64,000 nt of DNA from Okeania sp. SIO2C9 (GTDB lineage Bacteria; Cyanobacteriota; Cyanobacteriia; Cyanobacteriales; Microcoleaceae). This document shows, piece by piece, positions 1 through 64,000 of this stretch. A model generated the notes under the pieces. The model was not told the origin of the DNA. It saw only the letters and a program-made list of their open reading frames with translations, and made no database searches. The translations under genes and the position numbers were made by a program. The stretch is from assembly GCF_010672455.1 (NCBI RefSeq), contig NZ_JAAHGO010000009.1, positions 58,521-122,520 of the forward strand, read 5' to 3'. Position 1 is the stretch's first letter. Every line of letters begins with the position of its first letter.

Positions 1-122
1 AACCCAAAACTGGGTAAGAGGTCACATGACAAGTGTCAAACAATTGAGGAGCCGTGTGCAGGGAAACTTGCAAGCACGGTTTTGTAGGAGAGGGTGGGGG
101 AGCGATTCCCTACTCGACTCCA
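1..122 (+). mobile_element. 3' end of a group II intron (domains V and VI)
   Basis: The segment at about 49-82 has the form of a group II intron domain V: it begins GAGCCGT, has a GAAA tetraloop-like turn and closes with ACGGTTT. It matches in layout the domain V of the complete intron at 6009-6043. A second stem at about 85-120 would be domain VI, and the intron would end near 121-122 in AC. Downstream sequence at once reads as TnpB protein, so the intron interrupts that gene. The rest of the intron and any reverse transcriptase lie left of the window. The exact 3' splice site is inferred. Confidence 0.7.
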
Positions 123-997
123 CCAAACTATCACAGGATTGTATGTTTATAACTTTTACTGATAAGTTTAAATCTGGCAAATTTTCTCTGTATTGTAACT
201 CAGAAACAAGAGAGGATTTGTTTAGGTCAAAAATTAATCGAGTGAGAATAGTTAGACGTGCAGACGGTTATTATTGTCAGTTTTGTATAGATGCTAATAG
301 AGAAGAACCAGGAAATTATACTGGCAATGTTATAGGTATTGATTTAGGTTTAAAATACTTCTATAAAGACCAAAACGATCATGCTGTTGTTTATCCTCAA
401 TATTTAAGGTTTGCAGAAAAGAAATTAAAACGTCGGCAACGACAATTAAGCAAGAAGTTTGTGAAAGGCAAAAAGCGGTGCGACCCCGCGACGACGACAG
501 CTCGCTTGCGGAATGCGCACCAAGACAGCCTCAATCAAACAATTACCACAAAGCCAGAAAGAGACTAGGGTTATGTCACTTGAAGGTAAGTAGGCAGCGT
601 AAAGACGCTCTGCATTAAGCAAGCCCGGTGCGTAGTAGCATCTAACGATGTTGTCGTCTATGAGGACCTGAAGATACAAAACATGGTCAAAAACCATCAT
701 TTGGCAAAGTCAATATCTGACGCATCGTGGTATCAATTCACTCAATGGTTGGAATATTATGGAAAAATTTTGGGTAAAGCAGTTGTTTCAGTAAATCCCA
801 AATTCACTTCTCAAGATTGTTCTAATTGTGGGCATAGAGTCAAGAAAACTTTGTCAACTCGTACTCATGTTTGTCCTAGCTGTCATGCTGAAATATGTCG
901 TGATACTAACGCAGCACGAAACATCTTGAATCGTGGATTAGAAATAATAGGTATTGAGTGGAATCAAGGTACCGTAGGGCATACGGGAACCTCCTAG
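123..997 (+). pseudogene. tnpB: tnpB, IS200/IS605-family RNA-guided nuclease, interrupted and frameshifted
   Basis: Two fragments in one frame carry TnpB hallmarks: the RuvC-I segment GIDLGLKYF near 350, the RuvC-II segment VVYEDLK near 650-670, and a zinc ribbon (CSNCGH, CPSCH) followed by the RuvC-III Asp in CRDTNAARN near 815-920. Between about 477 and 650 the frame is broken. A 45-bp GC-rich hairpin element is inserted at 477-521, and the stretch NNYHKARKRLGLCHLK continues in another frame before a second shift. The N-terminal exon is separated by the group II intron at the window start. TnpB proteins are guide-RNA nucleases of IS605/IS1341 elements. All three catalytic acidic positions survive, but the gene cannot encode an intact protein. 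No tnpA is seen. Confidence 0.88.
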
Positions 998-1132
998 TAA
1001 TAGGGAACGCTTTGGGAGATAACGGCCTCTGCTAATGATGGGCAACTTGATTGAGTAAGCTGTGTCGATGAGCAAAGAATCACTTTTTGTGAGAATCCCC
1101 GTGCCTAACAGTCGGGGAGTATGTCAACTACT
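998..1132 (+). mobile_element. IS200/IS605 right end, possible guide-RNA scaffold
   Basis: The tnpB fragment is followed by about 100 nt and then a hairpin, CCCCG...CGGGG at about 1095-1119, ending in AGTATGTCA. The same terminal AGTATGTCA follows the hairpin behind the second tnpB at about 38978, so this is the element's right end. In this family the tnpB 3' end and right end encode the omega RNA and the adjacent flank acts as guide. That role is inferred here. Confidence 0.6.
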
Positions 1133-1204
1133 ATAAAATTTCAACTACACTGTTTCGCTAGTGAGGATATTCTTCATAATCTTGAGAAAGTCTAGGATTA
1201 CAGC

Positions 1205-1423
1205 CTAGCCAAGCAAAAGTCCTTTATACCACTCAACGTCTGGGCAAAACTTTAAATCCTTTTTCAGTTCTGAATAGTTAATTTCCATCCACTTGCTCAT
1301 TGCCACTGGCTTCTCTAGTTTTATTCTATAACCTTGATCTGCCCAAACAATTTTCAGATTCGGGGCCTCATTTGATGACTTGAAGAAATATAAACTTAGC
1401 TTCTTCTCAGTAATAACCCTTGA
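1205..1423 (-). pseudogene. Open fragment of an unrecognised protein
   Basis: Read on the minus strand, a 70-codon stretch is open from a stop near 1424 to a stop at 1205. It has no start codon near its upstream end. The peptide contains LKIVWADQGYR and ends DVEWYKGLLLG. The ADQGY piece faintly recalls IS5-type transposases, but the rest does not fit well, so no function is assigned. Surrounding sequence is AT-rich and shows no other gene. It is most likely the tail of a gene that lost its 5' part. Confidence 0.35.
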
Positions 1424-1716
1424 CTATATTACCAAATATTTGTTGTTTTCTTCCTTTTACCTGATTAAACCCATAAGAGAAAAGATAATCAGCGATCGCC
1501 CACCCATAACCAAAATTTAACCTAACCATATCTACATATAACACCACAGAAATAGGGCGCGAACATTTATAAATGCTCAAACTCAGTCAGGGATAATTTC
1601 TAACTTCTAACTTCTAACTTCTGACTTCTGACTTCTCCTACTATCTACCCCCTTGCCAATGATCCCCTACCATTGGACACTGAGAATGACAATATTGTTG
1701 GCAGTGAGGTTCAACC

Positions 1717-3003
1717 GTGAAAAACGTACTAAGTATAATTCTAGGCGGTGGTGCAGGTACCCGTCTCTATCCATTAACAAAACTGCGGGCCAAACCAGCA
1801 GTCCCCCTAGCCGGGAAATATCGGTTGATAGATATTCCCATCAGTAACTGCATCAACTCAGACATCGAGAAAATCTATGTTCTGACCCAATTCAACTCAG
1901 CTTCTCTAAACCGTCATATTACTCGCGCCTACAACTTCCCAGGTTTCAGTGAAGGTTTTGTAGAAGTTCTTGCAGCTCAACAAACTAAAGATAATCCAGA
2001 GTGGTTCCAAGGAACCGCCGATGCTGTCCGTAAATATATCTGGTTATTCAAAGAGTGGGATATTGACTATTACCTAATTCTCTCCGGAGACCATCTCTAC
2101 CGCATGGACTATCGGGAGTTTGTCCAACGTCATATTGAAACAAAGGCAGATATTACTCTGTCTGTCTTGCCCATTGATGAAGCACGGGCATCTGATTTTG
2201 GTTTAATGAAAATTGATGACTCTGGTCGAATCGTTGAATTTAGCGAAAAACCTAAAGGGGACGCTCTAAAAATTATGGCAGTGGATACCTCTGTTTTAGG
2301 AGTTAGTCCAGAAGTTGCTAAAGAACAACCCTATATTGCTTCTATGGGGATTTATGTCTTTAATAAAGATGTCATGGTCAAACTATTGGAAGAATCCCTA
2401 GATCCAGATTTTGGTAAGCAAATTATACCTAATTCGGCTAAAGATTATAATGTTCAAGCTTACCCATTTGAAGGTTATTGGGAAGATATTGGGACGATTA
2501 GGTCATTCTATGAAGCTAATTTGGCTTTGACCCAACAGCCTCAACCACCCTTTAGCTTCTATGATGAAAAAGCTCCTATCTATACTCGTTCTCGGTATTT
2601 ACCACCAAGTAAACTTTTAGACTGCCAGATTACAGAGTCAATTGTCGGAGAAGGTTGTATTCTTAAACAATGCCGAATTGACCATTGTGTTTTAGGATTG
2701 CGATCGCGAGTTGAAGCTGGTTGTATAATAGAAGACTCTCTTCTGATGGGTGCAGATTACTACGAACCTTTTGCAGAACGTAAATCTGGCCGACAAAAGG
2801 GTATTGTCCCATTGGGTATCGGTGCTGAAACGACTATTCGTGGGGCGATCGTTGATAAGAATGCCCGTATTGGTCGGAATGTCCAGATAATTAATAAAGA
2901 CCGTATAGAGGAAGCTCAACGTGAGGATGAAGGATTTATCATTCGTAACGGTATTGTTGTTGTCTTGAAGAATGCCATTATCCCAGATGGCACAGTGATC
3001 TAG
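1717..3003 (+). CDS. glgC: Glucose-1-phosphate adenylyltransferase (ADP-glucose pyrophosphorylase)
   Basis: Makes ADP-glucose from ATP and glucose-1-phosphate, the committed step of cyanobacterial glycogen synthesis. The 428-residue protein has the usual family length. The N-terminus carries the nucleotide-binding [12 protein letters not shown] motif (residues 10-21) and the [14 protein letters not shown] segment. Further on are GTADAVRKY, the sugar-phosphate site EGYWEDIGT (about residue 250) and a C-terminal left-handed beta-helix region ending [10 protein letters not shown]. Start is GTG at 1717, chosen because the conserved N-terminus begins there and GAGG lies 7 nt upstream. The enzyme is normally activated by 3-phosphoglycerate. 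The gene stands alone: upstream DNA has short ACTTCTA/ACTTCTG repeats (about 1600-1636) and downstream DNA is IS debris. Confidence 0.97.
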
Positions 3004-3085
3004 TAAGTGTTTGAGTTTTAGTTGTTAGTTGGTTAGCGGTTATTATTAAATGCTGCTAACCACTAAATGCTAATTGCGAGTTTTT

Positions 3086-3260
3086 GACATCCTCCTGACG
3101 TTTCGCGTAAGCGCAACGCGGGATTCCCTAACATCGCTGATAGGATTTTTCTGCTTCTAACGCACCTGCCTCCAAGGCCGAACCTCTTGTCGGTCTAAAG
3201 GTGTGCTCCACAGTAGGTCACCAATCCGACAGATCCTCTAGACACTGCTAGCTCAATAGC
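3086..3260 (-). mobile_element. Remnant of an IS200/IS605 right end, inverted
   Basis: On the minus strand this ends with a GC-rich palindrome followed by GGAGGATGTCAA, the usual terminus of IS1341-type elements. The preceding 100 nt share the phrase GGTCTAAAGGYGTGCT with 29145-29260, so both are decayed ends of the same kind of element. No coding frame survives. The rest of 3004-3390 holds only a GC-rich small repeat (about 3320-3378) directly upstream of the kinase start. Confidence 0.5.
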
Positions 3261-3390
3261 CTTATTCTTTGAGCATAGCATATTATTTTAAGAACCGCAA
3301 AATTGATTGGTTTTCGCGGACGACGCTCCCCTAATAGCTGCCGCACTTGCTTCGCCAACGGGAGAGCGCGGGTCTCCAACCAACGTTGAG

Positions 3391-6300
3391 ATGAGCAAAC
3401 TAATTATTCTGATTGGACTTCCAGCTAGTGGCAAATCCACTCTAGCAAGGAAAATAGTTACTAGATATCCTCAGTGTCAATTAATTGTGCGACTCGTTGG
3501 CTAGTCAAGACTGCTGAAAAGCAGGTATATCTAGCCTTCCAGGTCACGACATGAAGCTAATAACTTTCCCTACGGGATAACTTCGTTAACGACCTGTGAA
3601 AACTCTTATACCCTTGGTGGTGAAATTCCATCCGCCCTGTTGTTGGGTTGACAGCATGGGCCACATTGGTGAGACTGAACATCAAACTGGTGAAGCTGGT
3701 CCAAAAGCGGGAAAATACCAGTTACCGAGGAACGATACCGCAAGCAGAGGCTGACAAGTGGACGAACAGGAAGGTAATTAAACTCTCGTTAGACATGACC
3801 ACCTCAAAGGTAGCTATGGGGTGTAGGACGAAAGTCAGAGGGTCTATGGATATAAATATAGTTAAGTTTATATCAACAATCGTATCGAACCCTTCGGGAG
3901 AGTTTACCCCACTAAATCAGCCGTAATAAAGGAATAAGGGAACGAGAAAACCTCTTTGAGACACCTAAGAATATAGGTCGATAACTTAGGAAGCCATTCA
4001 AGGTGAATCTACGCTTTGGACGTAGGTCTTAGGGAGAGTAGGATTGGGTAAAAAGCTATCAAGCTGACGTACCCACTGTTAGACGTAATGTAAGGTAATT
4101 ATTAGCGATGAATAAAGCTAAAACACTAAAAAAAAGATTGGATAATCCAAAGCCCTTTCTTGAGTGTGTCTTACATTCTGAGGAGACCTCAGAATTACGC
4201 ACTCGCTTTTTAAGCGTGGCATGGGATACAGACGATGTTCCGTCCCAAGTCAGTGTCAACCCAAATATCCAATGGAAGGACATAAATTGGAAACGGGTAG
4301 AAACGTATGTATTTAAGTTGCAAAAGTTAATTTACAGAGCATCCAGCCGTGGCGAAATCCGCAAGATGCGCAAATACCAAAAACTTCTGACCAAAAGTTA
4401 TTATGCTAGGTTGCTAGCTGTTAGGCACGTGACACAGGATAACCAAGGACGAAAGACCGCAGGTGTGGACGGAATCAAGAATCTACCACCAATGCAACGC
4501 TTCAACCTGGTGTACCTACTTTCATCACGACACCTCAAAGCAAGCCCAACCCGTAGAGTCTGGATACCAAAACCAGGAAAAGATGAAAAACGTCCGTTAG
4601 GCATCCCTACGATGTATGACCGTGCGTTACAAGCCCTGGTGAAGCTAGGTATGGAACCAGAATGGGAAGCACGCTTTGAACCTAACAGCTATGGTTTTAG
4701 ACCAGGACGGTCAGCACATGATGCCATTGAGGCCATCTTTAACAGTATCTGCCAGAAATCAAAATATGTTTTAGATGCAGACATATCCAAATGTTTTGAC
4801 CGAATTAACCATGATGCACTGTTAGGAAAGATTGGAAAAACTCCATACAGAAGATTAATCAAACAATGGTTAAAATCCGGAGTTTTTGATAACAATCAAT
4901 TCCTAGACACTACGGAAGGTACACCGCAGGGAGGGGTAATTAGTCCCCTACTATCAAACATCGCCTTACATGGTATGGAAAAATGCCTCGAAGAATTTGC
5001 TAAAACCTTACCAGGAACAAAGCGAGTAAATAAACAGGCACTATCCATAATACGCTATGCTGATGACTTTGTAATCCTACATGAAGATATCAAAGTAGTC
5101 CTGCAAGCTAAAACGGTAATACAGGAATGGTTAAACCAGGTAGGATTAGAACTAAAACCAGAAAAAACTAAAATTGTCCACACCCTAGAAGAATATGAAG
5201 GTAATCAACCCGGATTTGACTTCTTAGGTTTCACAATCAGGCAATGGAAAGTTAAGTCAACTAAAAAAGGATTTAAAACGCTGATTAAACCATCTTCCAA
5301 GAGTATTAAAACTCATTATCGGAAACTGGCAGATATATGTGATTCACATAAATCTGCCCCTACAAAAGCTCTAGTAGCTAAACTAAACCCGGTAATTAGG
5401 GGATGGGCTAACTACTTCTCAACCAAAGTCAGCAAGAAGGTATTCAGTAAAATGGATAGCCTCCTATGGAAAAGACTATGGAGGTGGGCAAGTAGAAGGC
5501 ATCCAAATAAGTCCGCCAAATGGGTGAAGAAAAAGTATTTCCCCCGCTGCAAAGAAACCCGAAACTGGATACTTAACGACGGCGAATATATACTAAACCA
5601 ACACTCGGATGTATCTATTATAAGGCACATCAAGGTGAAAGGTAGTAAATCCCCTTATGACGGCGATTGGACTTATTGGAGTAACAGAATCGGTAAATAT
5701 CCAGGCGTAAGGAAAGAAGTCGCAACGCTATTAAAACGACAAAAAAATAAATGCGCATTTTGTGGACTAACCTTTAGATCGACTGACCTTATGGAAGTTG
5801 ACCATATAAAACCAAGGTCTAAAGGTGGTGACAACACACTCAAAAATAAACAATTGTTGCACCGACATTGCCACGACAGTAAAACAGCGTCAGATAACAA
5901 GACATATCCACAATTTAAGCCACAGGACTTACCTGAAAATTATATATGGATTGACGATATGTTAACTCTGAAGCAAGATGTACCCATGAAAAGGGACGTT
6001 TAAGAGAGGAGCCGTGATGAGGTGAAAGTCTCACGTCCGGTTCTGAAGACAAGCAGACTCTATAAAGGGATAACCGGAAATGGGTTTGCTTAGTTTAACT
6101 CTACTGATGCTATCCGTGCTCAGTTATTTGGTGATGAAGCAATTCAAGGGCCTTGGCTCCAAGTATGGCAGCAAGTACAGCAACAATTTTACCAAGCTGT
6201 ACGCCAGACATCTCTCGCCATATATGACGCTACTAATGTCCAACGTCGGCAACGACGACAAGTAATTGACTTGGCAAAGGAAAGTGGATTTAGCCATCTA

Positions 6301-6465
6301 ACTGGTTTATGGCTTGACAAATCATTAGAATTATGCTTAAAAAGAAATCTACAACGACAGCGTCAAGTTCCTGAAGAAGTAATAATGAAAATGTATCGAC
6401 AGTTAACAGATGCTCCTCCTTCTTGTAAAGAAGGATTAGACGTACTGAAACGAATTGCTAAATAA
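3391..6465 (+). CDS. Small AAA/zeta-type P-loop kinase, split by a group II intron
   Basis: Exon 1 is 3391-3486 and exon 2 is 6100-6465. Joining them gives an uninterrupted 153-residue protein. Exon 1 holds the Walker A motif GLPASGKST (residues 9-17) and stops exactly at a codon boundary after QLI. Exon 2 resumes STDAIRAQLFGDE and continues YDATNVQRRQRRQVIDLA, the order seen in AAA_33/polynucleotide-kinase-like ATPases. The reading frame across the inferred junction is perfect, so splicing should restore a working protein. The substrate is unknown; relatives phosphorylate nucleic acids or small metabolites, and zeta toxins share the fold. ATG at 3391 is chosen because the conserved sequence starts there. 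A GC-rich small repeat sits just upstream and may have replaced the native promoter region. Confidence 0.82.
3487..6099 (+). mobile_element. Complete group II intron (chloroplast-like type)
   Basis: The 2613-nt element begins GTGCGAC, matching the group II 5' consensus GTGYG. Domain V lies at 6009-6043 (GAGCCGT...CGGTTC). A domain VI stem, AGCAGAC paired with GTTTGCT, lies near 6053-6090, and the end is AC at 6098-6099. An intron-encoded protein occupies domain IV. A possible EBS1, AATTAA at 3776-3781, is complementary to TTAATT, the last six exon bases before the insertion. The flanking gene reads in frame when the intron is removed, so the ends are well constrained. It appears intact and may still splice and move. 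Confidence 0.9.
4108..6003 (+). CDS. ltrA: Group II intron-encoded reverse transcriptase/maturase with HNH endonuclease
   Basis: A 631-residue intron protein. The reverse transcriptase domain spans about residues 70-370, with the primer/template blocks PLGIPTMYDRALQALV, the YGFRPGRS segment, the TPQGGVISPLLSN block and the catalytic YADD motif (SIIRYADDFVIL). The maturase X domain follows (NPVIRGWANYF). Near the C-terminus is an HNH nuclease with CAFCG, DLMEVDHIKPRSKGG and HRHCHD. This order is standard for mobile group II introns: the protein aids splicing, nicks target DNA and copies the intron RNA. All key motifs are intact. ATG at 4108 is used; no clear ribosome-binding site is visible. 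It lies wholly inside the intron at 3487-6099. Confidence 0.95.
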   Translation: MNKAKTLKKRLDNPKPFLECVLHSEETSELRTRFLSVAWDTDDVPSQVSVNPNIQWKDINWKRVETYVFKLQKLIYRASSRGEIRKMRKYQKLLTKSYYARLLAVRHVTQDNQGRKTAGVDGIKNLPPMQRFNLVYLLSSRHLKASPTRRVWIPKPGKDEKRPLGIPTMYDRALQALVKLGMEPEWEARFEPNSYGFRPGRSAHDAIEAIFNSICQKSKYVLDADISKCFDRINHDALLGKIGKTPYRRLIKQWLKSGVFDNNQFLDTTEGTPQGGVISPLLSNIALHGMEKCLEEFAKTLPGTKRVNKQALSIIRYADDFVILHEDIKVVLQAKTVIQEWLNQVGLELKPEKTKIVHTLEEYEGNQPGFDFLGFTIRQWKVKSTKKGFKTLIKPSSKSIKTHYRKLADICDSHKSAPTKALVAKLNPVIRGWANYFSTKVSKKVFSKMDSLLWKRLWRWASRRHPNKSAKWVKKKYFPRCKETRNWILNDGEYILNQHSDVSIIRHIKVKGSKSPYDGDWTYWSNRIGKYPGVRKEVATLLKRQKNKCAFCGLTFRSTDLMEVDHIKPRSKGGDNTLKNKQLLHRHCHDSKTASDNKTYPQFKPQDLPENYIWIDDMLTLKQDVPMKRDV

Positions 6466-6475
6466 TATCATCAGG

Positions 6476-6556
6476 ACTTATGCAGAATCACCATATCTAG
6501 TAGGGGCGAATGGCCATATCTAGTAGGGGCGAATGGCCATTCGCCCCTACAGAGTT
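6476..6556 (+). repeat. R1 repeat, partial, with internal tandem duplication
   Basis: It starts CAGGACTTATGCA, close to the R1 terminus, then contains ATATCTAGTAGGGGCGAATGG twice in tandem and closes the palindrome with CCATTCGCCCCTAC. The right R1 terminus is missing. The palindrome GTAGGGGCGAATGG/CCATTCGCCCCTAC also occurs alone at 46611-46637. Confidence 0.7.
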
Positions 6557-7442
6557 TTTGTGATGACGTGAGGTCATCAATTAGCAGGAGCGCTGTAGAG
6601 CATCTACCTATCGAAAAAAAGAAAAAAATCTTTTAGTCAATGCTCTGATTTTAAGTAAAGGGAATTGTTAGTTATTAATTACTAAAATGAAATTTTATAT
6701 ACATACAATATTAATTAAATTCATCCCTATATTACAACCAAAAAATAGCTTTAATTCTGACATTTTTCATAATTAATAATTAACTTTTAATGTGGAGTTA
6801 TAGCACTAAATAAAAATTATTACAGCCATGAAACTTCAATACCTTGCAGGTAATAGTTTGAAATCAACCTGATAGATAATAGCTGAGTGTCTATAGCTAA
6901 ACTATAAAACAGAGTACGGAAATTGCTATTACTCTTTCAGGAAAAACCGAACTTAAATGAATGTTAAACTTTGATAACTTGAAAGAAAGTCAAACATTAT
7001 AATTCAACCTGACTGATTAGTTACTAATATCTGGCAGTAGTTTTTTTATATATAAAAAATTTGGCAAACCTGGATATAGGTTGAAACTAATTTCTATTCG
7101 AGCAAGCATGACAATGTGTATCTAAATTTATCAAAATAATTGGGTCTAAAACCTCGCCTTTTCAGGCGAAATATTTTTGGAGCGAGGCTCAAGTCCCTGT
7201 TACAAAAATAACTTCTGTACGTCGCCAATCCGACGGCTCCCCTATCTGACTTCTGACTTCTGACTTCGTTAAGAATATCGCATCTGACAAATCAAAAAAA
7301 ACACTTGAAACTACAGGGTATATTACTTTTGGCTTTTTGTAATTGACAGTAGTCAAAAATAGTTTTCTTATAATTAACTACTAAGTAATCGTATATCAAA
7401 TTCAAATTAATCTGAAAAATATTAAAATGAGGAGATAGATGA
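6557..7442. other. Intergenic, AT-rich, with one R11 repeat
   Basis: No coding frame, RNA gene or clear promoter is recognised from 6557 to 7140. At about 7150-7230 is an R11 copy (CCTCGCC..GGCGA hairpin, then TATTTTTGGAG and CTGTTACAAAAATAACTTCTG), followed by short CTGACTT repeats. The last 15 bases before the DnaJ start contain its ribosome-binding site. Confidence 0.5.
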
Positions 7443-8453
7443 ATGGCTACAACTGATTTTAAAGACTATTATTCAATCTTAGGTTTAACTAAAAGCGCTA
7501 CTTCCGAAGAAATAAAAAAAGCTTATCGTAAATTAGCGAGGAAGTACCACCCAGATATGAACCCGGGTGACAAGAAAGCAGAAGCTCGTTTTAAAGAAGT
7601 TAATGAAGCTTATGAAGTTTTATCAGATCCAGAAAAACGTAAAAAGTATGACCAATTTGGTCAATACTGGAATCAAGTAGGTTCTACAAGTGGCGGATGG
7701 CCTGGAGGTACTGGTGGTACTACCGTAGATTTTGGAGGTTTCGATTTTAGTCAGTATGCCAGTTTTGAAGATTTTATCAATACCTTATTAGGTCGTGGTG
7801 GAACTCCAGGTGGTAATCCTGGTGGACGACAAACTTATACCTACAAGACTAATACAGGTTGGCCAGGGGGATTTAATAATGGATTTGATGGTTTTTCTAA
7901 TTTTGAAAATCGTCAGTCAGGAGCTTCTCTGAATTTAGAAGCTGATATTACTCTTACTTTTTCAGAAGCTTTCCGAGGAACACAGAAGCGTGTGGGTAGT
8001 GGAGAAGTTTCTATTCCTCCAGGGGTTAAACCAGGAAGTAAAATTAGAGTTAAAGGTAGAGGTCAATTAGATCCATACACTAAGAAAAGAGGAGATTTGT
8101 ATCTGAAGGTAGAAATTCAGTCTCATTCTTTTTTCCAGTTTGACGGAGATAATTTACTTTGTGAAGTACCAATAACTCCTGATGAAGCTGTATTGGGTAC
8201 ATCTATTGAGGTGCCAACTCCTGATGGTATGGTTAATGTTAATATTCCTGCGGGTATTCGTTCCGGTCAGTCTTTACGGTTACGAGGTAAGGGATGGCCA
8301 AAGGCTAAGTCAGGGGGACGTACTGACCAGTTAGTACGAGTTACTATTACTGTCCCCAAAGATATTAGTGCTATAGAAAAAGAGTGCTATGAAAAAATTA
8401 AAGCTAATCGTACTTTCAATCCTCGTAGTCATTTGCAAAGTATATCGTTGTAG
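7443..8453 (+). CDS. DnaJ-family co-chaperone without zinc finger (CbpA-like, type II)
   Basis: Stimulates Hsp70 ATPase and hands over unfolded clients. The 336-residue protein has an N-terminal J domain (residues 7-72) with the essential HPD in [10 protein letters not shown] Gly/Phe-rich linker follows (about 75-155, many GG and FGG), then the two beta-sandwich client-binding domains (about 160-325; [45 protein letters not shown]). The CxxCxGxG zinc-finger repeats of DnaJ proper are absent, which places it with CbpA/type II proteins. ATG at 7443 follows a strong GAGGAGA by 8 nt. No dnaK or grpE is adjacent, so it is a stand-alone unit; downstream is a GGGAGTG tandem tract. Confidence 0.93.
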
Positions 8454-8467
8454 TTTAAGTTCACTTC

Positions 8468-8527
8468 GGAGATGGGGAGATGGGGAGTGGGGGAGTGGGG
8501 GAGTGAGGGAGTGGGGGAGTGGAAAAA
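8468..8527. repeat. GGGAGTG/GGGAGAT heptamer tandem tract
   Basis: About eight units of a 6-8 bp GGGAG-type repeat lie 15 bp downstream of the DnaJ stop codon. Similar tracts occur at 22650-22685 and in many cyanobacterial intergenic regions. No gene is present. Confidence 0.7.
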
Positions 8528-8584
8528 ACTGTGGGGGTTGCTGAATCAAGGGATGAATTTTTTTGGAACAGGTAAATCTCACTT

Positions 8585-8745
8585 TTAATACTTCATAATT
8601 CTTTCTTGCGTTGTCTGAGTTTTAAGCTTTTGATATCTTCTAAGCTTTCCTTCGACTGCGATATAAGACTGTTCAGCATTTACAATTGGATTATATTTAC
8701 TATGGTGAAAAGGGTATATAGATTAAGCGAATCTTTGATTTTTTT
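8585..8745 (-). pseudogene. Transposase C-terminal remnant (DDE type)
   Basis: On the minus strand, after a frameshift near 8725, the frame reads HHSKYNPI and then about 40 residues to a stop at 8585. A frame just upstream reads LIYIPF. The Y-x-P-x-x-SKYNPI pattern is typical of the third catalytic region of IS630/ISAzo13-type transposases, in which a Glu follows NPI; here it is Val. Only this tail survives. The remaining DNA from 8746 to 9117 shows nothing supportable. Confidence 0.4.
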
Positions 8746-9117
8746 TTCAGACTAAACTGAACAATTTGTTTGATAAATTGAGTCCTACTATTAAACTACG
8801 CAATACCATTATCTAGGTTAATTACTAACTTTTCTATCTCTCAAAAATTAGCTTAATTTTCTTAGTAATATCTGCTTAAACAACTAACAATAAAATCGTA
8901 TATTTCGGCAGAAATTCCAAAATATTTGGAAAATTTTTCACCTTCTCTATCTTTAGAATCTATTTTGTATCTTCTACAGAATATCAAGATACAGCAGATT
9001 CCAAGTATATGAAGTACAGAGATTAACAATTGAATGAATGCAAATGCGAGCATCTTGCCTGCGATTAGTGTACCTTACTCAAGTGCAATCTGTTGTAATT
9101 TTATCTACAAATAAACT

Positions 9118-9205
9118 CAGGACTTACGCAAATTGACTTTTAACCCACCACCTGTAGGGGCGAATGGTATTCGCCCTCGCTATATCTATATTCTCTGTTT
9201 AATAC
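9118..9205 (+). repeat. R1 repeat, right end lost
   Basis: It begins CAGGACTTACGCA, followed by AATTGACTTTTAACCCACC and TGTAGGGGCGAATGG. It matches the 60017-60130 copy without the 24-bp cassette present there. It decays after TATTCTCTG, where intact copies continue CGTAAGTCCTG. From 9206 to 9468 only a pyrimidine-rich TTCCTTC tract is seen, facing the kinase gene's 3' end. Confidence 0.75.
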
Positions 9206-9468
9206 CAATTTGAAAAAAGAATGCTACAAAAATATAGACTTTGATCGAGCATGCTTAAAAATAGCTATTACAGTTCATTTTAGATAGTTATTTATATCGT
9301 TTTTCCCTTTTTTTCAATATTTATCCCTTCTTCCTTCTTTCCTCTTCCTTCTTTCTTACTTCTACAATTCGTAACAAACATTTATCAAATTGGTATAAAT
9401 CCTGAAACTATTAAAAAATTAAGTCTTAGTGTTTTTGAGATAGTTAAGTAAAACTACTTCATTTCTTC

Positions 9469-11880
9469 TTAACGTGACTGAACATATTCATAATCATAAT
9501 ACCGCTGATAATAAGAATCAGCTTGATCGCCATTACCAACTATTCCCAACATTGGTACTCCTGCCATACTCAAATCATCTAAAGCTAAACTTAAAGCTTC
9601 TCGCTCTGTTTTACCTAATCCCACTACTAACATTAATCCATTAGTACAAGCTGATAATAAACTAGCATCTGCTCGACCCAATAATGGCGCTGTGTCGCAA
9701 ATAACTAAATCAAAAGTTGTAGCTGCATCTTGAATTAATTGGTGCATCTGCGGTGAGGACAAAATTTTCGTCGGGTCTGGCGGAATAGGGCCAGAAGTTA
9801 ACACAAATAGATTTTCATCTACGGGCGATCGCTCAATTGCAGTTTCTATTGGCACACAATCGGCAATTATACTACTCAAACCCTGTTGATTAGAAAGTCC
9901 CATCATATTATGAATCTGTGGACAACGTAGATCCCCATCTATTAATAGTACCCGTTGACCCATAGCGGCAGCTGCCCTGGCCAAATGAGCTGCGACTGTA
10001 GATTTACCATCCCCTGGTGTTGCGGAACTAATTACAAAAGAATGAATGGGATTTTCTATATTTAATAGACGAATATTAGCATTTAAAGTGCGGAAGGCTT
10101 CTTGAAAAGCTGAGGGATATAATACTAGAGATGAACTATTATTTTCTTTTAGTTCATCGTTCATCCAATTTCTTTGTTCATGTATAGGAATTATTCCTAA
10201 CAATGGCAACCCAATAGATTTTTTGACTTCTTTTGGCGTTTGAAAAACATCTTGTTGAAATCCTTCTCCCAATTTAGCCAATAATATTCCTAATGCTAAT
10301 CCTGTTACTCCTCCGAGGGCAAGATTTAATATCATATTTGGAGAGATTGTTACTAACTCACCATTTTGAGTTTTCAGCAATTCTGGTGGTGCGATTAATT
10401 CCCAAGGTTGTACTTTTTCAAATACTACTTCTATCTGTAATTGCTGTTGTTTTTCTAACAAATCTTTGAGTATATTATTTGAATTTTTTAATTCTTGCTG
10501 AATTTCTTGATAACTTCCTACTACTTCTGGCATTTTTGCAATATATTCATTTAATTTTGCCTCAGCTTCATCTAATACTTTACTCCGGACTTCGAGAACT
10601 TCAATTTGATTAGCAGCCAAAATCATTTTATGAATTAACTCTAAGCGAACTGAGTCTTGAAAAGCTAAAGCCTTTTTACTTACCTCTTCTATATCTCTAC
10701 CAATAACTTTTTCTGCTTCTTGATTTAATAAAGGCATTAATTTTTCTCTTTGTTGATATAAAGCTTGCATTTGAGGTGCTTTTTCTTTAAACCGAGCTGA
10801 TTCTAAAGCAATTGTTGTTTCTACTTCCTGTAATTGATTGAGTAATGATTGATATCTTGCTGCTTGACTTAAAGCTGAAGCTATCAAAGCTTCTTCTGGA
10901 TTAATTCCCAACTGACTCTGTAACATGGCATAGAGCGATCGCTGTTGGTCTAGTAATATTTTATTCTCTAGTTTTTGTGATTGAATTTGATTACTTTCTG
11001 CTGCTAATTCTTGACTTTTAAGTTCTGGGTTAATAAACAGATATTCCTGCTGTAGTTGTTGTAATTTATGTCGTAATTCTTTGGTTTTTTGTTGATTTTT
11101 TGAAATTTGTTCTTCAATAAAATCCAACCCTTCATCAGTATTAGTTTTCTGGTCATTTTGACCATATTCAGTGTAAGCTGTTGCTAGTTTATCTAATACA
11201 AACTGAATTTTTTTTGCATCCGAATCTCGATAGCTAACTTCTATAATTTTTGTATTGTCTAATCTTTGAATTTTTAGTTTCTCTTGACTAAAAAGTGGCC
11301 TCTCTGGTTTTTGAAACAAAGAATTATAATTAATTTCTGGATATTCTTTTTGTATATCTGCAATGATTGGCAGCATAAACTGCGGACTTTTTAAGACTTG
11401 AATTTGAGATTGATAATCTAAACTATAGTTATCTGATTCTTGATTTTGTTGAATATTTTGGTTTGGATATGAAGTGATTCTCTCTTTTCCCGTACCATAA
11501 ATAATTTTTGCTGCTTGTTGTTCCCAACTTTCTTGAGAAGTTGTAGTTAATTGTTGTGATTCTGTGCCTAATTGATAATTAACTGAATTGGTAATTTTAA
11601 CTGGTTCAACTAATATTTGAAATTTTCCCTGATATATAGGAATCTGATTTAAAGTCCAGAAATATGCTCCCGTTGTTGTGGCAGTTGCTACACTGAAAAT
11701 CAAGAAAAAACGATGACATACTAAGTTCCAAATCTTATTTTCTTTTTGAGATAATTTTTCCTCTAGTTGATGAAATTCAGCTTCATATATATATTGATTC
11801 TGAGTAAAGTTTTTCCTCTGATTTAGGAGTTGACCGCTATTACTATATAAAGATAATTGAGATTTTTTTTCGGGTTCCAT
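9469..11880 (-). CDS. Polysaccharide co-polymerase/tyrosine autokinase (Wzc/BY-kinase type)
   Basis: Controls chain length and export of extracellular polysaccharide from the inner membrane. In order: a first membrane segment and Wzz-type domain (about residues 55-130), a long periplasmic coiled coil (about 245-480, rich in Gln/Glu/Lys), a second membrane segment (ILNLALGGVTGLALGILLA, about 515-535), and a cytoplasmic P-loop kinase. The kinase has Walker A SSATPGDGKST, Walker A' VLLIDGDLRCP and Walker B LVICDTAPL. The last 20 residues form the Tyr cluster YYQRYYDYEY that BY-kinases autophosphorylate, so the protein looks complete. ATG at 11880 is chosen over a TTG nine bases upstream; no clear ribosome-binding site is seen for either. 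It lies downstream of the export gene and cysC on the same strand but is separated by 625 bp of repeats. Confidence 0.93.
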   Translation of the reverse strand: MEPEKKSQLSLYSNSGQLLNQRKNFTQNQYIYEAEFHQLEEKLSQKENKIWNLVCHRFFLIFSVATATTTGAYFWTLNQIPIYQGKFQILVEPVKITNSVNYQLGTESQQLTTTSQESWEQQAAKIIYGTGKERITSYPNQNIQQNQESDNYSLDYQSQIQVLKSPQFMLPIIADIQKEYPEINYNSLFQKPERPLFSQEKLKIQRLDNTKIIEVSYRDSDAKKIQFVLDKLATAYTEYGQNDQKTNTDEGLDFIEEQISKNQQKTKELRHKLQQLQQEYLFINPELKSQELAAESNQIQSQKLENKILLDQQRSLYAMLQSQLGINPEEALIASALSQAARYQSLLNQLQEVETTIALESARFKEKAPQMQALYQQREKLMPLLNQEAEKVIGRDIEEVSKKALAFQDSVRLELIHKMILAANQIEVLEVRSKVLDEAEAKLNEYIAKMPEVVGSYQEIQQELKNSNNILKDLLEKQQQLQIEVVFEKVQPWELIAPPELLKTQNGELVTISPNMILNLALGGVTGLALGILLAKLGEGFQQDVFQTPKEVKKSIGLPLLGIIPIHEQRNWMNDELKENNSSSLVLYPSAFQEAFRTLNANIRLLNIENPIHSFVISSATPGDGKSTVAAHLARAAAAMGQRVLLIDGDLRCPQIHNMMGLSNQQGLSSIIADCVPIETAIERSPVDENLFVLTSGPIPPDPTKILSSPQMHQLIQDAATTFDLVICDTAPLLGRADASLLSACTNGLMLVVGLGKTEREALSLALDDLSMAGVPMLGIVGNGDQADSYYQRYYDYEYVQSR

Positions 11881-11989
11881 ATCTATCAAGTTAAAAGTTA
11901 AAAATAAAGTTATTACTGTGAATTAAGCAAGATATATTTAAGAATATCTGATGGCAGACTTGCAATTACTATATATCTTCATTCAATAA

Positions 11990-12210
11990 TTTTAATTTTA
12001 GAGCAGAAGGAAGAAGGAAGAAGGAAGAAGGAAGAAGGCTTAAAAGCTTGAAAAAACGTAAATTTCCTGTAGATATTCACCCTTGGTTTTACACAAACGC
12101 ACCCCAGCGGATATGATATGAGAAGTTATTTTTGTAACGGGGATTTGAGCAAGTCTCCAAAAATATTTCCCCTTGAAAGGCGGGGTTGCGCAACCCAATT
12201 ATTTTGATAA
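11990..12210. repeat. GAAGGAA tract with R4 and R11 fragments
   Basis: A GAAGAAGGAAGAAGG tract (about 12004-12040) is followed by AATTTCCTGTAGATATTCACC and ACACAAACG, as in the R4 copies at 51520 and 54445. It ends GGATATGATATGAGAAG. Directly after is R11, ATTTTTGTAACGGGGAT to CAACCCAATTATTTTGATA (about 12128-12210). Confidence 0.6.
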
Positions 12211-12231
12211 ATACAGCCTATTTCATATTAG

Positions 12232-12299
12232 TGAGGTACACTAGTCGCGGGCAAGATGCCCACACGAAAAAGGCTTTACCATCTATATTTGTACCTCAT
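12232..12299. repeat. R6 repeat, 68 bp with TGAGGTAC inverted ends
   Basis: The left end TGAGGTAC (12232-12239) is the exact inverse of GTACCTCA (12291-12298). A second copy lies at 32939-32997, and half copies near 9052-9080 and 17365. It carries no frame; a non-autonomous mobile repeat is the simplest reading. Confidence 0.65.
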
Positions 12300-12325
12300 C
12301 TACCTCTGCTAGATAACTAAAGCTT

Positions 12326-12356
12326 CTTGCTTCTTGCTTCTTGCTTCTTGCTTCTT
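12326..12356. repeat. GCTTCTT tandem heptamers
   Basis: Just over four direct units of GCTTCTT abut the R1 element at 12357. Confidence 0.8.
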
Positions 12357-12470
12357 CAGGACTTACGCAGAGACTCTACTTATGGCTAGGGCGCCATTCG
12401 GAGCTTGGCGTTATCTAATACCATTCACCCCTACAAATGGTTCTTTAATAGTCAATTTGCGTAAGTCCTG
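12357..12470 (-). repeat. R1 repeat, complete 114-bp copy
   Basis: Perfect inverted ends CAGGACTTACGCA and TGCGTAAGTCCTG bound 114 bp. Its sequence is nearly the reverse complement of the other complete copy, 60017-60130, with the same length. Inside is an imperfect GGGCG...CGCCC-type palindrome and a cassette containing GGAGCTTGGCGTTA. It lies between the polysaccharide export gene and the kinase gene. Confidence 0.85.
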
Positions 12471-12505
12471 TTCTTCCTTCTCCCTTCTTCCTTATTCCTA
12501 GAAAC

Positions 12506-14161
12506 TTAATTAAAAATATCTAAAAATATCCCTAAAATTCTATTAATAGGACTGAAAGGAGCTAAAACACCTCTAACATTATCAGTCAAAGCTGCCCTAC
12601 CAGAACGACCAACTAAAATTACATCATTATTAAGTAAAGTAGGATTAGTTTCCTCATTAACTTCTGCAGAAAAATCTACCTGTACCTGACGACGAGTAAC
12701 CGTACCATTTGGGTTGAGACGAATAAGTTCCACTTCTTCAGTTTCAGCTCTTCCCTGGTTAAAACCCCCTGCCGCTAATAAAGCTTGATTAAGCGTACTA
12801 TTAGGAACCATAGAAATTATCCCAGGATTAACAACTTCTCCAATCAGATTAATTTTTAGATTGCCAGGAGAAAAACTTGATGCGGTAACTTCAGCTAATT
12901 CATCCAAGTTAACTTCATCTGCTACTGGCACATAAATTGTATCTCCTGACTCTAAAACTAAGTCCTGGTTTAAATCTCCATTTTGCAGAAGTTGCCAAAG
13001 GTCTACTTTTATAACTTGTTCTGTACCAGCACGAGTTAGTCGGCGTACCCTTATTTGCCGAATATCTGCAGATGGAGTAATACCCCCTGCCATTTTAATC
13101 GCCTTAGTGACAGTATGCAACTTAGTATTTTGAGCAGATGAAATATTGTTATCTGCTTCGGTAGAATCTGAGTTTTCTTCTGTAGCTGAAAGTTGACTTT
13201 GGTCAATACCTGTTTCTAATATATATGGACCAGGTCGTGCCACCTCTCCCACCACTGCAATATTGAGAGGTTGAGTATTAGTACCAGCAAAATTAGCATT
13301 TACTAATTGAGCAGACTCTACTGGATTAACTTCAGTAATACTAGGGACAAACAAAGTATCCCCGTCCCGCAGAGGAATATCTTGGCGCAAATTACCATCT
13401 TGCAGTAATTTCCATAAATTAATACTGATGACTTGCTCTGGAGCATTGAGTTGGGTACGACGAATTTTGATTTGCCTGACATCTGCTGAAGTTGTCACTC
13501 CACCTGCAACCTGTAATGCTTTAGTAACTGTCGGTAATTGAGTCCCACTTTGATTATCCTCCCCTCCATCAACAATAGGAGAAATAGTATATGAACCTGG
13601 ATGTTGGACTTCTCCAGCGATCGCTATTTTTAATGGACGTGCTGCTAAGAGATTAAGATTAACTATAGATATTTGTAGATATTCTCCGTATTTTTCTTGA
13701 ATTAATTCTTTTGCTTCATCTAAAGTCTTTCCTTCAACCGAGATATTACCTACCAATGGCAAGTTAAGAGTCCCATCAATTTGTACTTGATGTTGGCCAT
13801 TTTCCCCACTATATTCTGGCATATTGAAGATATCTATTTGAACGCGATCGCCACCGCCGAGTGTATATGCTGTTGAGTCTGGTAAAGGAGTTTCTGGTTC
13901 AGGAATAGATATTGGTTCTGGTGCTGGAGGAAGCAGTGGTGGTGTTGGTTCCGTACCTTGAGGCCAAGGTTCTGTTAGTTTGGGTAAAGTTGAGTTTGCT
14001 GGTGCTTTCTGAAATTTTGGAGAGAGGGGTTGAGCTTGTGCAGAATATGCCAATCCCCAGCAACTGCATAATAAAACTATGATTCCATAGCTTAGATTTT
14101 TGGATAAAGATATTATTAGCAAAATGTCTTCTTCCCAGTATCTGGATTTATTTTGCCTCAT
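12506..14161 (-). CDS. Outer-membrane polysaccharide export protein with SLBB domains (Wza/OPX type)
   Basis: Forms the periplasmic and outer-membrane channel for extracellular polysaccharide. The 551-residue protein has a hydrophobic export signal ending near AQAQP (about residue 44), a Pro-rich linker (to about 95), a Poly_export domain (about 95-180; GGGDRVQIDIF, VQIDGTLNLPLVG) and three SLBB-type modules (about 180-290, 300-425, 435-520). Modules 1 and 2 are near-duplicates: compare VTKALQVAGGVTTSADVRQI with VTKAIKMAGGITPSADIRQI. The protein ends in a short hydrophobic helix. ATG at 14161 is preceded by GGGAGGGA. It starts 26 bp after cysC, so the two are probably one transcription unit, with the autokinase gene further down. 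Confidence 0.92.
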   Translation of the reverse strand: MRQNKSRYWEEDILLIISLSKNLSYGIIVLLCSCWGLAYSAQAQPLSPKFQKAPANSTLPKLTEPWPQGTEPTPPLLPPAPEPISIPEPETPLPDSTAYTLGGGDRVQIDIFNMPEYSGENGQHQVQIDGTLNLPLVGNISVEGKTLDEAKELIQEKYGEYLQISIVNLNLLAARPLKIAIAGEVQHPGSYTISPIVDGGEDNQSGTQLPTVTKALQVAGGVTTSADVRQIKIRRTQLNAPEQVISINLWKLLQDGNLRQDIPLRDGDTLFVPSITEVNPVESAQLVNANFAGTNTQPLNIAVVGEVARPGPYILETGIDQSQLSATEENSDSTEADNNISSAQNTKLHTVTKAIKMAGGITPSADIRQIRVRRLTRAGTEQVIKVDLWQLLQNGDLNQDLVLESGDTIYVPVADEVNLDELAEVTASSFSPGNLKINLIGEVVNPGIISMVPNSTLNQALLAAGGFNQGRAETEEVELIRLNPNGTVTRRQVQVDFSAEVNEETNPTLLNNDVILVGRSGRAALTDNVRGVLAPFSPINRILGIFLDIFN

Positions 14162-14187
14162 TGCTGAATCCCTCCCTATTCTTTAGA

Positions 14188-14715
14188 TTATGCTAAATGA
14201 CCTGATTTTTCTAAACTACTAATTATATGAGCTACGCTTTCTTCTAATGTTTCTTTATCTGTGTAACAAGTAATTTCTGGATTTTCTGGTGGCTCGTAAG
14301 GGTCGTCAATACCAGTAAAGTTTTTGATTTCTCCTGCCCTTGCTTTGGCATATAATCCTTTTACATCCCGTGTTTCGCATACTGCTAAAGGTGCATTTAT
14401 ATAAACTTCTATAAAGTTTTCATCCATTTTCCTAATTTGATTGCGTATTTCTTTGTAGGGACTTATTGCTGCGGTAATTGCCACTACTCCGTTACGACTG
14501 AGGAGATGAGCTACAAACCCAATTCTCCGGACATTTATATCTCGGTCTTCTTTACTAAAAGTCAACCCTTTTGATAGATTTTCTCTAACTATATCTCCAT
14601 CTAATATCTCTACTTTACGACCTCTTTCTGTTAATTTTTCTGCCACAACCTTACTGATAGTTGTTTTCCCAGCTCCACTTAAGCCTGTAAACCAAAGAAT
14701 AAACCCTTTTTCCAT
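14188..14715 (-). CDS. cysC: Adenylylsulfate (APS) kinase
   Basis: Phosphorylates APS to PAPS with ATP. The 175-residue protein is the normal stand-alone length. It has Walker A GLSGAGKTT (residues 10-18), the substrate lid region with RDVKGLYAKARAGEIKNFTGIDDPYEPP, and EILDGDIVRENLSKGLTFSKEDRD, in which the DGD and the Arg/Asn are family-typical. It begins the minus-strand group cysC, exporter, autokinase. Placement next to polysaccharide export genes suggests its PAPS serves sulfation of an exopolysaccharide as well as sulfate assimilation; that link is an inference, and no sulfotransferase is visible. Confidence 0.93.
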   Translation of the reverse strand: MEKGFILWFTGLSGAGKTTISKVVAEKLTERGRKVEILDGDIVRENLSKGLTFSKEDRDINVRRIGFVAHLLSRNGVVAITAAISPYKEIRNQIRKMDENFIEVYINAPLAVCETRDVKGLYAKARAGEIKNFTGIDDPYEPPENPEITCYTDKETLEESVAHIISSLEKSGHLA

Positions 14716-15173
14716 TTTAACTTGATTTTTGTGAGTTTTGACTAATTTTACATTTTACCGGAATTTGTGAATTAGTAGTTAAGCAATACTCATATAACTA
14801 AATTTTTTGACAAACACAAATAAAATTTTAGGCCACCAACCTGTTAATAATTTTATTTACTGAATGAGGGCTATCTAAACCGGATAATAATGGGTAGGTA
14901 GTTGAAACATCGTTTTTGTTCTTTCATAATCTGTGGAATTAATTTAGGTCTTAACTTTACATCCGCTTCTCTTCGTAAACCCACTCTAAGAGCTTTTTAC
15001 TCAACCCCTTTTTAAAATATTAGTATTACTTACTCACCACAATTATTGGTCAATATTTTAGTGTTTAAAATGGGTATAAAAGAAAATTCAATTCATAAAT
15101 TATTAGTGAAATATCCTGATTTTATCTTTCATGTTTGTATCAGAGAATAGACACTCTCACACGGATTTAACCT
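14716..15173. other. Divergent intergenic region between cysC and patX
   Basis: AT-rich spacer expected to hold promoters for both directions. No repeat family, RNA gene or confident operator was recognised. Confidence 0.4.
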
Positions 15174-15425
15174 ATGCAAAGTTATACAGCGATAATTTTT
15201 TCTTTTTTATTATTACTAGGTAATGCTCCTAGTAGTAAAGCTTTAATCACTGAAAATGAAGTAGCATTCTCTTCTACATTTTTCAGAGGATCTGCTCGAA
15301 CTAGAACTCATAAAGATAATGTCAGAAAGAGAAGTATACGAGCTTTTGTAAACACAATTGGTACTTCTGATTTTGATTGTGAGCTTGAAAATGACAAATG
15401 TTCTCATCGTGGTAGTGGACGCTGA
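15174..15425 (+). CDS. patX: PatX-type secreted peptide precursor ending in RGSGR
   Basis: An 83-residue protein with an N-terminal hydrophobic export signal (residues 4-23, IIFSFLLLLGNAPSSKALI) and a C-terminus CSHRGSGR followed at once by the stop. RGSGR is the pentapeptide of PatS-type inhibitors that bind HetR. PatX proteins are defined by a signal-like N-terminus, a terminal RG(S/T)GR motif and wide presence in filamentous cyanobacteria, including ones without heterocysts. The hetR gene follows on the same strand, 549 bp downstream, which strongly supports the call. The middle is basic with a second RGS (FRGSARTR). A hairpin terminator lies 110 bp after the stop, so patX is probably its own transcript. 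Confidence 0.9.
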   Translation: MQSYTAIIFSFLLLLGNAPSSKALITENEVAFSSTFFRGSARTRTHKDNVRKRSIRAFVNTIGTSDFDCELENDKCSHRGSGR

Positions 15426-15534
15426 AGCTTATTAAAATGTCTCTTGCTGTATTAAGTTTTAATTCTTAATTACATCTTTGTTAAAGTTACTTAAGGCTTT
15501 GGTTTGACGATCTTAACTCTCTGAAAATTTGTCA

Positions 15535-15566
15535 AAAATTCTCTTGTTAATTAACGAGAGAATTTT
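15535..15566 (+). terminator. Hairpin downstream of patX
   Basis: AAAATTCTC and its inverse GAGAATTTT enclose a self-complementary GTTAATTAAC loop region and are followed by ATTG TTT. Placed 110 bp after patX and before hetR, it could end patX transcription. Confidence 0.6.
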
Positions 15567-15706
15567 ATTGTTTAATATCATAAAAAGCTGTTGGGCATTT
15601 AAACTATATAACTTCAGACCTTTAAGTGTTAACAGAGAACATCAAATCTCAATGGGTTATTGACCTTAGTAACTATTGATACTACTGCTATTAAGTGCGG
15701 TCTATA

Positions 15707-15756
15707 GTACTTTTGTATGTTATATTGATATAAATATGCATGTCAGTCAAAAGTAC
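15707..15756. promoter_or_regulatory. Inverted repeat GTACTTTTG/CAAAAGTAC upstream of hetR
   Basis: Two perfect 9-bp inverse arms (15707-15715 and 15748-15756) are separated by 32 bp, about 220 bp upstream of hetR. It may be an operator or the base of an RNA stem. It does not match the hetP-type HetR site known to me, and no exact NtcA site (GTA-N8-TAC) was found here. Confidence 0.35.
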
Positions 15757-15793
15757 ACAGGGTGTAAAAATCTACTAAGATAACAATCTATTC

Positions 15794-15812
15794 GCACGCT
15801 TAATTTGCGTGC
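15794..15812. repeat. Short hairpin GCACGC-TTAATTT-GCGTGC
   Basis: A perfect 6-bp stem with a TTAATTT loop lies 162 bp upstream of hetR. A close relative with the same TAATTT loop and a wobble-compatible stem lies at 42230-42248 upstream of tRNA-Leu. Confidence 0.5.
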
Positions 15813-15950
15813 CTGCTCTTACGCCAAATGCAAAAAGTCTCAAAGACATATACTTGCTTGGTGCAAGAGTTATATTTGGCTGACTTTCTATTATTGAAGT
15901 ATCATCATGGTCAGCATATTTTTAATAGAGGATGATACTATGCCTCTTAA

Positions 15951-16874
<924 letters not shown>

Positions 16875-17030
16875 TCTAATTACTTGTAAACTTCAATCAT
16901 TGAGGAGTTAGAAGTTTTCTAGCTCCTGATGTAATTTTATTTTTAAATGAAGGTTGGTAATTTGTAATTTGTAATTAGCAAACTTCTCAAACAACTTCAC
17001 TGTAAAATTATTCAGATAAATTTTCATTAC

Positions 17031-17251
17031 TTAGCAAAATTTTCTATAGTTTCCTTCAGCATATTCTAGTAATTCTTCCCTAGTCATCCTACTAGCTTTC
17101 CGCAAATCAATACTTTTTCCGCTCCTAAAAATTATCGTCGCTTTTGTTCCTATAATCGTTTCTTGAATATCAACCACTAGATAATTCCCTTTATCTTTTC
17201 CCCAGTGAACTTCAGCTTCATTCCTTCACTTTTAAACATTTGATTTTCCAT
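17031..17251 (-). pseudogene. Small frameshifted gene of unknown function
   Basis: On the minus strand an ATG at 17251 opens MENQMFKSEG. After a one-base shift near 17218 the frame continues EAEVHWGKDKGNYLVVDIQ, then TIIFRSGKSIDLRKASRMTR, to a stop at 17031 (about 70 residues). The coherent hydrophobic/charged pattern on both sides of the shift suggests a recently broken gene. I do not recognise the family. The rest of 16875-17600 holds half-copies of R6 and R7 and a GGAAGAAG tract. Confidence 0.45.
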
Positions 17252-17617
17252 TCATTTATCATCCGATTTGTAAGGATGCCAATTGTCTTTAACTAGCTAT
17301 CAGTATTTTAGCACTAAGCTTTCAGCACGCTAAAAGCTTGGGTTTACAGCAGTTTCGGAGTTAGTGAGGTACAAAGTTTGATCGCTTTAGTCAATAGACA
17401 TCTCCAGAAAAGGTTCTGAAACCTTTATAGTACTGTTCCAAAATAGGTATTTTTGGAGAGGTCTAATACCAATAATAAATAAGGAAGAAGCAAGAAGGAA
17501 GAAGGGATAAGTATTGAAAAAAAAGGGAAAAAGATAGAGATAACCATCTAACTTGCACTGGGTCATCTATTTTTAAGCATATCCGATCAAGATGCACTTT
17601 TTATAGCATTCTTTTTT

Positions 17618-17835
17618 CGGTAGTGGTGCATTGTAATTTTTTCGGTAACGGTATAGCAAGCATTTCAGCCACCATTCACCATTACTATACAGGACTACCC
17701 TTTTTTCAAACTGGTATAATAGGGAAGATAGATTTAATCTTTAAGGTAGTGGTGCATTGTAATTTTTTCGGTAACGGTATAGCAAGCATTTCAGCCACCA
17801 TTGACCATTACTATACAGGACTACCATCTTTAATG
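17618..17835. repeat. 126-bp tandem duplication of an R12 repeat
   Basis: The phrase GTGGTGCATTGTAATTTTTT starts at 17623 and again at 17749, and each unit ends ACTATACAGGACTACC. The copies are almost identical over about 85 bp. The unit ends are loosely inverse (GTAGTGGTGCA and rc of ACAGGACTAC). A related copy lies at 51332-51476. The 114-codon frame that runs through it only reflects the duplication. Confidence 0.75.
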
Positions 17836-17849
17836 GTACCTCACCATCC

Positions 17850-18012
17850 TCAAAAGTTCTGTAAATCCCCGACTTCTATAAGTCGTTTAATTTTAAGAGG
17901 GATTGCCTCTTGTAAGAAGCTGACTACTAAATGCCAATCAGCTGTTTGTGGAGAATTCCAGACCTAAACGCTTTTTAAGTGCTTTAATTAAAAAATTATT
18001 TGGTGCATCAAA
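17850..18012 (-). pseudogene. Frameshifted remnant of an unrecognised gene
   Basis: Two minus-strand frames join into one coherent peptide: APNNFLIKALKKRLGLEF, then NSPQTADWHLVVSFLQEAI and IKRLIEVGDLQNF to a stop at 17850. The shift lies near 17955. No function is assigned. It may belong with the adjacent fragment 18044-18220. Confidence 0.4.
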
Positions 18013-18043
18013 ATCTTCTCAATTATTTTGTTTCCAATACCAA

Positions 18044-18220
18044 TTAAGATATAGTAGTCCTCAAAGCATCTTCCAAATCCTGACAAAAGTAATAAATTGC
18101 TTCTTCTACTTCTGAATTCAAAAAATCTACACCTATGCTAGTCAAAGCAGGAGCATACTTTTTAATTATTTCTTTGATACCTTCATCTAATTGTAAATAA
18201 AGCAAAACTTTGTCTCCATT
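18044..18220 (-). pseudogene. C-terminal fragment of an unrecognised protein
   Basis: A 58-codon minus-strand frame reads DKVLLYLQLDEGIKEIIKKY, then FLNSEVEEAIYYFCQDLEDA to a stop at 18044. It has no start codon in frame. Together with 17850-18012 it suggests one or two genes decaying downstream of hetR. The DNA from 18221 to 18470 shows nothing else. Confidence 0.4.
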
Positions 18221-18470
18221 TTATAAACCAGATAATTAATTTGCACAATTAAAAGGGTAAGTTTTTAAGATGATTTTTTCGTATTAATTGGCATTCAATT
18301 ATTTGATATTATTTTGTACTTTTTCTTTTCGGTTTACAAATGTAGAAAAATTTTTGAGAACATAGTATAATACCCCCCTCTAGACGGTATTGAAATTGCT
18401 TGGGGTTTGTAGACAGGAAGTGCCTTTTCGAAGACTATCCCCATCTACTTCTTCCTTCTGCAAGACTTAA

Positions 18471-20261
18471 TTACTCATTTTCAGGTGATGGAGAAACTTC
18501 TACTTCTTGCTCATTTTTTGGTGAAGAAATAGACTCTTTATCCTGTTGACTCTCTTCTGTAGTAACTGGTTGTTCTGATTCTTCTTCTTCAGAACTTGCA
18601 GGAGACTCAACTGCTTCTTTCTCCTCTACAGTATTAGACAACTTTACATCATTAAATAAAGGTCGATTAAAAGCACCTATCTTAAAACCTTCAACATCTG
18701 AACTACTAACATAACTCCACATCCAACCAGGACTATAAAGTGGCATCATCACTGCATTTTCCAACAAATATTTCTGAACTTCTATAACTTTTTCTTGTCG
18801 TTCTTCTAAGTTAGTTGTAGTTCGCATTTCTGTTAGTAATGTATCCAGTTCATCACTGTGATAACCTCCCATCCAACCAGGAGAATGCCACAATGTATAA
18901 AGAAAATCTGGGTCATACCAAGACCACCCCATCATATCAATAACACCATTACCTTCTGTTTGACTATTTTCCTCTTTTATTCTGGCATTAAGAGTGCCAA
19001 TATCCATTGTTTCTAACTTAGTTTTTATTCCTACTTCTTCTAGTTGAGTTTGAAAATTTTCTATTACTTTTTGACGGTTTCCTCCTTGCCAAGTTAAAAG
19101 AGTTATTTCTAATGGTTGATCCTCACTATAACCAAGTTCCTCTAATAAAATTTTTGCTTCTTCTGGGTCTGGTTTAATACTAAACTCGGAACAAAGTTTT
19201 TCATCACTGGGAAACATCACATCTGCGATCGCGCATTCGGAAGGTTTAACTAAACCTGCAAATACTTCCTCAGTTGCTTTTTTGGGGTCTATTGCATAAG
19301 TTACTGCTTGTCTTGCTTTTTCATCGTCAAAGGGAGGTCGGGAAGTAACGAACTCTAAAAATACTATTTGACCACTATTCTCAGCAATATGAAGTTTGAA
19401 TTTTGAGTCTTCCTCAAGAGCAGAAATTTCTTCTAATGGGGGTTCAGTTAAATGAATTTCTCCAGACTCGAGTGCTGCTAAACTCGCTTCCTTTTCTGGC
19501 ATAGTTTTAATTATCAATTTTTTGATGTAGGGAGTACCAGAATTTTCTACTTGTCGCCCATAATTTTTGTATTCTGGGTTGGCCTCCAGTACAAGTTTTT
19601 CCCCTTGAGTCCACTCAACAAATTTGAATGGACCTGTACCTATTGCTCCTTCTATGCCAAATTTGTTGTTATAGGTTTGAATGGCAGAAGGACATATCAT
19701 GCTGGAGTAAGGATCGGCAAGAAAGCGGAGAAAGGGGCTAAAAGCTTGAGACATTTTGACTGTAACTGTGAGGTCGTCTACAACTTCGACAGTTTCTATT
19801 GGTCCCCAACTTTCTGTGGTGTTGTTTTCTGTCTCAGGGTCGATCGCTCTGTCGATGGTAAATTTGACGGCATTTGCATCAAAGGTTGTGCCGTCATGGC
19901 ATTTGATATTTTCGTTGAGTTTAAAGGTATATTCTTGCCCGTTATCGCTGACTGACCATTCTTTGGCTAGGTTTGCTTGGATTTTACCTTGGTCATCGAA
20001 GGCCAAAAGTGTTTCGTAGATTTGATCGATTATTTGTCTAGATAATGGTGATGTTGATTTGTGGGGGTCGAGGGTGTCGGAGTCACTGTAGCGTGCCCAA
20101 ACGAGGGTACCTGGTTCGGGGATGGTTGGTGTTTCTGAGTTTCTGGTGGTTTGGGTGTTGTTGCACGCGATCGCTAAGGTGGCAACTGTTAATGCTACTG
20201 CTATGAAACGCCAAATTTTTTGATGAGTTAGTTTCTTGAAAAAATTGTCTAGGGAAAACAT
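18471..20261 (-). CDS. ABC transporter substrate-binding lipoprotein, family 5 (peptide/nickel type)
   Basis: Periplasmic binding protein for oligopeptides or related solutes. The 596-residue precursor has a signal peptide with lipobox LAIAC (Cys about residue 33), so it is membrane-anchored. The SBP_bac_5 domain runs about 55-540: RYSDSDTLDPHKSTSPLSRQ, NLAKEWSVSDNGQEYTFKLN, KCHDGTTFDANAVKFTIDRA, GTGPFKFVEWTQGEKLVLEAN. The last 55 residues are an acidic Glu/Ser/Pro tail (EEEESEQPVTTEES), longer than usual. No permease or ATPase genes are adjacent, so this is an orphan component, and its solute cannot be told from sequence. ATG at 20261. Its codons contain several HIP1-like GCGATCGC sites. Confidence 0.92.
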   Translation of the reverse strand: MFSLDNFFKKLTHQKIWRFIAVALTVATLAIACNNTQTTRNSETPTIPEPGTLVWARYSDSDTLDPHKSTSPLSRQIIDQIYETLLAFDDQGKIQANLAKEWSVSDNGQEYTFKLNENIKCHDGTTFDANAVKFTIDRAIDPETENNTTESWGPIETVEVVDDLTVTVKMSQAFSPFLRFLADPYSSMICPSAIQTYNNKFGIEGAIGTGPFKFVEWTQGEKLVLEANPEYKNYGRQVENSGTPYIKKLIIKTMPEKEASLAALESGEIHLTEPPLEEISALEEDSKFKLHIAENSGQIVFLEFVTSRPPFDDEKARQAVTYAIDPKKATEEVFAGLVKPSECAIADVMFPSDEKLCSEFSIKPDPEEAKILLEELGYSEDQPLEITLLTWQGGNRQKVIENFQTQLEEVGIKTKLETMDIGTLNARIKEENSQTEGNGVIDMMGWSWYDPDFLYTLWHSPGWMGGYHSDELDTLLTEMRTTTNLEERQEKVIEVQKYLLENAVMMPLYSPGWMWSYVSSSDVEGFKIGAFNRPLFNDVKLSNTVEEKEAVESPASSEEEESEQPVTTEESQQDKESISSPKNEQEVEVSPSPENE

Positions 20262-20337
20262 AATTAAAATATTAATTTTTTTTTATTTAGCCAGCAAAAT
20301 TTATAATCACATCACAAAATGTGCTGTATATTTTTCG

Positions 20338-20566
20338 ATGTAGGGGCGAATGGCATTTGCTAACGCAAAGCTCCGCTAACGCCCCCTACTGATATCGTAT
20401 TGTCTAAGAATTTGCTTAAGTCCTTTCAACAATTAATAATTAATAATTAATAATTAATAATTAACAAATACATCTCCTTGAAAACGGATAGGATTGACAA
20501 AGAGATGAAAATTTTTATTTATTATCCCCTTAAAAGGGGAGGCTTTAAACCACAATTTTTCGGTAA
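20338..20566. repeat. R1 half-copy followed by an R3 copy
   Basis: 20338-20430 reads TGTAGGGGCGAATGGCATT, the GCTAACGC cassette and GCTTAAGTCCT, an R1 half lacking its left end. 20430-20566 is R3: AATTAATAATTAAT tract, CATCTCCTTGAAAACGGATAG, then CCCCTTAAAAGGGGAGGC and CGGTAA. These fill the gap between the two divergent genes. Confidence 0.65.
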
Positions 20567-20633
20567 ATTTTTAGATTTGACCACAATGGGTTAAGTTTTG
20601 TTAAAATATCAAATGTAAACTTCATTAATCATA

Positions 20634-21125
20634 TTGAATAAAACTTTGTTAGACGAACAGGCGAAGAAAACAATATTGCGTAAGATTCCTCACGGATTAT
20701 ACATCTGTGGTGTTAAAGATGGTGAGGAAGTTAATGGTTTTACGGCCAGTTGGGTAATGCAAGCATCTTTTGCGCCTCCCCTAATTGTTAATTGTGTAAA
20801 TAAAGATTCTAAATCCCATGCCATGATTAAGGCTAGTGAGGTATTTTCCCTAAGCTTTTTAGCAGCAGGACAAAAAGATTTAGCTCAACAATTTTTCAAA
20901 CCTCAACGTCGCGTGGGAAATAAATTTGAGGATATAGAATTTTATCTGGGAGAAACTGGTTGTCCAATTATTTCAGATACTCTTGGTTATGTGGAATGTC
21001 AAGTTGTTGGTGCTGTAGAAAAGGGCGACCATACTGTATATGTAGGAGAAGTAATTGCTGCAGGTGTACATCGTGAGGGAGACCCTCTATTGTTAGAAAG
21101 TACAGGTTGGAATTATGGTGGTTAG
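20634..21125 (+). CDS. Flavin reductase-like domain protein
   Basis: FMN-binding split-barrel protein of the flavin reductase (Flavin_Reduct) family. The 163 residues are standard: IPHGLYICGVKDGEEVNGFT near the N-terminus, ASWVMQASFAPPLIVNCVN as the flavin-binding segment, and HTVYVGEVIAAGVHREGDPL at the C-terminal end. In cyanobacteria such domains also form the C-terminus of flavodiiron proteins, but here the domain is alone. The frame opens with TTG at 20634; no ATG or GTG lies nearby upstream in frame, so the start is uncertain. Flanked by R3 and R1 repeats. Confidence 0.88.
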   Translation: MNKTLLDEQAKKTILRKIPHGLYICGVKDGEEVNGFTASWVMQASFAPPLIVNCVNKDSKSHAMIKASEVFSLSFLAAGQKDLAQQFFKPQRRVGNKFEDIEFYLGETGCPIISDTLGYVECQVVGAVEKGDHTVYVGEVIAAGVHREGDPLLLESTGWNYGG

Positions 21126-21136
21126 TTGTCATATAT

Positions 21137-21226
21137 CAGGACTTACGCAAGTTTACCTTGAAAACCCCATATGTAGTGGCTTTCTGGCATTCGCCCTCTC
21201 GATTTATTGTCCGTGGGTAAGTCCTG
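21137..21226 (+). repeat. R1 repeat, short 90-bp form
   Basis: The ends CAGGACTTACGCA and GGGTAAGTCCTG bound 90 bp. It lacks the 24-bp cassette that makes other copies 114 bp. It lies 11 bp after the flavin reductase-like stop codon. Confidence 0.75.
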
Positions 21227-21350
21227 ATATATTAATTAGCACTCAGCGATCAGCTTTTTGATGTTTATGAGTGCTATATAGATATAGTTTTGATGAATAG
21301 CTCTTTAGCTCATATCTACTAGATTAAGCTATAACCATTTTTTTTTGTTA

Positions 21351-21592
<242 letters not shown>

Positions 21593-21606
21593 TTATTGAT
21601 TGATTT

Positions 21607-21963
21607 ATGCCACTAATTAAAGTTCAAACTTCTGTTTCTCAACCAGAAAAAGATAAAATTGACAGCCTCTTAAAAAATCTTTCCTCTGGCATGGCGAAGC
21701 ATTTTGGCAAACCAGAATCTTATGTAATGACTACTTTTGAATCAGATATTCCTATGACTTTTGGTGGTAGTAGTGATGAACCTGTCTGCTACATGGAGAT
21801 TAAGAGTATTGGTACTATGAATTCTCAGCAAACAAAAGGGATAAGTCAAGATTTTTGTCAACAAATTAATCAGGCTTTAGGTGTACCAAAAAATAGAATT
21901 TATATAGAATTTTCTGATGCTAAAGGTTCGATGTGGGGCTGGAATAGTTCCACATTTGGTTGA
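21607..21963 (+). CDS. MIF/phenylpyruvate tautomerase-related protein
   Basis: A 118-residue member of the macrophage migration inhibitory factor family (tautomerase fold, trimers). Pro follows the initiator Met (MPLIKVQTS), as needed for the catalytic N-terminal proline. Further family features are SYVMTTFESDIPMTFGG, PVCYMEIKSIGTM, and GVPKNRIYIEFSDAKGSMWGWN, with the NRIYI-F pattern near the C-terminus. The physiological substrate in cyanobacteria is unknown. ATG at 21607, only 15 bp after the R2 repeat, so the repeat may contribute promoter sequence. Confidence 0.92.
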   Translation: MPLIKVQTSVSQPEKDKIDSLLKNLSSGMAKHFGKPESYVMTTFESDIPMTFGGSSDEPVCYMEIKSIGTMNSQQTKGISQDFCQQINQALGVPKNRIYIEFSDAKGSMWGWNSSTFG

Positions 21964-22527
21964 TTTTTTGTAAGCATTTCCTATGGAATGATGCGTAAAC
22001 AAGTGTTATACCAATTCCCAAAAATATTGCTATACTTTGGCCGTACTTCAGTTGTCAACTGATCTGTACAAGCAAAATCACTTTGCATCCTAATTTCAGC
22101 TAAGTTAATGTTAATTATTCTTATCTTTGCTTCTCCCCCACTCCCCCAATCCCCTACTCCCCTGCTCAACAAAATGTAGAAAAATTTTTGAGAAATGGTA
22201 TTAGCTGTCAGCTATCAGCTATTAATTTAATTGCCCTTGAAAAAGGAATCAGAGTTGAAAGATTTAAAAGAATTAAAAGTCGGAAATAAATTAGCTACTT
22301 ACTTGCGACTCAATATTACTCAAATCCTCAAACTACTAATTCCTGAAAGCTGACCGCCAATGGCTGTTTGCGCAGCATTCCGCAGGAAATCCTTACGATT
22401 TTTCTTATATCTTTCCAGATAAATAGATGAAGTTTTAACTAATAATTTATTCACTCTATTTTTGTTACTAGAACAGTGGGAGCATCTTGCTCCCGTGCCA
22501 GGCATTTCTTATTCCTTCTTCCTTCTG

Positions 22528-22725
22528 AGATAGAATCCGGGTAATTAGTTATCGTATTACTAAGGAGTAAGGAGTAACGAGTAAGGAGTAACGAGTAAGG
22601 AGTAACGAGTAATATCAAATCCAGTTGAATACTTAATTGTATTGTTGGGGGAGATGGGGAGATGGGGAGATGGGGAGATGGGGAGATTGAATAATGAACA
22701 TATACTATATAACCGGATTCTATAT
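22528..22725. repeat. About 200-bp element with TAGAATCCGG inverted ends
   Basis: TAGAATCCGG (22531-22540) is the exact inverse of CCGGATTCTA (22713-22722). Between them lie AAGGAGTAACGAGT units (22561-22612) and GGGAGAT units (22647-22686). No other copy was noticed. Before it, 21964-22527 contains only short GCTATCAGCT and GGGAGCATCTTGCTCCC palindromes and one short plus-strand frame (22252-22351) too weak to call. Confidence 0.55.
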
Positions 22726-22733
22726 GAGATAAA

Positions 22734-22764
22734 ACTCCGCCTAAATTAATCAACAAGGCGGAGT
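22734..22764 (-). terminator. Hairpin ACTCCGCC/GGCGGAGT
   Basis: A perfect 8-bp GC-rich stem with a 15-nt loop lies about 310 bp downstream of the minus-strand oxidoreductase gene. It lacks a long T-run on either side. Between it and the gene are GGGAACA tandem units (about 22832-22866). Confidence 0.45.
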
Positions 22765-23076
22765 AATTAATTAAAGAAATAATACTTATAGCAATCCTAT
22801 TTTATTTATGTATAAAAATCTTACCGCTTTTAGGCAACAGGGAACAGGGAACAGAGAACAGCGAACAGGTGGTAGTTTCAGTTTTTTTATCTACTTTTTG
22901 ATTTGCCACAACTTATTTAGGATTGCTATATATTGAATAATTCCTAGAGCAAAGAATGGGTTTGTCAAGACTTATGCTGATAATAAACCTTAGAAAAGGA
23001 AATATTTTTTCCACTTTTGCCTGTTCCCTATTTCCTATTCCCTGTTCCCTGCTATCAAGGAATTTACGGAAATACT

Positions 23077-24147
23077 TTAACTTACTTTTAACATAGAAGT
23101 ATTCAACAAATCACACTCTGAATCTTTTAAATTCCAAGCTAAACCATCAAAAGCAATTTTATCAATTAAACTAGCTAACCGCAATGCTTTAAGAGCTTGT
23201 TCTCCTCCAACTGAAGGTTTATTCCCTCCACCAACACAATGAATAAAATGCTCTAACTCTGCATGAAGAGGTTCAATATTGCTAGTATAAACCTTTTCAA
23301 TTAAACCATCCTGACGATAAAGTACCTGACCATAATCAGTCACATAATCTGCTGTTGTTTGACGGTGAATCAGAATTTCATTGTTAAGAAAATCTGCTTC
23401 TGTCAAAGAATTTTTACAGTGAGCAATAATAGAACGTAATTTTTTATGTGTCACCTTACTAGCAGTTAAAGTCGCCACAATACCATTGGCAAAACCAAGA
23501 GTAGCTGTTACATAATCTAAATTTCCAGAACTAGAAACACTACTTCCACTAGCAGTTAATTTGACAACTGGAGAAGCAACTAATTCTAGTAACAAGTCAA
23601 TATCATGGATCATTAAGTCCAAAACTACAGACACATCATTAGCTCGATGAGAATAAGGACTCATCCGATGAGCTTCTAAGGCCAATAAATCTTCAGTTTT
23701 GAGGACTTTACTAAGTTCTTGAAAAGCAGGATTAAACCTTTCTATGTGACCCACTTGTAAAATTCGGTTAGCTTCAGCAGCAGTATTTACCAAAAATTCG
23801 GCCTCGGCAATACTACCAGCAATAGGTTTTTCCATTAAGACATGGACTCCTGCTTCTAAGCAAGTCATTCCTACAGCGTAATGCTGAAGAGTTGGAACTG
23901 CTACACATACAGCATCAACATGAGGTAAAAGGTCTTTATAATCCTCAAAAAAACGAACTTGATATTTACTAGCAGTGTCGAGTCCTCTTTCCACATTAAT
24001 ATCTGCGACACCAACTAATTCTGTATCTTTGAGCAAATTTAGGACGCGGGTATGATGCTGTCCCATATTACCAACCCCAATAACTCCTACACGAAGAGAT
24101 TCTGGTTGACCATGTTTAGTAAAAACGGATGAATATACTTTAGACAT
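23077..24147 (-). CDS. Gfo/Idh/MocA-family NAD(P)-dependent oxidoreductase
   Basis: A sugar or inositol dehydrogenase-type enzyme. The N-terminal Rossmann fold has RVGVIGVGNMGQHHTRVL (about residue 20), followed by DAVCVAVPTLQHY, the family signature LMEKPIAGS with its Lys-Pro pair, and VGHIERFNPAFQEL. The C-terminal substrate domain has VLDLMIHDIDLLLEL with the catalytic His-Asp pair. Cyanobacterial members are often annotated as UDP-N-acetylglucosamine 3-dehydrogenase-like, but the substrate cannot be fixed here. ATG at 24147 is preferred to an in-frame GTG at 24180, because AGGAG lies 11 nt upstream of the ATG and nothing convincing precedes the GTG. It stands alone between repeats. Confidence 0.9.
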   Translation of the reverse strand: MSKVYSSVFTKHGQPESLRVGVIGVGNMGQHHTRVLNLLKDTELVGVADINVERGLDTASKYQVRFFEDYKDLLPHVDAVCVAVPTLQHYAVGMTCLEAGVHVLMEKPIAGSIAEAEFLVNTAAEANRILQVGHIERFNPAFQELSKVLKTEDLLALEAHRMSPYSHRANDVSVVLDLMIHDIDLLLELVASPVVKLTASGSSVSSSGNLDYVTATLGFANGIVATLTASKVTHKKLRSIIAHCKNSLTEADFLNNEILIHRQTTADYVTDYGQVLYRQDGLIEKVYTSNIEPLHAELEHFIHCVGGGNKPSVGGEQALKALRLASLIDKIAFDGLAWNLKDSECDLLNTSMLKVS

Positions 24148-24198
24148 TCTATTTAGCACTCCTAGATTCTCCTCCACCACACCTATTTAGAGTAAGGT

Positions 24199-24236
24199 AT
24201 TGACACTCACCCGTTAAATCCGAGATTATAACGGGT
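24199..24236. repeat. Solo IS200/IS605-type terminal hairpin
   Basis: TTGACACTCACCCGTT, then a stem CCCGTTA..TAACGGG around ATCCGAGATTA. The same hairpin type sits on both sides of the dead tnpB at 45619-46869 and alone at 42026-42066, 51850-51886 and 61208-61245. Such solo ends are palindrome-associated elements that tnpA could move. Confidence 0.6.
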
Positions 24237-24429
24237 AATTCTTGTTTTTCTAACGCGAAACTGCGCTAACCGCGATTCTTAACTAGGCAACAAATCAAAA
24301 CAATTTGAGTTGCACCTCCGCTACTACCATCTCCACAAGCTTTCTTGCTCCGTCTGCTGAGGAAACTTCAGTGCAGGCCGTGTGCTTTTCTTTAACCCTG
24401 TGCCCCATGGCCATTAATCCTCTTTTTCT

Positions 24430-24982
<553 letters not shown>

Positions 24983-25340
24983 CTTTTGCAGCAGCTACAT
25001 CACGATTTATATAGGTTTTTTTGTTCAGTCTTTGCAAATTTATCTTATATGGCAGTGGAAGGAAAGGTCATTTCAGTTATCATTTTTTGAGTTACGAGTC
25101 GGGAGTGTAGTAGAGGCAATACAGGAAAAGCTTGAAAAGTACTCCCTCTACGCTCCTTTGTTCCTGAAAATCTAAAATTTAGTATTTCATCAGTATGACT
25201 ATCACTATACCTGGAAATTATACTCAAATCTAAAGAAAATATTACGATTTTCCGAATTTACTAAAACTCTATGAAATAATTAGATTCAATAAAAATTAAA
25301 TTGAGGCCAGCAAATATAAAGGCCTTAAATATAAAATTCC

Positions 25341-25381
25341 GAAAACACCAATCTCTTGTTTATTAAGGGTTTGGTGTTTTC
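25341..25381. terminator. Hairpin GAAAACACCAA/TTGGTGTTTTC upstream of proB
   Basis: A perfect 11-bp stem with a 19-nt loop lies 60 bp before the proB start, with A- and T-rich flanks in both directions. It could be a bidirectional terminator or a leader structure. The DNA from 24983 to 25340 shows no other feature. Confidence 0.45.
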
Positions 25382-25439
25382 TAATTTTGAGGTAATTTCT
25401 AAGAGTTGAAGCAATCAAAAATTAGTTCAATATTTTTCG

Positions 25440-26549
25440 ATGACAACAATAGTAATTAAAATAGGCACTTCCAGTCTGACTCGTTCTGAATCGGGAAATT
25501 TGGCCTTATCCACAATTGCTAGCTTGATCGAGACTATTGCCAATCTACGTTCTCAGGGACACCGAGTAGTTTTGGTTTCTTCTGGAGCAGTTGGTGTAGG
25601 TTGCGATCGCTTAGGACTAACTGAAAAACCTCGCAATATTTCCATGAGGCAAGCAGTAGCAGCAGTGGGTCAAGGAAGACTAATGCGAGTTTATGAAGAC
25701 TTGTTTACATCTTTGAAACAAACAATTGCCCAAATCTTACTTACTAGGAGTGAGCTTTCACGACGTAGTAGTTATGTCAATGCTTACAATACATTTCAAC
25801 AATTGTTGCGAATGGATGTAGTCCCAATTGTGAATGAAAATGACACTACTGCTGTGGAAGAACTGAAATTCGGGGACAACGATACTCTATCAGCTTTAGT
25901 TGCTGGTCTAGTAGAGGCTGATTGGTTATTTATATTAACCGACGTTGACAAGTTATATTCTGCGGACCCTAGAAATAATCCAGATGCTTTACCCATTACC
26001 TTAGTAGAACGAATAGAACAACTCGAAGAATTTCAAATTCAAACTGGAGATTCTGTTAGTGGATGGGGAACAGGTGGAATGATTACGAAAATTGAAGCTG
26101 CCAAAATTGCCACAGCGGCAGGAGTGCGAACTGTGATTACTGATGGCCAAATTCCTGCCAATATACCAAAAATTCTGAATGGAGAATCTATTGGGACTCA
26201 GTTTGAACCTCAACCACAACCAGTAAATGCCCGCAAACATTGGATTGCCAATATTTTAGTACCTGCGGGCAAGCTGTATCTGGACATGGGTGCAGTTCAA
26301 GCAATTTCTGAATCTGGTAAATCTCTACTAGCTGCTGGTATTACTCAAGTAGAAGGAGAGTTTTATCCATCGGATGCTGTAGAACTATGCGATGAAGAAG
26401 GTGGGGAAATAGCTAGGGGACTTGTCAACTACAGCAATACTGAATTGCAACAAATTCTGGGTTGTCGCTCAGAAGATATACCTGATATTTTGGGTTATAC
26501 AGGATCTGACACAGTAGTACATAGGGATAACCTTGTAGTTAAATGTTAA
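25440..26549 (+). CDS. proB: Glutamate 5-kinase with C-terminal PUA domain
   Basis: First step of proline synthesis: ATP-dependent phosphorylation of glutamate. The 369-residue length is that of the two-domain enzyme. Residues 1-260 form the amino-acid kinase domain, with [40 protein letters not shown], the glutamate-binding [20 protein letters not shown] and [19 protein letters not shown]. Residues about 275-360 are the PUA domain ([35 protein letters not shown]). The kinase domain carries the feedback site for proline in the family. ATG at 25440; no proA neighbour. Confidence 0.96.
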
Positions 26550-26594
26550 CAGCCTTTGACTGGAAGTCAGTCCTCAGTAATAACCGAGTCAATT

Positions 26595-26733
26595 GTTCTG
26601 CCCAACTATGCGCCTAAAAATACGCTCAAATTTGAGCGTTTTAGACGTGATACCAAGCACTGCCATTCGACCCCAAAAAGGCACTTGTCTTTATATGTCA
26701 ATGCTTTTAGATTAGATCGGTAAGCCCTAATTA
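26595..26733 (-). repeat. R2 repeat, left half only, plus AATTATT tract
   Basis: It contains TTCTGCCCAACTATGCGCC, the internal hairpin GCTCAAATTTGAGC, GGCACTTGTCTTTATATGTC and the terminus TAAGCCCTAATTA. The half bearing the heptamers is absent. A run of about six AATTATT units (26733-26766) follows, abutting the RodZ-like gene's 3' end. Confidence 0.7.
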
Positions 26734-26778
26734 ATTATTAATTATTAATTATTAATTATTAATTATTGAACTCCTTCT

Positions 26779-27906
26779 TCAAATCATTGTTTCTGGTGGA
26801 GCAAGATCGGAACCAACAACTACACTACTTTTAGTAGATTTTAATCCTGGTGTTTGACTAGTTTCTAAATGTTTATCTGAGTGAGCAACTGAATCAGGAG
26901 TTTCTAATTTATCTGGAGTAAGATTTGCTCCTGGACTTGGTTGTTGAGACATCCAATTTAGTCCACCTACTGCACCGGCCATTAAAGCTGTATAACCTAT
27001 ATATAGATGAATGGGACCTATACCTAATCCTATGTTCTTATTGGAGTTAGACCAAGATGGCATTAACCCTTGAAGTGGATCGGACATAGGTAAAGCTTCT
27101 GCTAGAGCTACTCCATCAAATCCTAAAGCGTTACCAATACGAAAGATGAATCCTCGAAGATATACATCTTCTGGTAGTTCGTCTGTTTGGCCTTTTTCTA
27201 TAGCTTCTAGATAATGAAGGGGTACGAAGGTTTGTTTATGAATTTGTTTCATAGATAAACAACGCATTTTTCGTGCTTTTTGTAGTTTTTCCCCTAGTTG
27301 CTGTAAATATGTATTTCTTTCTTGAACTAATAAGGCTGCTTTTTCTGCTTTTGTGAGTTTTTTTCGCCGTTTTCGTCGATTATTTTCTGGTGGTAATTCT
27401 TCTAAGGAATTTTCGTTATTTTCTGAGAGATTAGTTTCCATGTTGCTGGAATCTATGGATACTAAGGCTGATTCAGTAGTAATTTCTGATTCTACAGTAG
27501 TAGTTAGGTTAGTACTCATGTGTGTTTGAGGTTGATTTTGATGATTTTGGATTAACTGTTCTTGATTCATTTGTTGGTAATTAATATTTTCTTTCTGCTC
27601 ATTCATATTGTGAGAATGAGGGTGAATTGGGTCTGCTGAAGATGCTTTTTTTTCTGGTGTTAATGTTTTAGTCAAGTTTTTTATGCTGAGTTTTATTGCT
27701 TCTACTCCTAACACTTCGATTTGAGCTTCGGTTTGAGCTACTGCTTCTTCTAGAGAAGTTTTTATGTCAGTCAACATTACACTATAAGCTTCGTTAGTAT
27801 AGGTTTCAGCTTCAATATTACTCAGTAGCGATCGCCAATTATCTTGACCAATTTCTATAGGAATATGCCCAGAAAAACTATAGCCAGATGTAGGTTTTAA
27901 TTCCAT
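26779..27906 (-). CDS. RodZ-like helix-turn-helix membrane protein
   Basis: A 375-residue protein with an unusual order. Residues 1-75 are a short folded region with no match I can name. About 80-185 is Gln/Asn/Glu-rich and probably disordered. A basic patch NRRKRRKKLTKAEKAA is followed at about 195-265 by a RodZ-type HTH_25 domain (LGEKLQKARKMRCLSMKQIH, VPLHYLEAIEKG, PEDVYLRGFIFRIGNALGFD). One membrane segment lies near 295-315 (LYIGYTALMAGAVGGLNWM), then a short tail. In rod-shaped bacteria RodZ links MreB to the wall machinery. Here the long N-terminal extension differs from classic RodZ, which starts with the HTH. ATG at 27906. Confidence 0.85.
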   Translation of the reverse strand: MELKPTSGYSFSGHIPIEIGQDNWRSLLSNIEAETYTNEAYSVMLTDIKTSLEEAVAQTEAQIEVLGVEAIKLSIKNLTKTLTPEKKASSADPIHPHSHNMNEQKENINYQQMNQEQLIQNHQNQPQTHMSTNLTTTVESEITTESALVSIDSSNMETNLSENNENSLEELPPENNRRKRRKKLTKAEKAALLVQERNTYLQQLGEKLQKARKMRCLSMKQIHKQTFVPLHYLEAIEKGQTDELPEDVYLRGFIFRIGNALGFDGVALAEALPMSDPLQGLMPSWSNSNKNIGLGIGPIHLYIGYTALMAGAVGGLNWMSQQPSPGANLTPDKLETPDSVAHSDKHLETSQTPGLKSTKSSVVVGSDLAPPETMI

Positions 27907-28497
27907 AGTTAGGGTTTTAGTTTTATTTATACTTAATCGGAGTATTCTAAGTAATTTATTCTGGAAGTTAGTGTTGATTCCGGATATAAGAAGTGCGAAG
28001 ACTTAATTTTTATTTTTTGTACAAGTTTCCAAATATTTCAGTTTTTTTTCCTGGCAAATTTTTCTAATGAGTAACCTTTAATTTATATATTGCGAAATAG
28101 TTTTTGCAAATATTTAATCAGGTTATTAATTTTATGTTAATTTTATAGATAGATTAATTACCTACAAATTAATAATCCAGTTAAAGTATCAATAGAAAGT
28201 GCAATTCTAAAAAACCATAACTGGATATACAAATTTTTTTTCTCAAATAATTCTTGAATATAGTTTATAGGAGTTTTCCAATAGATAGACTACAGTAGCC
28301 AAAGCATTTTTCTACTGCCTACTCCCTAGTTTCTCTCTTAGTAAGCATTACCTTGCGTCTGCCTCTTCCAGTGTAAAATGCCTCTTACAGAGTAGGTAAC
28401 CCTAACGCCGAAAGGGGTCGCACCCCTACTCTCGTGCCCCAAAATAATTTTGTGGTCTACTTAAATGAATTGTGCTGTAAAAATGAAATTTTACTGA
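27907..28497. other. Intergenic, no feature recognised
   Basis: AT-rich DNA. A short palindrome-like stretch near 28390-28440 (TAACGCCGAAAGGGGTCGCACCCC) is the only GC-rich part. Promoter sequence for the RodZ-like gene is presumably here, but no motif is convincing. Confidence 0.4.
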
Positions 28498-29049
28498 CTA
28501 CTTATAAACTCGATCTAGTAAAAATAGTCCTACGACAATTCCGATAAAATGAGCCACAATAATGTGAGTATTACCCAACAGTATAATAATATCCGGTGTG
28601 AATTTTTCTAGTTCTGTAGAGTTAAACACAGACGCTCCCATAACTAAAGATTCGCCTAATAAAATACCTCCAATTGCTTCTGCTCCTAATAAAGTTAGAG
28701 TAATCCCAACCAAATTTGTAATTAAAGTCCTTTTCACTTGTTGAGTTGTATCTGCCCTGCTTGGCCTTGAAGAATCTGTACGCGCTCGTAATTGCCTTGC
28801 CAAGCGAGTGTAACGAAATGACAAGAAGATGCTGAATCCTAGTACCACAAGCCCACAAATTGGAAAAAAGAGGCTACCTCCTGTACCTGCTTCATTCATT
28901 TGATTGGGTAAGATGAAAGCAGCAAATAAAAACATGAAGCCTGAAATTACCCCCAATGCAAGTTGAGACCAGAAACAAGTCCATCCACCCAACCGGAGTG
29001 CATTGGCTACTTGTTTAACAGCAGTTGGTAAGTCTGATGAGTTTGACAT
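28498..29049 (-). CDS. DUF3611 family membrane protein
   Basis: A 183-residue protein with four predicted membrane segments: about 27-47 (LALGVISGFMFLFAAFILP), 58-78 (LFFPICGLVVLGFSIFLSF), 108-130 (LITNLVGITLTLLGAEAIGG) and 158-178 (HIIVAHFIGIVVGLFLLD). The ordered pattern of helices, with the RYTRLARQLRA loop after the second, fits the cyanobacterial and plastid DUF3611 family. Function is not known; membership is from pattern recognition. ATG at 29049. No operon partner. Confidence 0.8.
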   Translation of the reverse strand: MSNSSDLPTAVKQVANALRLGGWTCFWSQLALGVISGFMFLFAAFILPNQMNEAGTGGSLFFPICGLVVLGFSIFLSFRYTRLARQLRARTDSSRPSRADTTQQVKRTLITNLVGITLTLLGAEAIGGILLGESLVMGASVFNSTELEKFTPDIIILLGNTHIIVAHFIGIVVGLFLLDRVYK

Positions 29050-29144
29050 ATTTGTGCTTATTGTATTGTCAATACCTTTGATATACTCACGACGTTATGC
29101 TTGAAAGAAAACGCTATAGATGGTTTTTGTCTCTCGCGCACCAT

Positions 29145-29260
29145 TCTTGCCAGATTAGTCTTGTTTGGTCTAAAGGCGTGCTTCGCAGACAACCCAACAC
29201 ATTCTTGGAGTTTCCCCAATAAGAGAATGGCGCTGAGACTATCTAGACCTGTGGCCTAAA
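29145..29260 (-). mobile_element. Decayed IS200/IS605 3' region
   Basis: It shares CTTGTTTGGTCTAAAGGCGT with the right-end remnant at 3086-3260 (there CTTGTCGGTCTAAAGGTGT). No coding frame remains. The rest of 29050-29487 shows no repeat or gene. Confidence 0.35.
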
Positions 29261-29487
29261 TATATTTAAGACTGTAGCACTTATAGCGAGATTTGAGCAA
29301 TATGAAAAAGATGGACTGATATTCCCATAAGATTCTGAGTTAAGGATTACAGGGGGACTTGCTGGGGATATTGGATCGAATTCTGGCAATGTGCTTGACT
29401 CTAGGTCAACTCCTTTTAAAATATATTTAAGATTTGTAAATAAACAACTCTATTTGTAAACGTTATTAAATTTTAGACCTACTGATT

Positions 29488-29658
29488 ATGACACAACCAC
29501 AACCTACTACGAAGCCTAATCTGGATGAACCAAAATTCGGTTTTAACCAATATTCAGAACGTCTCAATGGTAGAGCAGCTATGATTGGCTTTGTATTAAC
29601 TTTGGCAATTGAGTACTTGACTGGAGAAGGTTTACTATCTTGGTTAGGTCTCAATTAA
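29488..29658 (+). CDS. hli: High-light-inducible protein (Hli/Scp, chlorophyll-binding family)
   Basis: A 56-residue protein with the one-helix LHC signature: FGFNQYSERLNGRAAMIGF (about 19-37) containing the E-x-x-NGR chlorophyll-binding core, then the rest of the membrane helix VLTLAIEYLTG and a short lumenal end. Hlips protect photosystem assembly and chlorophyll under high light. The length is normal. ATG at 29488; no clear ribosome-binding site. A strong hairpin follows 106 bp after the stop, so it is likely monocistronic. Which Hli subtype it is cannot be fixed. Confidence 0.93.
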   Translation: MTQPQPTTKPNLDEPKFGFNQYSERLNGRAAMIGFVLTLAIEYLTGEGLLSWLGLN

Positions 29659-29763
29659 AGTTTTAGTTATACCTAAATTATAGAGAGGGCTACTGACCAC
29701 TATATATAATAGAGATTAAGCTCATACAAAACTCTATCTATAATAAAAATATAGTAGAAGTTT

Positions 29764-29804
29764 ATTGTTGGTAAGCCTAATATTGTCAATAACTTACCAA
29801 CAAT
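29764..29804 (+). terminator. Hairpin ATTGTTGGTAAG/CTTACCAACAAT downstream of hli
   Basis: A perfect 12-bp stem with a 17-nt loop lies 106 bp after hli. It is followed by TTCTATC, not a clean T-run, so termination is likely but not certain. From 29805 to 30063 nothing further is seen. Confidence 0.6.
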
Positions 29805-30063
29805 TTCTATCTAGCTTGCAACTATACTATATTAATCTCAACTATTCCTAGACTGGGAATTAGTTTTCTGTAACAATTAATCTACTTTTCACCTGGACAA
29901 TCTCAATATATGAGGTTTATTTTTGGTGAAATACAAGGCTATTATAATTTTGTATTAACCGCTAAATATTAAATATGTAAGAAAAATCAATACTAATTTA
30001 CTGATTTAAAGTTTAATACGACAGTATAGTTAGTTATTAGTATCTATTAAGGATATAAATATA

Positions 30064-30098
30064 AAGGGAATTTATTAGACAATCCGCTTAATTCCCTT
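30064..30098. promoter_or_regulatory. Hairpin AAGGGAAT/ATTCCCTT upstream of a small membrane protein gene
   Basis: A perfect 8-bp stem with a 19-nt loop lies 48 bp before the 97-residue gene. It may be a leader stem or the terminator of an upstream transcript. Confidence 0.4.
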
Positions 30099-30146
30099 GA
30101 GTGCAAGAAACTTACGAGTAAATTTAAATTTTATCACATTAAGCTT

Positions 30147-30440
30147 ATGATCAATGCTTTATGGCCTAAATTTGTGAAAGCTGCTTATCGAAAAGATCCT
30201 TTAGCAAGCTTTTTTGCGACAGTAGGATCGGTTGATGCTGTTATTGGTGGTTTAGGGGCAAGTTGGTCTCTGTTTTTTCTGGGGATGGGTACAGTAGGAA
30301 TAGCTCTCATATTACGCTTCTGGTTGTTAAAGCGCTCCGAGGTAGATGGAGCTACTCCTGTTCCAGAATATTATCTACCGCCTAATTCTTCTCGTCCACA
30401 GCTACCAATTCTAAATAGAAATAAAAAGCATCTTTCTTGA
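30147..30440 (+). CDS. Conserved cyanobacterial-type small membrane protein, function unknown
   Basis: A 97-residue protein. It has a short amphipathic N-terminus (MINALWPKFVKAAYRKDPL), two adjacent hydrophobic segments (about 20-37, FFATVGSVDAVIGGLGA; and 40-60, SLFFLGMGTVGIALILRFW) and a Pro-rich cytoplasmic-looking tail (VPEYYLPPNSSRPQLPIL). The layout resembles hypothetical proteins found across cyanobacteria, but I cannot name a family. ATG at 30147. It is transcribed away from the M48 protease region and has no close neighbour. Confidence 0.7.
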   Translation: MINALWPKFVKAAYRKDPLASFFATVGSVDAVIGGLGASWSLFFLGMGTVGIALILRFWLLKRSEVDGATPVPEYYLPPNSSRPQLPILNRNKKHLS

Positions 30441-30858
30441 ATTAAATAATCAGCGATAACCGTCAAGCTTTTGTAAAAATTAGTCAAGTTCTTAATATAT
30501 TGAGTTGCTTTCTTGATTAAGACTATTCCCTATTTAGGAGGATATTGCTTTACTAAATTTATGTAGAATACTATGAGTCTGGTTATCGTTTATTCTGCAA
30601 ACTAAGTTAATAGATTTTAGTTTTTAGGAGGAAATTACTTTTCAGATAGAGATATTGAAAAATTGATTGATTTGCTAATAATTTTTTTGCACTGGCAGCA
30701 GAAACAATCAAAAATATCAGGTAAGTAATTAATCCTAAAATATGACTTACAGCAGATTTCATGTAAATGTGGCACAATAGTTCAGAGTTTAAATAATCAA
30801 AGTTTATTTAACAAAATACTCAGCATTGGAAAAACTATATTCTTGACTTTCATGCTCC
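30441..30858. other. Intergenic, no feature recognised
   Basis: AT-rich. No repeat family member or coding frame of note. Confidence 0.4.
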
Positions 30859-31092
30859 TTACCGAAAAATTGTGGGTATGCGCCTCCCCTTTTAAGGGGA
30901 TAATAAGCGGTCGGGGGATGGCGAGGTCTCGGAGCCATATCCAATCGACTCCTGTGAAGAAAAATTTTCATGAATTTGTCAATCCTCTTCAATTCATGGA
31001 GAGGTAATTATTAATTATTAATTATTAATTATTAATTATTAATTATTAATTATTCATTATTAATTATTAATTATTCATTATTAATTGTTGAA
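30859..31092 (+). repeat. R3 repeat with long AATTATT tail
   Basis: Starts TTACCGAAAAATTGTGG, has CCCCTTTTAAGGGG, the optional cassette (GCGGTCGGGGGATGGCGAGG, CCATATCCAATCGAC), AATCCTCTTCAATTCATGGA and then about nine AATTATT units before ATTGTTGAA. Confidence 0.75.
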
Positions 31093-31243
31093 TGTACTTC
31101 ATAAACCTAGAATATTCTATCTGTGGAGAGTCTAAAGGCATAGCAATAGATAAGACACTTTTTAAAATTCAAGAATAAGTAAGGAGAATGAAAAGTTTTA
31201 GTGTCTGGAGCGATCGTAAATCCAATGTGAGTGTAAAACTCCG

Positions 31244-31423
31244 TCACAGTTTTATATACAAAAAAAAATGGGAACTTTTGTCCCCATTCTCCTGATTTTT
31301 GAGATTTTTTCTTAGTTGCTGTTGTTGCTTTTTAACTTGCCTTAACCTAGCAGTTCCTCCTCTTCCTTTAATATTTCTTCCCTGGTAACGAGGAGACTCC
31401 CATCTTTTTAATCGTTGTGCCAT
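31244..31423 (-). CDS. Small basic protein, function unknown
   Basis: A 59-codon frame beginning MAQRLKRWESPRYQGRNIKG, then RGGTARLRQVKKQQQQLRKN. It is strongly basic (Lys, Arg, Gln), reminiscent of small RNA-binding or ribosome-associated proteins, but not identified. The last codons run through a hairpin with a T-run (31260-31288, minus-strand terminator), so the original stop may have been lost or the C-terminus is recent. ATG at 31423. The adjacent upstream gene on the same strand is tRNA-Leu, 32 bp away. Confidence 0.55.
   Translation of the reverse strand: MAQRLKRWESPRYQGRNIKGRGGTARLRQVKKQQQQLRKNLKNQENGDKSSHFFLYIKL
31260..31288 (-). terminator. Intrinsic terminator inside the 3' end of the small basic gene
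   Basis: On the minus strand AATGGGGAC and GTTCCCATT pair around a short AAAA loop and are followed by nine T residues, a textbook intrinsic terminator. It also closes the M48-tRNA-Leu-small gene series on this strand. Confidence 0.75.
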
Positions 31424-31454
31424 ATCCGCAAATATAACCTCATTTTAGAATAAG

Positions 31455-31536
31455 TGGGCAGAGAGAGACTCGAACTCTCACGACCGAAGTCGCCACATTT
31501 TGAGTGTGGTGCGTCTACCAATTTCGCCACCCGCCC
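31455..31536 (-). tRNA. tRNA-Leu(CAA)
   Basis: 82 nt. The acceptor stem GGGCGGG pairs with TCTGCCC (with G-U pairs), followed by discriminator A. The D arm is GGCGAAATTGGTAGACGC, the anticodon stem-loop is CCACA-CTCAAAA-TGTGG with anticodon CAA, a variable arm is present as expected for tRNA-Leu, and the T arm is GAGAGTTCGAGTCTCTC. CCA is not encoded. Its first 22 nt overlap the end of the M48 protease reading frame. Confidence 0.95.
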
Positions 31537-32387
31537 TTATTTTTACTATTATAATCATTCTTTGTTAAATTTTGCAAGAGATCCAGATATTTCTGACTAC
31601 TTGACCATCTGTCAATTTCTCTAGCACGCAATACAGGTAATGGATGAGTTAGTTGGGCTGTTTGAAGTTCCCTTAAAACTTCACCCAATTCTGTATTACT
31701 AAATTCTTTGTAAGCTCTTGCCTGGGCTAAAAAAGCATCAACATTAAGTTGAGCAGATATACTCGGAGAACCACCTGCCAACTTCATCAGAACTGATGCT
31801 ACTACTTTTGGGTTTTGTGTTGCTAATAAAGCTGCGCGATCGCAAGTAAATTCTGCACACCTAACCCATTCTAATATTTGATTTTGTATACTTTGAGCTA
31901 TAATAGCACCCCATGTGGAAATTTGTCCAGCAGCTAGTACGATTAAATTACCTAAAGTGAGGTATACTCCATGTTCGCATTTAAGATGTCCTAGTTCGTG
32001 GCCTAATACTGCTTGAATTTCTTCTAAGTTCAGTAATTCTATCAAAGATGTATGAACAACAATGAAAGGTTGCTTACCTCGCATGGCAAATGTATAGGCA
32101 TTGGGAACAGGATGTTGACGAACATATAATTGTGGTGGTTCTAAATCAAGTGTGTGACAAGCATCTAATAGTATTTTGTATAAATGTGGTAATTGCTCCT
32201 TGCCTACTAATACACTAGATGCAATATTTTCCATGTAGAAAAATTGTTCTCCTAATGGTCCTAATAATTGCCTAACTAATAAATCTATGCCAGGTAGTTG
32301 TTTGATAGTATTGGTTGCTTCTAAATCTAATGGATGCCGAAAATTATCTGCTTTTAAGCCAATTAAGGGTATTGTTGCCAAAGCCAT
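31515..32387 (-). CDS. M48-family zinc metalloprotease (HtpX/Ste24-like)
   Basis: A 290-residue M48 peptidase. The zinc motif HELGH is in VLGHELGHLKCEHGVYLTLG (about residues 128-147), and the third ligand Glu is in RCAEFTCDRAALLA (about 185). The region between is hydrophobic, consistent with membrane association. The C-terminus reads through the 5' end of tRNA-Leu and stops at a TAG in the tRNA D-arm region (31515), adding KGGWRNW. The tRNA may thus be released from the 3' end of this mRNA. ATG at 32387. The substrate is unknown; relatives handle membrane protein quality control. Confidence 0.92.
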   Translation of the reverse strand: MALATIPLIGLKADNFRHPLDLEATNTIKQLPGIDLLVRQLLGPLGEQFFYMENIASSVLVGKEQLPHLYKILLDACHTLDLEPPQLYVRQHPVPNAYTFAMRGKQPFIVVHTSLIELLNLEEIQAVLGHELGHLKCEHGVYLTLGNLIVLAAGQISTWGAIIAQSIQNQILEWVRCAEFTCDRAALLATQNPKVVASVLMKLAGGSPSISAQLNVDAFLAQARAYKEFSNTELGEVLRELQTAQLTHPLPVLRAREIDRWSSSQKYLDLLQNLTKNDYNSKNKGGWRNW

Positions 32388-32491
32388 ATTTAGTTAATAG
32401 TAATTATAGTGACTGTTATTTTAGCACAATTTGATAAAAATAATTTTTGTTTCAATGTTAAGGAAAGTTTGATTTTTTAGTTAGTTATTTT

Positions 32492-32674
32492 GTAAGCATT
32501 CAGCTATTAGCATTCAGCTATCAGCAACAAGACTCTCTCCTTAAAGACAGTGTTTAAATTAATATAGATTTTAAGGGCAAGGGAGCAGATTTTTCTAGTA
32601 GGATAATTAATAAAGCTTTGATCGTCAACTAAAAACAATAGCTGATAGCTGATAGCTGACGGCTGAATGCTTAC
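32492..32674. repeat. R5 repeat, 183 bp
   Basis: Perfect inverted ends GTAAGCATTCAGC and GCTGAATGCTTAC, with inner GCTATCAGC-type repeats and AAAGACAGTGTTTAAATTA. The other copy, 57875-58363, is longer because of inserted DNA. Confidence 0.8.
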
Positions 32675-32938
32675 GTTATTTTTATGTCACCCAAAAATTA
32701 ACTAAATTTAGTTTACGTTTTATATTAAGTAGAGCAAGCTAAAAAAAATAGGTTACATTTTTAATCAAAAAAAATCTTCAAGGCAATGAATATCAACTTT
32801 TGAGCTAATTTGTAATTTGATAAATAGCTCCCAAAAATTACCATGTTCTACTTCAAATAATTTGGTGTAGTTCATTTATTCAAAAAGGATATTAAAAACT
32901 TTAAAAACTTAAATATATAAAGCATATTTCATAATCAA

Positions 32939-32997
32939 TGAGGTACTTCTGTGGCGGGAAATATACCCGTACTTTATAGTTTATCTTTGTACCTCAT
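32939..32997. repeat. R6 repeat, 59 bp
   Basis: TGAGGTAC and GTACCTCA ends with an internal GCGGGAAATATACCCG. Second copy of the 12232-12299 type. Confidence 0.65.
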
Positions 32998-33077
32998 ATA
33001 CCACCGAATATTCTGTATGTATATTAGAATTGTCGCTAAATAGATGGAAAAAATCGCTAAAACTCAGGCAGAGCAAT

Positions 33078-33584
<507 letters not shown>

Positions 33585-33865
33585 CAACCCTTTTAAATTA
33601 TCAATAACTGTAATCTTTATATATCAAGGATTTTCAGGATTTTTTAAGTTATAAAGCGACAAGTCTATTAGTTATCTCTGGAAAAGAGGGAGTAGTGAAT
33701 AGGGAGTAGGGGAAAATAGTTGATAATTTATATGCGATAATTGATTTTATTTTTGATTATCGGAGATATCTATTAAAATTAACTACTTTCACTATCAAGT
33801 AGATAAATTTAATGTTCATAGAAGTTAATAACTTGATGATTAAAATCTAGAGAAAAAAATATCTA

Positions 33866-34227
33866 ATACCAAATTGAAATGAAGCTGCATAAAATAACAT
33901 TTCAAGCATAATTGACCGCAGATAGGAGTAGATAGAGATAGATTGATTTCATTAATGGATAATGGATAATGGATAATTGATAATTGATAATTACCTCTGG
34001 TTAAAACCGCTACGGAATTGAATATAAGGAGATATTATTTCTTTTCTTGGTCGATTGGATATGGCGAGGAGACCCGTTCTTGCAGACCCGCTCCGAAGAT
34101 CGCCATCCCTAGACCGCTTTTTTCCCCTTAAAAGGGGAGGCTTTAAACCAGAATTATTTAATTATTAATTATTAATAATTAGGTAATGAATTTCATCATT
34201 CTATGCAACCTCATATAAAACTGGTAT
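33866..34227. repeat. R8 repeat containing a nested R3 copy
   Basis: The ends ATACCAAATTGAAATGA and (inverse) ATACCAGTTTTATATGA, each followed by TGCATA, bound 362 bp. Inside, 33952-34186 is an R3 copy with its optional GGTCGATTGGATATGGCGAG cassette. A sister composite lies at 34970-35325. Confidence 0.7.
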
Positions 34228-34696
34228 AAGCTATTAAATATATGTATTCATCGCTACGGCAAATCATTTAAAAATGCTTGTTTTTTTAGTCAGTAAATTT
34301 CATCAACAGAAAGGTAAAACAAATCAATATATATTCTAGAGTTATACCAACTTGATAAATGTTTGCTAAAAATGGCTAGGGGATTTTTTAGGAGTCGTAT
34401 GGGAATAGCTTCGATGCCATTTATGAGGTCATAACTTATCTTATTAGTCATTAGTCAAAGGAACATCTCCTATAAAACGAATGGCTATTCGTTCTTACTA
34501 CCCTTATTATTTTTAACATTATTTTTTCAAATTAGTATGAGGCACCATTAAAAAGAGGTGGCACATTATGGAATTATATTGCCAAAAATCAGTTTAGACT
34601 TTGAATCAAAAAACTAATATTAATAATTACAGCACTTTTAAAATTTCAAATCTTGTTTATCAAAAATCTCAAATAATTCCTCACTGTGCAACACCA

Positions 34697-34796
34697 TTAG
34701 ACATCTCCAAAACAAAGGTAGTAAGGAGTAGGGAGAAATAATTGATAATTTCTGTGCGATAATTAATTTTTTTTTGATTCTTGTAGATATCTATTA
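34697..34796. repeat. R7 repeat
   Basis: TTAGACATCTCC at the left, GATATCTATTAA at the right, with AGGAGTAGGGAG and AATTGATAATT inside. Other copies: 40141-40247 (best ends) and a worn one near 33675-33777. Confidence 0.6.
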
Positions 34797-34969
34797 AAAA
34801 AGTAATTATAATGTACTTTATCAAAAGATAAACTCGAGCAGATGATTATATCTAGAATAAGTTAAGTTATCAGAAGTATTAATATTGAGTGATGAAGTTT
34901 GCCAGTACTCGGTAACTATTGAAAAAATTATACAGATTTTTACATTTCTAACAAAAATTGATAGTCCTC

Positions 34970-35325
34970 ATATCAGTTTGAGATAAGGTTGCATAGAATA
35001 GAGCTCTTGCAAAAGTTTTTATTAAATCAATTCAATATCTGAAATAAACTATTTTATTTTCCTATTGCCTATTGCCTGACTTCTGCAAGAAGTCTAATGA
35101 TGAAATTCATTAACATAGATCTATCTTTATCTACGCTTACCGAAAAATTGTGGTTTAAAGCCTCCCCTTTTAAGGGGATAATAAATAAAAATTTTCATAA
35201 TTAGTTAATCCTCTCCTTGAAAAGAAGAGGTAATTATTAATTATTCATTATTAATTATTCATTATTGAACTGCGGTCAATTATGTTTGAAATATTATTCT
35301 ATGCCGCTTCATATTAAATTGGTAT
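34970..35325. repeat. Second R8 repeat containing a nested R3 copy
   Basis: ATATCAGTTTGAGATAAGG at the left and CTTCATATTAAATTGGTAT at the right, each with TGCATA or TGCCG inside. R3 occupies 35137-35280. R3 is in opposite orientation to the one in the sister R8, so the two composites arose separately. From 35326 to 35712 nothing else is seen. Confidence 0.65.
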
Positions 35326-35712
35326 AAAGTAGTTAAAATTGGTTATTTCTTGAAGCAATGATACTGCATTTCATCTAGCGCAGTGAGACCCAGACTTAAT
35401 AGAGCTATTTATTGTATGTACCTTGATACAAAAATATCTTGCTCTGTTAAAAATACTCAATTATACTCTAAAAATGGAGAATAACATTAGATCTATCTAG
35501 TTCTGCATTTACAACTACAAACATCCTTATTTTTTGAGGACGACCAAAATAAATAAACTATCTAATAGTCCATTTTGTCACTTTCAATAAGATTATAAAT
35601 TGTCACAATCACTTATTTTTCATAATTTGATAATTTACTTAACCTATCAAAATTAATTAAACAGACTATTAGTACAAAAGTATTCCTTTTATTTATGAAA
35701 AATTAAATCCAC

Positions 35713-37083
35713 TTAGACAGAAGTCTGCAATATTTCATGTTCTGTAGCTATATCTATTCTTTGCAACTGTGCTCCTAACTTTTGAAGTTTAACTTCTAGT
35801 TTTTCGTAACCTCGGTCTAAGTGTTGTAGACCTTGAAAAGTAGTTTCTCCTTCTGCGGCCAATGCTGCTAATACCAAAGCAGCAGAAGCTCTAAGATCTG
35901 TACCAATTACTGGAGCTGCTGAAAGTTTGGACACACCTTCTACAATGGCATGATTTCCTTTGACCCTAATATTAGCACCCATCCTATTTAGCTCTGAAAC
36001 ATGACGCATACGATTCTCAAATACTGTCTCTGTAACAGAACTACTACCAGAACATACACTGAGTAAGGCCATAAAAGGAGCCTGCATATCTGTAGGAAAA
36101 CCAGGATATGGCTGAGTCTCAATGTCAGTAGCGACAAGGTTTTTACTAGGTATAACGCGTAAGCTTCCAGGTACTTCTTGTCTGATATTTACTCCTACTG
36201 ACTGGAGTTTAGAAATAACTGCACTTAAATGTTGAGGAACAACTGGTGAAATAGTTATGTCTGAATTAGTAATTGCACCAGCGATTAAAAATGTACCAGC
36301 TTCTATTCTGTCAGGTATAATAGTGTAATCTACAGAATGCAGCTTAGGGACTCCAGATATGACGATGTTCTTTGTGCCAGCACCAATAATATTAGCCCCC
36401 ATAGCTATGCACAAGTTAGCTAGGTCTACTACTTCTGGTTCTTGAGCTGCATTTTCAATGATGGTTTCTCCCTCAGCCAAGGTTGCTGCCATCATTAATG
36501 TTTCAGTAGCTCCAACACTAGGATAGTCAAGATATATTTTTGCGCCTTGTAACTTTTTTTTAGTACCAGTAATATAGGCATTAACTATACCATGTTCAAT
36601 ATGGACTTCTGCTCCTAAAGCTTGTAAACCTCGAACATGAAGATCCACAGGTCTAGCACCAATAGCGCATCCACCTGGTAATGGTACGCGGGCTACTCCT
36701 AATCTGGCCAGAATAGGACCGATAACAAAAAAGCTAGCACGTAACTGTCTAACTAATTCATAAGGAGCTTCAGTAGTATCTAAATTACTCGCATCTACAT
36801 CTAAAGTATTACCATTCTGTTCTAACTTTGCTCCGAATGCAGATAAAACCTGTCCCATTCTATTAATATCTGCGAGAGAGGGAACTTGGTTTAACCGACA
36901 AGTGCCTGAACAAAGTAATGTGCCTGCCATTGCAGCTAAAGCGGAATTTTTTGCACCACTAATATTTATGTTTCCTTGAAGGTTAGATGGACCACAAATT
37001 TTCAGTATTGATTGGTTGATCGGGGATGATTTTGGGTTCTCTTTTGAGTTTGATGGTTGATTGATGGCTCTGTCCTCCTTCAA
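35713..37083 (-). CDS. murA: UDP-N-acetylglucosamine 1-carboxyvinyltransferase
   Basis: First committed step of peptidoglycan synthesis: transfer of enolpyruvyl from PEP to UDP-GlcNAc. The 456-residue frame has [20 protein letters not shown] near residue 40, the catalytic-loop Cys in [16 protein letters not shown], and [18 protein letters not shown] and [15 protein letters not shown] in the C-terminal half. The fold is two repeated domains. It has a longer N-terminus than usual. The frame opens with TTG at 37083, but AAGGAGGA immediately follows that TTG and sits 7 nt upstream of an in-frame ATC at 37065, with no ATG or GTG nearby. The true start is therefore open. Confidence 0.95.
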
Positions 37084-37337
37084 TTACCTAATTTATTAAT
37101 TTTAATTTTTGCTTCTGATTTTACTGGAAAGTTAGCAGATGTCTAGGGGTTGACAAATCCTATGTTTTAATATAGGTTGCGAAAAAAAATTAGATGTCTC
37201 CGGAATAATTGGGGTTTGCTGAAAAATCGGAATAGTGTTGCAGAATTATTCAAGCAAAGCGGATGTTAAGGAAGTCAGAAGTTAGAAGTCAGAAGTCGGA
37301 AGTTAACCCATCCCTCGCCCCTCCCCCTCCCAGGAGG

Positions 37338-37425
37338 GGAAATAGGGGATTTGAGCAAGACTTCAAAAATGTTTCGCCTTAACAAGGCGGGGTTGGGCAC
37401 CCCAATTATTTTGATAATTTTTTGA
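37338..37425 (+). repeat. R11 repeat
   Basis: GGGGATTTGAGCAAGACTTC, then TTTCGCC..GGCGGGGTTGGG and CCCCAATTATTTTGATAA. Copies also near 7150, 12128 and 57458. It lies between murA and the tnpB at 37606, next to GAAGTCAGAAGTTAG direct repeats (37275-37300). Confidence 0.6.
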
Positions 37426-37605
37426 TGCTTGTTAGCTAAACCGCCCTTGAGCCTCACACCATAATTTTAAAGAGGAGTGTGAGATGAATCGGCGACCAAT
37501 TGGATAGGTTCGATGCCCATTCAATTTGCACGCTATCCCAGCAGAAGCTTTCGCCCTAGTTGAAAAACTTGTGTTATTATTTTGCAATCCCGGAAATTTT
37601 CCACC

Positions 37606-38832
37606 ATGCGGACTGCTTATCAATATAAATTAAGGCCTAACAAAGAACAAATAGCCACTATTCAATTGTGCTTGGAATTGTTGCTTCGACAGTACAACTA
37701 TCGGTTGGGTCAAAGGTTCTCATGGTGGCAAGAAAACCGCTGTCCGGTTAATGCTTGCCCCTTGATAATGCCAATTCCTCAACTAAGAGACCATCCAGAT
37801 TATTACTCTCAAAAAAAAGATTTAGTCAATACCAAAGACAAATTTCCAGAATATAAGCTAATTCATTCTCAGGTTTTGCAAGACTGCATAAAACGGGTAA
37901 AACTTGCTTTTGATAGATGGTTTAAGGTAGACAAGAGTGGACATAAATTAGGAAAACCAAGGTTTAAGAAAACAAGCCGTTATCGTAGTTTTACTTATCC
38001 TCAAATAAAACTTGACTGTATTGAAGGAAATAAAATTAATTTGCCAAAAATAGGCAATATAAAGTTGATTCAACATCGACCGTTACCTGATGGTTTTCAA
38101 ATTAAAACAGTGACGATTAGTCGTAAAGCTGATGGTTATTATGTAACTTTATCCCTAGAGGACAAATCAGTTCCAGCTTCGATTTGTGAAGTGGAACCTA
38201 CATTAAAAAACACTCTGGGAATCGATATGGGGCTAAAAGAATTTTTAGTAACAAGTGAAGGAGAGTCTGTTCCCATACCTCAATACTATCGAAAATCTCA
38301 GAAGCGATTAAAGACTTTGCAAAAACGTTTATCTCGAAAGAAAAAAGGAAGTAAAAGATGGTTAAAAGCCGTCAATTTTGTGGCCAAAAAACATAAAAAA
38401 GCGGATGCGACCCCGCGACGACGACAGCTCGCTTGCGGTCAGACCCCGCGACGACGCCAGCTCGCTTGCGGAATGCTGACCAAGAGAGGGAACGCGCACC
38501 AAGCAGTGGCTGATAAACGTAAAGATTTTCACTTCAAAACAGCCAATGAATTGTTATCAAAAGCTGAAGTTATCGCCCATGAAAACTTAAAAATTAAAGG
38601 TCTAGCAAAGACCCATTTGAGTAAATCAATTAACGATGCTGGATGGAGTCAATTCCTGTCTATTTTAACTGTCAAAGCTGAAAATGCTGGACAGAAAACT
38701 ATAGCAGTAAACCCCAAAAATACCAGCCAAGATTGCTCAAATTGTGGTGAAAAAGTTCCCAAAGAATTAAATATACGAACTCATTCTTGTCCGCATTGCG
38801 GTATTGTGATAGACCGCGACTTGTTTGCGTAG
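37606..38832 (+). CDS. tnpB: TnpB, IS200/IS605 (IS1341-type), C-terminus truncated by a small insertion
   Basis: A 408-residue frame. The N-terminal helix-turn-helix region begins MRTAYQYKLRPNKEQ. RuvC-I is LGIDMGLKEFLVT, RuvC-II is VIAHENLKIKGLAKTH, the zinc ribbon is CSNCGEK and CPHCG, and RuvC-III is IDRD. Two R10 hairpin elements (38403-38500, one inside the other) add an in-frame Arg-rich insert between RuvC-I and RuvC-II. A 21-bp insert after IDRDL brings a TAG. Beyond it the old frame continues NAAINIKNRAVGHS for about 40 residues. All catalytic acids precede the stop, so residual activity is possible but doubtful. ATG at 37606 is chosen over an upstream TTG by homology of the start. 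Confidence 0.9.
   Translation: MRTAYQYKLRPNKEQIATIQLCLELLLRQYNYRLGQRFSWWQENRCPVNACPLIMPIPQLRDHPDYYSQKKDLVNTKDKFPEYKLIHSQVLQDCIKRVKLAFDRWFKVDKSGHKLGKPRFKKTSRYRSFTYPQIKLDCIEGNKINLPKIGNIKLIQHRPLPDGFQIKTVTISRKADGYYVTLSLEDKSVPASICEVEPTLKNTLGIDMGLKEFLVTSEGESVPIPQYYRKSQKRLKTLQKRLSRKKKGSKRWLKAVNFVAKKHKKADATPRRRQLACGQTPRRRQLACGMLTKRGNAHQAVADKRKDFHFKTANELLSKAEVIAHENLKIKGLAKTHLSKSINDAGWSQFLSILTVKAENAGQKTIAVNPKNTSQDCSNCGEKVPKELNIRTHSCPHCGIVIDRDLFA
38437..38481 (+). repeat. R10 45-bp hairpin element nested in another R10
   Basis: GGTCAG at the left pairs with CTGACC at the right; inside is ACCCCGCGACGACG and CTCGCTTGCGGAAT. It is inserted in an outer R10 copy (38403-38436 plus about 38490-38500) that ends GCGCACC. 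The third copy is 477-521 in the other tnpB. Confidence 0.75.
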
Positions 38833-38841
38833 CATGACCTA

Positions 38842-38984
38842 GGAAACGCGGCGATAAATATCAAAAATAGGGCGGTAGGGCATTCCGTCCTTAAAGCTCG
38901 TGGAGCCCGATGCAATGGCAGGGCTACGAAACGAGAAGCCCACACTATAGCGCCAGCTGAGTGTGGGAGTATGTCACTCAGAAT
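38842..38984 (+). ncRNA. Right end and candidate omega RNA of the tnpB element
   Basis: The region covers the tail of tnpB (in its old frame) and GC-rich sequence folding into several stems. It ends with the hairpin CCCACACT..AGTGTGGG and the terminus AGTATGTCA, shared with the element end at 1095-1132. In IS605-type elements the omega RNA has this position and its guide comes from the flank right of AGTATGTCA. No transcript evidence can be seen. Confidence 0.5.
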
Positions 38985-39023
38985 AAGATGATATTTTCAA
39001 CTACAGAATGATAGAGGTGGTGA

Positions 39024-40115
39024 ATGGAGATAGGTATTCCCAAGGAAATTAAGGATCAAGAGTTTCGTGTAGGACTAACTCCTGCAAGTGTCAGGGTATG
39101 TACTGATGCTGGTCACCAGGTTTTCATCGAAACAGGAGCAGGGTTGGGTGCAGGTTTTAGTGATGAGGATTATATCCAAGCAAAGGCCAAAATTTTACAA
39201 AATGCTGCAGAGGTTTGGAATTGTGAAATGATCGTGAAGGTAAAGGAACCTCTATCATCAGAATACCAATTTCTCAAATCAGGACAAATACTGTTTACTT
39301 ATCTACATTTGGCTGCTGACCGGAAACTCACTGAAAGGTTGATTGAAAGTGGAGTGACGGCGATCGCTTACGAAACAGTGGAGCTACCTGACCATAAGTT
39401 ACCTTTGTTAACTCCCATGAGTATAATAGCTGGACGTCTTTCTGTGCAGTTTGGGGCGAGATTTTTGGAAAGGCAACAGGGTGGTAGAGGTTTACTATTA
39501 GGGGGAGTTCCTGGTGTTATGGCTGGTAAGGTGATGATTCTGGGAGGTGGGGTTGTTGGTACAGAAGCAGCGAAAATTGCTGTTGGTTTGGGGGCAAGGG
39601 TTCAAATTTTTGATATAAATGTGGAAAGATTAGCTTATTTGGAGACTATATTTGGTTCTAGAGTGGATTTGCTATACAGCAATTCTTCTGCTATTGAAGC
39701 AGCTATTGTAGATTCCGATTTACTTGTAGGGGCAGTTCTAGTTCCTGGTCGTCGCTCTCCAGTTTTAGTAACTAAAAATTTGGTAGCGCAGATGCGTTCT
39801 GGCTCTGTGATTATTGATGTAGCTGTGGATCAAGGTGGTTGTGTGGAAACTCTACGTCCAACTTCTCATACAAATCCTACCTATGTGGAATCGGGAGTTT
39901 TGCATTATGGAGTGCCTAATATGCCTGGAGCAGTTCCCTGGACAGCTACTCAAGCTCTGAATAATAGTACTTTACCCTATGTATTACAGTTGGCTAATTA
40001 TGGGAGTGAAGCTTTAGAAAAAAATCCGGCCTTGGCTAAGGGTTTGAATGTTAAAGACCATTTTTTGGTTCATCCTGCTGTCCGAGAAGTATTTCCCGAT
40101 CTAAGTAATAATTAA
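39024..40115 (+). CDS. ald: Alanine dehydrogenase
   Basis: NAD-dependent interconversion of alanine and pyruvate plus ammonia. The 363-residue length is normal. Motifs: MEIGIPKEIKDQEFRVGLTP at the N-terminus with the catalytic Lys/Arg region, LFTYLHLAADRKLT with the catalytic His, Rossmann loop ILGGGVVGTEAAKIAVGLGA (about 172-191), VIIDVAVDQGGCVET, and YGVPNMPGAVPWTAT. GAGGTGGTGA precedes the ATG. Upstream is the right end of the tnpB element, only about 40 bp away, so its promoter region was partly rebuilt by the IS. In nitrogen-fixing filaments alanine is a nitrogen carrier; that role here is only suggested. Confidence 0.96.
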   Translation: MEIGIPKEIKDQEFRVGLTPASVRVCTDAGHQVFIETGAGLGAGFSDEDYIQAKAKILQNAAEVWNCEMIVKVKEPLSSEYQFLKSGQILFTYLHLAADRKLTERLIESGVTAIAYETVELPDHKLPLLTPMSIIAGRLSVQFGARFLERQQGGRGLLLGGVPGVMAGKVMILGGGVVGTEAAKIAVGLGARVQIFDINVERLAYLETIFGSRVDLLYSNSSAIEAAIVDSDLLVGAVLVPGRRSPVLVTKNLVAQMRSGSVIIDVAVDQGGCVETLRPTSHTNPTYVESGVLHYGVPNMPGAVPWTATQALNNSTLPYVLQLANYGSEALEKNPALAKGLNVKDHFLVHPAVREVFPDLSNN

Positions 40116-40140
40116 GTTTTAAAATCACACATCTTGAACA

Positions 40141-40247
40141 TTAGACATCTCCAAAAATCAAAAATAAAATCAATTATTATCCATAAATTATCAATTATTT
40201 CTCCCTGTTCCCTGTTCGCTGTTCCCTCTTTTGAAGGAGATGTCTAT
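40141..40247. repeat. R7 repeat, 107 bp
   Basis: TTAGACATCTCC and its near inverse GGAGATGTCTATT bound TCAATTATTTCTCCC and TTCCCTGTTCG-type repeats. Lies between ald and the R2 copy at 40394. Confidence 0.7.
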
Positions 40248-40393
40248 TAAGAATAGAATCATTGCGGACAAGTTTCAAAAACCTTCAACTTTGTTTGCAG
40301 GAGCAAGGTAGCCCATCAAAATAGGGTCTAGTTTCGATAACTTCGGATTATGTCCAATTATCTCTTTCCAGAAGAGACGTTTGAAGGAGCTAT

Positions 40394-40631
40394 CTATGGT
40401 TTGCTGATTAAATATCAAAGTCTTTATAGATAAAGGTAAGTGCTTTAGATCGTGAAAAAGTACCTGATTTTCGCCTAAGAAGACTCAAAAAGTGAGTATT
40501 TTGGCATATAGTTGGGCAGAGTTGGCAAGGGATAATTTTTCCGAGTACCTGCTCTACAACTCCCTCCAAATCTTGAGTTTTAGCTACTCCCTACTCCCTG
40601 CCTTAGCAAAAAGACTTATTCAGCAAACCCT
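40394..40631 (+). repeat. R2 repeat abutting the dipeptidase 3' end
   Basis: The ends TGGTTTGCTGATTAAAT and TTCAGCAAACCC are flanked on both sides by TATCTA, a likely target duplication. Right end is 12 bp from the dipeptidase stop codon. It has no heptamer expansion and its internal palindrome is weak. Confidence 0.8.
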
Positions 40632-40642
40632 ATCTAGACGGA

Positions 40643-41989
40643 TCATGTCCAGACTTCCTGCATCACCCGGTACATGTTGCCTCCCAGGAACTTACCGCAA
40701 TCGACCTCTGAGTAGCCGTTCTCTAGCATCTTGTCTACTAGCGCAGCTACGATCTGATACGGTGCTGGTGTGGGCACTCCCTTTGCCCCCATGGCCGCGC
40801 TGTAGCCACCATCGGGGAATATCTCCTGACCTTCTGGGGTCTGAATGAGTGTAGCTGAAATATTGGTGTTTGGAACGTAGTCCGTTCCGAAGCCGACATG
40901 GTCAATTCCTACCAGGTTTACTATATAGTCGATATGGCGGAATAGTATATCAGTGGTCACGATATCCGGATTGGACAAGTCCACAAAGGCACCAACCGCG
41001 TTGATGGAGCAAACTCCGCCACTCTGGGCGATCGCCTTGATTACCGCGTCCGAATGGCTGCGTTGGTAGTCGGCGATGGCTTTAGCCACTGAATGGGAAG
41101 ATACCACAGGTTGACGGCTGCGCTCGATAGCATCAAGAGAGGTGCGCTCACCAGTATGGCTGACATCCACGATCATTCCGTAGCGATTGTAGCTGTCGAT
41201 TAACTTTTTACCATAGGCGGTGAGAGGACCGTTGGCCTCCTCGAAGCAACCATCACCTACAGCATTGCGCTGGTTGTAGGCCAGCAGGCAGTAACCATAG
41301 CCCATCTGTCGCCAGACACCAACCATATCAATGTCACCGTTGAAAAGAGCGGTGCCCTGGTGAGTGAAAAAGATCCCTAGCTTCTTCTCCTTGATCGCCT
41401 CGTCGATGTCCTTTGTAGTGCGCACGATTTTGTATTTGTTGGGACGTTCATATATCTTGTTGAGGTAGAACATCAGCGACCTCATGATCCCTGCAACAGA
41501 TGAATCCAATGAATCCGCCGATGGGCACGCCGCGATCACCTTGATACCGGCGGCCATTAAGCGGTCCATCTCATCATGGAATTCAGGGGCTTCCGGACTA
41601 GACCATTGATCGGGCCAGATGCCGGAGAACAGGGTTTCCATGGTCATGGATGAGTGCACAATCTCCTTGGCCTGGTTAGAGGCGGGGTATTTGTGCGTTC
41701 GCTGGGGTATATTCGAGTAATCCTTAATCTCGGGCGTGCCTCGTACAGTAGAATAGGTCGGCACCAAGTCAGAAGCGTGTGCTACACCAAAAACCTTACT
41801 CATTATAGCTTCGGCTGCGAATCCACAGCTTACCAGTCCGACTTGCTGGAAAAAAAATCGGCGGGCGGGGTTCTCGACTGGGGAGGCATCTCCCTCACTG
41901 ACATGGCCTAATTCAGAAAGGGCTGACTCCATCATTGCGCTATCTTTTTCAGTAGTGTTATCTTTTGGTTCCATAATCGATTGTTTCAT
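40643..41989 (-). CDS. M19-type (renal dipeptidase-like) exported protein, GC-rich, probably acquired
   Basis: A 448-residue protein. Residues 40-75 contain RRFFFQQVGLVSCGFAAEAI, a twin-Arg-like export signal. The M19 fold is recognisable from MIVDVSHTGERTSLDAIERS, PVVSSHSVAKAI and GIDHVGFGTDYVPNTN, which supply the usual two His and the Asp. The first metal site is altered: where M19 enzymes have His-x-Asp, this has VHSSMTME, and the bridging Glu region reads FFTHQGTALF. It may be a divergent subfamily or catalytically different. Base composition is visibly higher in G+C than every neighbour, and HIP1-like sites are few, pointing to horizontal transfer. ATG at 41989; an alternative ATG lies at 41974. 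An R2 repeat sits 12 bp after the stop. Confidence 0.85.
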   Translation of the reverse strand: MKQSIMEPKDNTTEKDSAMMESALSELGHVSEGDASPVENPARRFFFQQVGLVSCGFAAEAIMSKVFGVAHASDLVPTYSTVRGTPEIKDYSNIPQRTHKYPASNQAKEIVHSSMTMETLFSGIWPDQWSSPEAPEFHDEMDRLMAAGIKVIAACPSADSLDSSVAGIMRSLMFYLNKIYERPNKYKIVRTTKDIDEAIKEKKLGIFFTHQGTALFNGDIDMVGVWRQMGYGYCLLAYNQRNAVGDGCFEEANGPLTAYGKKLIDSYNRYGMIVDVSHTGERTSLDAIERSRQPVVSSHSVAKAIADYQRSHSDAVIKAIAQSGGVCSINAVGAFVDLSNPDIVTTDILFRHIDYIVNLVGIDHVGFGTDYVPNTNISATLIQTPEGQEIFPDGGYSAAMGAKGVPTPAPYQIVAALVDKMLENGYSEVDCGKFLGGNMYRVMQEVWT

Positions 41990-42025
41990 CTCTAAGTGTT
42001 TGATGTTGCCTAACTGTAATTCAAA

Positions 42026-42066
42026 TTGACACTCTGAGCGTTAAATCTCGCGATTATAAGGGGAGT
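42026..42066. repeat. Solo IS200/IS605-type terminal hairpin
   Basis: TTGACACTCTGAGCGTTAAAT, then CGCGATTATAAGGGGAGT; same type as 24199-24236, worn stem. The rest of 41990-42512 is AT-rich with the small hairpin at 42230. Confidence 0.45.
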
Positions 42067-42229
42067 CCTCTTTCAATATTTATGATAGAATTTGATTTCA
42101 CTTATCATCAAAAATTTATTTAGTCAAATAGTGTAGGAAAAAGTGTTAAGCTTTATAAACTAAAAAAACCATTTACTGCCACTGAAATAACCATTTATAC
42201 AGTTAAAGTTAACGGTGAAATAAGACTTA

Positions 42230-42248
42230 CACACGCCTAATTTGTGTG
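42230..42248. repeat. Short hairpin with TAATTT loop
   Basis: CACACGCCTAATTTGTGTG, a relative of 15794-15812 with one C-to-T change that keeps a G-U pair. Lies 265 bp upstream of tRNA-Leu(CAG). Confidence 0.4.
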
Positions 42249-42512
42249 CAGTTAAAATGCTCTGCAAGATTTTAGACTAATGTTTATATTATACCAAATT
42301 CACCAAACAACGTAAATAGGTAAAAATAAATGAGAATATTCTCAATAATCAGCATTTAATTAATTTTTGTAACAATTGAAAAGATTAAAAATTACAAAGA
42401 TAATTTTGAACAATCATAAGTTTGAGTTATGAAAAGTATGGTAGTAAAAAAACTTCATTTAAAGTGATTGACAAATTGGAGTAGATCGGCAAAAATAAAA
42501 AATTGTGATTTA

Positions 42513-42596
42513 GCGGAACTGGCGGAATTGGTAGACGCGCTAGATTCAGGTTCTAGTGTTCGCAAGGACTTCCGGGTTCAAGTCCCGGGTTCCGCA
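42513..42596 (+). tRNA. tRNA-Leu(CAG)
   Basis: 84 nt. Acceptor stem GCGGAAC pairs with GTTCCGC, then discriminator A. D arm GGCGGAATTGGTAGACGCGC; anticodon stem-loop CTAGA-TTCAGGT-TCTAG with anticodon CAG; variable arm GTTCGCAAGGAC; T arm CCGGGTTCAAGTCCCGG. CCA is not encoded. An R1-type GTAGGGGCGAATGG palindrome (42631-42655) follows. Confidence 0.96.
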
Positions 42597-42840
42597 TTAT
42601 CTAGTGTCGCTACGCGGAAGTTAAAAGTCGTAGGGGCGAATGGCATTCGCCCTCAAAAGTATTGATTGGTAAGGCTTTTAGAATTTTGTAACTGGTTAGT
42701 TATTTCTGCCATCCGGCACTAGGTATATGCAGCATTTGTTTATTAGTTATCAAAATCTAGGGTAGGAAAATCACAATATTCTGCTCGTGTTTCACCCCCT
42801 CAAATAAAATAAGTAATACTAGATAAAAAATAAAGTATAA

Positions 42841-43629
42841 GTGGTGCTGACCAGTGTACAAAATCCTTTAGTAAAGGAAATCCGTAAGCTTCATCAATCT
42901 AAAGGAAGAAAGGAGAAGCAGTTATTTTTATTAGAGGGAACTCATATATTAGAAGAAGCTTGCCACAAAAGTTATCCTCTTTTAACTGTATGTTGTACGC
43001 CTGAATGGCAAGAAAGACATCAATTTTTGTGGGAATTATTATCTCAAAAAGCTCAAAGGATAGAATTAGTAAGTGAAAGAGTTTTGAAGTCTCTTACTAC
43101 TACAGTTAATCCTGATGGAATAATAGCTATAGCACCACAAAAGTCAACAAATTCTGTCAAAATTGCTAGTTTAGGAATTGCTTTGGAAAATCTTCAAGAT
43201 CCTGGTAACTTTGGTACTATCATCAGGACAGCTACAGCAACAAATGTAGATGGTTTGTGGTTAAGTGCAGATAGTGTGGACTTATATCATCCTAAAGTAG
43301 TTAGAGCTTCAGCAGGAGTATGGTTTAAGTTGCCTATGGCAATTTCTGATAATTTAAAGGCTGAGGTATTAAAGTTACAAAATCAAGGTTTGCAAATTGT
43401 AGCAACAGTGCCGAACTCAACTATAAATTATTGGCAAATTGACTTACGAAAACCGACATTAATAATCTTAGGAAATGAGGGGTCTGGTATTTCACAAGAT
43501 TTACTTGAGTTGGCTGATTATTCTGTCAAGATTCCTTTGGGTAATGAAGTAGAATCTTTGAATGTTGCTGTCTGTACAGCAGTAATTTTGTATGAAGTTC
43601 AACGTCAACGTCAATCTCAATCAAGTTAG
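42841..43629 (+). CDS. TrmH/SpoU-family RNA 2'-O-methyltransferase
   Basis: SAM-dependent methylation of a ribose in tRNA or 23S rRNA. The 262-residue protein has an N-terminal substrate-binding domain (about 1-95; VQNPLVKEIRKLH, LFLLEGTHILEEA) and a C-terminal SPOUT knot (about 105-255): ALENLQDPGNFGTIIRTATA (motif 1, N-GT-RTA), PTLIILGNEGSGIS (motif 2) and VKIPLGNEVESLNVAVCTAV (motif 3 with the conserved Asn). Substrate not decidable. The frame opens GTG GTG at 42841-42846; either could be used, and no strong ribosome-binding site is seen. It follows tRNA-Leu by about 245 bp. Confidence 0.9.
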   Translation: MVLTSVQNPLVKEIRKLHQSKGRKEKQLFLLEGTHILEEACHKSYPLLTVCCTPEWQERHQFLWELLSQKAQRIELVSERVLKSLTTTVNPDGIIAIAPQKSTNSVKIASLGIALENLQDPGNFGTIIRTATATNVDGLWLSADSVDLYHPKVVRASAGVWFKLPMAISDNLKAEVLKLQNQGLQIVATVPNSTINYWQIDLRKPTLIILGNEGSGISQDLLELADYSVKIPLGNEVESLNVAVCTAVILYEVQRQRQSQSS

Positions 43630-43675
43630 TTAAATTATGAGCCTCTCAGTAATAAGATTTTTGCTAAAAACTCTA

Positions 43676-43909
43676 AATAGGGGTTGCTGAATAAAGTGCT
43701 TTTTGCTCTTTGTAGGAGACAGGATAAATAGGAATTTAGAAGAGGTAGGAGCTAAGTTTTGTAAGAGTGATTTTTTTGCCCAACTATGCGCCTAAAATAC
43801 GTTCCTTTTTGAGCGTGAAGAGCTGAAAACCAGGTACTTTTTAAAAGCAAAAAAAAGGCTAAAGTCTTTATATGTCAATGCTTTTAGATTTAATCAACAA
43901 GCCCTAAAT
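43676..43909 (-). repeat. R2 repeat with short heptamer stub
   Basis: AATAGGGGTTGCTGAATAAA to AATCAACAAGCCCTAAATA, flanked by TAAATA-like duplications. Internal hairpin GTTCCTTTTTGAGC. Has only one or two GGAGACA units. Confidence 0.75.
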
Positions 43910-44001
43910 ATTTTGATAGTTAAAAATTAAAGATTAAACTTTTCAAACACATTTGAATTTAACAAATTAGCCTGTGAAAAATAGTGGGATAGGTTATTAT
44001 A

Positions 44002-44241
44002 TTATTCTGAATCAGGTTCCGATAATGGTTGGCTTTGATGATTTGTCTCCATATATTTGTCTATATCGGCGATCGCTTCCTCTAACTCTGATAAACTAAA
44101 TTTTTGATTGGACTCTTCAGTCTCTGGAAGAGGGGAATTAGACTTTTCATGGTTGGGTTCCTGAAGAGAGTTATCCAATTGTTTCTCAAAGCTCTCAACA
44201 AATGTTTTTGCAGCCTGACTACGAATATCTTTTTTATCCAT
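44002..44241 (-). CDS. Small acidic conserved protein, function unknown
   Basis: A 79-residue acidic protein: MDKKDIRSQAAKTFVESFEK at the N-terminus, a Ser/Pro/Glu linker, and a C-terminal helix SLSELEEAIADIDKYME. This two-part pattern resembles small cyanobacterial hypothetical proteins I have seen but cannot name. No membrane segment or export signal. ATG at 44241 with a weak AAGGA-type site about 12 nt upstream. It lies between two R2 repeats. Confidence 0.6.
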   Translation of the reverse strand: MDKKDIRSQAAKTFVESFEKQLDNSLQEPNHEKSNSPLPETEESNQKFSLSELEEAIADIDKYMETNHQSQPLSEPDSE

Positions 44242-44379
44242 ATTAATTTCTGTCCTTGTTATCTTCTTGTTAACAGTTCAACTTATTTTTATATAAATTA
44301 TAGGCATACAAACAGCAGGAGTCTAGATATTTTATTTCTAGTATTTTCCCGGAGCAAAAGTTAAATCTGCTTTATATTA

Positions 44380-44632
44380 TTAATTAGGGCTTGCTGATTA
44401 AATATCAAAGCATTGACTGATATTGGTTGTAGCATTTTTTTGTCTAAAAAAGTGCGGCTGTTTTCGGTGGAAAGAGCTGTAAAAAGCTAGTATTTTGGGA
44501 CGATTACGGCAGACAAATCAAGAAACCATTATGAACTACTACCTCCTCTATAACTCTCCTAAACTCCTTACTATTAACTACTCCCTACTCCCTTCCTTCA
44601 CTAACAGATTTTTTCAGCAAACCCTAATTAAT
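44380..44632 (+). repeat. R2 repeat
   Basis: ATTAATTAGGGCTTGCTGATT to TTTCAGCAAACCCTAATTAAT, with an ATTAAT-type duplication at both sides. The heptamer region is replaced by CCTCCTATAACTC-like non-repeated sequence. From 44633 to 45375 only short repeats (CTGTTCCC near 45255-45270) are seen. Confidence 0.75.
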
Positions 44633-45375
44633 AGCTAATATTTTGATAATTTGGGGATGTGTGAAAATTTTTGTTCTAGAGCGCTCGGATTATTAATTTT
44701 TACTACCTTTCTTGAGCTTTTAAATTGGCTCTGCAATCAATGAATATTTTAAGTGATTTTTAGCTATCTATCATTCAAAATGTATCTAAATTAAGTTTAT
44801 ATCAACCATTTTTAATCAAATAAAATCATTATCTATAGCAGTTTTCATGTTTCATAGAGTACAGAGATTTTGGCTTAAAGGCATAAGGCAGAGGACGAAG
44901 TTTTGTAGTTTACCTTTGTGAAAACCGCTATAAATAGTAAGATAAACTGAATACTTATAGATTTCAGTATTTTATCTGAAATAATGAGATTGATTTTTTT
45001 TAATTCATTATATCATAAACATATAGCAATCAGGAATCAGTTGTGAGAATTCAAGTGTTCCTTAAAAGTATAGAATATAGCAATTATTACATTCATATGA
45101 TACGTTTTTTTCTTCTTCTGTGTTGCCTGTTGCCAGATGAGCTGTTGCCTAAAAGTTTCCAATATCTCACAACTCAAATAATATTGCTATATAGCTAAGA
45201 AAGAATTGGTTAGGACATAGACTAATAACCAATCTTAGACTAGAAAATTTTTTTCCAACTGTTCCCTGTTCCCTGCTATAAAAGTTTTGTTTGTCGCAGC
45301 AAAAAAAAAGACTAAGTGAAGTAATGTCTGTATACAAGGCTAGCTCATACAGGCACGAATGAATAGTTTCCCAAT

Positions 45376-45456
45376 ATGGATTATGTAGTTAATTTTCTCG
45401 CTCTTTGTGCTTTCAACTTAATTATTGCATTTTATTTTGGTCAAGAATTAAGTTAA
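45376..45456 (+). CDS. Possible 26-residue single-span membrane peptide
   Basis: The frame MDYVVNFLALCAFNLIIAFY plus six residues (ending GQELS) would be one membrane helix, the size of the small photosystem or cytochrome b6f subunits. It does not match any such subunit I know, and no good ribosome-binding site precedes it. Chance is a real alternative. Confidence 0.2.
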   Translation: MDYVVNFLALCAFNLIIAFYFGQELS

Positions 45457-45509
45457 TCTGGGATCTAGAGCAAATTAAGTTCAAACAAATCCCAACTTGA
45501 TACGGTCTC

Positions 45510-45560
45510 GGGGTCTCCCGTTATAATCTGCGATTTAACGGGAGGGCAATTGCCGAGCTG
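45510..45560. mobile_element. Terminal hairpin left of the dead tnpB
   Basis: CTCCCGTTATAA and its inverse, TTAACGGGAG, around TCTGCGA. The same hairpin follows the tnpB remnant at 46887-46925, so these are probably the two ends of one element or of two adjacent ones. Confidence 0.5.
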
Positions 45561-45618
45561 CAAATTAAACAGGTTTCGATTGATGTTCAACTATAGCAAT
45601 AAAGAGTAGTATAAAAAT

Positions 45619-46869
45619 TATGATAATTACTCATTGCTACAAAATTAAGCCAACTTGTGAACAGTCAGTCAAAATTGATTATTGGCTAGAACTGTTACGA
45701 AGGCATTACAATTATGCGTGATACCCAAAGACTAGATTGGTTGAATAGAACTAGATGTCAAGTTGACCGTTGCTCATTAATTTCATGTCCTATTGGTGAA
45801 ATTTCAAGATTGCCAGATTATTATTTTCAGCAATCAGCACTCTTGCAGACAAAACAGTTATTTTCTGACTACAAAGAAATATATTCAGAAGTCCAGCAAA
45901 TTAACTTACAAAGACTAGATAAAGCTTGGAAAAGTTTCGGCTAAGAGCCGACATGAAAGGCTAATACCTGACAAAAAAGGTAAACGTGGAGGACGACCAA
46001 AATTTAAAAAATCAGGTTTTTTAAGGTCATTTTGTTTCAGTAGAGTTAATCATCCGCTCATCAGTAATTAAATTTGATGGAAAACAAATAATTACTAAGA
46101 GGTTTGGTGCTATTCCAGTAATAGTTCATAGACCAATTCCAGATGGGTTGACAATTAAAACTGCAACTATAACCAAAAAGGCTGATGGTTATTATGTAAG
46201 TTTTAGTTTGGAAGATAAATCAGTTCCTAATCTAATTCCTACAAATAATATCAAAACTGCTGTAGGTATTTATGTAGGGTTAAAATAATTTTTGACCACT
46301 AATACTGGTGAGACTGTTTCTATTCCTAAATTTTATAGAAGATCTCAATCTAATTTAGCAAGAAAGCAAAAAAAAGTATCTAGAAAAGAAATTGGATCTA
46401 ATAACTGGAGGGCGGCGCAAAATAGAATAGCTAGATTGCACCAAAATATAGCTAGGCAAAGAGAATATTTTCACTATAAAACTGCTCATAAATTAGTTAA
46501 ACAATATGACATTATTGCAGTAGAAAAATTAAATATTAGAGGTTTAGCAAAAAATACTAAACTATCAAAATCAATTTATGATGTAGGTAAATAAGGTGTT
46601 CATGTAAGTAGGGGCGAATGGCCATTCGCCCCTACTTCCTCACAATACATCACATGCATTGCAGTAATTGTGGTCATAAAGTACCTAAAGCTTTATCAGT
46701 TAGAACTCATTCTTGTCCTAAATGTAAAATAGTTTTAGATAGAGATGAAAACGCTGCAAAAAACATATTAAGTAAAGCGTTAAACGAGGTGGGTATCATC
46801 TTGTCTGCTTGTGGAGGCTTAGATATTGATCGGCCTATGTTCGCGCAGCGTTGCGCAGCAAAACAATAA
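45619..46869 (+). pseudogene. tnpB: tnpB, third copy, heavily decayed
   Basis: Fragments in several frames follow TnpB order: MIITHCYKIKPTCEQSVKID at 45619, LDWLNRTRCQVDRCSL near 45730, DGLTIKTATITKKADGYYVS near 46145-46205, RuvC-I reading VGIYVGLK followed by a stop near 46270-46288, VEKLNIRGLAKNTKLSKSI (RuvC-II) near 46520-46575, the zinc ribbon CSNCGHK/CPKCK and RuvC-III LDRDENAAKNIL. The catalytic Asp of RuvC-I is Tyr. An R1-type palindrome (46611-46637) sits where the bridge to the zinc ribbon should be, with loss of about 20 residues. The gene is dead as protein; its right end may still be mobile. Confidence 0.9.
46611..46637. repeat. Solo R1 core palindrome inside tnpB
   Basis: GTAGGGGCGAATGGCCATTC then GCCCCTAC, a perfect palindrome, without R1 outer ends. 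Confidence 0.7.
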
Positions 46870-46886
46870 ACTTCTTTGTTTGAGAA

Positions 46887-46925
46887 GCTCCCATTATAAT
46901 CGCTCTTATTTAACGGGAGAGAACT
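46887..46925 (+). mobile_element. Right-end hairpin of the dead tnpB element
   Basis: CTCCCATTATAATCGCTC, then TTATTTAACGGGAG; shared with 45510-45560, 24199-24236 and 51850-51886. Confidence 0.55.
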
Positions 46926-47008
46926 TCACATAAAATATTTAGCTAAGTCCCTATAATTTCAAATATTATAGTTTTTGCAAACATACAAACAGGTTTTAAA
47001 AACAACAG

Positions 47009-48439
47009 ATGACTCAAGAATTTGATTACGACTTAATAATTATCGGCGCAGGTGTTGGTGGACATGGTGCGGCATTACACGCCACAAGTTGTGGCCTAAA
47101 AACAGCTATTGTAGAAGCAGCGGAAATGGGTGGAACTTGTGTTAACCGAGGTTGTATACCATCCAAGGCGCTTCTGGCAGCATCTGGTAAAGTTCGAGAG
47201 TTACGGGATACTCACCATTTAAAAACTCTGGGTATTCAATTAGATAATGTAGCTTACGACCGACAAGTTATAGCTTCTCATGCTAGTAACATTGTTGACA
47301 AAATTAGAGGCGATATGACCAACAGTCTGAAACGTCTAGGTATAGATTTGATTAAAGGCTGGGGGCAAATGGCAGGTCAACAAAAAGTTATGGTCAAGAC
47401 AGATAAGGGAGAAGAATACTTTACTGGTAAAGATATTATACTTGCTCCTGGCTCTATTCCATTTGTTCCTCCTGGAATAGAGTTAGATGGTAAAACAGTT
47501 TTTACCAGTGATGATGCTTTGAAATTAGACTGGTTGCCACCCTGGGTAGCAATTGTTGGTAGTGGTTATATTGGACTGGAGTTTTCTGATATCTATACTG
47601 CTCTTGGATCTGAAATTACTATGATTGAGGCATTAGACCAATTAATGCCCACTTTCGATTCAGATATAGCAAAAATTGCAAAAAGAGTTCTAATTGAATC
47701 AAGAGATATTGAAACTAAAGTGGGTAAGTTGGCGATTAAGGTAACTCCTGGATCTCCGGTCATTATTGAACTAGCTGATGCTAAAACTAAGGAAGTAGAA
47801 GAGGTTCTGGAAGTAGATGCTTGTTTAGTTGCTACAGGTCGCATTCCCTATACAAAAAATTTGGGACTAGATTATGTCAGTGTGGAGACTGACCGTCGGG
47901 GTTTTATTCCGGTGAATGATAAAATGGCTGTTTTGTCAAGTGGTGAACCAGTACCTAATTTATGGGCGATCGGTGATGCTACTGGAAAAATGATGTTAGC
48001 CCATACAGCTTCAGCTCAAGGTATAACAGTGGTAGAAAATATTTGTGGTCGCGATCGGGATGTCGATTATCTTAGTATTCCGGCGGCTGCTTTTACTCAT
48101 CCAGAAATTAGCTATGTTGGTATGACTGAAACCGCAGCTAAGGATTTAGGTGCAGAGCAAGGGTTTGAAGTGGCTAGTGTAAAAACTTATTTTAAGGGTA
48201 ATTCAAAAGCAATTGCTGAAGGAGAAACAGATGGCATTGCTAAGGTAATTTATCGTCAAGATACAGGAGAATTATTAGGAGTACATATTATTGGCCTTCA
48301 TGCGTCGGATTTAATTCAAGAAGCAGCAAATGCTATAGCTCAAAAGCAATCTGTTAATCAGTTATCTTTTAATGTACATACTCATCCTACTTTGTCAGAG
48401 GTTTTGGATGAGGCATTTAAACGAGCAACTGTTAGTTAG
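47009..48439 (+). CDS. lpdA: Dihydrolipoyl dehydrogenase (E3)
   Basis: FAD flavoprotein that reoxidises lipoamide in pyruvate dehydrogenase and glycine cleavage complexes. The 476 residues are typical. FAD-binding [18 protein letters not shown] (about 8-25); redox-active disulfide [17 protein letters not shown] (about 40-56); NAD-binding [16 protein letters not shown] (about 183-198); [18 protein letters not shown]; and the C-terminal dimer base [15 protein letters not shown]-type segment [16 protein letters not shown] with its catalytic His-Glu. ATG at 47009 with no strong ribosome-binding site. Stand-alone, as usual in cyanobacteria. Upstream is the dead tnpB. Confidence 0.96.
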
Positions 48440-49337
48440 AGTAGGGAACAGTTCAATAATGGATAATGGATAATGGATAATTGATAATTACTTCTCCCTA
48501 AAAGTTATCCATTATCAGCAAAATTCTTTACAAAAGTGTATAATGCCTACTTATCAAAAGCTTACGAGCATTTTGTTGGTTTTACAAGCTTTGACAAATT
48601 GACTAAATTGTGTACTCCTAAAATTTGTTTTTTGTCCTTGCGATCGCAACGACACTAGGAGCTTTCAGGCTTCAAATCATCAAATGATATTTTTGTCAAG
48701 TTTTATGTCAAGAAAGATGTTGATAAAGCATAGCCTTAAAAGGAAGAGGATTGAATAAAAGGAAATTTTTTTCTTGTTTCTCCTTTAAAGGAGAGGATTT
48801 TTACTTTAATTATTCGGTAACAGGGAATTGGGAACAGTAAGAAAAATATTTCCCTGTCTCACGGTTTATCATCAGCATAAATCCTAACCAACTTGTTCTT
48901 TGCTATAGTTATTAATTTAAAGAAAATTGCTATATTTAGTCTCTATAACTGATATAGCAATTTATTATTCAGTTATCATTTTTTTTGTTTCTCAGAATTG
49001 AATTTTGCTTTGAAAGTTAGTAACTATAATTTCAGGAAATTAAGAAATTTTATACTACCAAACCTTGAAAGTTTAAAGACTAAAATCAAGAATCATTAAA
49101 AAATAAGGTAGTCCTAAAGATGTAATACCAATTAACTTAAAAAGTGTCACAAATAGTTGGTAACTTGATGAAGTCAAATAATAAGCTGAAATTACTGTAG
49201 AGTAGAGGTTTTAAGTTCCATGAATATCACTTCTTACTTCTGTACGGGTGATTTCCTAGGTCATGCTCCTAATTCCGCGAATCACTCCTACTGAATTCTG
49301 ACTTTAGTGAAACGGTATAATAAACGTTGTACATAAA
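48440..49337. other. Repeat-rich spacer with partial R3 copies
   Basis: GGATAATTGATAATTACTTC (about 48462-48490) and AGAGGATTGAATAAAAGG to ATTATTCGGTAA (48735-48820) are R3 parts. Around 49245-49275 is the small CCTAGGTCATGC repeat found also at 63537 and inserted in tnpB at 38829. No gene is seen. Confidence 0.5.
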
Positions 49338-50082
49338 TATAGTCATATTATAGTCAAATAATGTCAAATATCTTCGTTTATTGGTACTAACTGAAAAAGC
49401 TTTTTCATTAATGGATAATTACCTCTCCCTCTTAGGGCTATGTTTTATAAACATCTTTCTTAAGATAAAACGTAGACATTATAGACAAGTTATGACTAAG
49501 TCTTGAAAAGGTTTTTGTCAGAGAAAAAGTGTCTGAAAAAGTACATTTTTTTTAATAACTTAAGTAGTTTTTCCGATCTACTATGATTCTTTCTCCTTTC
49601 TCCCCTGCTAAGAGTTCCCCTACTCCCCTGCTGACCACAAGGTTTTCAGGAGTTCCTGATAAATAAGGGATAGCTCTTAGGGAGAGGATTGACCAACGCT
49701 GAAAAAATAGATTTTTTTCCCTTTTCAAGGGGAAGCTAACAAAGCTGAATTATTTAATTCTTTAATTCTTTAATTATTAATTATTCGCTAATTATTACAG
49801 AAGAATCTTATAGCTCAAAAGCAAGTTTTATAGATAATGACTTGATTCAAGTGTACAATAAAGGCAAAAAAATCAAATCATTTTTTCAGGAAAAAGAGTA
49901 AAAAGAGGAATACAATTGTACCGCAAATAGGGGATTAATAAATGAGTTGCGTGAACGGTTCTCTAAACATTATTAGAAAAGCAGCTCCCTTCTGTCTTTG
50001 ACCATGGGATAAAGGGTGTTGTAGTTCACGAGCGTCAAGGTAAAACTTGCAAAATAAGAATATGTCATATTTGACTATATTT
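49338..50082 (+). repeat. R9 element, first copy, interrupted
   Basis: Left part 49338-49390 (ATATAGTCATATTATAGTC, AATGTCAAATATCTTCG) and right part about 49930-50082 (TGAGTTGCGTGAACGGTTC to TATGTCATATTTGACTATA) match the contiguous R9 copy at 63609-63915. Between them lies inserted DNA, including an R3-type segment (49681-49793). The right part has a conserved structured core: GTGAAC 49951-49956 pairs with GTTCAC 50024-50029, and CAAG 50036-50039 pairs with CTTG 50046-50049. Confidence 0.7.
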
Positions 50083-50287
50083 TTATCAACTATAAGGATA
50101 TTGGTTAGTATATTATTTTAATTTTTAGGAGTTAAGCTTCAAAAATTATTACTTGTTTAATACTATAGTAAGGAACGAATTGGTGTTTAACTTATGTTGA
50201 TGATGAACTTGAGACAGAGAAAAACTTTTGCCACTATTCCTTGTTCCTTGCTATACCAAAACTAGGAAATTATAAATACAAAATATA

Positions 50288-51175
50288 ATGCAAATTCGCC
50301 GCCGACCGCCAACTTCAGCAGTAGAAATGGGTAGTTTACGTTATGAAGTTTCTTTGCCAAATTCAAAACCTCAAAATATTCTGGAAGAAATTGTTTGGTA
50401 TAAAGAAAAAGAGGTAGATTCTCTACGGGATAAACAACCATTAATTGAGTTAAAAAAGAAAATTAACTCAATGTCTCCTCCTCTAGATTTTTTAGCTACT
50501 CTATCAACAGGAAAAACTCAACCTGCTGTAATTGCTGAAGTTAAAAAAGCCTCTCCTAGTAAAGGAGTAATTAGAGAAGATTTTGAACCAGTTACTATAG
50601 CTAAAGCGTATCAACAAAATGGTGCAACTTGTATTTCAGTTTTGACAGATAAAAAATTCTTTCAAGGTGGCTTTGAATATTTGTCAAATATTAGGAAAAA
50701 TGTTGACTTACCGTTACTGTGTAAAGACTTTCTGATTTATCCATATCAAATATATCTTGCTCGTTTATATGGAGCTGATGCTGTACTACTAATTGCGGCA
50801 ATTTTATCAGACCAAGATTTAAAGTATTTTATCAAGATAGTTAATGCTTTAGGGATGACTGCTTTAGTTGAGGTTCATAGTTTAACAGAGTTAGACCGGG
50901 TATTGGCAATAGAAGGAGTTAAGTTGGTAGGTATAAATAATCGCAATTTAGCAGATTTTTCAGTAGATTTACAAACAACTTGTAAATTAATGGAAGCTAG
51001 GAAGAAGGAGTTAGAAAAGCTTGGAATTTTAGTAGTTAGTGAATCAGGAATACATGGATATCAAGATGTAAAAATTGTTAAAAATGCTGGTGTGGATGCT
51101 GTTTTAATAGGTGAGTCTCTGATGAAAAAAGCAGACCCAGGTGCAGCATTGCTACAGTTATTTACAGATAAATAG
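50288..51175 (+). CDS. trpC: Indole-3-glycerol-phosphate synthase
   Basis: Closes the indole ring in tryptophan synthesis. The 295-residue protein has an N-terminal cyanobacterial extension of about 25 residues ([20 protein letters not shown]), then the TIM barrel: [36 protein letters not shown] (catalytic Lys), [20 protein letters not shown] (catalytic Lys), [20 protein letters not shown] (catalytic Lys), [16 protein letters not shown] and [13 protein letters not shown]. All catalytic residues are visible. ATG at 50288. Isolated from other trp genes, as usual in cyanobacteria. Flanked upstream by the R9 element 200 bp away. Confidence 0.96.
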
Positions 51176-51331
51176 GTTAACTAAAAATAGTAAAGATGTA
51201 GGGTTTTAGATTTAAATTAAATATTGACAATTTTTTAGATAAAAATTGCACATGATAGAGTGATCAAAAAAATTACTGAATAATTAAATTTTCCACCTTC
51301 TCCTTGAAACTTAAAAGGAGAAAAAATTCTG

Positions 51332-51476
51332 GTGGTGGTGCATAGTAATGGTAAAGGAAGTGTGGGGAGATGGGGACCCACCCGCGCACCCCTCCGGTGG
51401 AGGGGAATGTGAGGAGATGGGGAGTGTGGGAAAAATTAAAAAATATATATCCTCACCATTACCATGCAGGACTAAC
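51332..51476. repeat. R12 repeat
   Basis: GTGGTGGTGCATAGTAATGG to CCATTACCATGCAGGAC, an imperfect inverted pair around a GGGGAGATGGGGA-type tract and CCGCGCACCCCTCCGG. Related to the tandem pair at 17618-17835. Confidence 0.55.
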
Positions 51477-51519
51477 AAAATTCTTTTATTCAATCCTCTT
51501 GTTTTAAGAATAGGTAATT

Positions 51520-51787
51520 ATATCATGTCCGGTAGCATCGATATTGTATAGTGAAGGTCATTTCAGTTATCAGTTATCAGTTATCAGTGAACCTCCGACT
51601 GAAGTCGGAGGCTTGAAATACTGAACTAAATATTTTTTTCATCCCCTTAAAAGGGGAGGCACATACCCTCATTTTTTGGTAAGGAAGAAGGAAGAGGGAA
51701 GAAGGCTTAAAAGCTTGAAAAAATTTAAATTTCCTGTAGATATTAGCCCTTGATTTTACACAAACGATACCAGAGGAGATGATATTA
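51520..51787. repeat. R4 repeat, 268 bp
   Basis: ATATCATGTCCGGTAGCATCG at the left, GAGATGATATTA at the right. Contains CAGTTATCAGTTATC units, an R3-like CCCCTTAAAAGGGG stem, GGAAGAAGG units and TTTCCTGTAGATATTAGC. The next copy, 54445-54618, is shorter. A solo tnpB-type hairpin follows at 51850-51886; from 51887 to 52615 nothing more is recognised. Confidence 0.7.
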
Positions 51788-52615
51788 TTTATTGTTAATT
51801 GTTGAATATCTTATTTGCTATCCTACTTATATCATAAATGTTGAAAGAGGACTCCCATTATAATCGCTCTTATTTAACGATGAGAATCTCAAATCTAAGT
51901 CTTTATCTTTTTCTTTTGGGTGTTGAGTTCTCCGCCGTCTACACGGTCTTTACAATGGGTTAGAATTTGAGTCCCCATCCGCTTTTTCCTTCTTCCTTCC
52001 TGAAGAAAAATTAGTATTATCTATAAAATAACTTCAAATAATACTAAATCCTATTTTGATAGGTTAGTGATTCAGTTATACCATTTCTCCATGAAGTTGC
52101 GCTTAATAAAAGATAATAGCTATTAGTAAAATTCAGGTTTTGGTAAGAATTATTAAGCGCATTGTTATAGAGAAATGGTATTAGGACACACCAGATATGG
52201 AAACAGAGAAAAATTAAAAATCCCTTCGATCTGCCGAACTTGGTATTAAAATGAAAGTCAAATCTTATTTGCTTGAACCGCATCAACTATATATAGCTAT
52301 CCTAAATAGGTTTTGAACAAATGTTAGTTATCTAAATACTGATGGTTACTTCTATTGATATGTAGCTAATGTTCATATTCTATCTAGCATGGCTATAGTG
52401 ATTTATGTTCATATTAATCATCTTTTCTCTTATGGGTATAATAACCTAGCTTTACCCCCAGTGTCCACAATTAGTTGGGGTTTTAATCTCCATAAATTTT
52501 TCCTTGTTCCTTGTTCAAGAATAATCAGTAGTACAAAAGCTCTCTAATTTCTATTTATTGTTTAAATTGTCACATAGTATAATTAACCGATATGTAAACC
52601 CCTATAAATAAAACT

Positions 52616-52846
52616 ATGGAAGCAATACCAGTTCCCTCCCGTATTCATTATGAACTGCTACTTCAGTTATTGGAAAAAAAGACGATTTTAGCAGTAGACT
52701 ATAATACAAAGCAGCACGAAAAAGCACGGGAACTTATTGTAACTGTGAGAAAAGCTTTAGCACTACAAAAACAATTTGAAGAAAGTTGCAAGCAAGCAAA
52801 TTTACCAATTGAATATCAATGGTCTCTCAATGAAACAGAAAAATAA
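52616..52846 (+). CDS. DUF5340-like small cyanobacterial protein
   Basis: A 76-residue soluble protein: IPVPSRIHYELLLQLLEKKT at the N-terminus, a helical middle RELIVTVRKALALQKQFEES, and LPIEYQWSLNE at the end. This order fits the small cyanobacterial family DUF5340, recognised by memory only. Function unknown. ATG at 52616 without a strong ribosome-binding site. Downstream are decayed transposases. Confidence 0.7.
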   Translation: MEAIPVPSRIHYELLLQLLEKKTILAVDYNTKQHEKARELIVTVRKALALQKQFEESCKQANLPIEYQWSLNETEK

Positions 52847-52869
52847 ATATTAAGTGCATTAGAGCAAGC

Positions 52870-53540
52870 TAAAAAAAGGTATTTCTGAATTTGATAAGCA
52901 AGCACACAAAATTAATTGCTGATTTTTGTCATCAAAATATATCCTGAGATAAAAGGAAGCAAAATGGCAATCTAGATAAGATTCATGTTGAGAATTAAAT
53001 ACCAAGACAAAAAAACTTTGAGAAAGAATAAGCTGGCAAAGTAAATTTTCTCAAGTGAGAGACAGCAACTTTATATATATTGTTGAATTCTCAAAAATTG
53101 TTGCTCCAGAAATTAACATCAATATTTGGAATTAATAGAAAAACTATATATAATTTGTTAACTAGATGGTAAAATCGACACATAAAAGGAATCTACAATC
53201 AAAAACATAGAGGCAGAAAACTGTGGGTTAAATCAGTTGCAAAAGCCATAAGTATAAAGAGTCGGTAAAATCTGAACTAAAAAGTATCAAAAAAGTTAAA
53301 CTTACTCTCAAGAAAGAGTGAAAAATAAATATAAGTCAGGAAACGATCAAAAGAATTATACAAAAATTGGAAATGAAATAGAAAAGAATGAATATCCTAA
53401 TAAGTAAAACTCTTGATGACTGGAAGTTAAAGGTGAAAATTCCCAGACTAGAAGAGTTGAAATAGCAAGCTAAAAAAAAGAGAAATAGACTGAAGATATT
53501 TAGATGAAAGTGGATTTTCTTTGAAAGCAGAAGAAAATTG
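52870..53540 (+). pseudogene. IS630-family transposase, decayed
   Basis: Read across frames, the DNA gives FGINRKTIYNLLTRW near 53125, NQKHRGRKLWVKSVAKAISI near 53195-53250, KRIIQKLE-like and KSKEKI-type pieces, and YLDESGFSLKAEE near 53498-53535, the DDE-region signature of IS630 transposases. Many stops and shifts intervene, so it is non-functional. It runs straight into a second transposase remnant. Confidence 0.6.
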
Positions 53541-53544
53541 AAGC

Positions 53545-54440
53545 AGAAGTAAGATACAGAAAAGCTGTTTGTGAAACCAGGTTAATCAAAGCAGGAGGTG
53601 GTAGAAAAAAAATACTACGTAGTGAGTCATAAATTCTATTAACTTTATATTATTTACATAATATACCGACATTTCAATTGCTGGCAATAAATTTTGGAGT
53701 TAGTGAATCAACTGCTAACAATATATTCCATTATTGGGTGGATATTTTTCGGATATTTTTACCGAATAATTAAGGTTTAAAGCCTCTCATGAGCAAGGAG
53801 AAACAAGAAAAATTTTTCCTTTGAGTCAATCCTCTTCTTTTCAAGGAGAGGTAATTATTAATTATTAATTATTAATTATTAATTATTGAACAGCAAGCTT
53901 GTTGGAGCAAGTCAAAAAAAAAGAATCAGATAAATTATGGGTTCAAGAAATATTGAAAGAGCTAGAATTAATTGTAGACAGTAAATAACAAGATAGAGAA
54001 AAACCAGGAAACCATGAAAAACAGAAAAAATATTATTCAGGAAAACAAAAAAATCATACATTTAAAAACCAAATAATAATTACAGAGAAAGGTGAATAAA
54101 TAGTGGATGTAGTAGTAGGATAAAGAGATCCATAAAGTGATCTAAATTTATTCAAAAAACAACAAAAAAAGTTTGATAAAGAACAAAAATTTCAAGGGGA
54201 TAAAGGATATCAAGGAGGGGAAATAGTAGACACACCAAGAAAGAAAAAAAGAAACCAAAAAATGTCAGAAGAAGCAAAGAGAGAGAATCAACAAAAAGCT
54301 CAAAAAGCGAGTGCTTAATTCGCCGTCGCACGGCGAATTCAAGAAGCACTCAAGAAAAAGAATATTTGTGGAGCATATAATAAGGCTGATAAAAATATTT
54401 GGAATAGCACGAGAAAGATTCAGATTAAAAGAATTTAACC
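53545..54440 (+). pseudogene. IS5-like (DDE_Tnp_4) transposase, decayed, with nested repeats
   Basis: The DNA reads RLIKAGGGRKKILRSES, then TLYYLHNIPTFQLLAINFGV and SESTANNIFHYWVDIFRI to about 53755. After an inserted R3 it resumes KELELIVDSK, QDREKPGNHEKQKKYYSGKQ, KNHTFKNQIIIT, VDVVVG and KFQGDKGYQGG, then VEHIIRLIKIFGIARERFRL. That is the catalytic-core and C-terminal order of IS5/DDE_Tnp_4 transposases. Stops replace several codons. A palindromic insert TTCGCCGTCGCACGGCGAA (about 54319-54337) splits the last part. Confidence 0.7.
53759..53889 (+). repeat. R3 repeat inside the IS5-like remnant
   Basis: TTACCGAATAATTAAGG to ATTATTGAAC, with GCCTCTCATGAGCAAGGAG and four to five AATTATT units. 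A repeated GATATTTTT precedes its left end. Confidence 0.8.
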
Positions 54441-54444
54441 CGTG

Positions 54445-54618
54445 ATATCATGTCCGGCAGCATCGGTCTTGTATAGCAAAGGTAAGGAAGAAGGAAGAGG
54501 GAAGAAGGAAGAGGGAAGAGAGAAGAGGAAGAAAGGCTACCCTCGCAAGAAAAAAACCATTATTTCCTGTAGATATTCACCCTTGGGTTTACACAAACGA
54601 TATAAACGGACATGATAT
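54445..54618. repeat. R4 repeat, 174 bp
   Basis: ATATCATGTCCG (54445-54456) and its exact inverse CGGACATGATAT (54607-54618). Contains GGAAGAGGGAAGAAGG units and TTTCCTGTAGATATTCACC. Confidence 0.85.
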
Positions 54619-54732
54619 GAAAAAGTAATATTAACAATATGTAGTTTAGTCAGACTAAAAATAGGGGCATTAATACTAGCATAATTCACAATTTATGTAG
54701 AAAATAAAAACAATAAAAACAAGTATAAAAAT

Positions 54733-55117
54733 GTTCAATAATTAAGAATTTAGAATGCGCGAATTTAGAATTACCTCTCCTTGAAAAGAAGAGGATTGGG
54801 TTAAAAGGAATTTTTTTCTTCTCTTGGTCGATTGGATATGGCGCAGGTTTCGGAGCCATCCCTCGACCACTTTTTTCTCCATGAATTGAGAGGCTTTATA
54901 CCTTAATTTTTCGGTAAATAATTAACAGTAACTATCTCTAATACTCTAAAGTAGTTCATTAATTGATAATTGATAATGGATAATTGATAATTACCTCTGG
55001 TTAAAACCGCTACGGAATTGAATATAAGGAAATATTATTTCTTTTTTCCCCTTAAAAGGGGAGGCTTTCAACCAGAATTATTTAATTACTAATTATTAAT
55101 AATTAATAATTCGGTAA
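54733..55117. repeat. Two R3 repeats in tandem
   Basis: First: TTCAATAATTAAG to ATTTTTCGGTAA (54733-54917) with the GGTCGATTGGATATGGCGCA cassette. Second: AATTGATAATTGATAATGG to AATTCGGTAA (54958-55117) without it. The 54619-54732 stretch shows nothing. Confidence 0.75.
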
Positions 55118-55161
55118 AAAATGACTATCTCCTTGAGATGGCGATCGCTCCCCAAAAGATA

Positions 55162-55403
55162 GTTAGGGTTTGCGCTTCACTAGTCTTATGGGTGAGGGTA
55201 GGAGACAGGAGACAGGAGAAATGGATCGGGAGCGAGGAGGTAGGAGTAAGAATTGTAAGAGTGATTTTTCTACCCAACTATGCACCTAAAATACGCTCCT
55301 TTTTGAGCGTGAATAGCTGAAAAATAGGCACTTTTGAAAGACTCCAAAAAGGCTAAAACCTTTATCTGTAAATACTTTTAGATTTAATCAGCAAGCCCTA
55401 GTT
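55162..55403 (-). repeat. R2 repeat
   Basis: AGTTAGGGTTTGCGCTTC to AGCAAGCCCTAGTTA, with TAGTTA/AGTTA at both sides. Three ACAGGAG units. Internal hairpin CGCTCCTTTTTGAGCG. A HIP1 site precedes it. From 55404 to 55847 the DNA is AT-rich without features. Confidence 0.8.
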
Positions 55404-55847
55404 ATAGTGAGTGCTTGAGAATTTTTGGAGATGTCTAATACCACTGTTAAGGATTTCATAATTTATAGATTGGCTCAATGTAAGGTTTTTGGGAATAATT
55501 AGCAGAAATTAATACAGTTAATATTTTGATGATAATTTGTGAAACTCTTCAAAATCATTACTTTAACAATAAAAACTTTGTGATTAGTTTTAACTTATAA
55601 CTGTTATTTAGATAAAAATTGACCTCAACTATTGAATCCTCTATTAATATCTTAAATGTAAATCCTATAGAAAGAAATATCAAAAATTTCTTCAAAAAAA
55701 AATAATTAAAATTAAATAACTCCCAAAATAACTAAAAAAATTAAACTTTGGAATCTTAAAGAAAAAATAAGTTTTTTCAATGAAATGCTTCTCAATCAAT
55801 AAACATATAAACTAACTCAAGTAACACAAAACAAAGGAATAGAAATA

Positions 55848-57005
55848 ATGAATGACAAACTAATGTTAATGATTCCCGGGCCGACTCCAGTACCAGAAAC
55901 AGCCTTATTAGCTATGGCTAAACATCCAATAGGCCATAGAAGCGGTGACTTTTCCAAAATTATGGCAGAGGTGACGGAAAACCTCAAATGGCTACATCAA
56001 ACAAAAAATGATGTCCTAATTTTAGCATCTAGTGGAACTGGGGCCATGGAAGCAGGTATCATTAACTTTCTCAGTCCAGGCGATCGCGTACTATGTGGAT
56101 GTAATGGTAAATTTGGCGATCGCTGGGCAGAAGTAGCTACCGCCTATGGCCTCCAAGTAGAACAAATCACAGCAGAATGGGGCCAACCTCTGGACTCAGA
56201 AAAATTTCGCGAACAACTAGAAGCAGATAAAGAGAAAAAAATCAAGGCAGTCATTATCACCCATAGTGAAACTTCTACAGGTGTTCTTAACGACCTAGAA
56301 ACTATTAATAGTTATGTTAAAGCTCATGGTGAAGCATTAATTATAGTAGATGCCGTTACCAGTATTGGGGCAGTCAATATACCAATAGATGAGTTGGGTC
56401 TTGATGTTGTTGCTTCAGGTTCTCAGAAAGGTTATATGATACCCCCTGGTTTAGCTTTTGTAGCAGTAGGTCCTAAAGCTTGGACTGCATATGAAACTGC
56501 CAAATTACCACGTTACTATCTTGACCTGGGTAAGTATCGTAAAGATGGAGCTAAAAATACTACACCTTTTACTCCACCAGTAAATTTATTCTTTGCCCTG
56601 CAAGCTACACTTAGGATGATGCAGGATGAAGGATTAGAAAATATATTTGCTCGCCATCAACGTTTAATGAGTACAACTCGTGCAGCAGTCAAAGCTTTAG
56701 GGTTGCCCCTATTTTGCCCAGATGCAGTAGCTAGTCCTGCTATTACGGCAGTTGCTCCTCCACCAGAAATAGACGCAGAAAAAATACGGACTATTGTAAG
56801 TAAGCGTTTTGATATTGCTTTAGCTGGTGGACAAAACCACTTGAAAGGGAAAATTTTCCGTATTGGACATTTGGGTTTTGTCAGCGAACGGGATATTCTC
56901 ACCGCTATCTCTGCATTAGAAGTTGCTTTGCGAGAGTTGGGATATGAAGCTATTACTCCAGGAGCAGGTGTAGCTACTGCTTCTAGAGTTTTAGCAGAGT
57001 CATAA
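55848..57005 (+). CDS. Class V aminotransferase (serine/alanine-glyoxylate type, 'soluble hydrogenase 42 kDa' homologue)
   Basis: PLP enzyme of photorespiratory glyoxylate/amino-acid metabolism or a close relative. The 385-residue protein has MLMIPGPTPVPETALLAMAK, HRSGDFSKIMAEV, ASSGTGAMEAGIIN, ITHSETSTGVLNDL, IVDAVTSIGAVNIPIDELGL (PLP-binding Asp) and VVASGSQKGYMIPPGLAFV with the Schiff-base Lys in SQKGYM. The C-terminus has RIGHLGFVSERDI. Cyanobacterial members have long been annotated as the small subunit of soluble hydrogenase; the sequence shows an aminotransferase. ATG at 55848 follows GGAATAGAAATA. It contains several HIP1-like sites. Monocistronic. Confidence 0.92.
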   Translation: MNDKLMLMIPGPTPVPETALLAMAKHPIGHRSGDFSKIMAEVTENLKWLHQTKNDVLILASSGTGAMEAGIINFLSPGDRVLCGCNGKFGDRWAEVATAYGLQVEQITAEWGQPLDSEKFREQLEADKEKKIKAVIITHSETSTGVLNDLETINSYVKAHGEALIIVDAVTSIGAVNIPIDELGLDVVASGSQKGYMIPPGLAFVAVGPKAWTAYETAKLPRYYLDLGKYRKDGAKNTTPFTPPVNLFFALQATLRMMQDEGLENIFARHQRLMSTTRAAVKALGLPLFCPDAVASPAITAVAPPPEIDAEKIRTIVSKRFDIALAGGQNHLKGKIFRIGHLGFVSERDILTAISALEVALRELGYEAITPGAGVATASRVLAES

Positions 57006-57874
57006 TTTAGCATCTAAAATGTTGCGATAGTAGGGGCGGGTTCTACGTTAAATTAATGAGTCTTAACCAATTAGATGAACCCGCCTCCAGATACATCAAG
57101 CCCGGCAATTCCCGGCAAAAGTCGGGAAAACCGTTCATAGCAACGTGACGGCAAAACCATCAACGCAGGCGGTATCTCGCAATGCTTCGAGGAAAATCCC
57201 CAAAGCGCTATTTTTTGACTTATTTATGGCTAACTCACATGAGTATTTATTTTGCGCTTTCTTTTTCAAGACTCGGCAACCATTAGGGATGACTCACGCG
57301 TCGGGATCGAAATAACGCGATACTCAGTTGTCAGTTATTTTCCAACTTCTATCATTACACTATTTTCAGGAAATTGCCAGGGATTATCAAATCTAGTAAT
57401 GCACCCATTAACGAAGTCATAAGTCATAATTAAAAAGTCATAAGTCAGAAGTTATTTTTGTAACGGGGATGTGAGCAACTCTCCAAAAATATTTCGCCTT
57501 AAAAGGTGGGATTGCGCGACCCAATTATTTTGATAATCTAACGCTAGTGCCGCTACGCGGAAGTTAAAAGTCAAAATTCATGCATCGAGTGCTAATTGGC
57601 GAGGTGTCCTACGGGGCGCCTACTGTGCGGAAGTAATTCCGCACACAGCCCCTCCAGAATGTAAGACGCACATCTGACAGTCAATCATTTTTGATTTGTA
57701 ATTGTTTTGGGATTTTGTAACTGGTCAGTTATTTCCGCAATCCTGCACTACCTACATATTGAAGAACCGTTATTTTCAAGGTTTAATAATAGAATAGATT
57801 TTAAATTTGATTTTAAATTTAGTTCTGAACTAGAGTTAAATTGATATTTCTAGTAATTATTCTGTAAGTATTCT
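57006..57874. other. Spacer with one GC hairpin, a GC-rich stretch and an R11 copy
   Basis: GGCGGGTTC at 57036-57044 and GAACCCGCC at 57077-57085 form a hairpin 30 bp after the aminotransferase stop, a possible terminator. About 57110-57330 is more GC-rich than its surroundings but has no convincing frame. R11 lies at about 57446-57540. Confidence 0.45.
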
Positions 57875-58363
57875 GTAAGTATTCAGCTATTAGCTATCAG
57901 CTTGGGGGAGTAATACCATTTCTCAAAAACTTTTCTAAATTTTGTTCAGTAGGGGACCCACTCCTCGCCCCTCCCCCTCCCAGGAGGGAAAGTGGGGGAG
58001 TGGGTAGGGACGTTGCATGCCACGTCCGTACAGGGAGAAGCAAACACAAGAATAATTAACATGAACTTAGGTCAAATTAGTAAAAAAGTGATTTTACTTG
58101 TGCTAATTAGTTAAGCACTGAAGTCTTGTCCAAGTATAGCAATAATGCATGATAATTGGTATAAGACTCCCTCCTGAAGGAAGTGTTTAAATAAATATAG
58201 ACTTTAAGGTCAAAGGAACCTACTTTTGTAAGATTTAATTATGACTGGATTTTGGCTTAATAAGAACCCTTAAATATAGGGTTTAAATCAAGCTCAAAAA
58301 CAATAGCTGATAACGCAGTTCCTCCGCAGGAGGCTAGCTGATATATGAGGGCTGAATACTTAC
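57875..58363. repeat. R5 repeat, long copy with insertion
   Basis: GTAAGTATTCAGC to GCTGAATACTTAC, 489 bp against 183 bp in the 32492 copy. The extra DNA includes CCCCTCCCCCTCCCAGGAGG. The inner AGTGTTTAAAT is shared. Confidence 0.7.
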
Positions 58364-58376
58364 ATTATTCTGGCAT

Positions 58377-58604
58377 TTAGTTGAAATCATAAGTGGTTTG
58401 TAGCCAATCAAATATTTTATCCAACTGCTCTAGAGTAACTAAACCATATTGCCATAAAATCATTGGAAAAGCACTAAAGTCTAGTTTACGATCTACTAAT
58501 GTTGAACTAATACTAGCTCTTTCTGCAACTGCTATAGAAGCTGAAGAAATAGATAAATCATCTTTCAAGAAATGGATAAAGCGAGCATAATTATTTGGTG
58601 TCAT
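58377..58604 (-). CDS. DUF2949 family protein
   Basis: A 75-residue protein. The N-terminal half is helical (NNYARFIHFLKDDLSISSAS, IAVAERAS), and the C-terminal half, DFSAFPMILWQYGLVTLEQL followed by DKIFDWL, is the most conserved part of the cyanobacterial DUF2949 family. Function unknown. ATG at 58604 follows AGGAGGT by about 10 nt, a strong ribosome-binding site. Adjacent upstream and downstream DNA is non-coding. Confidence 0.85.
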   Translation of the reverse strand: MTPNNYARFIHFLKDDLSISSASIAVAERASISSTLVDRKLDFSAFPMILWQYGLVTLEQLDKIFDWLQTTYDFN

Positions 58605-60016
58605 TTTTTTTTACCTCCTATTTTTCAGACACCATTCTCTTTGCAACTCTTGTTTTCAAGAGAATATATAAAGTCACATATTTAAGAGAATTATGATGTC
58701 AATAAAATTAATATTTTTTTTTGGATATTATCGATAGTTATTTACTATCATCAAGCAATAATTTTTCTTCATAAAACTAGGATATGCCAGTTTTTTATCT
58801 GTTTACTAAACTCTGCATTTTTTCAAAAAATTTAGAGTCAAACTCAACTATATCTAGTACTCTTGGACTATACTAAATTTTGAGAATAGCTTGGTTTGAA
58901 TCTACATAAGTTGCCTACGCTATTCCGCAAAAGTTAGCTATTAATTTCTAGAAAAATTTAGTGAAATTATCGTTACTCAAAATGTATATACATTCAGGTT
59001 GAAAAACAATTCACTATCTGTCTCAACATTACAGAAGACTTTCTATTGAATTCTCTCTCTAGTCAAAAGATATAAACAGCGCAGACAGAGCTTCTAAGTA
59101 GATAGTTGCCTTTTTTCAAACTATTACTACTTACGAGGCTAAACTTGGTCAAGTCAAATTTTGGCAAAATAACTACGACAAAATAACTACTTTGCTTTGA
59201 ATATTTGTATGTATTTTAATTCACAATACGAACCATCTCTATATGCATAAATGCGCAAAAATATACAACTATATTTTCACTCCTAGCACAAAATCTCATT
59301 ATCCTCACACCAATCAACAGAATTAAATTAAGCAAAGCAAAAATAGACTCTTAGCAAGACAAGTTTTTCTATATCTTCTATACCTTCTTGGTCAAAGTAA
59401 TACTAATCAACAGTTCAGCATTATCGATATTGTCAAAATATTTCTCTTACAGCTTGCGAAACTTAATTTATCTTTATTTATTTCCGATGAATAGAATAGC
59501 AGTATTACAAACCATGAAAAGTTTGAGAATGTATATTCTGAACTTTGGGTTAACAATACTTTGAATCCATCTAAATAATGTCTAGCTTACCAATATAGCA
59601 AACTAAAACTGTAGTGTAAATATATAGCAAGTAAAATAATCAAAAGTTTTATTAGGTTTTGTCAACATAATTCATAATTTCGCGATATTTTAGCTTGTTG
59701 TACAAAAACTATAGGTCTGGGGAATAGCAAAAAATAAATCATCCAATTTTTGGATTCAATTTGTTTGTTTGATCGCAGAAGCAAAAGGGAAGAACTTTGA
59801 TTATTGATATTCCGTTGTTTTGACTGCGAAGTACTACGCAAACAGCTATTTCATAAGTCAAATAAAGGAATGGCAACTGCTATAATTTTGTTTACCAAGA
59901 AAGTCAGAAATAATATCAACTTAATAAATGTTTGCTACATTTTATTGAGCAGGGGACTCACCCCTAACCTCTCCCAAGAGGGGAAGTAGAGGAGTAGGCG
60001 AGAAGTAAACATAAGA
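58605..60016. other. Long AT-rich intergenic region
   Basis: No gene, RNA or named repeat is recognised in 58605-59930. A GGGGACTCACCCC-type GC patch (59950-59985) is common in this genome's spacers. A 61-codon frame at 59804-59989 is judged spurious. Confidence 0.45.
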
Positions 60017-60130
60017 CAGGACTTACGCAAATTGACTGTTAAACCACCATCTGTAGGGGCGAATGGTATTAGCTAACGCCAAGCTCCGAATGGCGCCCTC
60101 GCTATATGTATAGTCTCTGCGTAAGTCCTG
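60017..60130 (+). repeat. R1 repeat, complete 114-bp copy
   Basis: CAGGACTTACGCA and TGCGTAAGTCCTG ends; almost the exact reverse complement of 12357-12470. Contains the 24-bp cassette AGCTAACGCCAAGCTCCG. The gap 60131-60316 shows nothing further. Confidence 0.85.
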
Positions 60131-60316
60131 ATCAGAATAATTAACAATAACTGGGGTGCTAATTATCAAAAAAGTTCCATGCTTTTGTGTTAATTACTGA
60201 ATAATTGAAGTCTCACCTAAATAAAGCATTCTTTTTCTCAATTCAACCTAAAACCTAAAACCTACCACCTTCTTCCATGAATGATAATTTCCTATAATCT
60301 CAGTTCTGTCAAATAC

Positions 60317-60838
60317 CTAAATTTTTGTAATCATTATCTGGTCTCCTACTTTCAAACCTAATTCCTTTGCAAGTCTTCCCCGAAGTTCAATTACTTGATC
60401 GACTAACACATCAGGTCCATAACTAGGGCAAGGGTCAGCTAAACAAGGAGGGACATTATCAGCGATCGCCTGAACTATGCCAGAGTTAATAAATATAATA
60501 TCAAGAGATATTTGGCAATTTTTCATCCAAAAGCTAACTTTCCTAGGCGGGTCAAAAGAGAATAACATTCCTCGGTCATCAGCAAGTTTAGTCCTGTACA
60601 TTAAACCTATTGCTTGCTGTTGAGGAGTTTTTGGCACCTCTAAATTAATTATCTGATTCGATATATGAGCTTTTGCCGTAATTGGTAATATTTGGCCTTG
60701 TTGAGATATCTGAGAATCTGATATATTTTTAGCCTGTGCTTGAGTATTAAAAACTTGAACAAATATTATTTGTAGCAAACAGCAAACCAATAGAAATAAG
60801 ATTATTCCAGACTTAAGCAAACCAATTTTACGACCCAT
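60317..60838 (-). CDS. DUF192 family exported protein
   Basis: A 173-residue protein. N-terminal signal or membrane anchor (about 9-32, SGIILFLLVCCLLQIIFVQV). The DUF192 domain follows (about 55-170): ISNQIINLEVPKTPQQQAIG, LMYRTKLADDRGMLFSFDP, VSFWMKNCQISLDIIFINSG and VDQVIELRGRLAKELGLKVG. These are the usual conserved blocks. The function of DUF192 is not established. ATG at 60838. No operon partner; an R3 copy lies just upstream. Confidence 0.9.
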   Translation of the reverse strand: MGRKIGLLKSGIILFLLVCCLLQIIFVQVFNTQAQAKNISDSQISQQGQILPITAKAHISNQIINLEVPKTPQQQAIGLMYRTKLADDRGMLFSFDPPRKVSFWMKNCQISLDIIFINSGIVQAIADNVPPCLADPCPSYGPDVLVDQVIELRGRLAKELGLKVGDQIMITKI

Positions 60839-60942
60839 AATTAATTATTTCTCAGATATTCTATGTATGTTTTATTCTTGAAGAAGCAAGAAAGAAAAAG
60901 GAAAAAGTGGATGGAGACTCCAACCCCAAAAAGCTTTTCAAA

Positions 60943-61122
60943 AATTAATAATTAATCATTAATCATTAATAATTACCTCTGCTTGAAAACGGATAGGATT
61001 GACTAATCATGAAAATTTTTTCTATCTTGGTCGATGGTCGGACAGCGCAGGTTTCCTCGCCATCCCTCCACCGCTTGTTTCTCCTTGCTCATGAGAGGCT
61101 TTAAACCTTAATTATTCGGTAA
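60943..61122 (-). repeat. R3 repeat with cassette
   Basis: AATAATTAATCATTAATCA at the left, ACCTCTGCTTGAAAACGG, TCTTGGTCGATGGTCGG cassette, TTTCTCCTTGCTCATGAGAGG and ATTATTCGGTAA at the right. A solo tnpB-type hairpin follows at 61208-61245, and CTCCTGACTCCTGA repeats at 61351-61372. Confidence 0.75.
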
Positions 61123-61492
61123 ACACCACAAGTGACAGGAGGGTATTAAACCCAAAAGAAAAAGATAAATAATAATTTTATAGTAATTTTTTTGAGATTT
61201 CACTTATTTTGACATTCCTGCCGTTAAATCAAATATTATAATAGAAAATTCTTGCTTCTGTGATTCTAGGGCTAGGCAAAAAATCAAACAAATTATATTA
61301 TATCCGGATAATTAGTGATCAAAAAACTTTCCCTTTCTTCTTCTTTCTTTCCTCCTGACTCCTGACTCCTGAGTCGTTTATTTATCACTCTAGCTTCAGC
61401 TAGAGGTACTGATAACTGATAACTCAAATGACCTATACCAGAATCTTTTGATTGTTTTCTAACAAGACCTTGCTTACCAAAAATTAAAGACT

Positions 61493-62188
61493 CTAAGTCT
61501 CCCTCAAAACATATCCAATACCACGGACTGTCTGAATTAATCGCTTCTCACCTTCTCGTTCAATTTTCAGGCGCAAATATCTAATATATACCTCAATGAC
61601 ATTAGACTCACCCAAAAAATCATAACCCCAAACATTTTCCAAAATCTGTTCGCGACTCAATACTTCGCGAGGATGCTCCATTAAAAACCTTAATAACTCA
61701 AATTCCTTCATAGTCAGCTCAATACTACGACCATGACACAAGACCCGCCGACTAGCAAACTCTAAAATTAAACTCCCAAATCTCAATTGGTCTTTTTCTG
61801 CTGTAGTAGGTTGTAAATAAAAACGGACTAATTTTAAGAATTCATCACTGCGATAAGGTTTAAGAAAATAGTCATCAGCTCCAGACTCCAGACAAGCAAC
61901 TCGGTCGTCAATTTGGTCGCGACCCATCAACAATAATATGGGCATATTATTACCCATTTTTCTCAGATGACTGCACAATGATAGTCCAGATTCACCAGCC
62001 AACATTCGGTCAATTACAATCAGAGCAGGTTTAATTTCTATTGCCCTGTGAAGACCCGTAGTAGAGTTAGTAGCTACAATTGGATGATAGCCTGACTCTT
62101 CTAGATCCAAACTCACATACTGGGCGAGAATTTCATCAGTTTCTATTAGTAAGACAGAACGATCTCGATCTATAGTTAAGGTACTCAT
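61493..62188 (-). CDS. nblR: OmpR/PhoB-type response regulator, NblR-like
   Basis: Two-domain DNA-binding regulator. The receiver domain (about 8-122) has the phosphoacceptor Asp in ALIVIDRMLAGESGL and the Lys in DYFLKPYRSDEF. The usual Thr/Ser before the Ala of the T-A motif is Met (ILLLMGRDQ). The winged-helix effector domain (about 135-230) has LTMKEFELLRFLMEHPREVL and NVIEVYIRYLRLKIEREGEK. Overall similarity and HPREVLSREQILENVWGYDF suggest NblR, the phycobilisome-degradation and stress regulator. That identification is from memory and moderate. ATG at 62188 is preferred to a TTG 21 bases upstream. nadK lies 234 bp upstream on the same strand. Confidence 0.8.
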   Translation of the reverse strand: MSTLTIDRDRSVLLIETDEILAQYVSLDLEESGYHPIVATNSTTGLHRAIEIKPALIVIDRMLAGESGLSLCSHLRKMGNNMPILLLMGRDQIDDRVACLESGADDYFLKPYRSDEFLKLVRFYLQPTTAEKDQLRFGSLILEFASRRVLCHGRSIELTMKEFELLRFLMEHPREVLSREQILENVWGYDFLGESNVIEVYIRYLRLKIEREGEKRLIQTVRGIGYVLRET

Positions 62189-62422
62189 AGTTGGTAAAAG
62201 TATAGTCAAATATAAACAGACATTATTCCATTTCAGAAATTACCTTCACTTTTACTTTGAGAGATTAATTCTCCTGGGGTGAACTACGCACCTGTCTATC
62301 CCACTTCTTAATCCATAAATCCGAAAGCAAAAAGACGTAATAGTAAGACGCTCTCATATAATCCTGGCATATTGAAAGTTAATCTAGCAGCAAAAATTGT
62401 GAAAAATAACTACCAGGCTAAT

Positions 62423-63340
62423 TTAAGGTAATTCTACAGAAGTTGGCTTGGCAATATGTGGCAGTCCCCATCCCAATTTCTCGCGCAGAACATGGAAAAA
62501 CTCTGGTGGTTTGAGTCGAATGAAACGCGCTTTATAATGCGATTGTTTCACTCGTACTCGGTCCTCTGGCAAGACATAACATCCTCCATTACCATCTACA
62601 ATCATCATCATACGATCTGTACTAGCAGGGAAAACAGTTACAGGTTCAGTATCAGCAAAAACCAAAGCACGGGATGCCAGAGAATGGGGACAAATAGGTG
62701 AAAGCTCCAAAACGGGAACTCCAGGAGTCACAACAGGGCCACCTGCTGATAAAGAATAAGCAGTAGAACCAGTAGGAGTAGAAATAATAATACCGTCTGC
62801 CGCAATATCTATAGGAGCGTGCCGACCAATTTCGATTTCAAAATGGCACATACAGGTCATGGGTTCCCGATGTAAAACCATTTCATTTAAACACAGAGCT
62901 TCCCATAATAATTCATTATCTCGGAACAGACGTACTTCTAGCATTGTCCGTTCTTCTACTTCATAGTTTCCTGCTAATACCTGTTCAATAGCTGGATATA
63001 ACTGATTGACAAAAGTCTCAGTCAAAAAACCCATGTGACCTGTATTGACGGTCAATAGTGGAATATGGGAAGGTGCTACTTGACGAAATGCAGATAAGAC
63101 TGTACCATCCCCTCCTAAGACAACAGCAAATGTCATGTCTTTAGTAAAGCCAGAGGGAACTAATTGGTCTATAGAAGTATGACATAAAGGACGTTCTAGG
63201 CTAGGATAACCCAAGATTCCTCCCGATCCACTGTTGATGTGAATATCATAGCCATAAGCTTTCAGCTTGTCTTTTAACTCATTAGTTATGCGACAAGCTA
63301 TTGGTTTGGCATCGTTATAAATTATTCCTATTTTTGACAC
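62423..63340 (-). CDS. nadK: NAD kinase
   Basis: Makes NADP from NAD and ATP. The 305-residue protein has the catalytic [19 protein letters not shown] (about 70-88), [40 protein letters not shown] (about 184-203) and [14 protein letters not shown]. All family motifs are intact. The frame opens GTG at 63340 ([10 protein letters not shown]), the start expected from the family. Upstream is a repeat-rich region; the response-regulator gene follows on the same strand after 234 bp, so co-transcription is possible. Cyanobacteria carry two NAD kinases; which one this is cannot be told. Confidence 0.95.
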
Positions 63341-63608
63341 TCGAAAAAATCTAGTTCAGGGTGGTCATACCGTTTCACGGAAGTCAAAAGTCAAAAGTCA
63401 AAAGTAAGATTTTATGGACTCATAACTTTAACGCTCAAGCAATTTCAGGCAATTATTTCACATATCACATATATAGCTTGTATAGTTTACAACTATTTTT
63501 TTTGACCAAAAAATAAGGTCTCAAGTCTCTAGTTTTCCTAGGTCATGCTGCGCAAACAGCTAGATGTACTGATAACTGATATACTGATAACCTTAAAAAT
63601 TGGTATAA

Positions 63609-63915
63609 TAAAAGTTATACATAAATATAGTCATATATAGTCAAGTGATGTCAAATATCTTCGTTGATTTGTACAAGCATAGCTACTAAATATTTGACAA
63701 CATTTAATCAATCTTGACTATCTGTATTAATGGTATAATCAAATTAGCCCAGAGTTACTGGGTTAATCAATGAGTTATGTGAATGGTTCTCTAAACATAA
63801 TGAGAAAAGCAGTCTCAAATGTCTTTGACTATGGGAAGCGAGGGTGTTGTAGTTCACCCAGTCAGGGTAACTCCTGCAAAATAAGGATATGTCATATTTG
63901 ACTATATTTTTATGA
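63609..63915 (+). repeat. R9 element, complete copy with structured core
   Basis: Inverted-type ends ATATAGTCA (63620s) and TGTCATATTTGACTATA (63900-63916) bound about 300 bp. The core 63771-63885 contains TGAGTTATGTGAATGG, TCTCTAAACATAATGAGA, GGTGTTGTAGTTCACCC and CAGGGTAACTCCTGCAAAAT. Predicted stems: GTGAAT 63779-63784 with GTTCAC 63852-63857; TTCTC with GAGAA; CAGG 63863-63866 with CCTG 63873-63876. The first copy lies at 49338-50082. Before it, 63533-63562 is the small CCTAGGTCATGC repeat. Nothing coding is seen after nadK. Confidence 0.7.
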
Positions 63916-64000
63916 ACTATTAAACTTTAGAAAAAGAAAGGTTTATTCTTGGAGGTTGATTTTCCTAGTTTTGCTTGCTCGTACTCTATTTCCTTCAACT

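Follow-up and report, generated by a model that had tools for sequence, protein, structure and literature searches.

Group II introns in the housekeeping genes of cyanobacteria have already been published, in an account that agrees with what an earlier sequence-only reading of the present DNA had claimed, namely that the majority of bacterial group II introns are found outside such genes (PMC4424553); the intron described here, which interrupts a kinase gene, therefore adds a member to a known kind. In Trichodesmium erythraeum, a related marine cyanobacterium, group II introns likewise lie within conserved genes and are documented to splice in vivo, the splicing restoring the mRNA (PMC4649490). 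The Tery_4732 twintron described there has its likeness in a moaC twintron of the present genome, whereas the kinase intron itself differs in that its host gene is another one, it is single and uninterrupted, and its splicing is predicted only (PMC4649490). The group IIB introns of Thermosynechococcus elongatus also form a proliferating cyanobacterial family, whose targets are chosen by EBS pairing together with preferences upstream of IBS2, and in which a change of EBS retargets the intron; its 28 copies make up six EBS families, whereas in the family described here the EBS1 and EBS2 pair is distinct at 118 of 118 insertion sites, these being all the sites with enough sequence (PMC2882425). 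Closer in this respect are the group IIA introns of the Oedocladium chloroplast, with highly variable EBS, near-perfect pairing at each site and preferences at -13 to -24, a variability that has been read as retrohoming after EBS divergence, later adaptation being also possible (PMC5088586). Those are eight organellar introns without an intron-encoded protein, whereas the present 118 bacterial sites belong to a family with such proteins and allow same-site and different-site copies to be compared directly (PMC5088586). Finally, in bacterial group I introns a stop just past the 5' splice site is said to bar ribosomes from the structured intron (PMC3073962); here it is a group II family that combines an early stop with an excess of insertions in phase 0.

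Neither phase bias in bacterial group II introns nor guide rewriting in them was the subject of any paper met in our search of the open-access literature, which does not prove absence elsewhere. The family to which the kinase intron belongs offers a good natural data set for studying the way in which such introns settle inside genes.

The interrupted kinase gene and its intron

The locus lies in a window of 64,000 nucleotides of Okeania sp. SIO2C9, a filamentous cyanobacterium of marine origin, the whole stretch that was analysed, in whose numbering all positions are given. Its features are as follows.

3084 to 3390, + strand: dispersed repeat of 307 nt, abutting the kinase start codon, with no counterpart next to that codon in the four congeners
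3391 to 3486, + strand: exon 1 of the kinase gene (codons 1-32), in line with the intronless orthologues of 4/4 congeners
3487 to 6099, + strand: group II intron of 2613 nt (exact empty site in congeners; Rfam D5-D6; GTGCG start and AC end)
3502 to 3504, + strand: in-frame TAG, sixth codon of the intron when read from the exon 1 frame
4108 to 6003, + strand: intron-encoded protein of 631 aa with reverse transcriptase, maturase and HNH endonuclease (Pfam, NCBIfam, PDB relative)
6006 to 6047, + strand: domain V (Rfam RF04357 / RF00029, above gathering score)
6047 to 6096, + strand: domain VI hairpin with bulged (branch-point) A6092, from folding of 6004-6099
6100 to 6465, + strand: exon 2 of the kinase gene, from the STDAIR motif to the stop, collinear with the congeners

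Joined, the two exons make 462 nt, that is, 153 codons and a stop, with neither a stop nor a frameshift in either of them; exon 1 carries what we take to be the Walker A motif, and the joined protein matches the AAA_33 profile over residues 4-134 (102 bits, cut-off 27). An uninterrupted kinase, in each case a single match over residues 1-153, is present in all four of the same-genus genomes searched (G001-G004), and alignment with these covers 460-462 of the 462 joined exon bases at 94.3-95.4% identity. The 16 bases 5' and the 17 bases 3' of the junction are identical in the four congeners and in the exons themselves, and the empty-site alignment with these congeners contains not a single base gained or lost at the insertion point. 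The sequence-only reading had held that both halves belong to one gene for a 153-residue P-loop kinase, split exactly between codons, and had proposed a search for intronless orthologues of the joined protein; these were found in 4/4 congeners with no indel at the junction, and the single gene is borne out by the AAA_33 match and the intact orthologues, just as the coordinates are made exact by the empty sites. The intron occurs in the kinase of this genome only, one of the five same-genus genomes; a search of the genome itself gave two kinase matches, which are the two exons, and no further copy, and the gene's neighbourhood is common to the congeners, with glgC upstream (from profile matches) and dnaJ downstream (named by eye).

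The intron opens with GTGCGACTCG and closes with TTTAAC, and its ends, GTGCG at 3487 and AC at 6098-6099, conform to the GUGYG and AY consensus while having been set by the congener empty sites, so that the motif is not their sole basis. The Rfam group II D5-D6 model covers 6007-6099, and in the fold of 6004-6099 (z = -4.27; 0/200 shuffles equal it) A6092, the eighth base from the intron 3' end, is the one bulged base of domain VI. Pfam assigns RVT_N, RVT_1, GIIM and HNH domains to the intron ORF, whose protein matches NCBIfam TIGR04416 (358 bits, cut-off 300) and has PDB 6me0, presumably the T.el4h intron of T. elongatus, as its nearest solved relative (E 1.8e-117). The 5' consensus, domain V, domain VI with its bulged A and an intact reverse transcriptase-maturase-HNH protein are all in place, and the intron is as complete as had been claimed. 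Translation of an unspliced message would yield exon 1 plus five residues before meeting the TAG at 3502-3504, and the full kinase could therefore be made only once the intron had been spliced out, a dependence of expression on splicing which had also been asserted and which this stop upholds. Removal of the intron from the kinase transcript by splicing is likely.

The guide sequences of the intron and their partners in the exons are the following.

3474 to 3478, + strand: IBS2 (GTGTC, -13 to -9), with EBS2 as its partner by covariation over 118 sister introns
3481 to 3486, + strand: IBS1 (TTAATT, -6 to -1), from the covariation scan
3792 to 3796, + strand: EBS2 (GACAT), 5/5 pairs with IBS2, one of them G-U, by covariation
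3860 to 3865, + strand: EBS1 (AGTTAA), 6/6 pairs with IBS1, one of them G-U, by covariation
3902, + strand: EBS3 (G), a G-U wobble with T, the first base of exon 2, by covariation with +1

A blind covariation scan, in which the 5' exon was compared with the first 480 nt of 118 aligned introns, returned a single clear peak per guide, at 3860-3865 for EBS1 (mean 5.13/6 pairs against 2.63 when shuffled, the highest of 1000 shuffles being 3.03) and at 3791-3796 for EBS2, the latter having been shortened to 3792-3796 because position -8 pairs at only 0.24; at the positions so defined, both EBS1 and EBS2 of the kinase intron pair with its 5' exon. EBS3, at offset 415, forms Watson-Crick pairs with +1 in 93% of 69 introns, orthologous copies unmerged (47% expected), and this separate pairing with the first base of the 3' exon, the trait on which the subgroup was judged, is that of subgroup IIB. 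Two candidates chosen by eye, an EBS1 at 3776 (AATTAA) and an EBS2 near 3752 (TGACA), were ruled out by the covariation over the 118 introns. Further 6/6 matches to IBS1 occur at 3646 and 3776 within the first 480 nt of the intron, and a check for extra guide pairing at columns 303 and 292 found nothing.

The anatomy of the intron, its empty site, its guide pairing and the frame of the joined exons are thus directly visible at this locus, and what they very probably reflect is a mobile group II intron that inserted in the kinase gene via guide pairing and is spliced out with restoration of the frame, no regulatory role being needed. An HNH-bearing group II intron would have entered the sense strand of the AAA_33 P-loop kinase gene, which is conserved in cyanobacteria, after this species split from its congeners, recognising the site through the pairing of EBS1, EBS2 and EBS3 and inserting by reverse splicing and target-primed reverse transcription. 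Lariat splicing with the help of its own maturase would remove it and restore the reading frame exactly, the TAG at the sixth intron codon would halt ribosomes short of the ribozyme core, and phase 0 would be the outcome favoured by the target preference of the family in coding DNA.

Sister insertions and the inheritance of guides

Exact matches to the 14-base intron start GTGYGACTCGTTGG served as the key to the family, with 18 of them in the genome itself and 179 in 21 of the 118 genomes searched, against 0 or 1 per genome for the reversed 14-base control. Duplicates, contig ends lying too near and unfetched matches brought these down to 171 unique sites, of which 19 were dropped as outside the family by blastn, and the remaining 152 family sites gave 134 insertion clusters once orthologous insertions were merged. 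Sister introns of the same genome sit in frame in genes for a HIT-family protein, ribose-5-phosphate isomerase, HisH, MoaC and a peroxiredoxin, as identified by Pfam matches, and another splits an HD-domain gene, likewise in frame but in phase 1, the joined protein again matching its Pfam family. The peroxiredoxin gene has three exons, two introns flanking a middle exon of 72 nt, and the moaC intron is a twintron: another group II intron lies inside it, complete with domain V and a reverse transcriptase-maturase-HNH protein of its own. A 3' end could be located for 26 genic insertions, and in 23 of them the joined frame is the longest of the three (the other joins end after 28 and 40 codons in L002 and L288, and L200 stops right at the join); of the joined proteins given to Pfam, 12/12 exceed the cut-off of the family that they match. 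Splicing would be needed by several conserved genes of this one bacterium, and the kinase insertion, which had been put forward as exceptional, is ordinary for its lineage, one of many made by this intron family. Its nearest near-full-length sister in the same genome is just 85% identical, and recent mobility is therefore not seen. The first exons of two further sister introns resemble, by eye and over that exon only, a permease and a DNA methyltransferase.

What is unusual here is the intron family: each of the copies compared has private guides, which as a rule fit the site that the copy occupies, and the genic copies lie for the most part between codons. Among the 118 introns, EBS1 pairs with its own site at 6/6 positions in 75, at 5/6 in 19 and at 4/6 or fewer in 24; in 85 of them no more than one of the 11 positions of EBS1 and EBS2 together is unpaired, and Watson-Crick pairs relate to G-U pairs as 974:129, against about 2:1 in shuffled pairings. 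Pairing at 10/11 or better is reached by 70% of the copies outside clear genes versus 76% of genic copies, and that the former pair nearly as well as the latter speaks against fitting by host selection alone.

The sharing of EBS by close copies, a trait of the T. elongatus type, is not found among the copies compared, a set outside which the youngest copies probably fall: the 309 different-site pairs whose 5' regions, EBS excepted, are 90-94% identical have 3.2 of 11 EBS bases in common, and distant pairs 3.0/11, versus 9.4/11 for same-site pairs (25 pairs above 80%). Raising the 5'-region identity to at least 92% (61 different-site pairs) gives a mean of 3.4/11, with no pair at 8 or more, and across the 309 pairs EBS1 retains 1.9/6 bases, whereas even the control 6-mer with the lowest conservation retains 4.2/6. 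The closest different-site pair by BLAST, 96.1% identical over 1291 nt, has 0/11 EBS bases in common, and the next, 95.6% over 1855 nt, has 4/11 (counted by hand). A contig end is reached before 450 nt in 17/152 family sites, seven of them at exactly 127 nt; we read these as the trace of copies so nearly identical that assembly failed to separate them, so that the youngest copies are probably absent from the EBS comparison.

One account of these private guides, which we regard as rather unlikely, is that every transposition is accompanied or very soon followed by their wholesale rewriting: the complement of the new target would take the place of the 5-nt EBS2 and the 6-nt EBS1, and the intron body, unlike the guides, would be inherited from the parent copy, which together with a codon-periodic target preference would make of the family a self-reprogramming retroelement adapted to life between codons. 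The introns that pair at no more than 4/6 in EBS1 and the probable hiding of the youngest copies by contig ends weigh against such rewriting, and the same guides may have arisen instead through many small steps via lost intermediate copies, or by fast compensatory change after a mismatched insertion. Gene conversion as the source of similar bodies with private guides was judged unlikely, since identity falls only within about 10 nt of the nearest EBS and is back at about 0.93 by 20-40 nt, a class to which the segment separating EBS2 from EBS1 also belongs. In the EBS flanks at 4-10 nt, identity is 0.76 between sites versus 0.94 at the same site. Should the absence of guide inheritance among close copies hold up once complete genomes are analysed, it would speak for a step of reprogramming as yet unknown.

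Phase of the genic insertions

Phase was scored where at least 60 codons upstream were open in one frame and the other frames reached at most half that length, and the 84 of 134 clusters without a clear 60-codon upstream frame, hisH among them, were excluded from the count. The 50 independent genic insertions so retained, from 12 genomes, fall into phases 0, 1 and 2 as 41/6/3 (p = 2e-12 against one third), with phase 0 in 17/20 insertions of the kinase's own genus, 22/27 of a related genus and 2/3 elsewhere.

Such a bias might stem wholly from the survival of those insertions that meet an early stop, with no contribution from target choice. An in-frame stop is indeed met within 27 nt of the intron in 40/41 phase-0 genic introns and at 26-41 nt in 9/9 of those in phases 1 and 2, four of which lack a frame-0 stop within 27 nt; frame-1 stops, moreover, come earlier in phase-1 introns than in others (p = 0.026; p = 0.057 for the phase 2 equivalent). 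The frame-0 stop is, however, also kept in 75/84 copies without a clear upstream frame and may therefore be structural, and a target matrix built from the 20 bases upstream of these insertions without a clear frame, which prefers T at -19, -16 and -13 and a purine at -15, by itself predicts 56-62% phase 0 when slid over coding sequence. Third codon positions of coding sequence are T-rich and first positions purine-rich, so the target preference resembles codon periodicity and a good part of the phase-0 excess is accounted for. This control led us to reject pure selection on the early stop, which we now consider an improbable source of the whole bias.

The predictive part of the matrix lies upstream of IBS2, columns -20 to -13 alone giving 54% phase 0 and the IBS columns alone 37%, against a mean of 35% (5-95% range 20-52%) for matrices with shuffled columns; the same matrix favours the sense strand mildly (58%). 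The coding background, for which 45 ORFs of at least 200 codons were taken from the window and 8 loci, may include false ORFs, and the sites behind the matrix may include decayed or short genic ones, which would inflate the phase-0 expectation. Over five cut-offs, the residual excess has p values of 1e-4 to 2e-3 when compared with the point expectation; when the upper 95% bound of the matrix is taken instead, they are 0.012 to 0.12. A phase-0 excess beyond target preference remains, its size uncertain, and from the stop positions the excess is probably reinforced, again to an uncertain extent, by the survival of insertions with an early in-frame stop. A phase-0 excess with a measurable part due to target preference provides a concrete mechanism for phase bias in group II introns, and a phase bias driven by the target bears on the long debate over that of spliceosomal introns.

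The kinase site itself departs from this preference, with C at -15 and G at -13, while its T at -16 fits; the absence of two preferred upstream bases and an EBS3-IBS3 contact that is only a G-U wobble are points against the guide-paired insertion that we favour for the kinase intron.

State of the kinase and the question of control

The suggestion that the intron could be a control point of kinase expression found no support, given that the insertion is one of many, that the kinase is broken in three relatives and that no sign of regulated splicing was seen. A regulatory switch, in which conditional splicing would set the kinase level, could invoke the full kinase requiring splicing past the TAG at 3502-3504, as well as an intact intron with guides well matched to its site; yet the insertion is limited to 1/5 same-genus genomes, the same intron family occupies many unrelated genes, the decay of the gene in three relatives (G010, G025 and G028) argues against a regulatory role, and only group II intron models, and no other Rfam family, overlap the intron at gathering thresholds. 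We hold such a switch to be very improbable.

The same decay in relatives is what would be expected if the kinase were already dying in this species, the intron being a passenger and the product irrelevant whether spliced or not. Against the four congeners where they agree, the kinase shows 8 unique differences, 3 synonymous and 5 non-synonymous, and of the 5 that it does not share with an outgroup (L027) 1 is synonymous and 4 are non-synonymous; these proportions and the 307-nt repeat at the start codon both favour that view. It has to contend, however, with 153 intact codons and two exons devoid of stops and frameshifts, with the intact EBS/IBS pairing of the intron, and with pairwise dN/dS values of 0.23-0.38 against the congeners, which are too weak for showing selection since the insertion. 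A dying kinase thus seems to us possible though doubtful, and, judging from the substitutions, the gene may be under relaxed constraint in this species. For the mobile intron whose splicing would restore the frame, which is the reading that we prefer, the position of the repeat means that kinase expression could be low whatever the intron does; the repeat has 53 matches in the genome, fragments included.

Variation within the intron family

Among the aligned introns, the bases lying 4-10 nt from the guide sequences that pair with the 5' exon (EBS1 and EBS2) are 0.76 identical between insertion sites vs 0.94 between copies occupying the same site, so that these flanking bases diverge far more across sites than among same-site copies. 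The tip of domain VI likewise varies in the family of the kinase intron, where two kinds can be told apart among the 13 listed 3' ends (sister copies and its own): a short form in 10 of them and a longer form in the other three, namely the kinase intron itself, L008 and L020.

Intron-bearing host genes

The housekeeping gene moaC of the source genome (L295, G000:C57:4000-11800) carries a twintron, whose outer intron belongs to the kinase-intron family and has a second group II intron inserted within it, an RT-maturase-HNH protein and a domain V being present in both. Two group II introns (L003 and L009, G000:C57:43859-49052) also lie within a single peroxiredoxin gene; its middle exon measures 72 nt, and the product read after predicted removal of the introns is an AhpC-TSA protein. 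Judged by eye, the joined products of two further intron-bearing genes, L228 and L231, apparently contain an intein as well, and these genes appear ribonucleotide reductase-like and ThyX-like; at L200 the intron of an RlpA-like gene (by eye) sits immediately 5' of the stop codon, with 0 open codons beyond the join.

Repeats and a further intron in the window

Features of the window:
26-568 and 683-997, TnpB gene, in two fragments, adjoining the domain V-VI at 47-123
47-123, domain V-VI from a group II intron other than the kinase intron
3084-3390, dispersed repeat of 307 nt directly 5' of the kinase start codon, matched 53 times across the genome when fragments are counted

Together, the domain V-VI and the TnpB fragments (window 1-1000) perhaps represent an intron in an IS605-type gene. 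At locus L056, inspection by eye revealed GACATCCTCCTGACGTTTC, an inverted copy of the end of the 307-nt repeat, just 5' of the kinase gene. A palindromic repeat occupies 4155-4210, in the N-terminal part of the kinase-intron ORF, and it seems to have been turned into coding sequence, since further copies recur elsewhere in the genome (matches at query 669-724).
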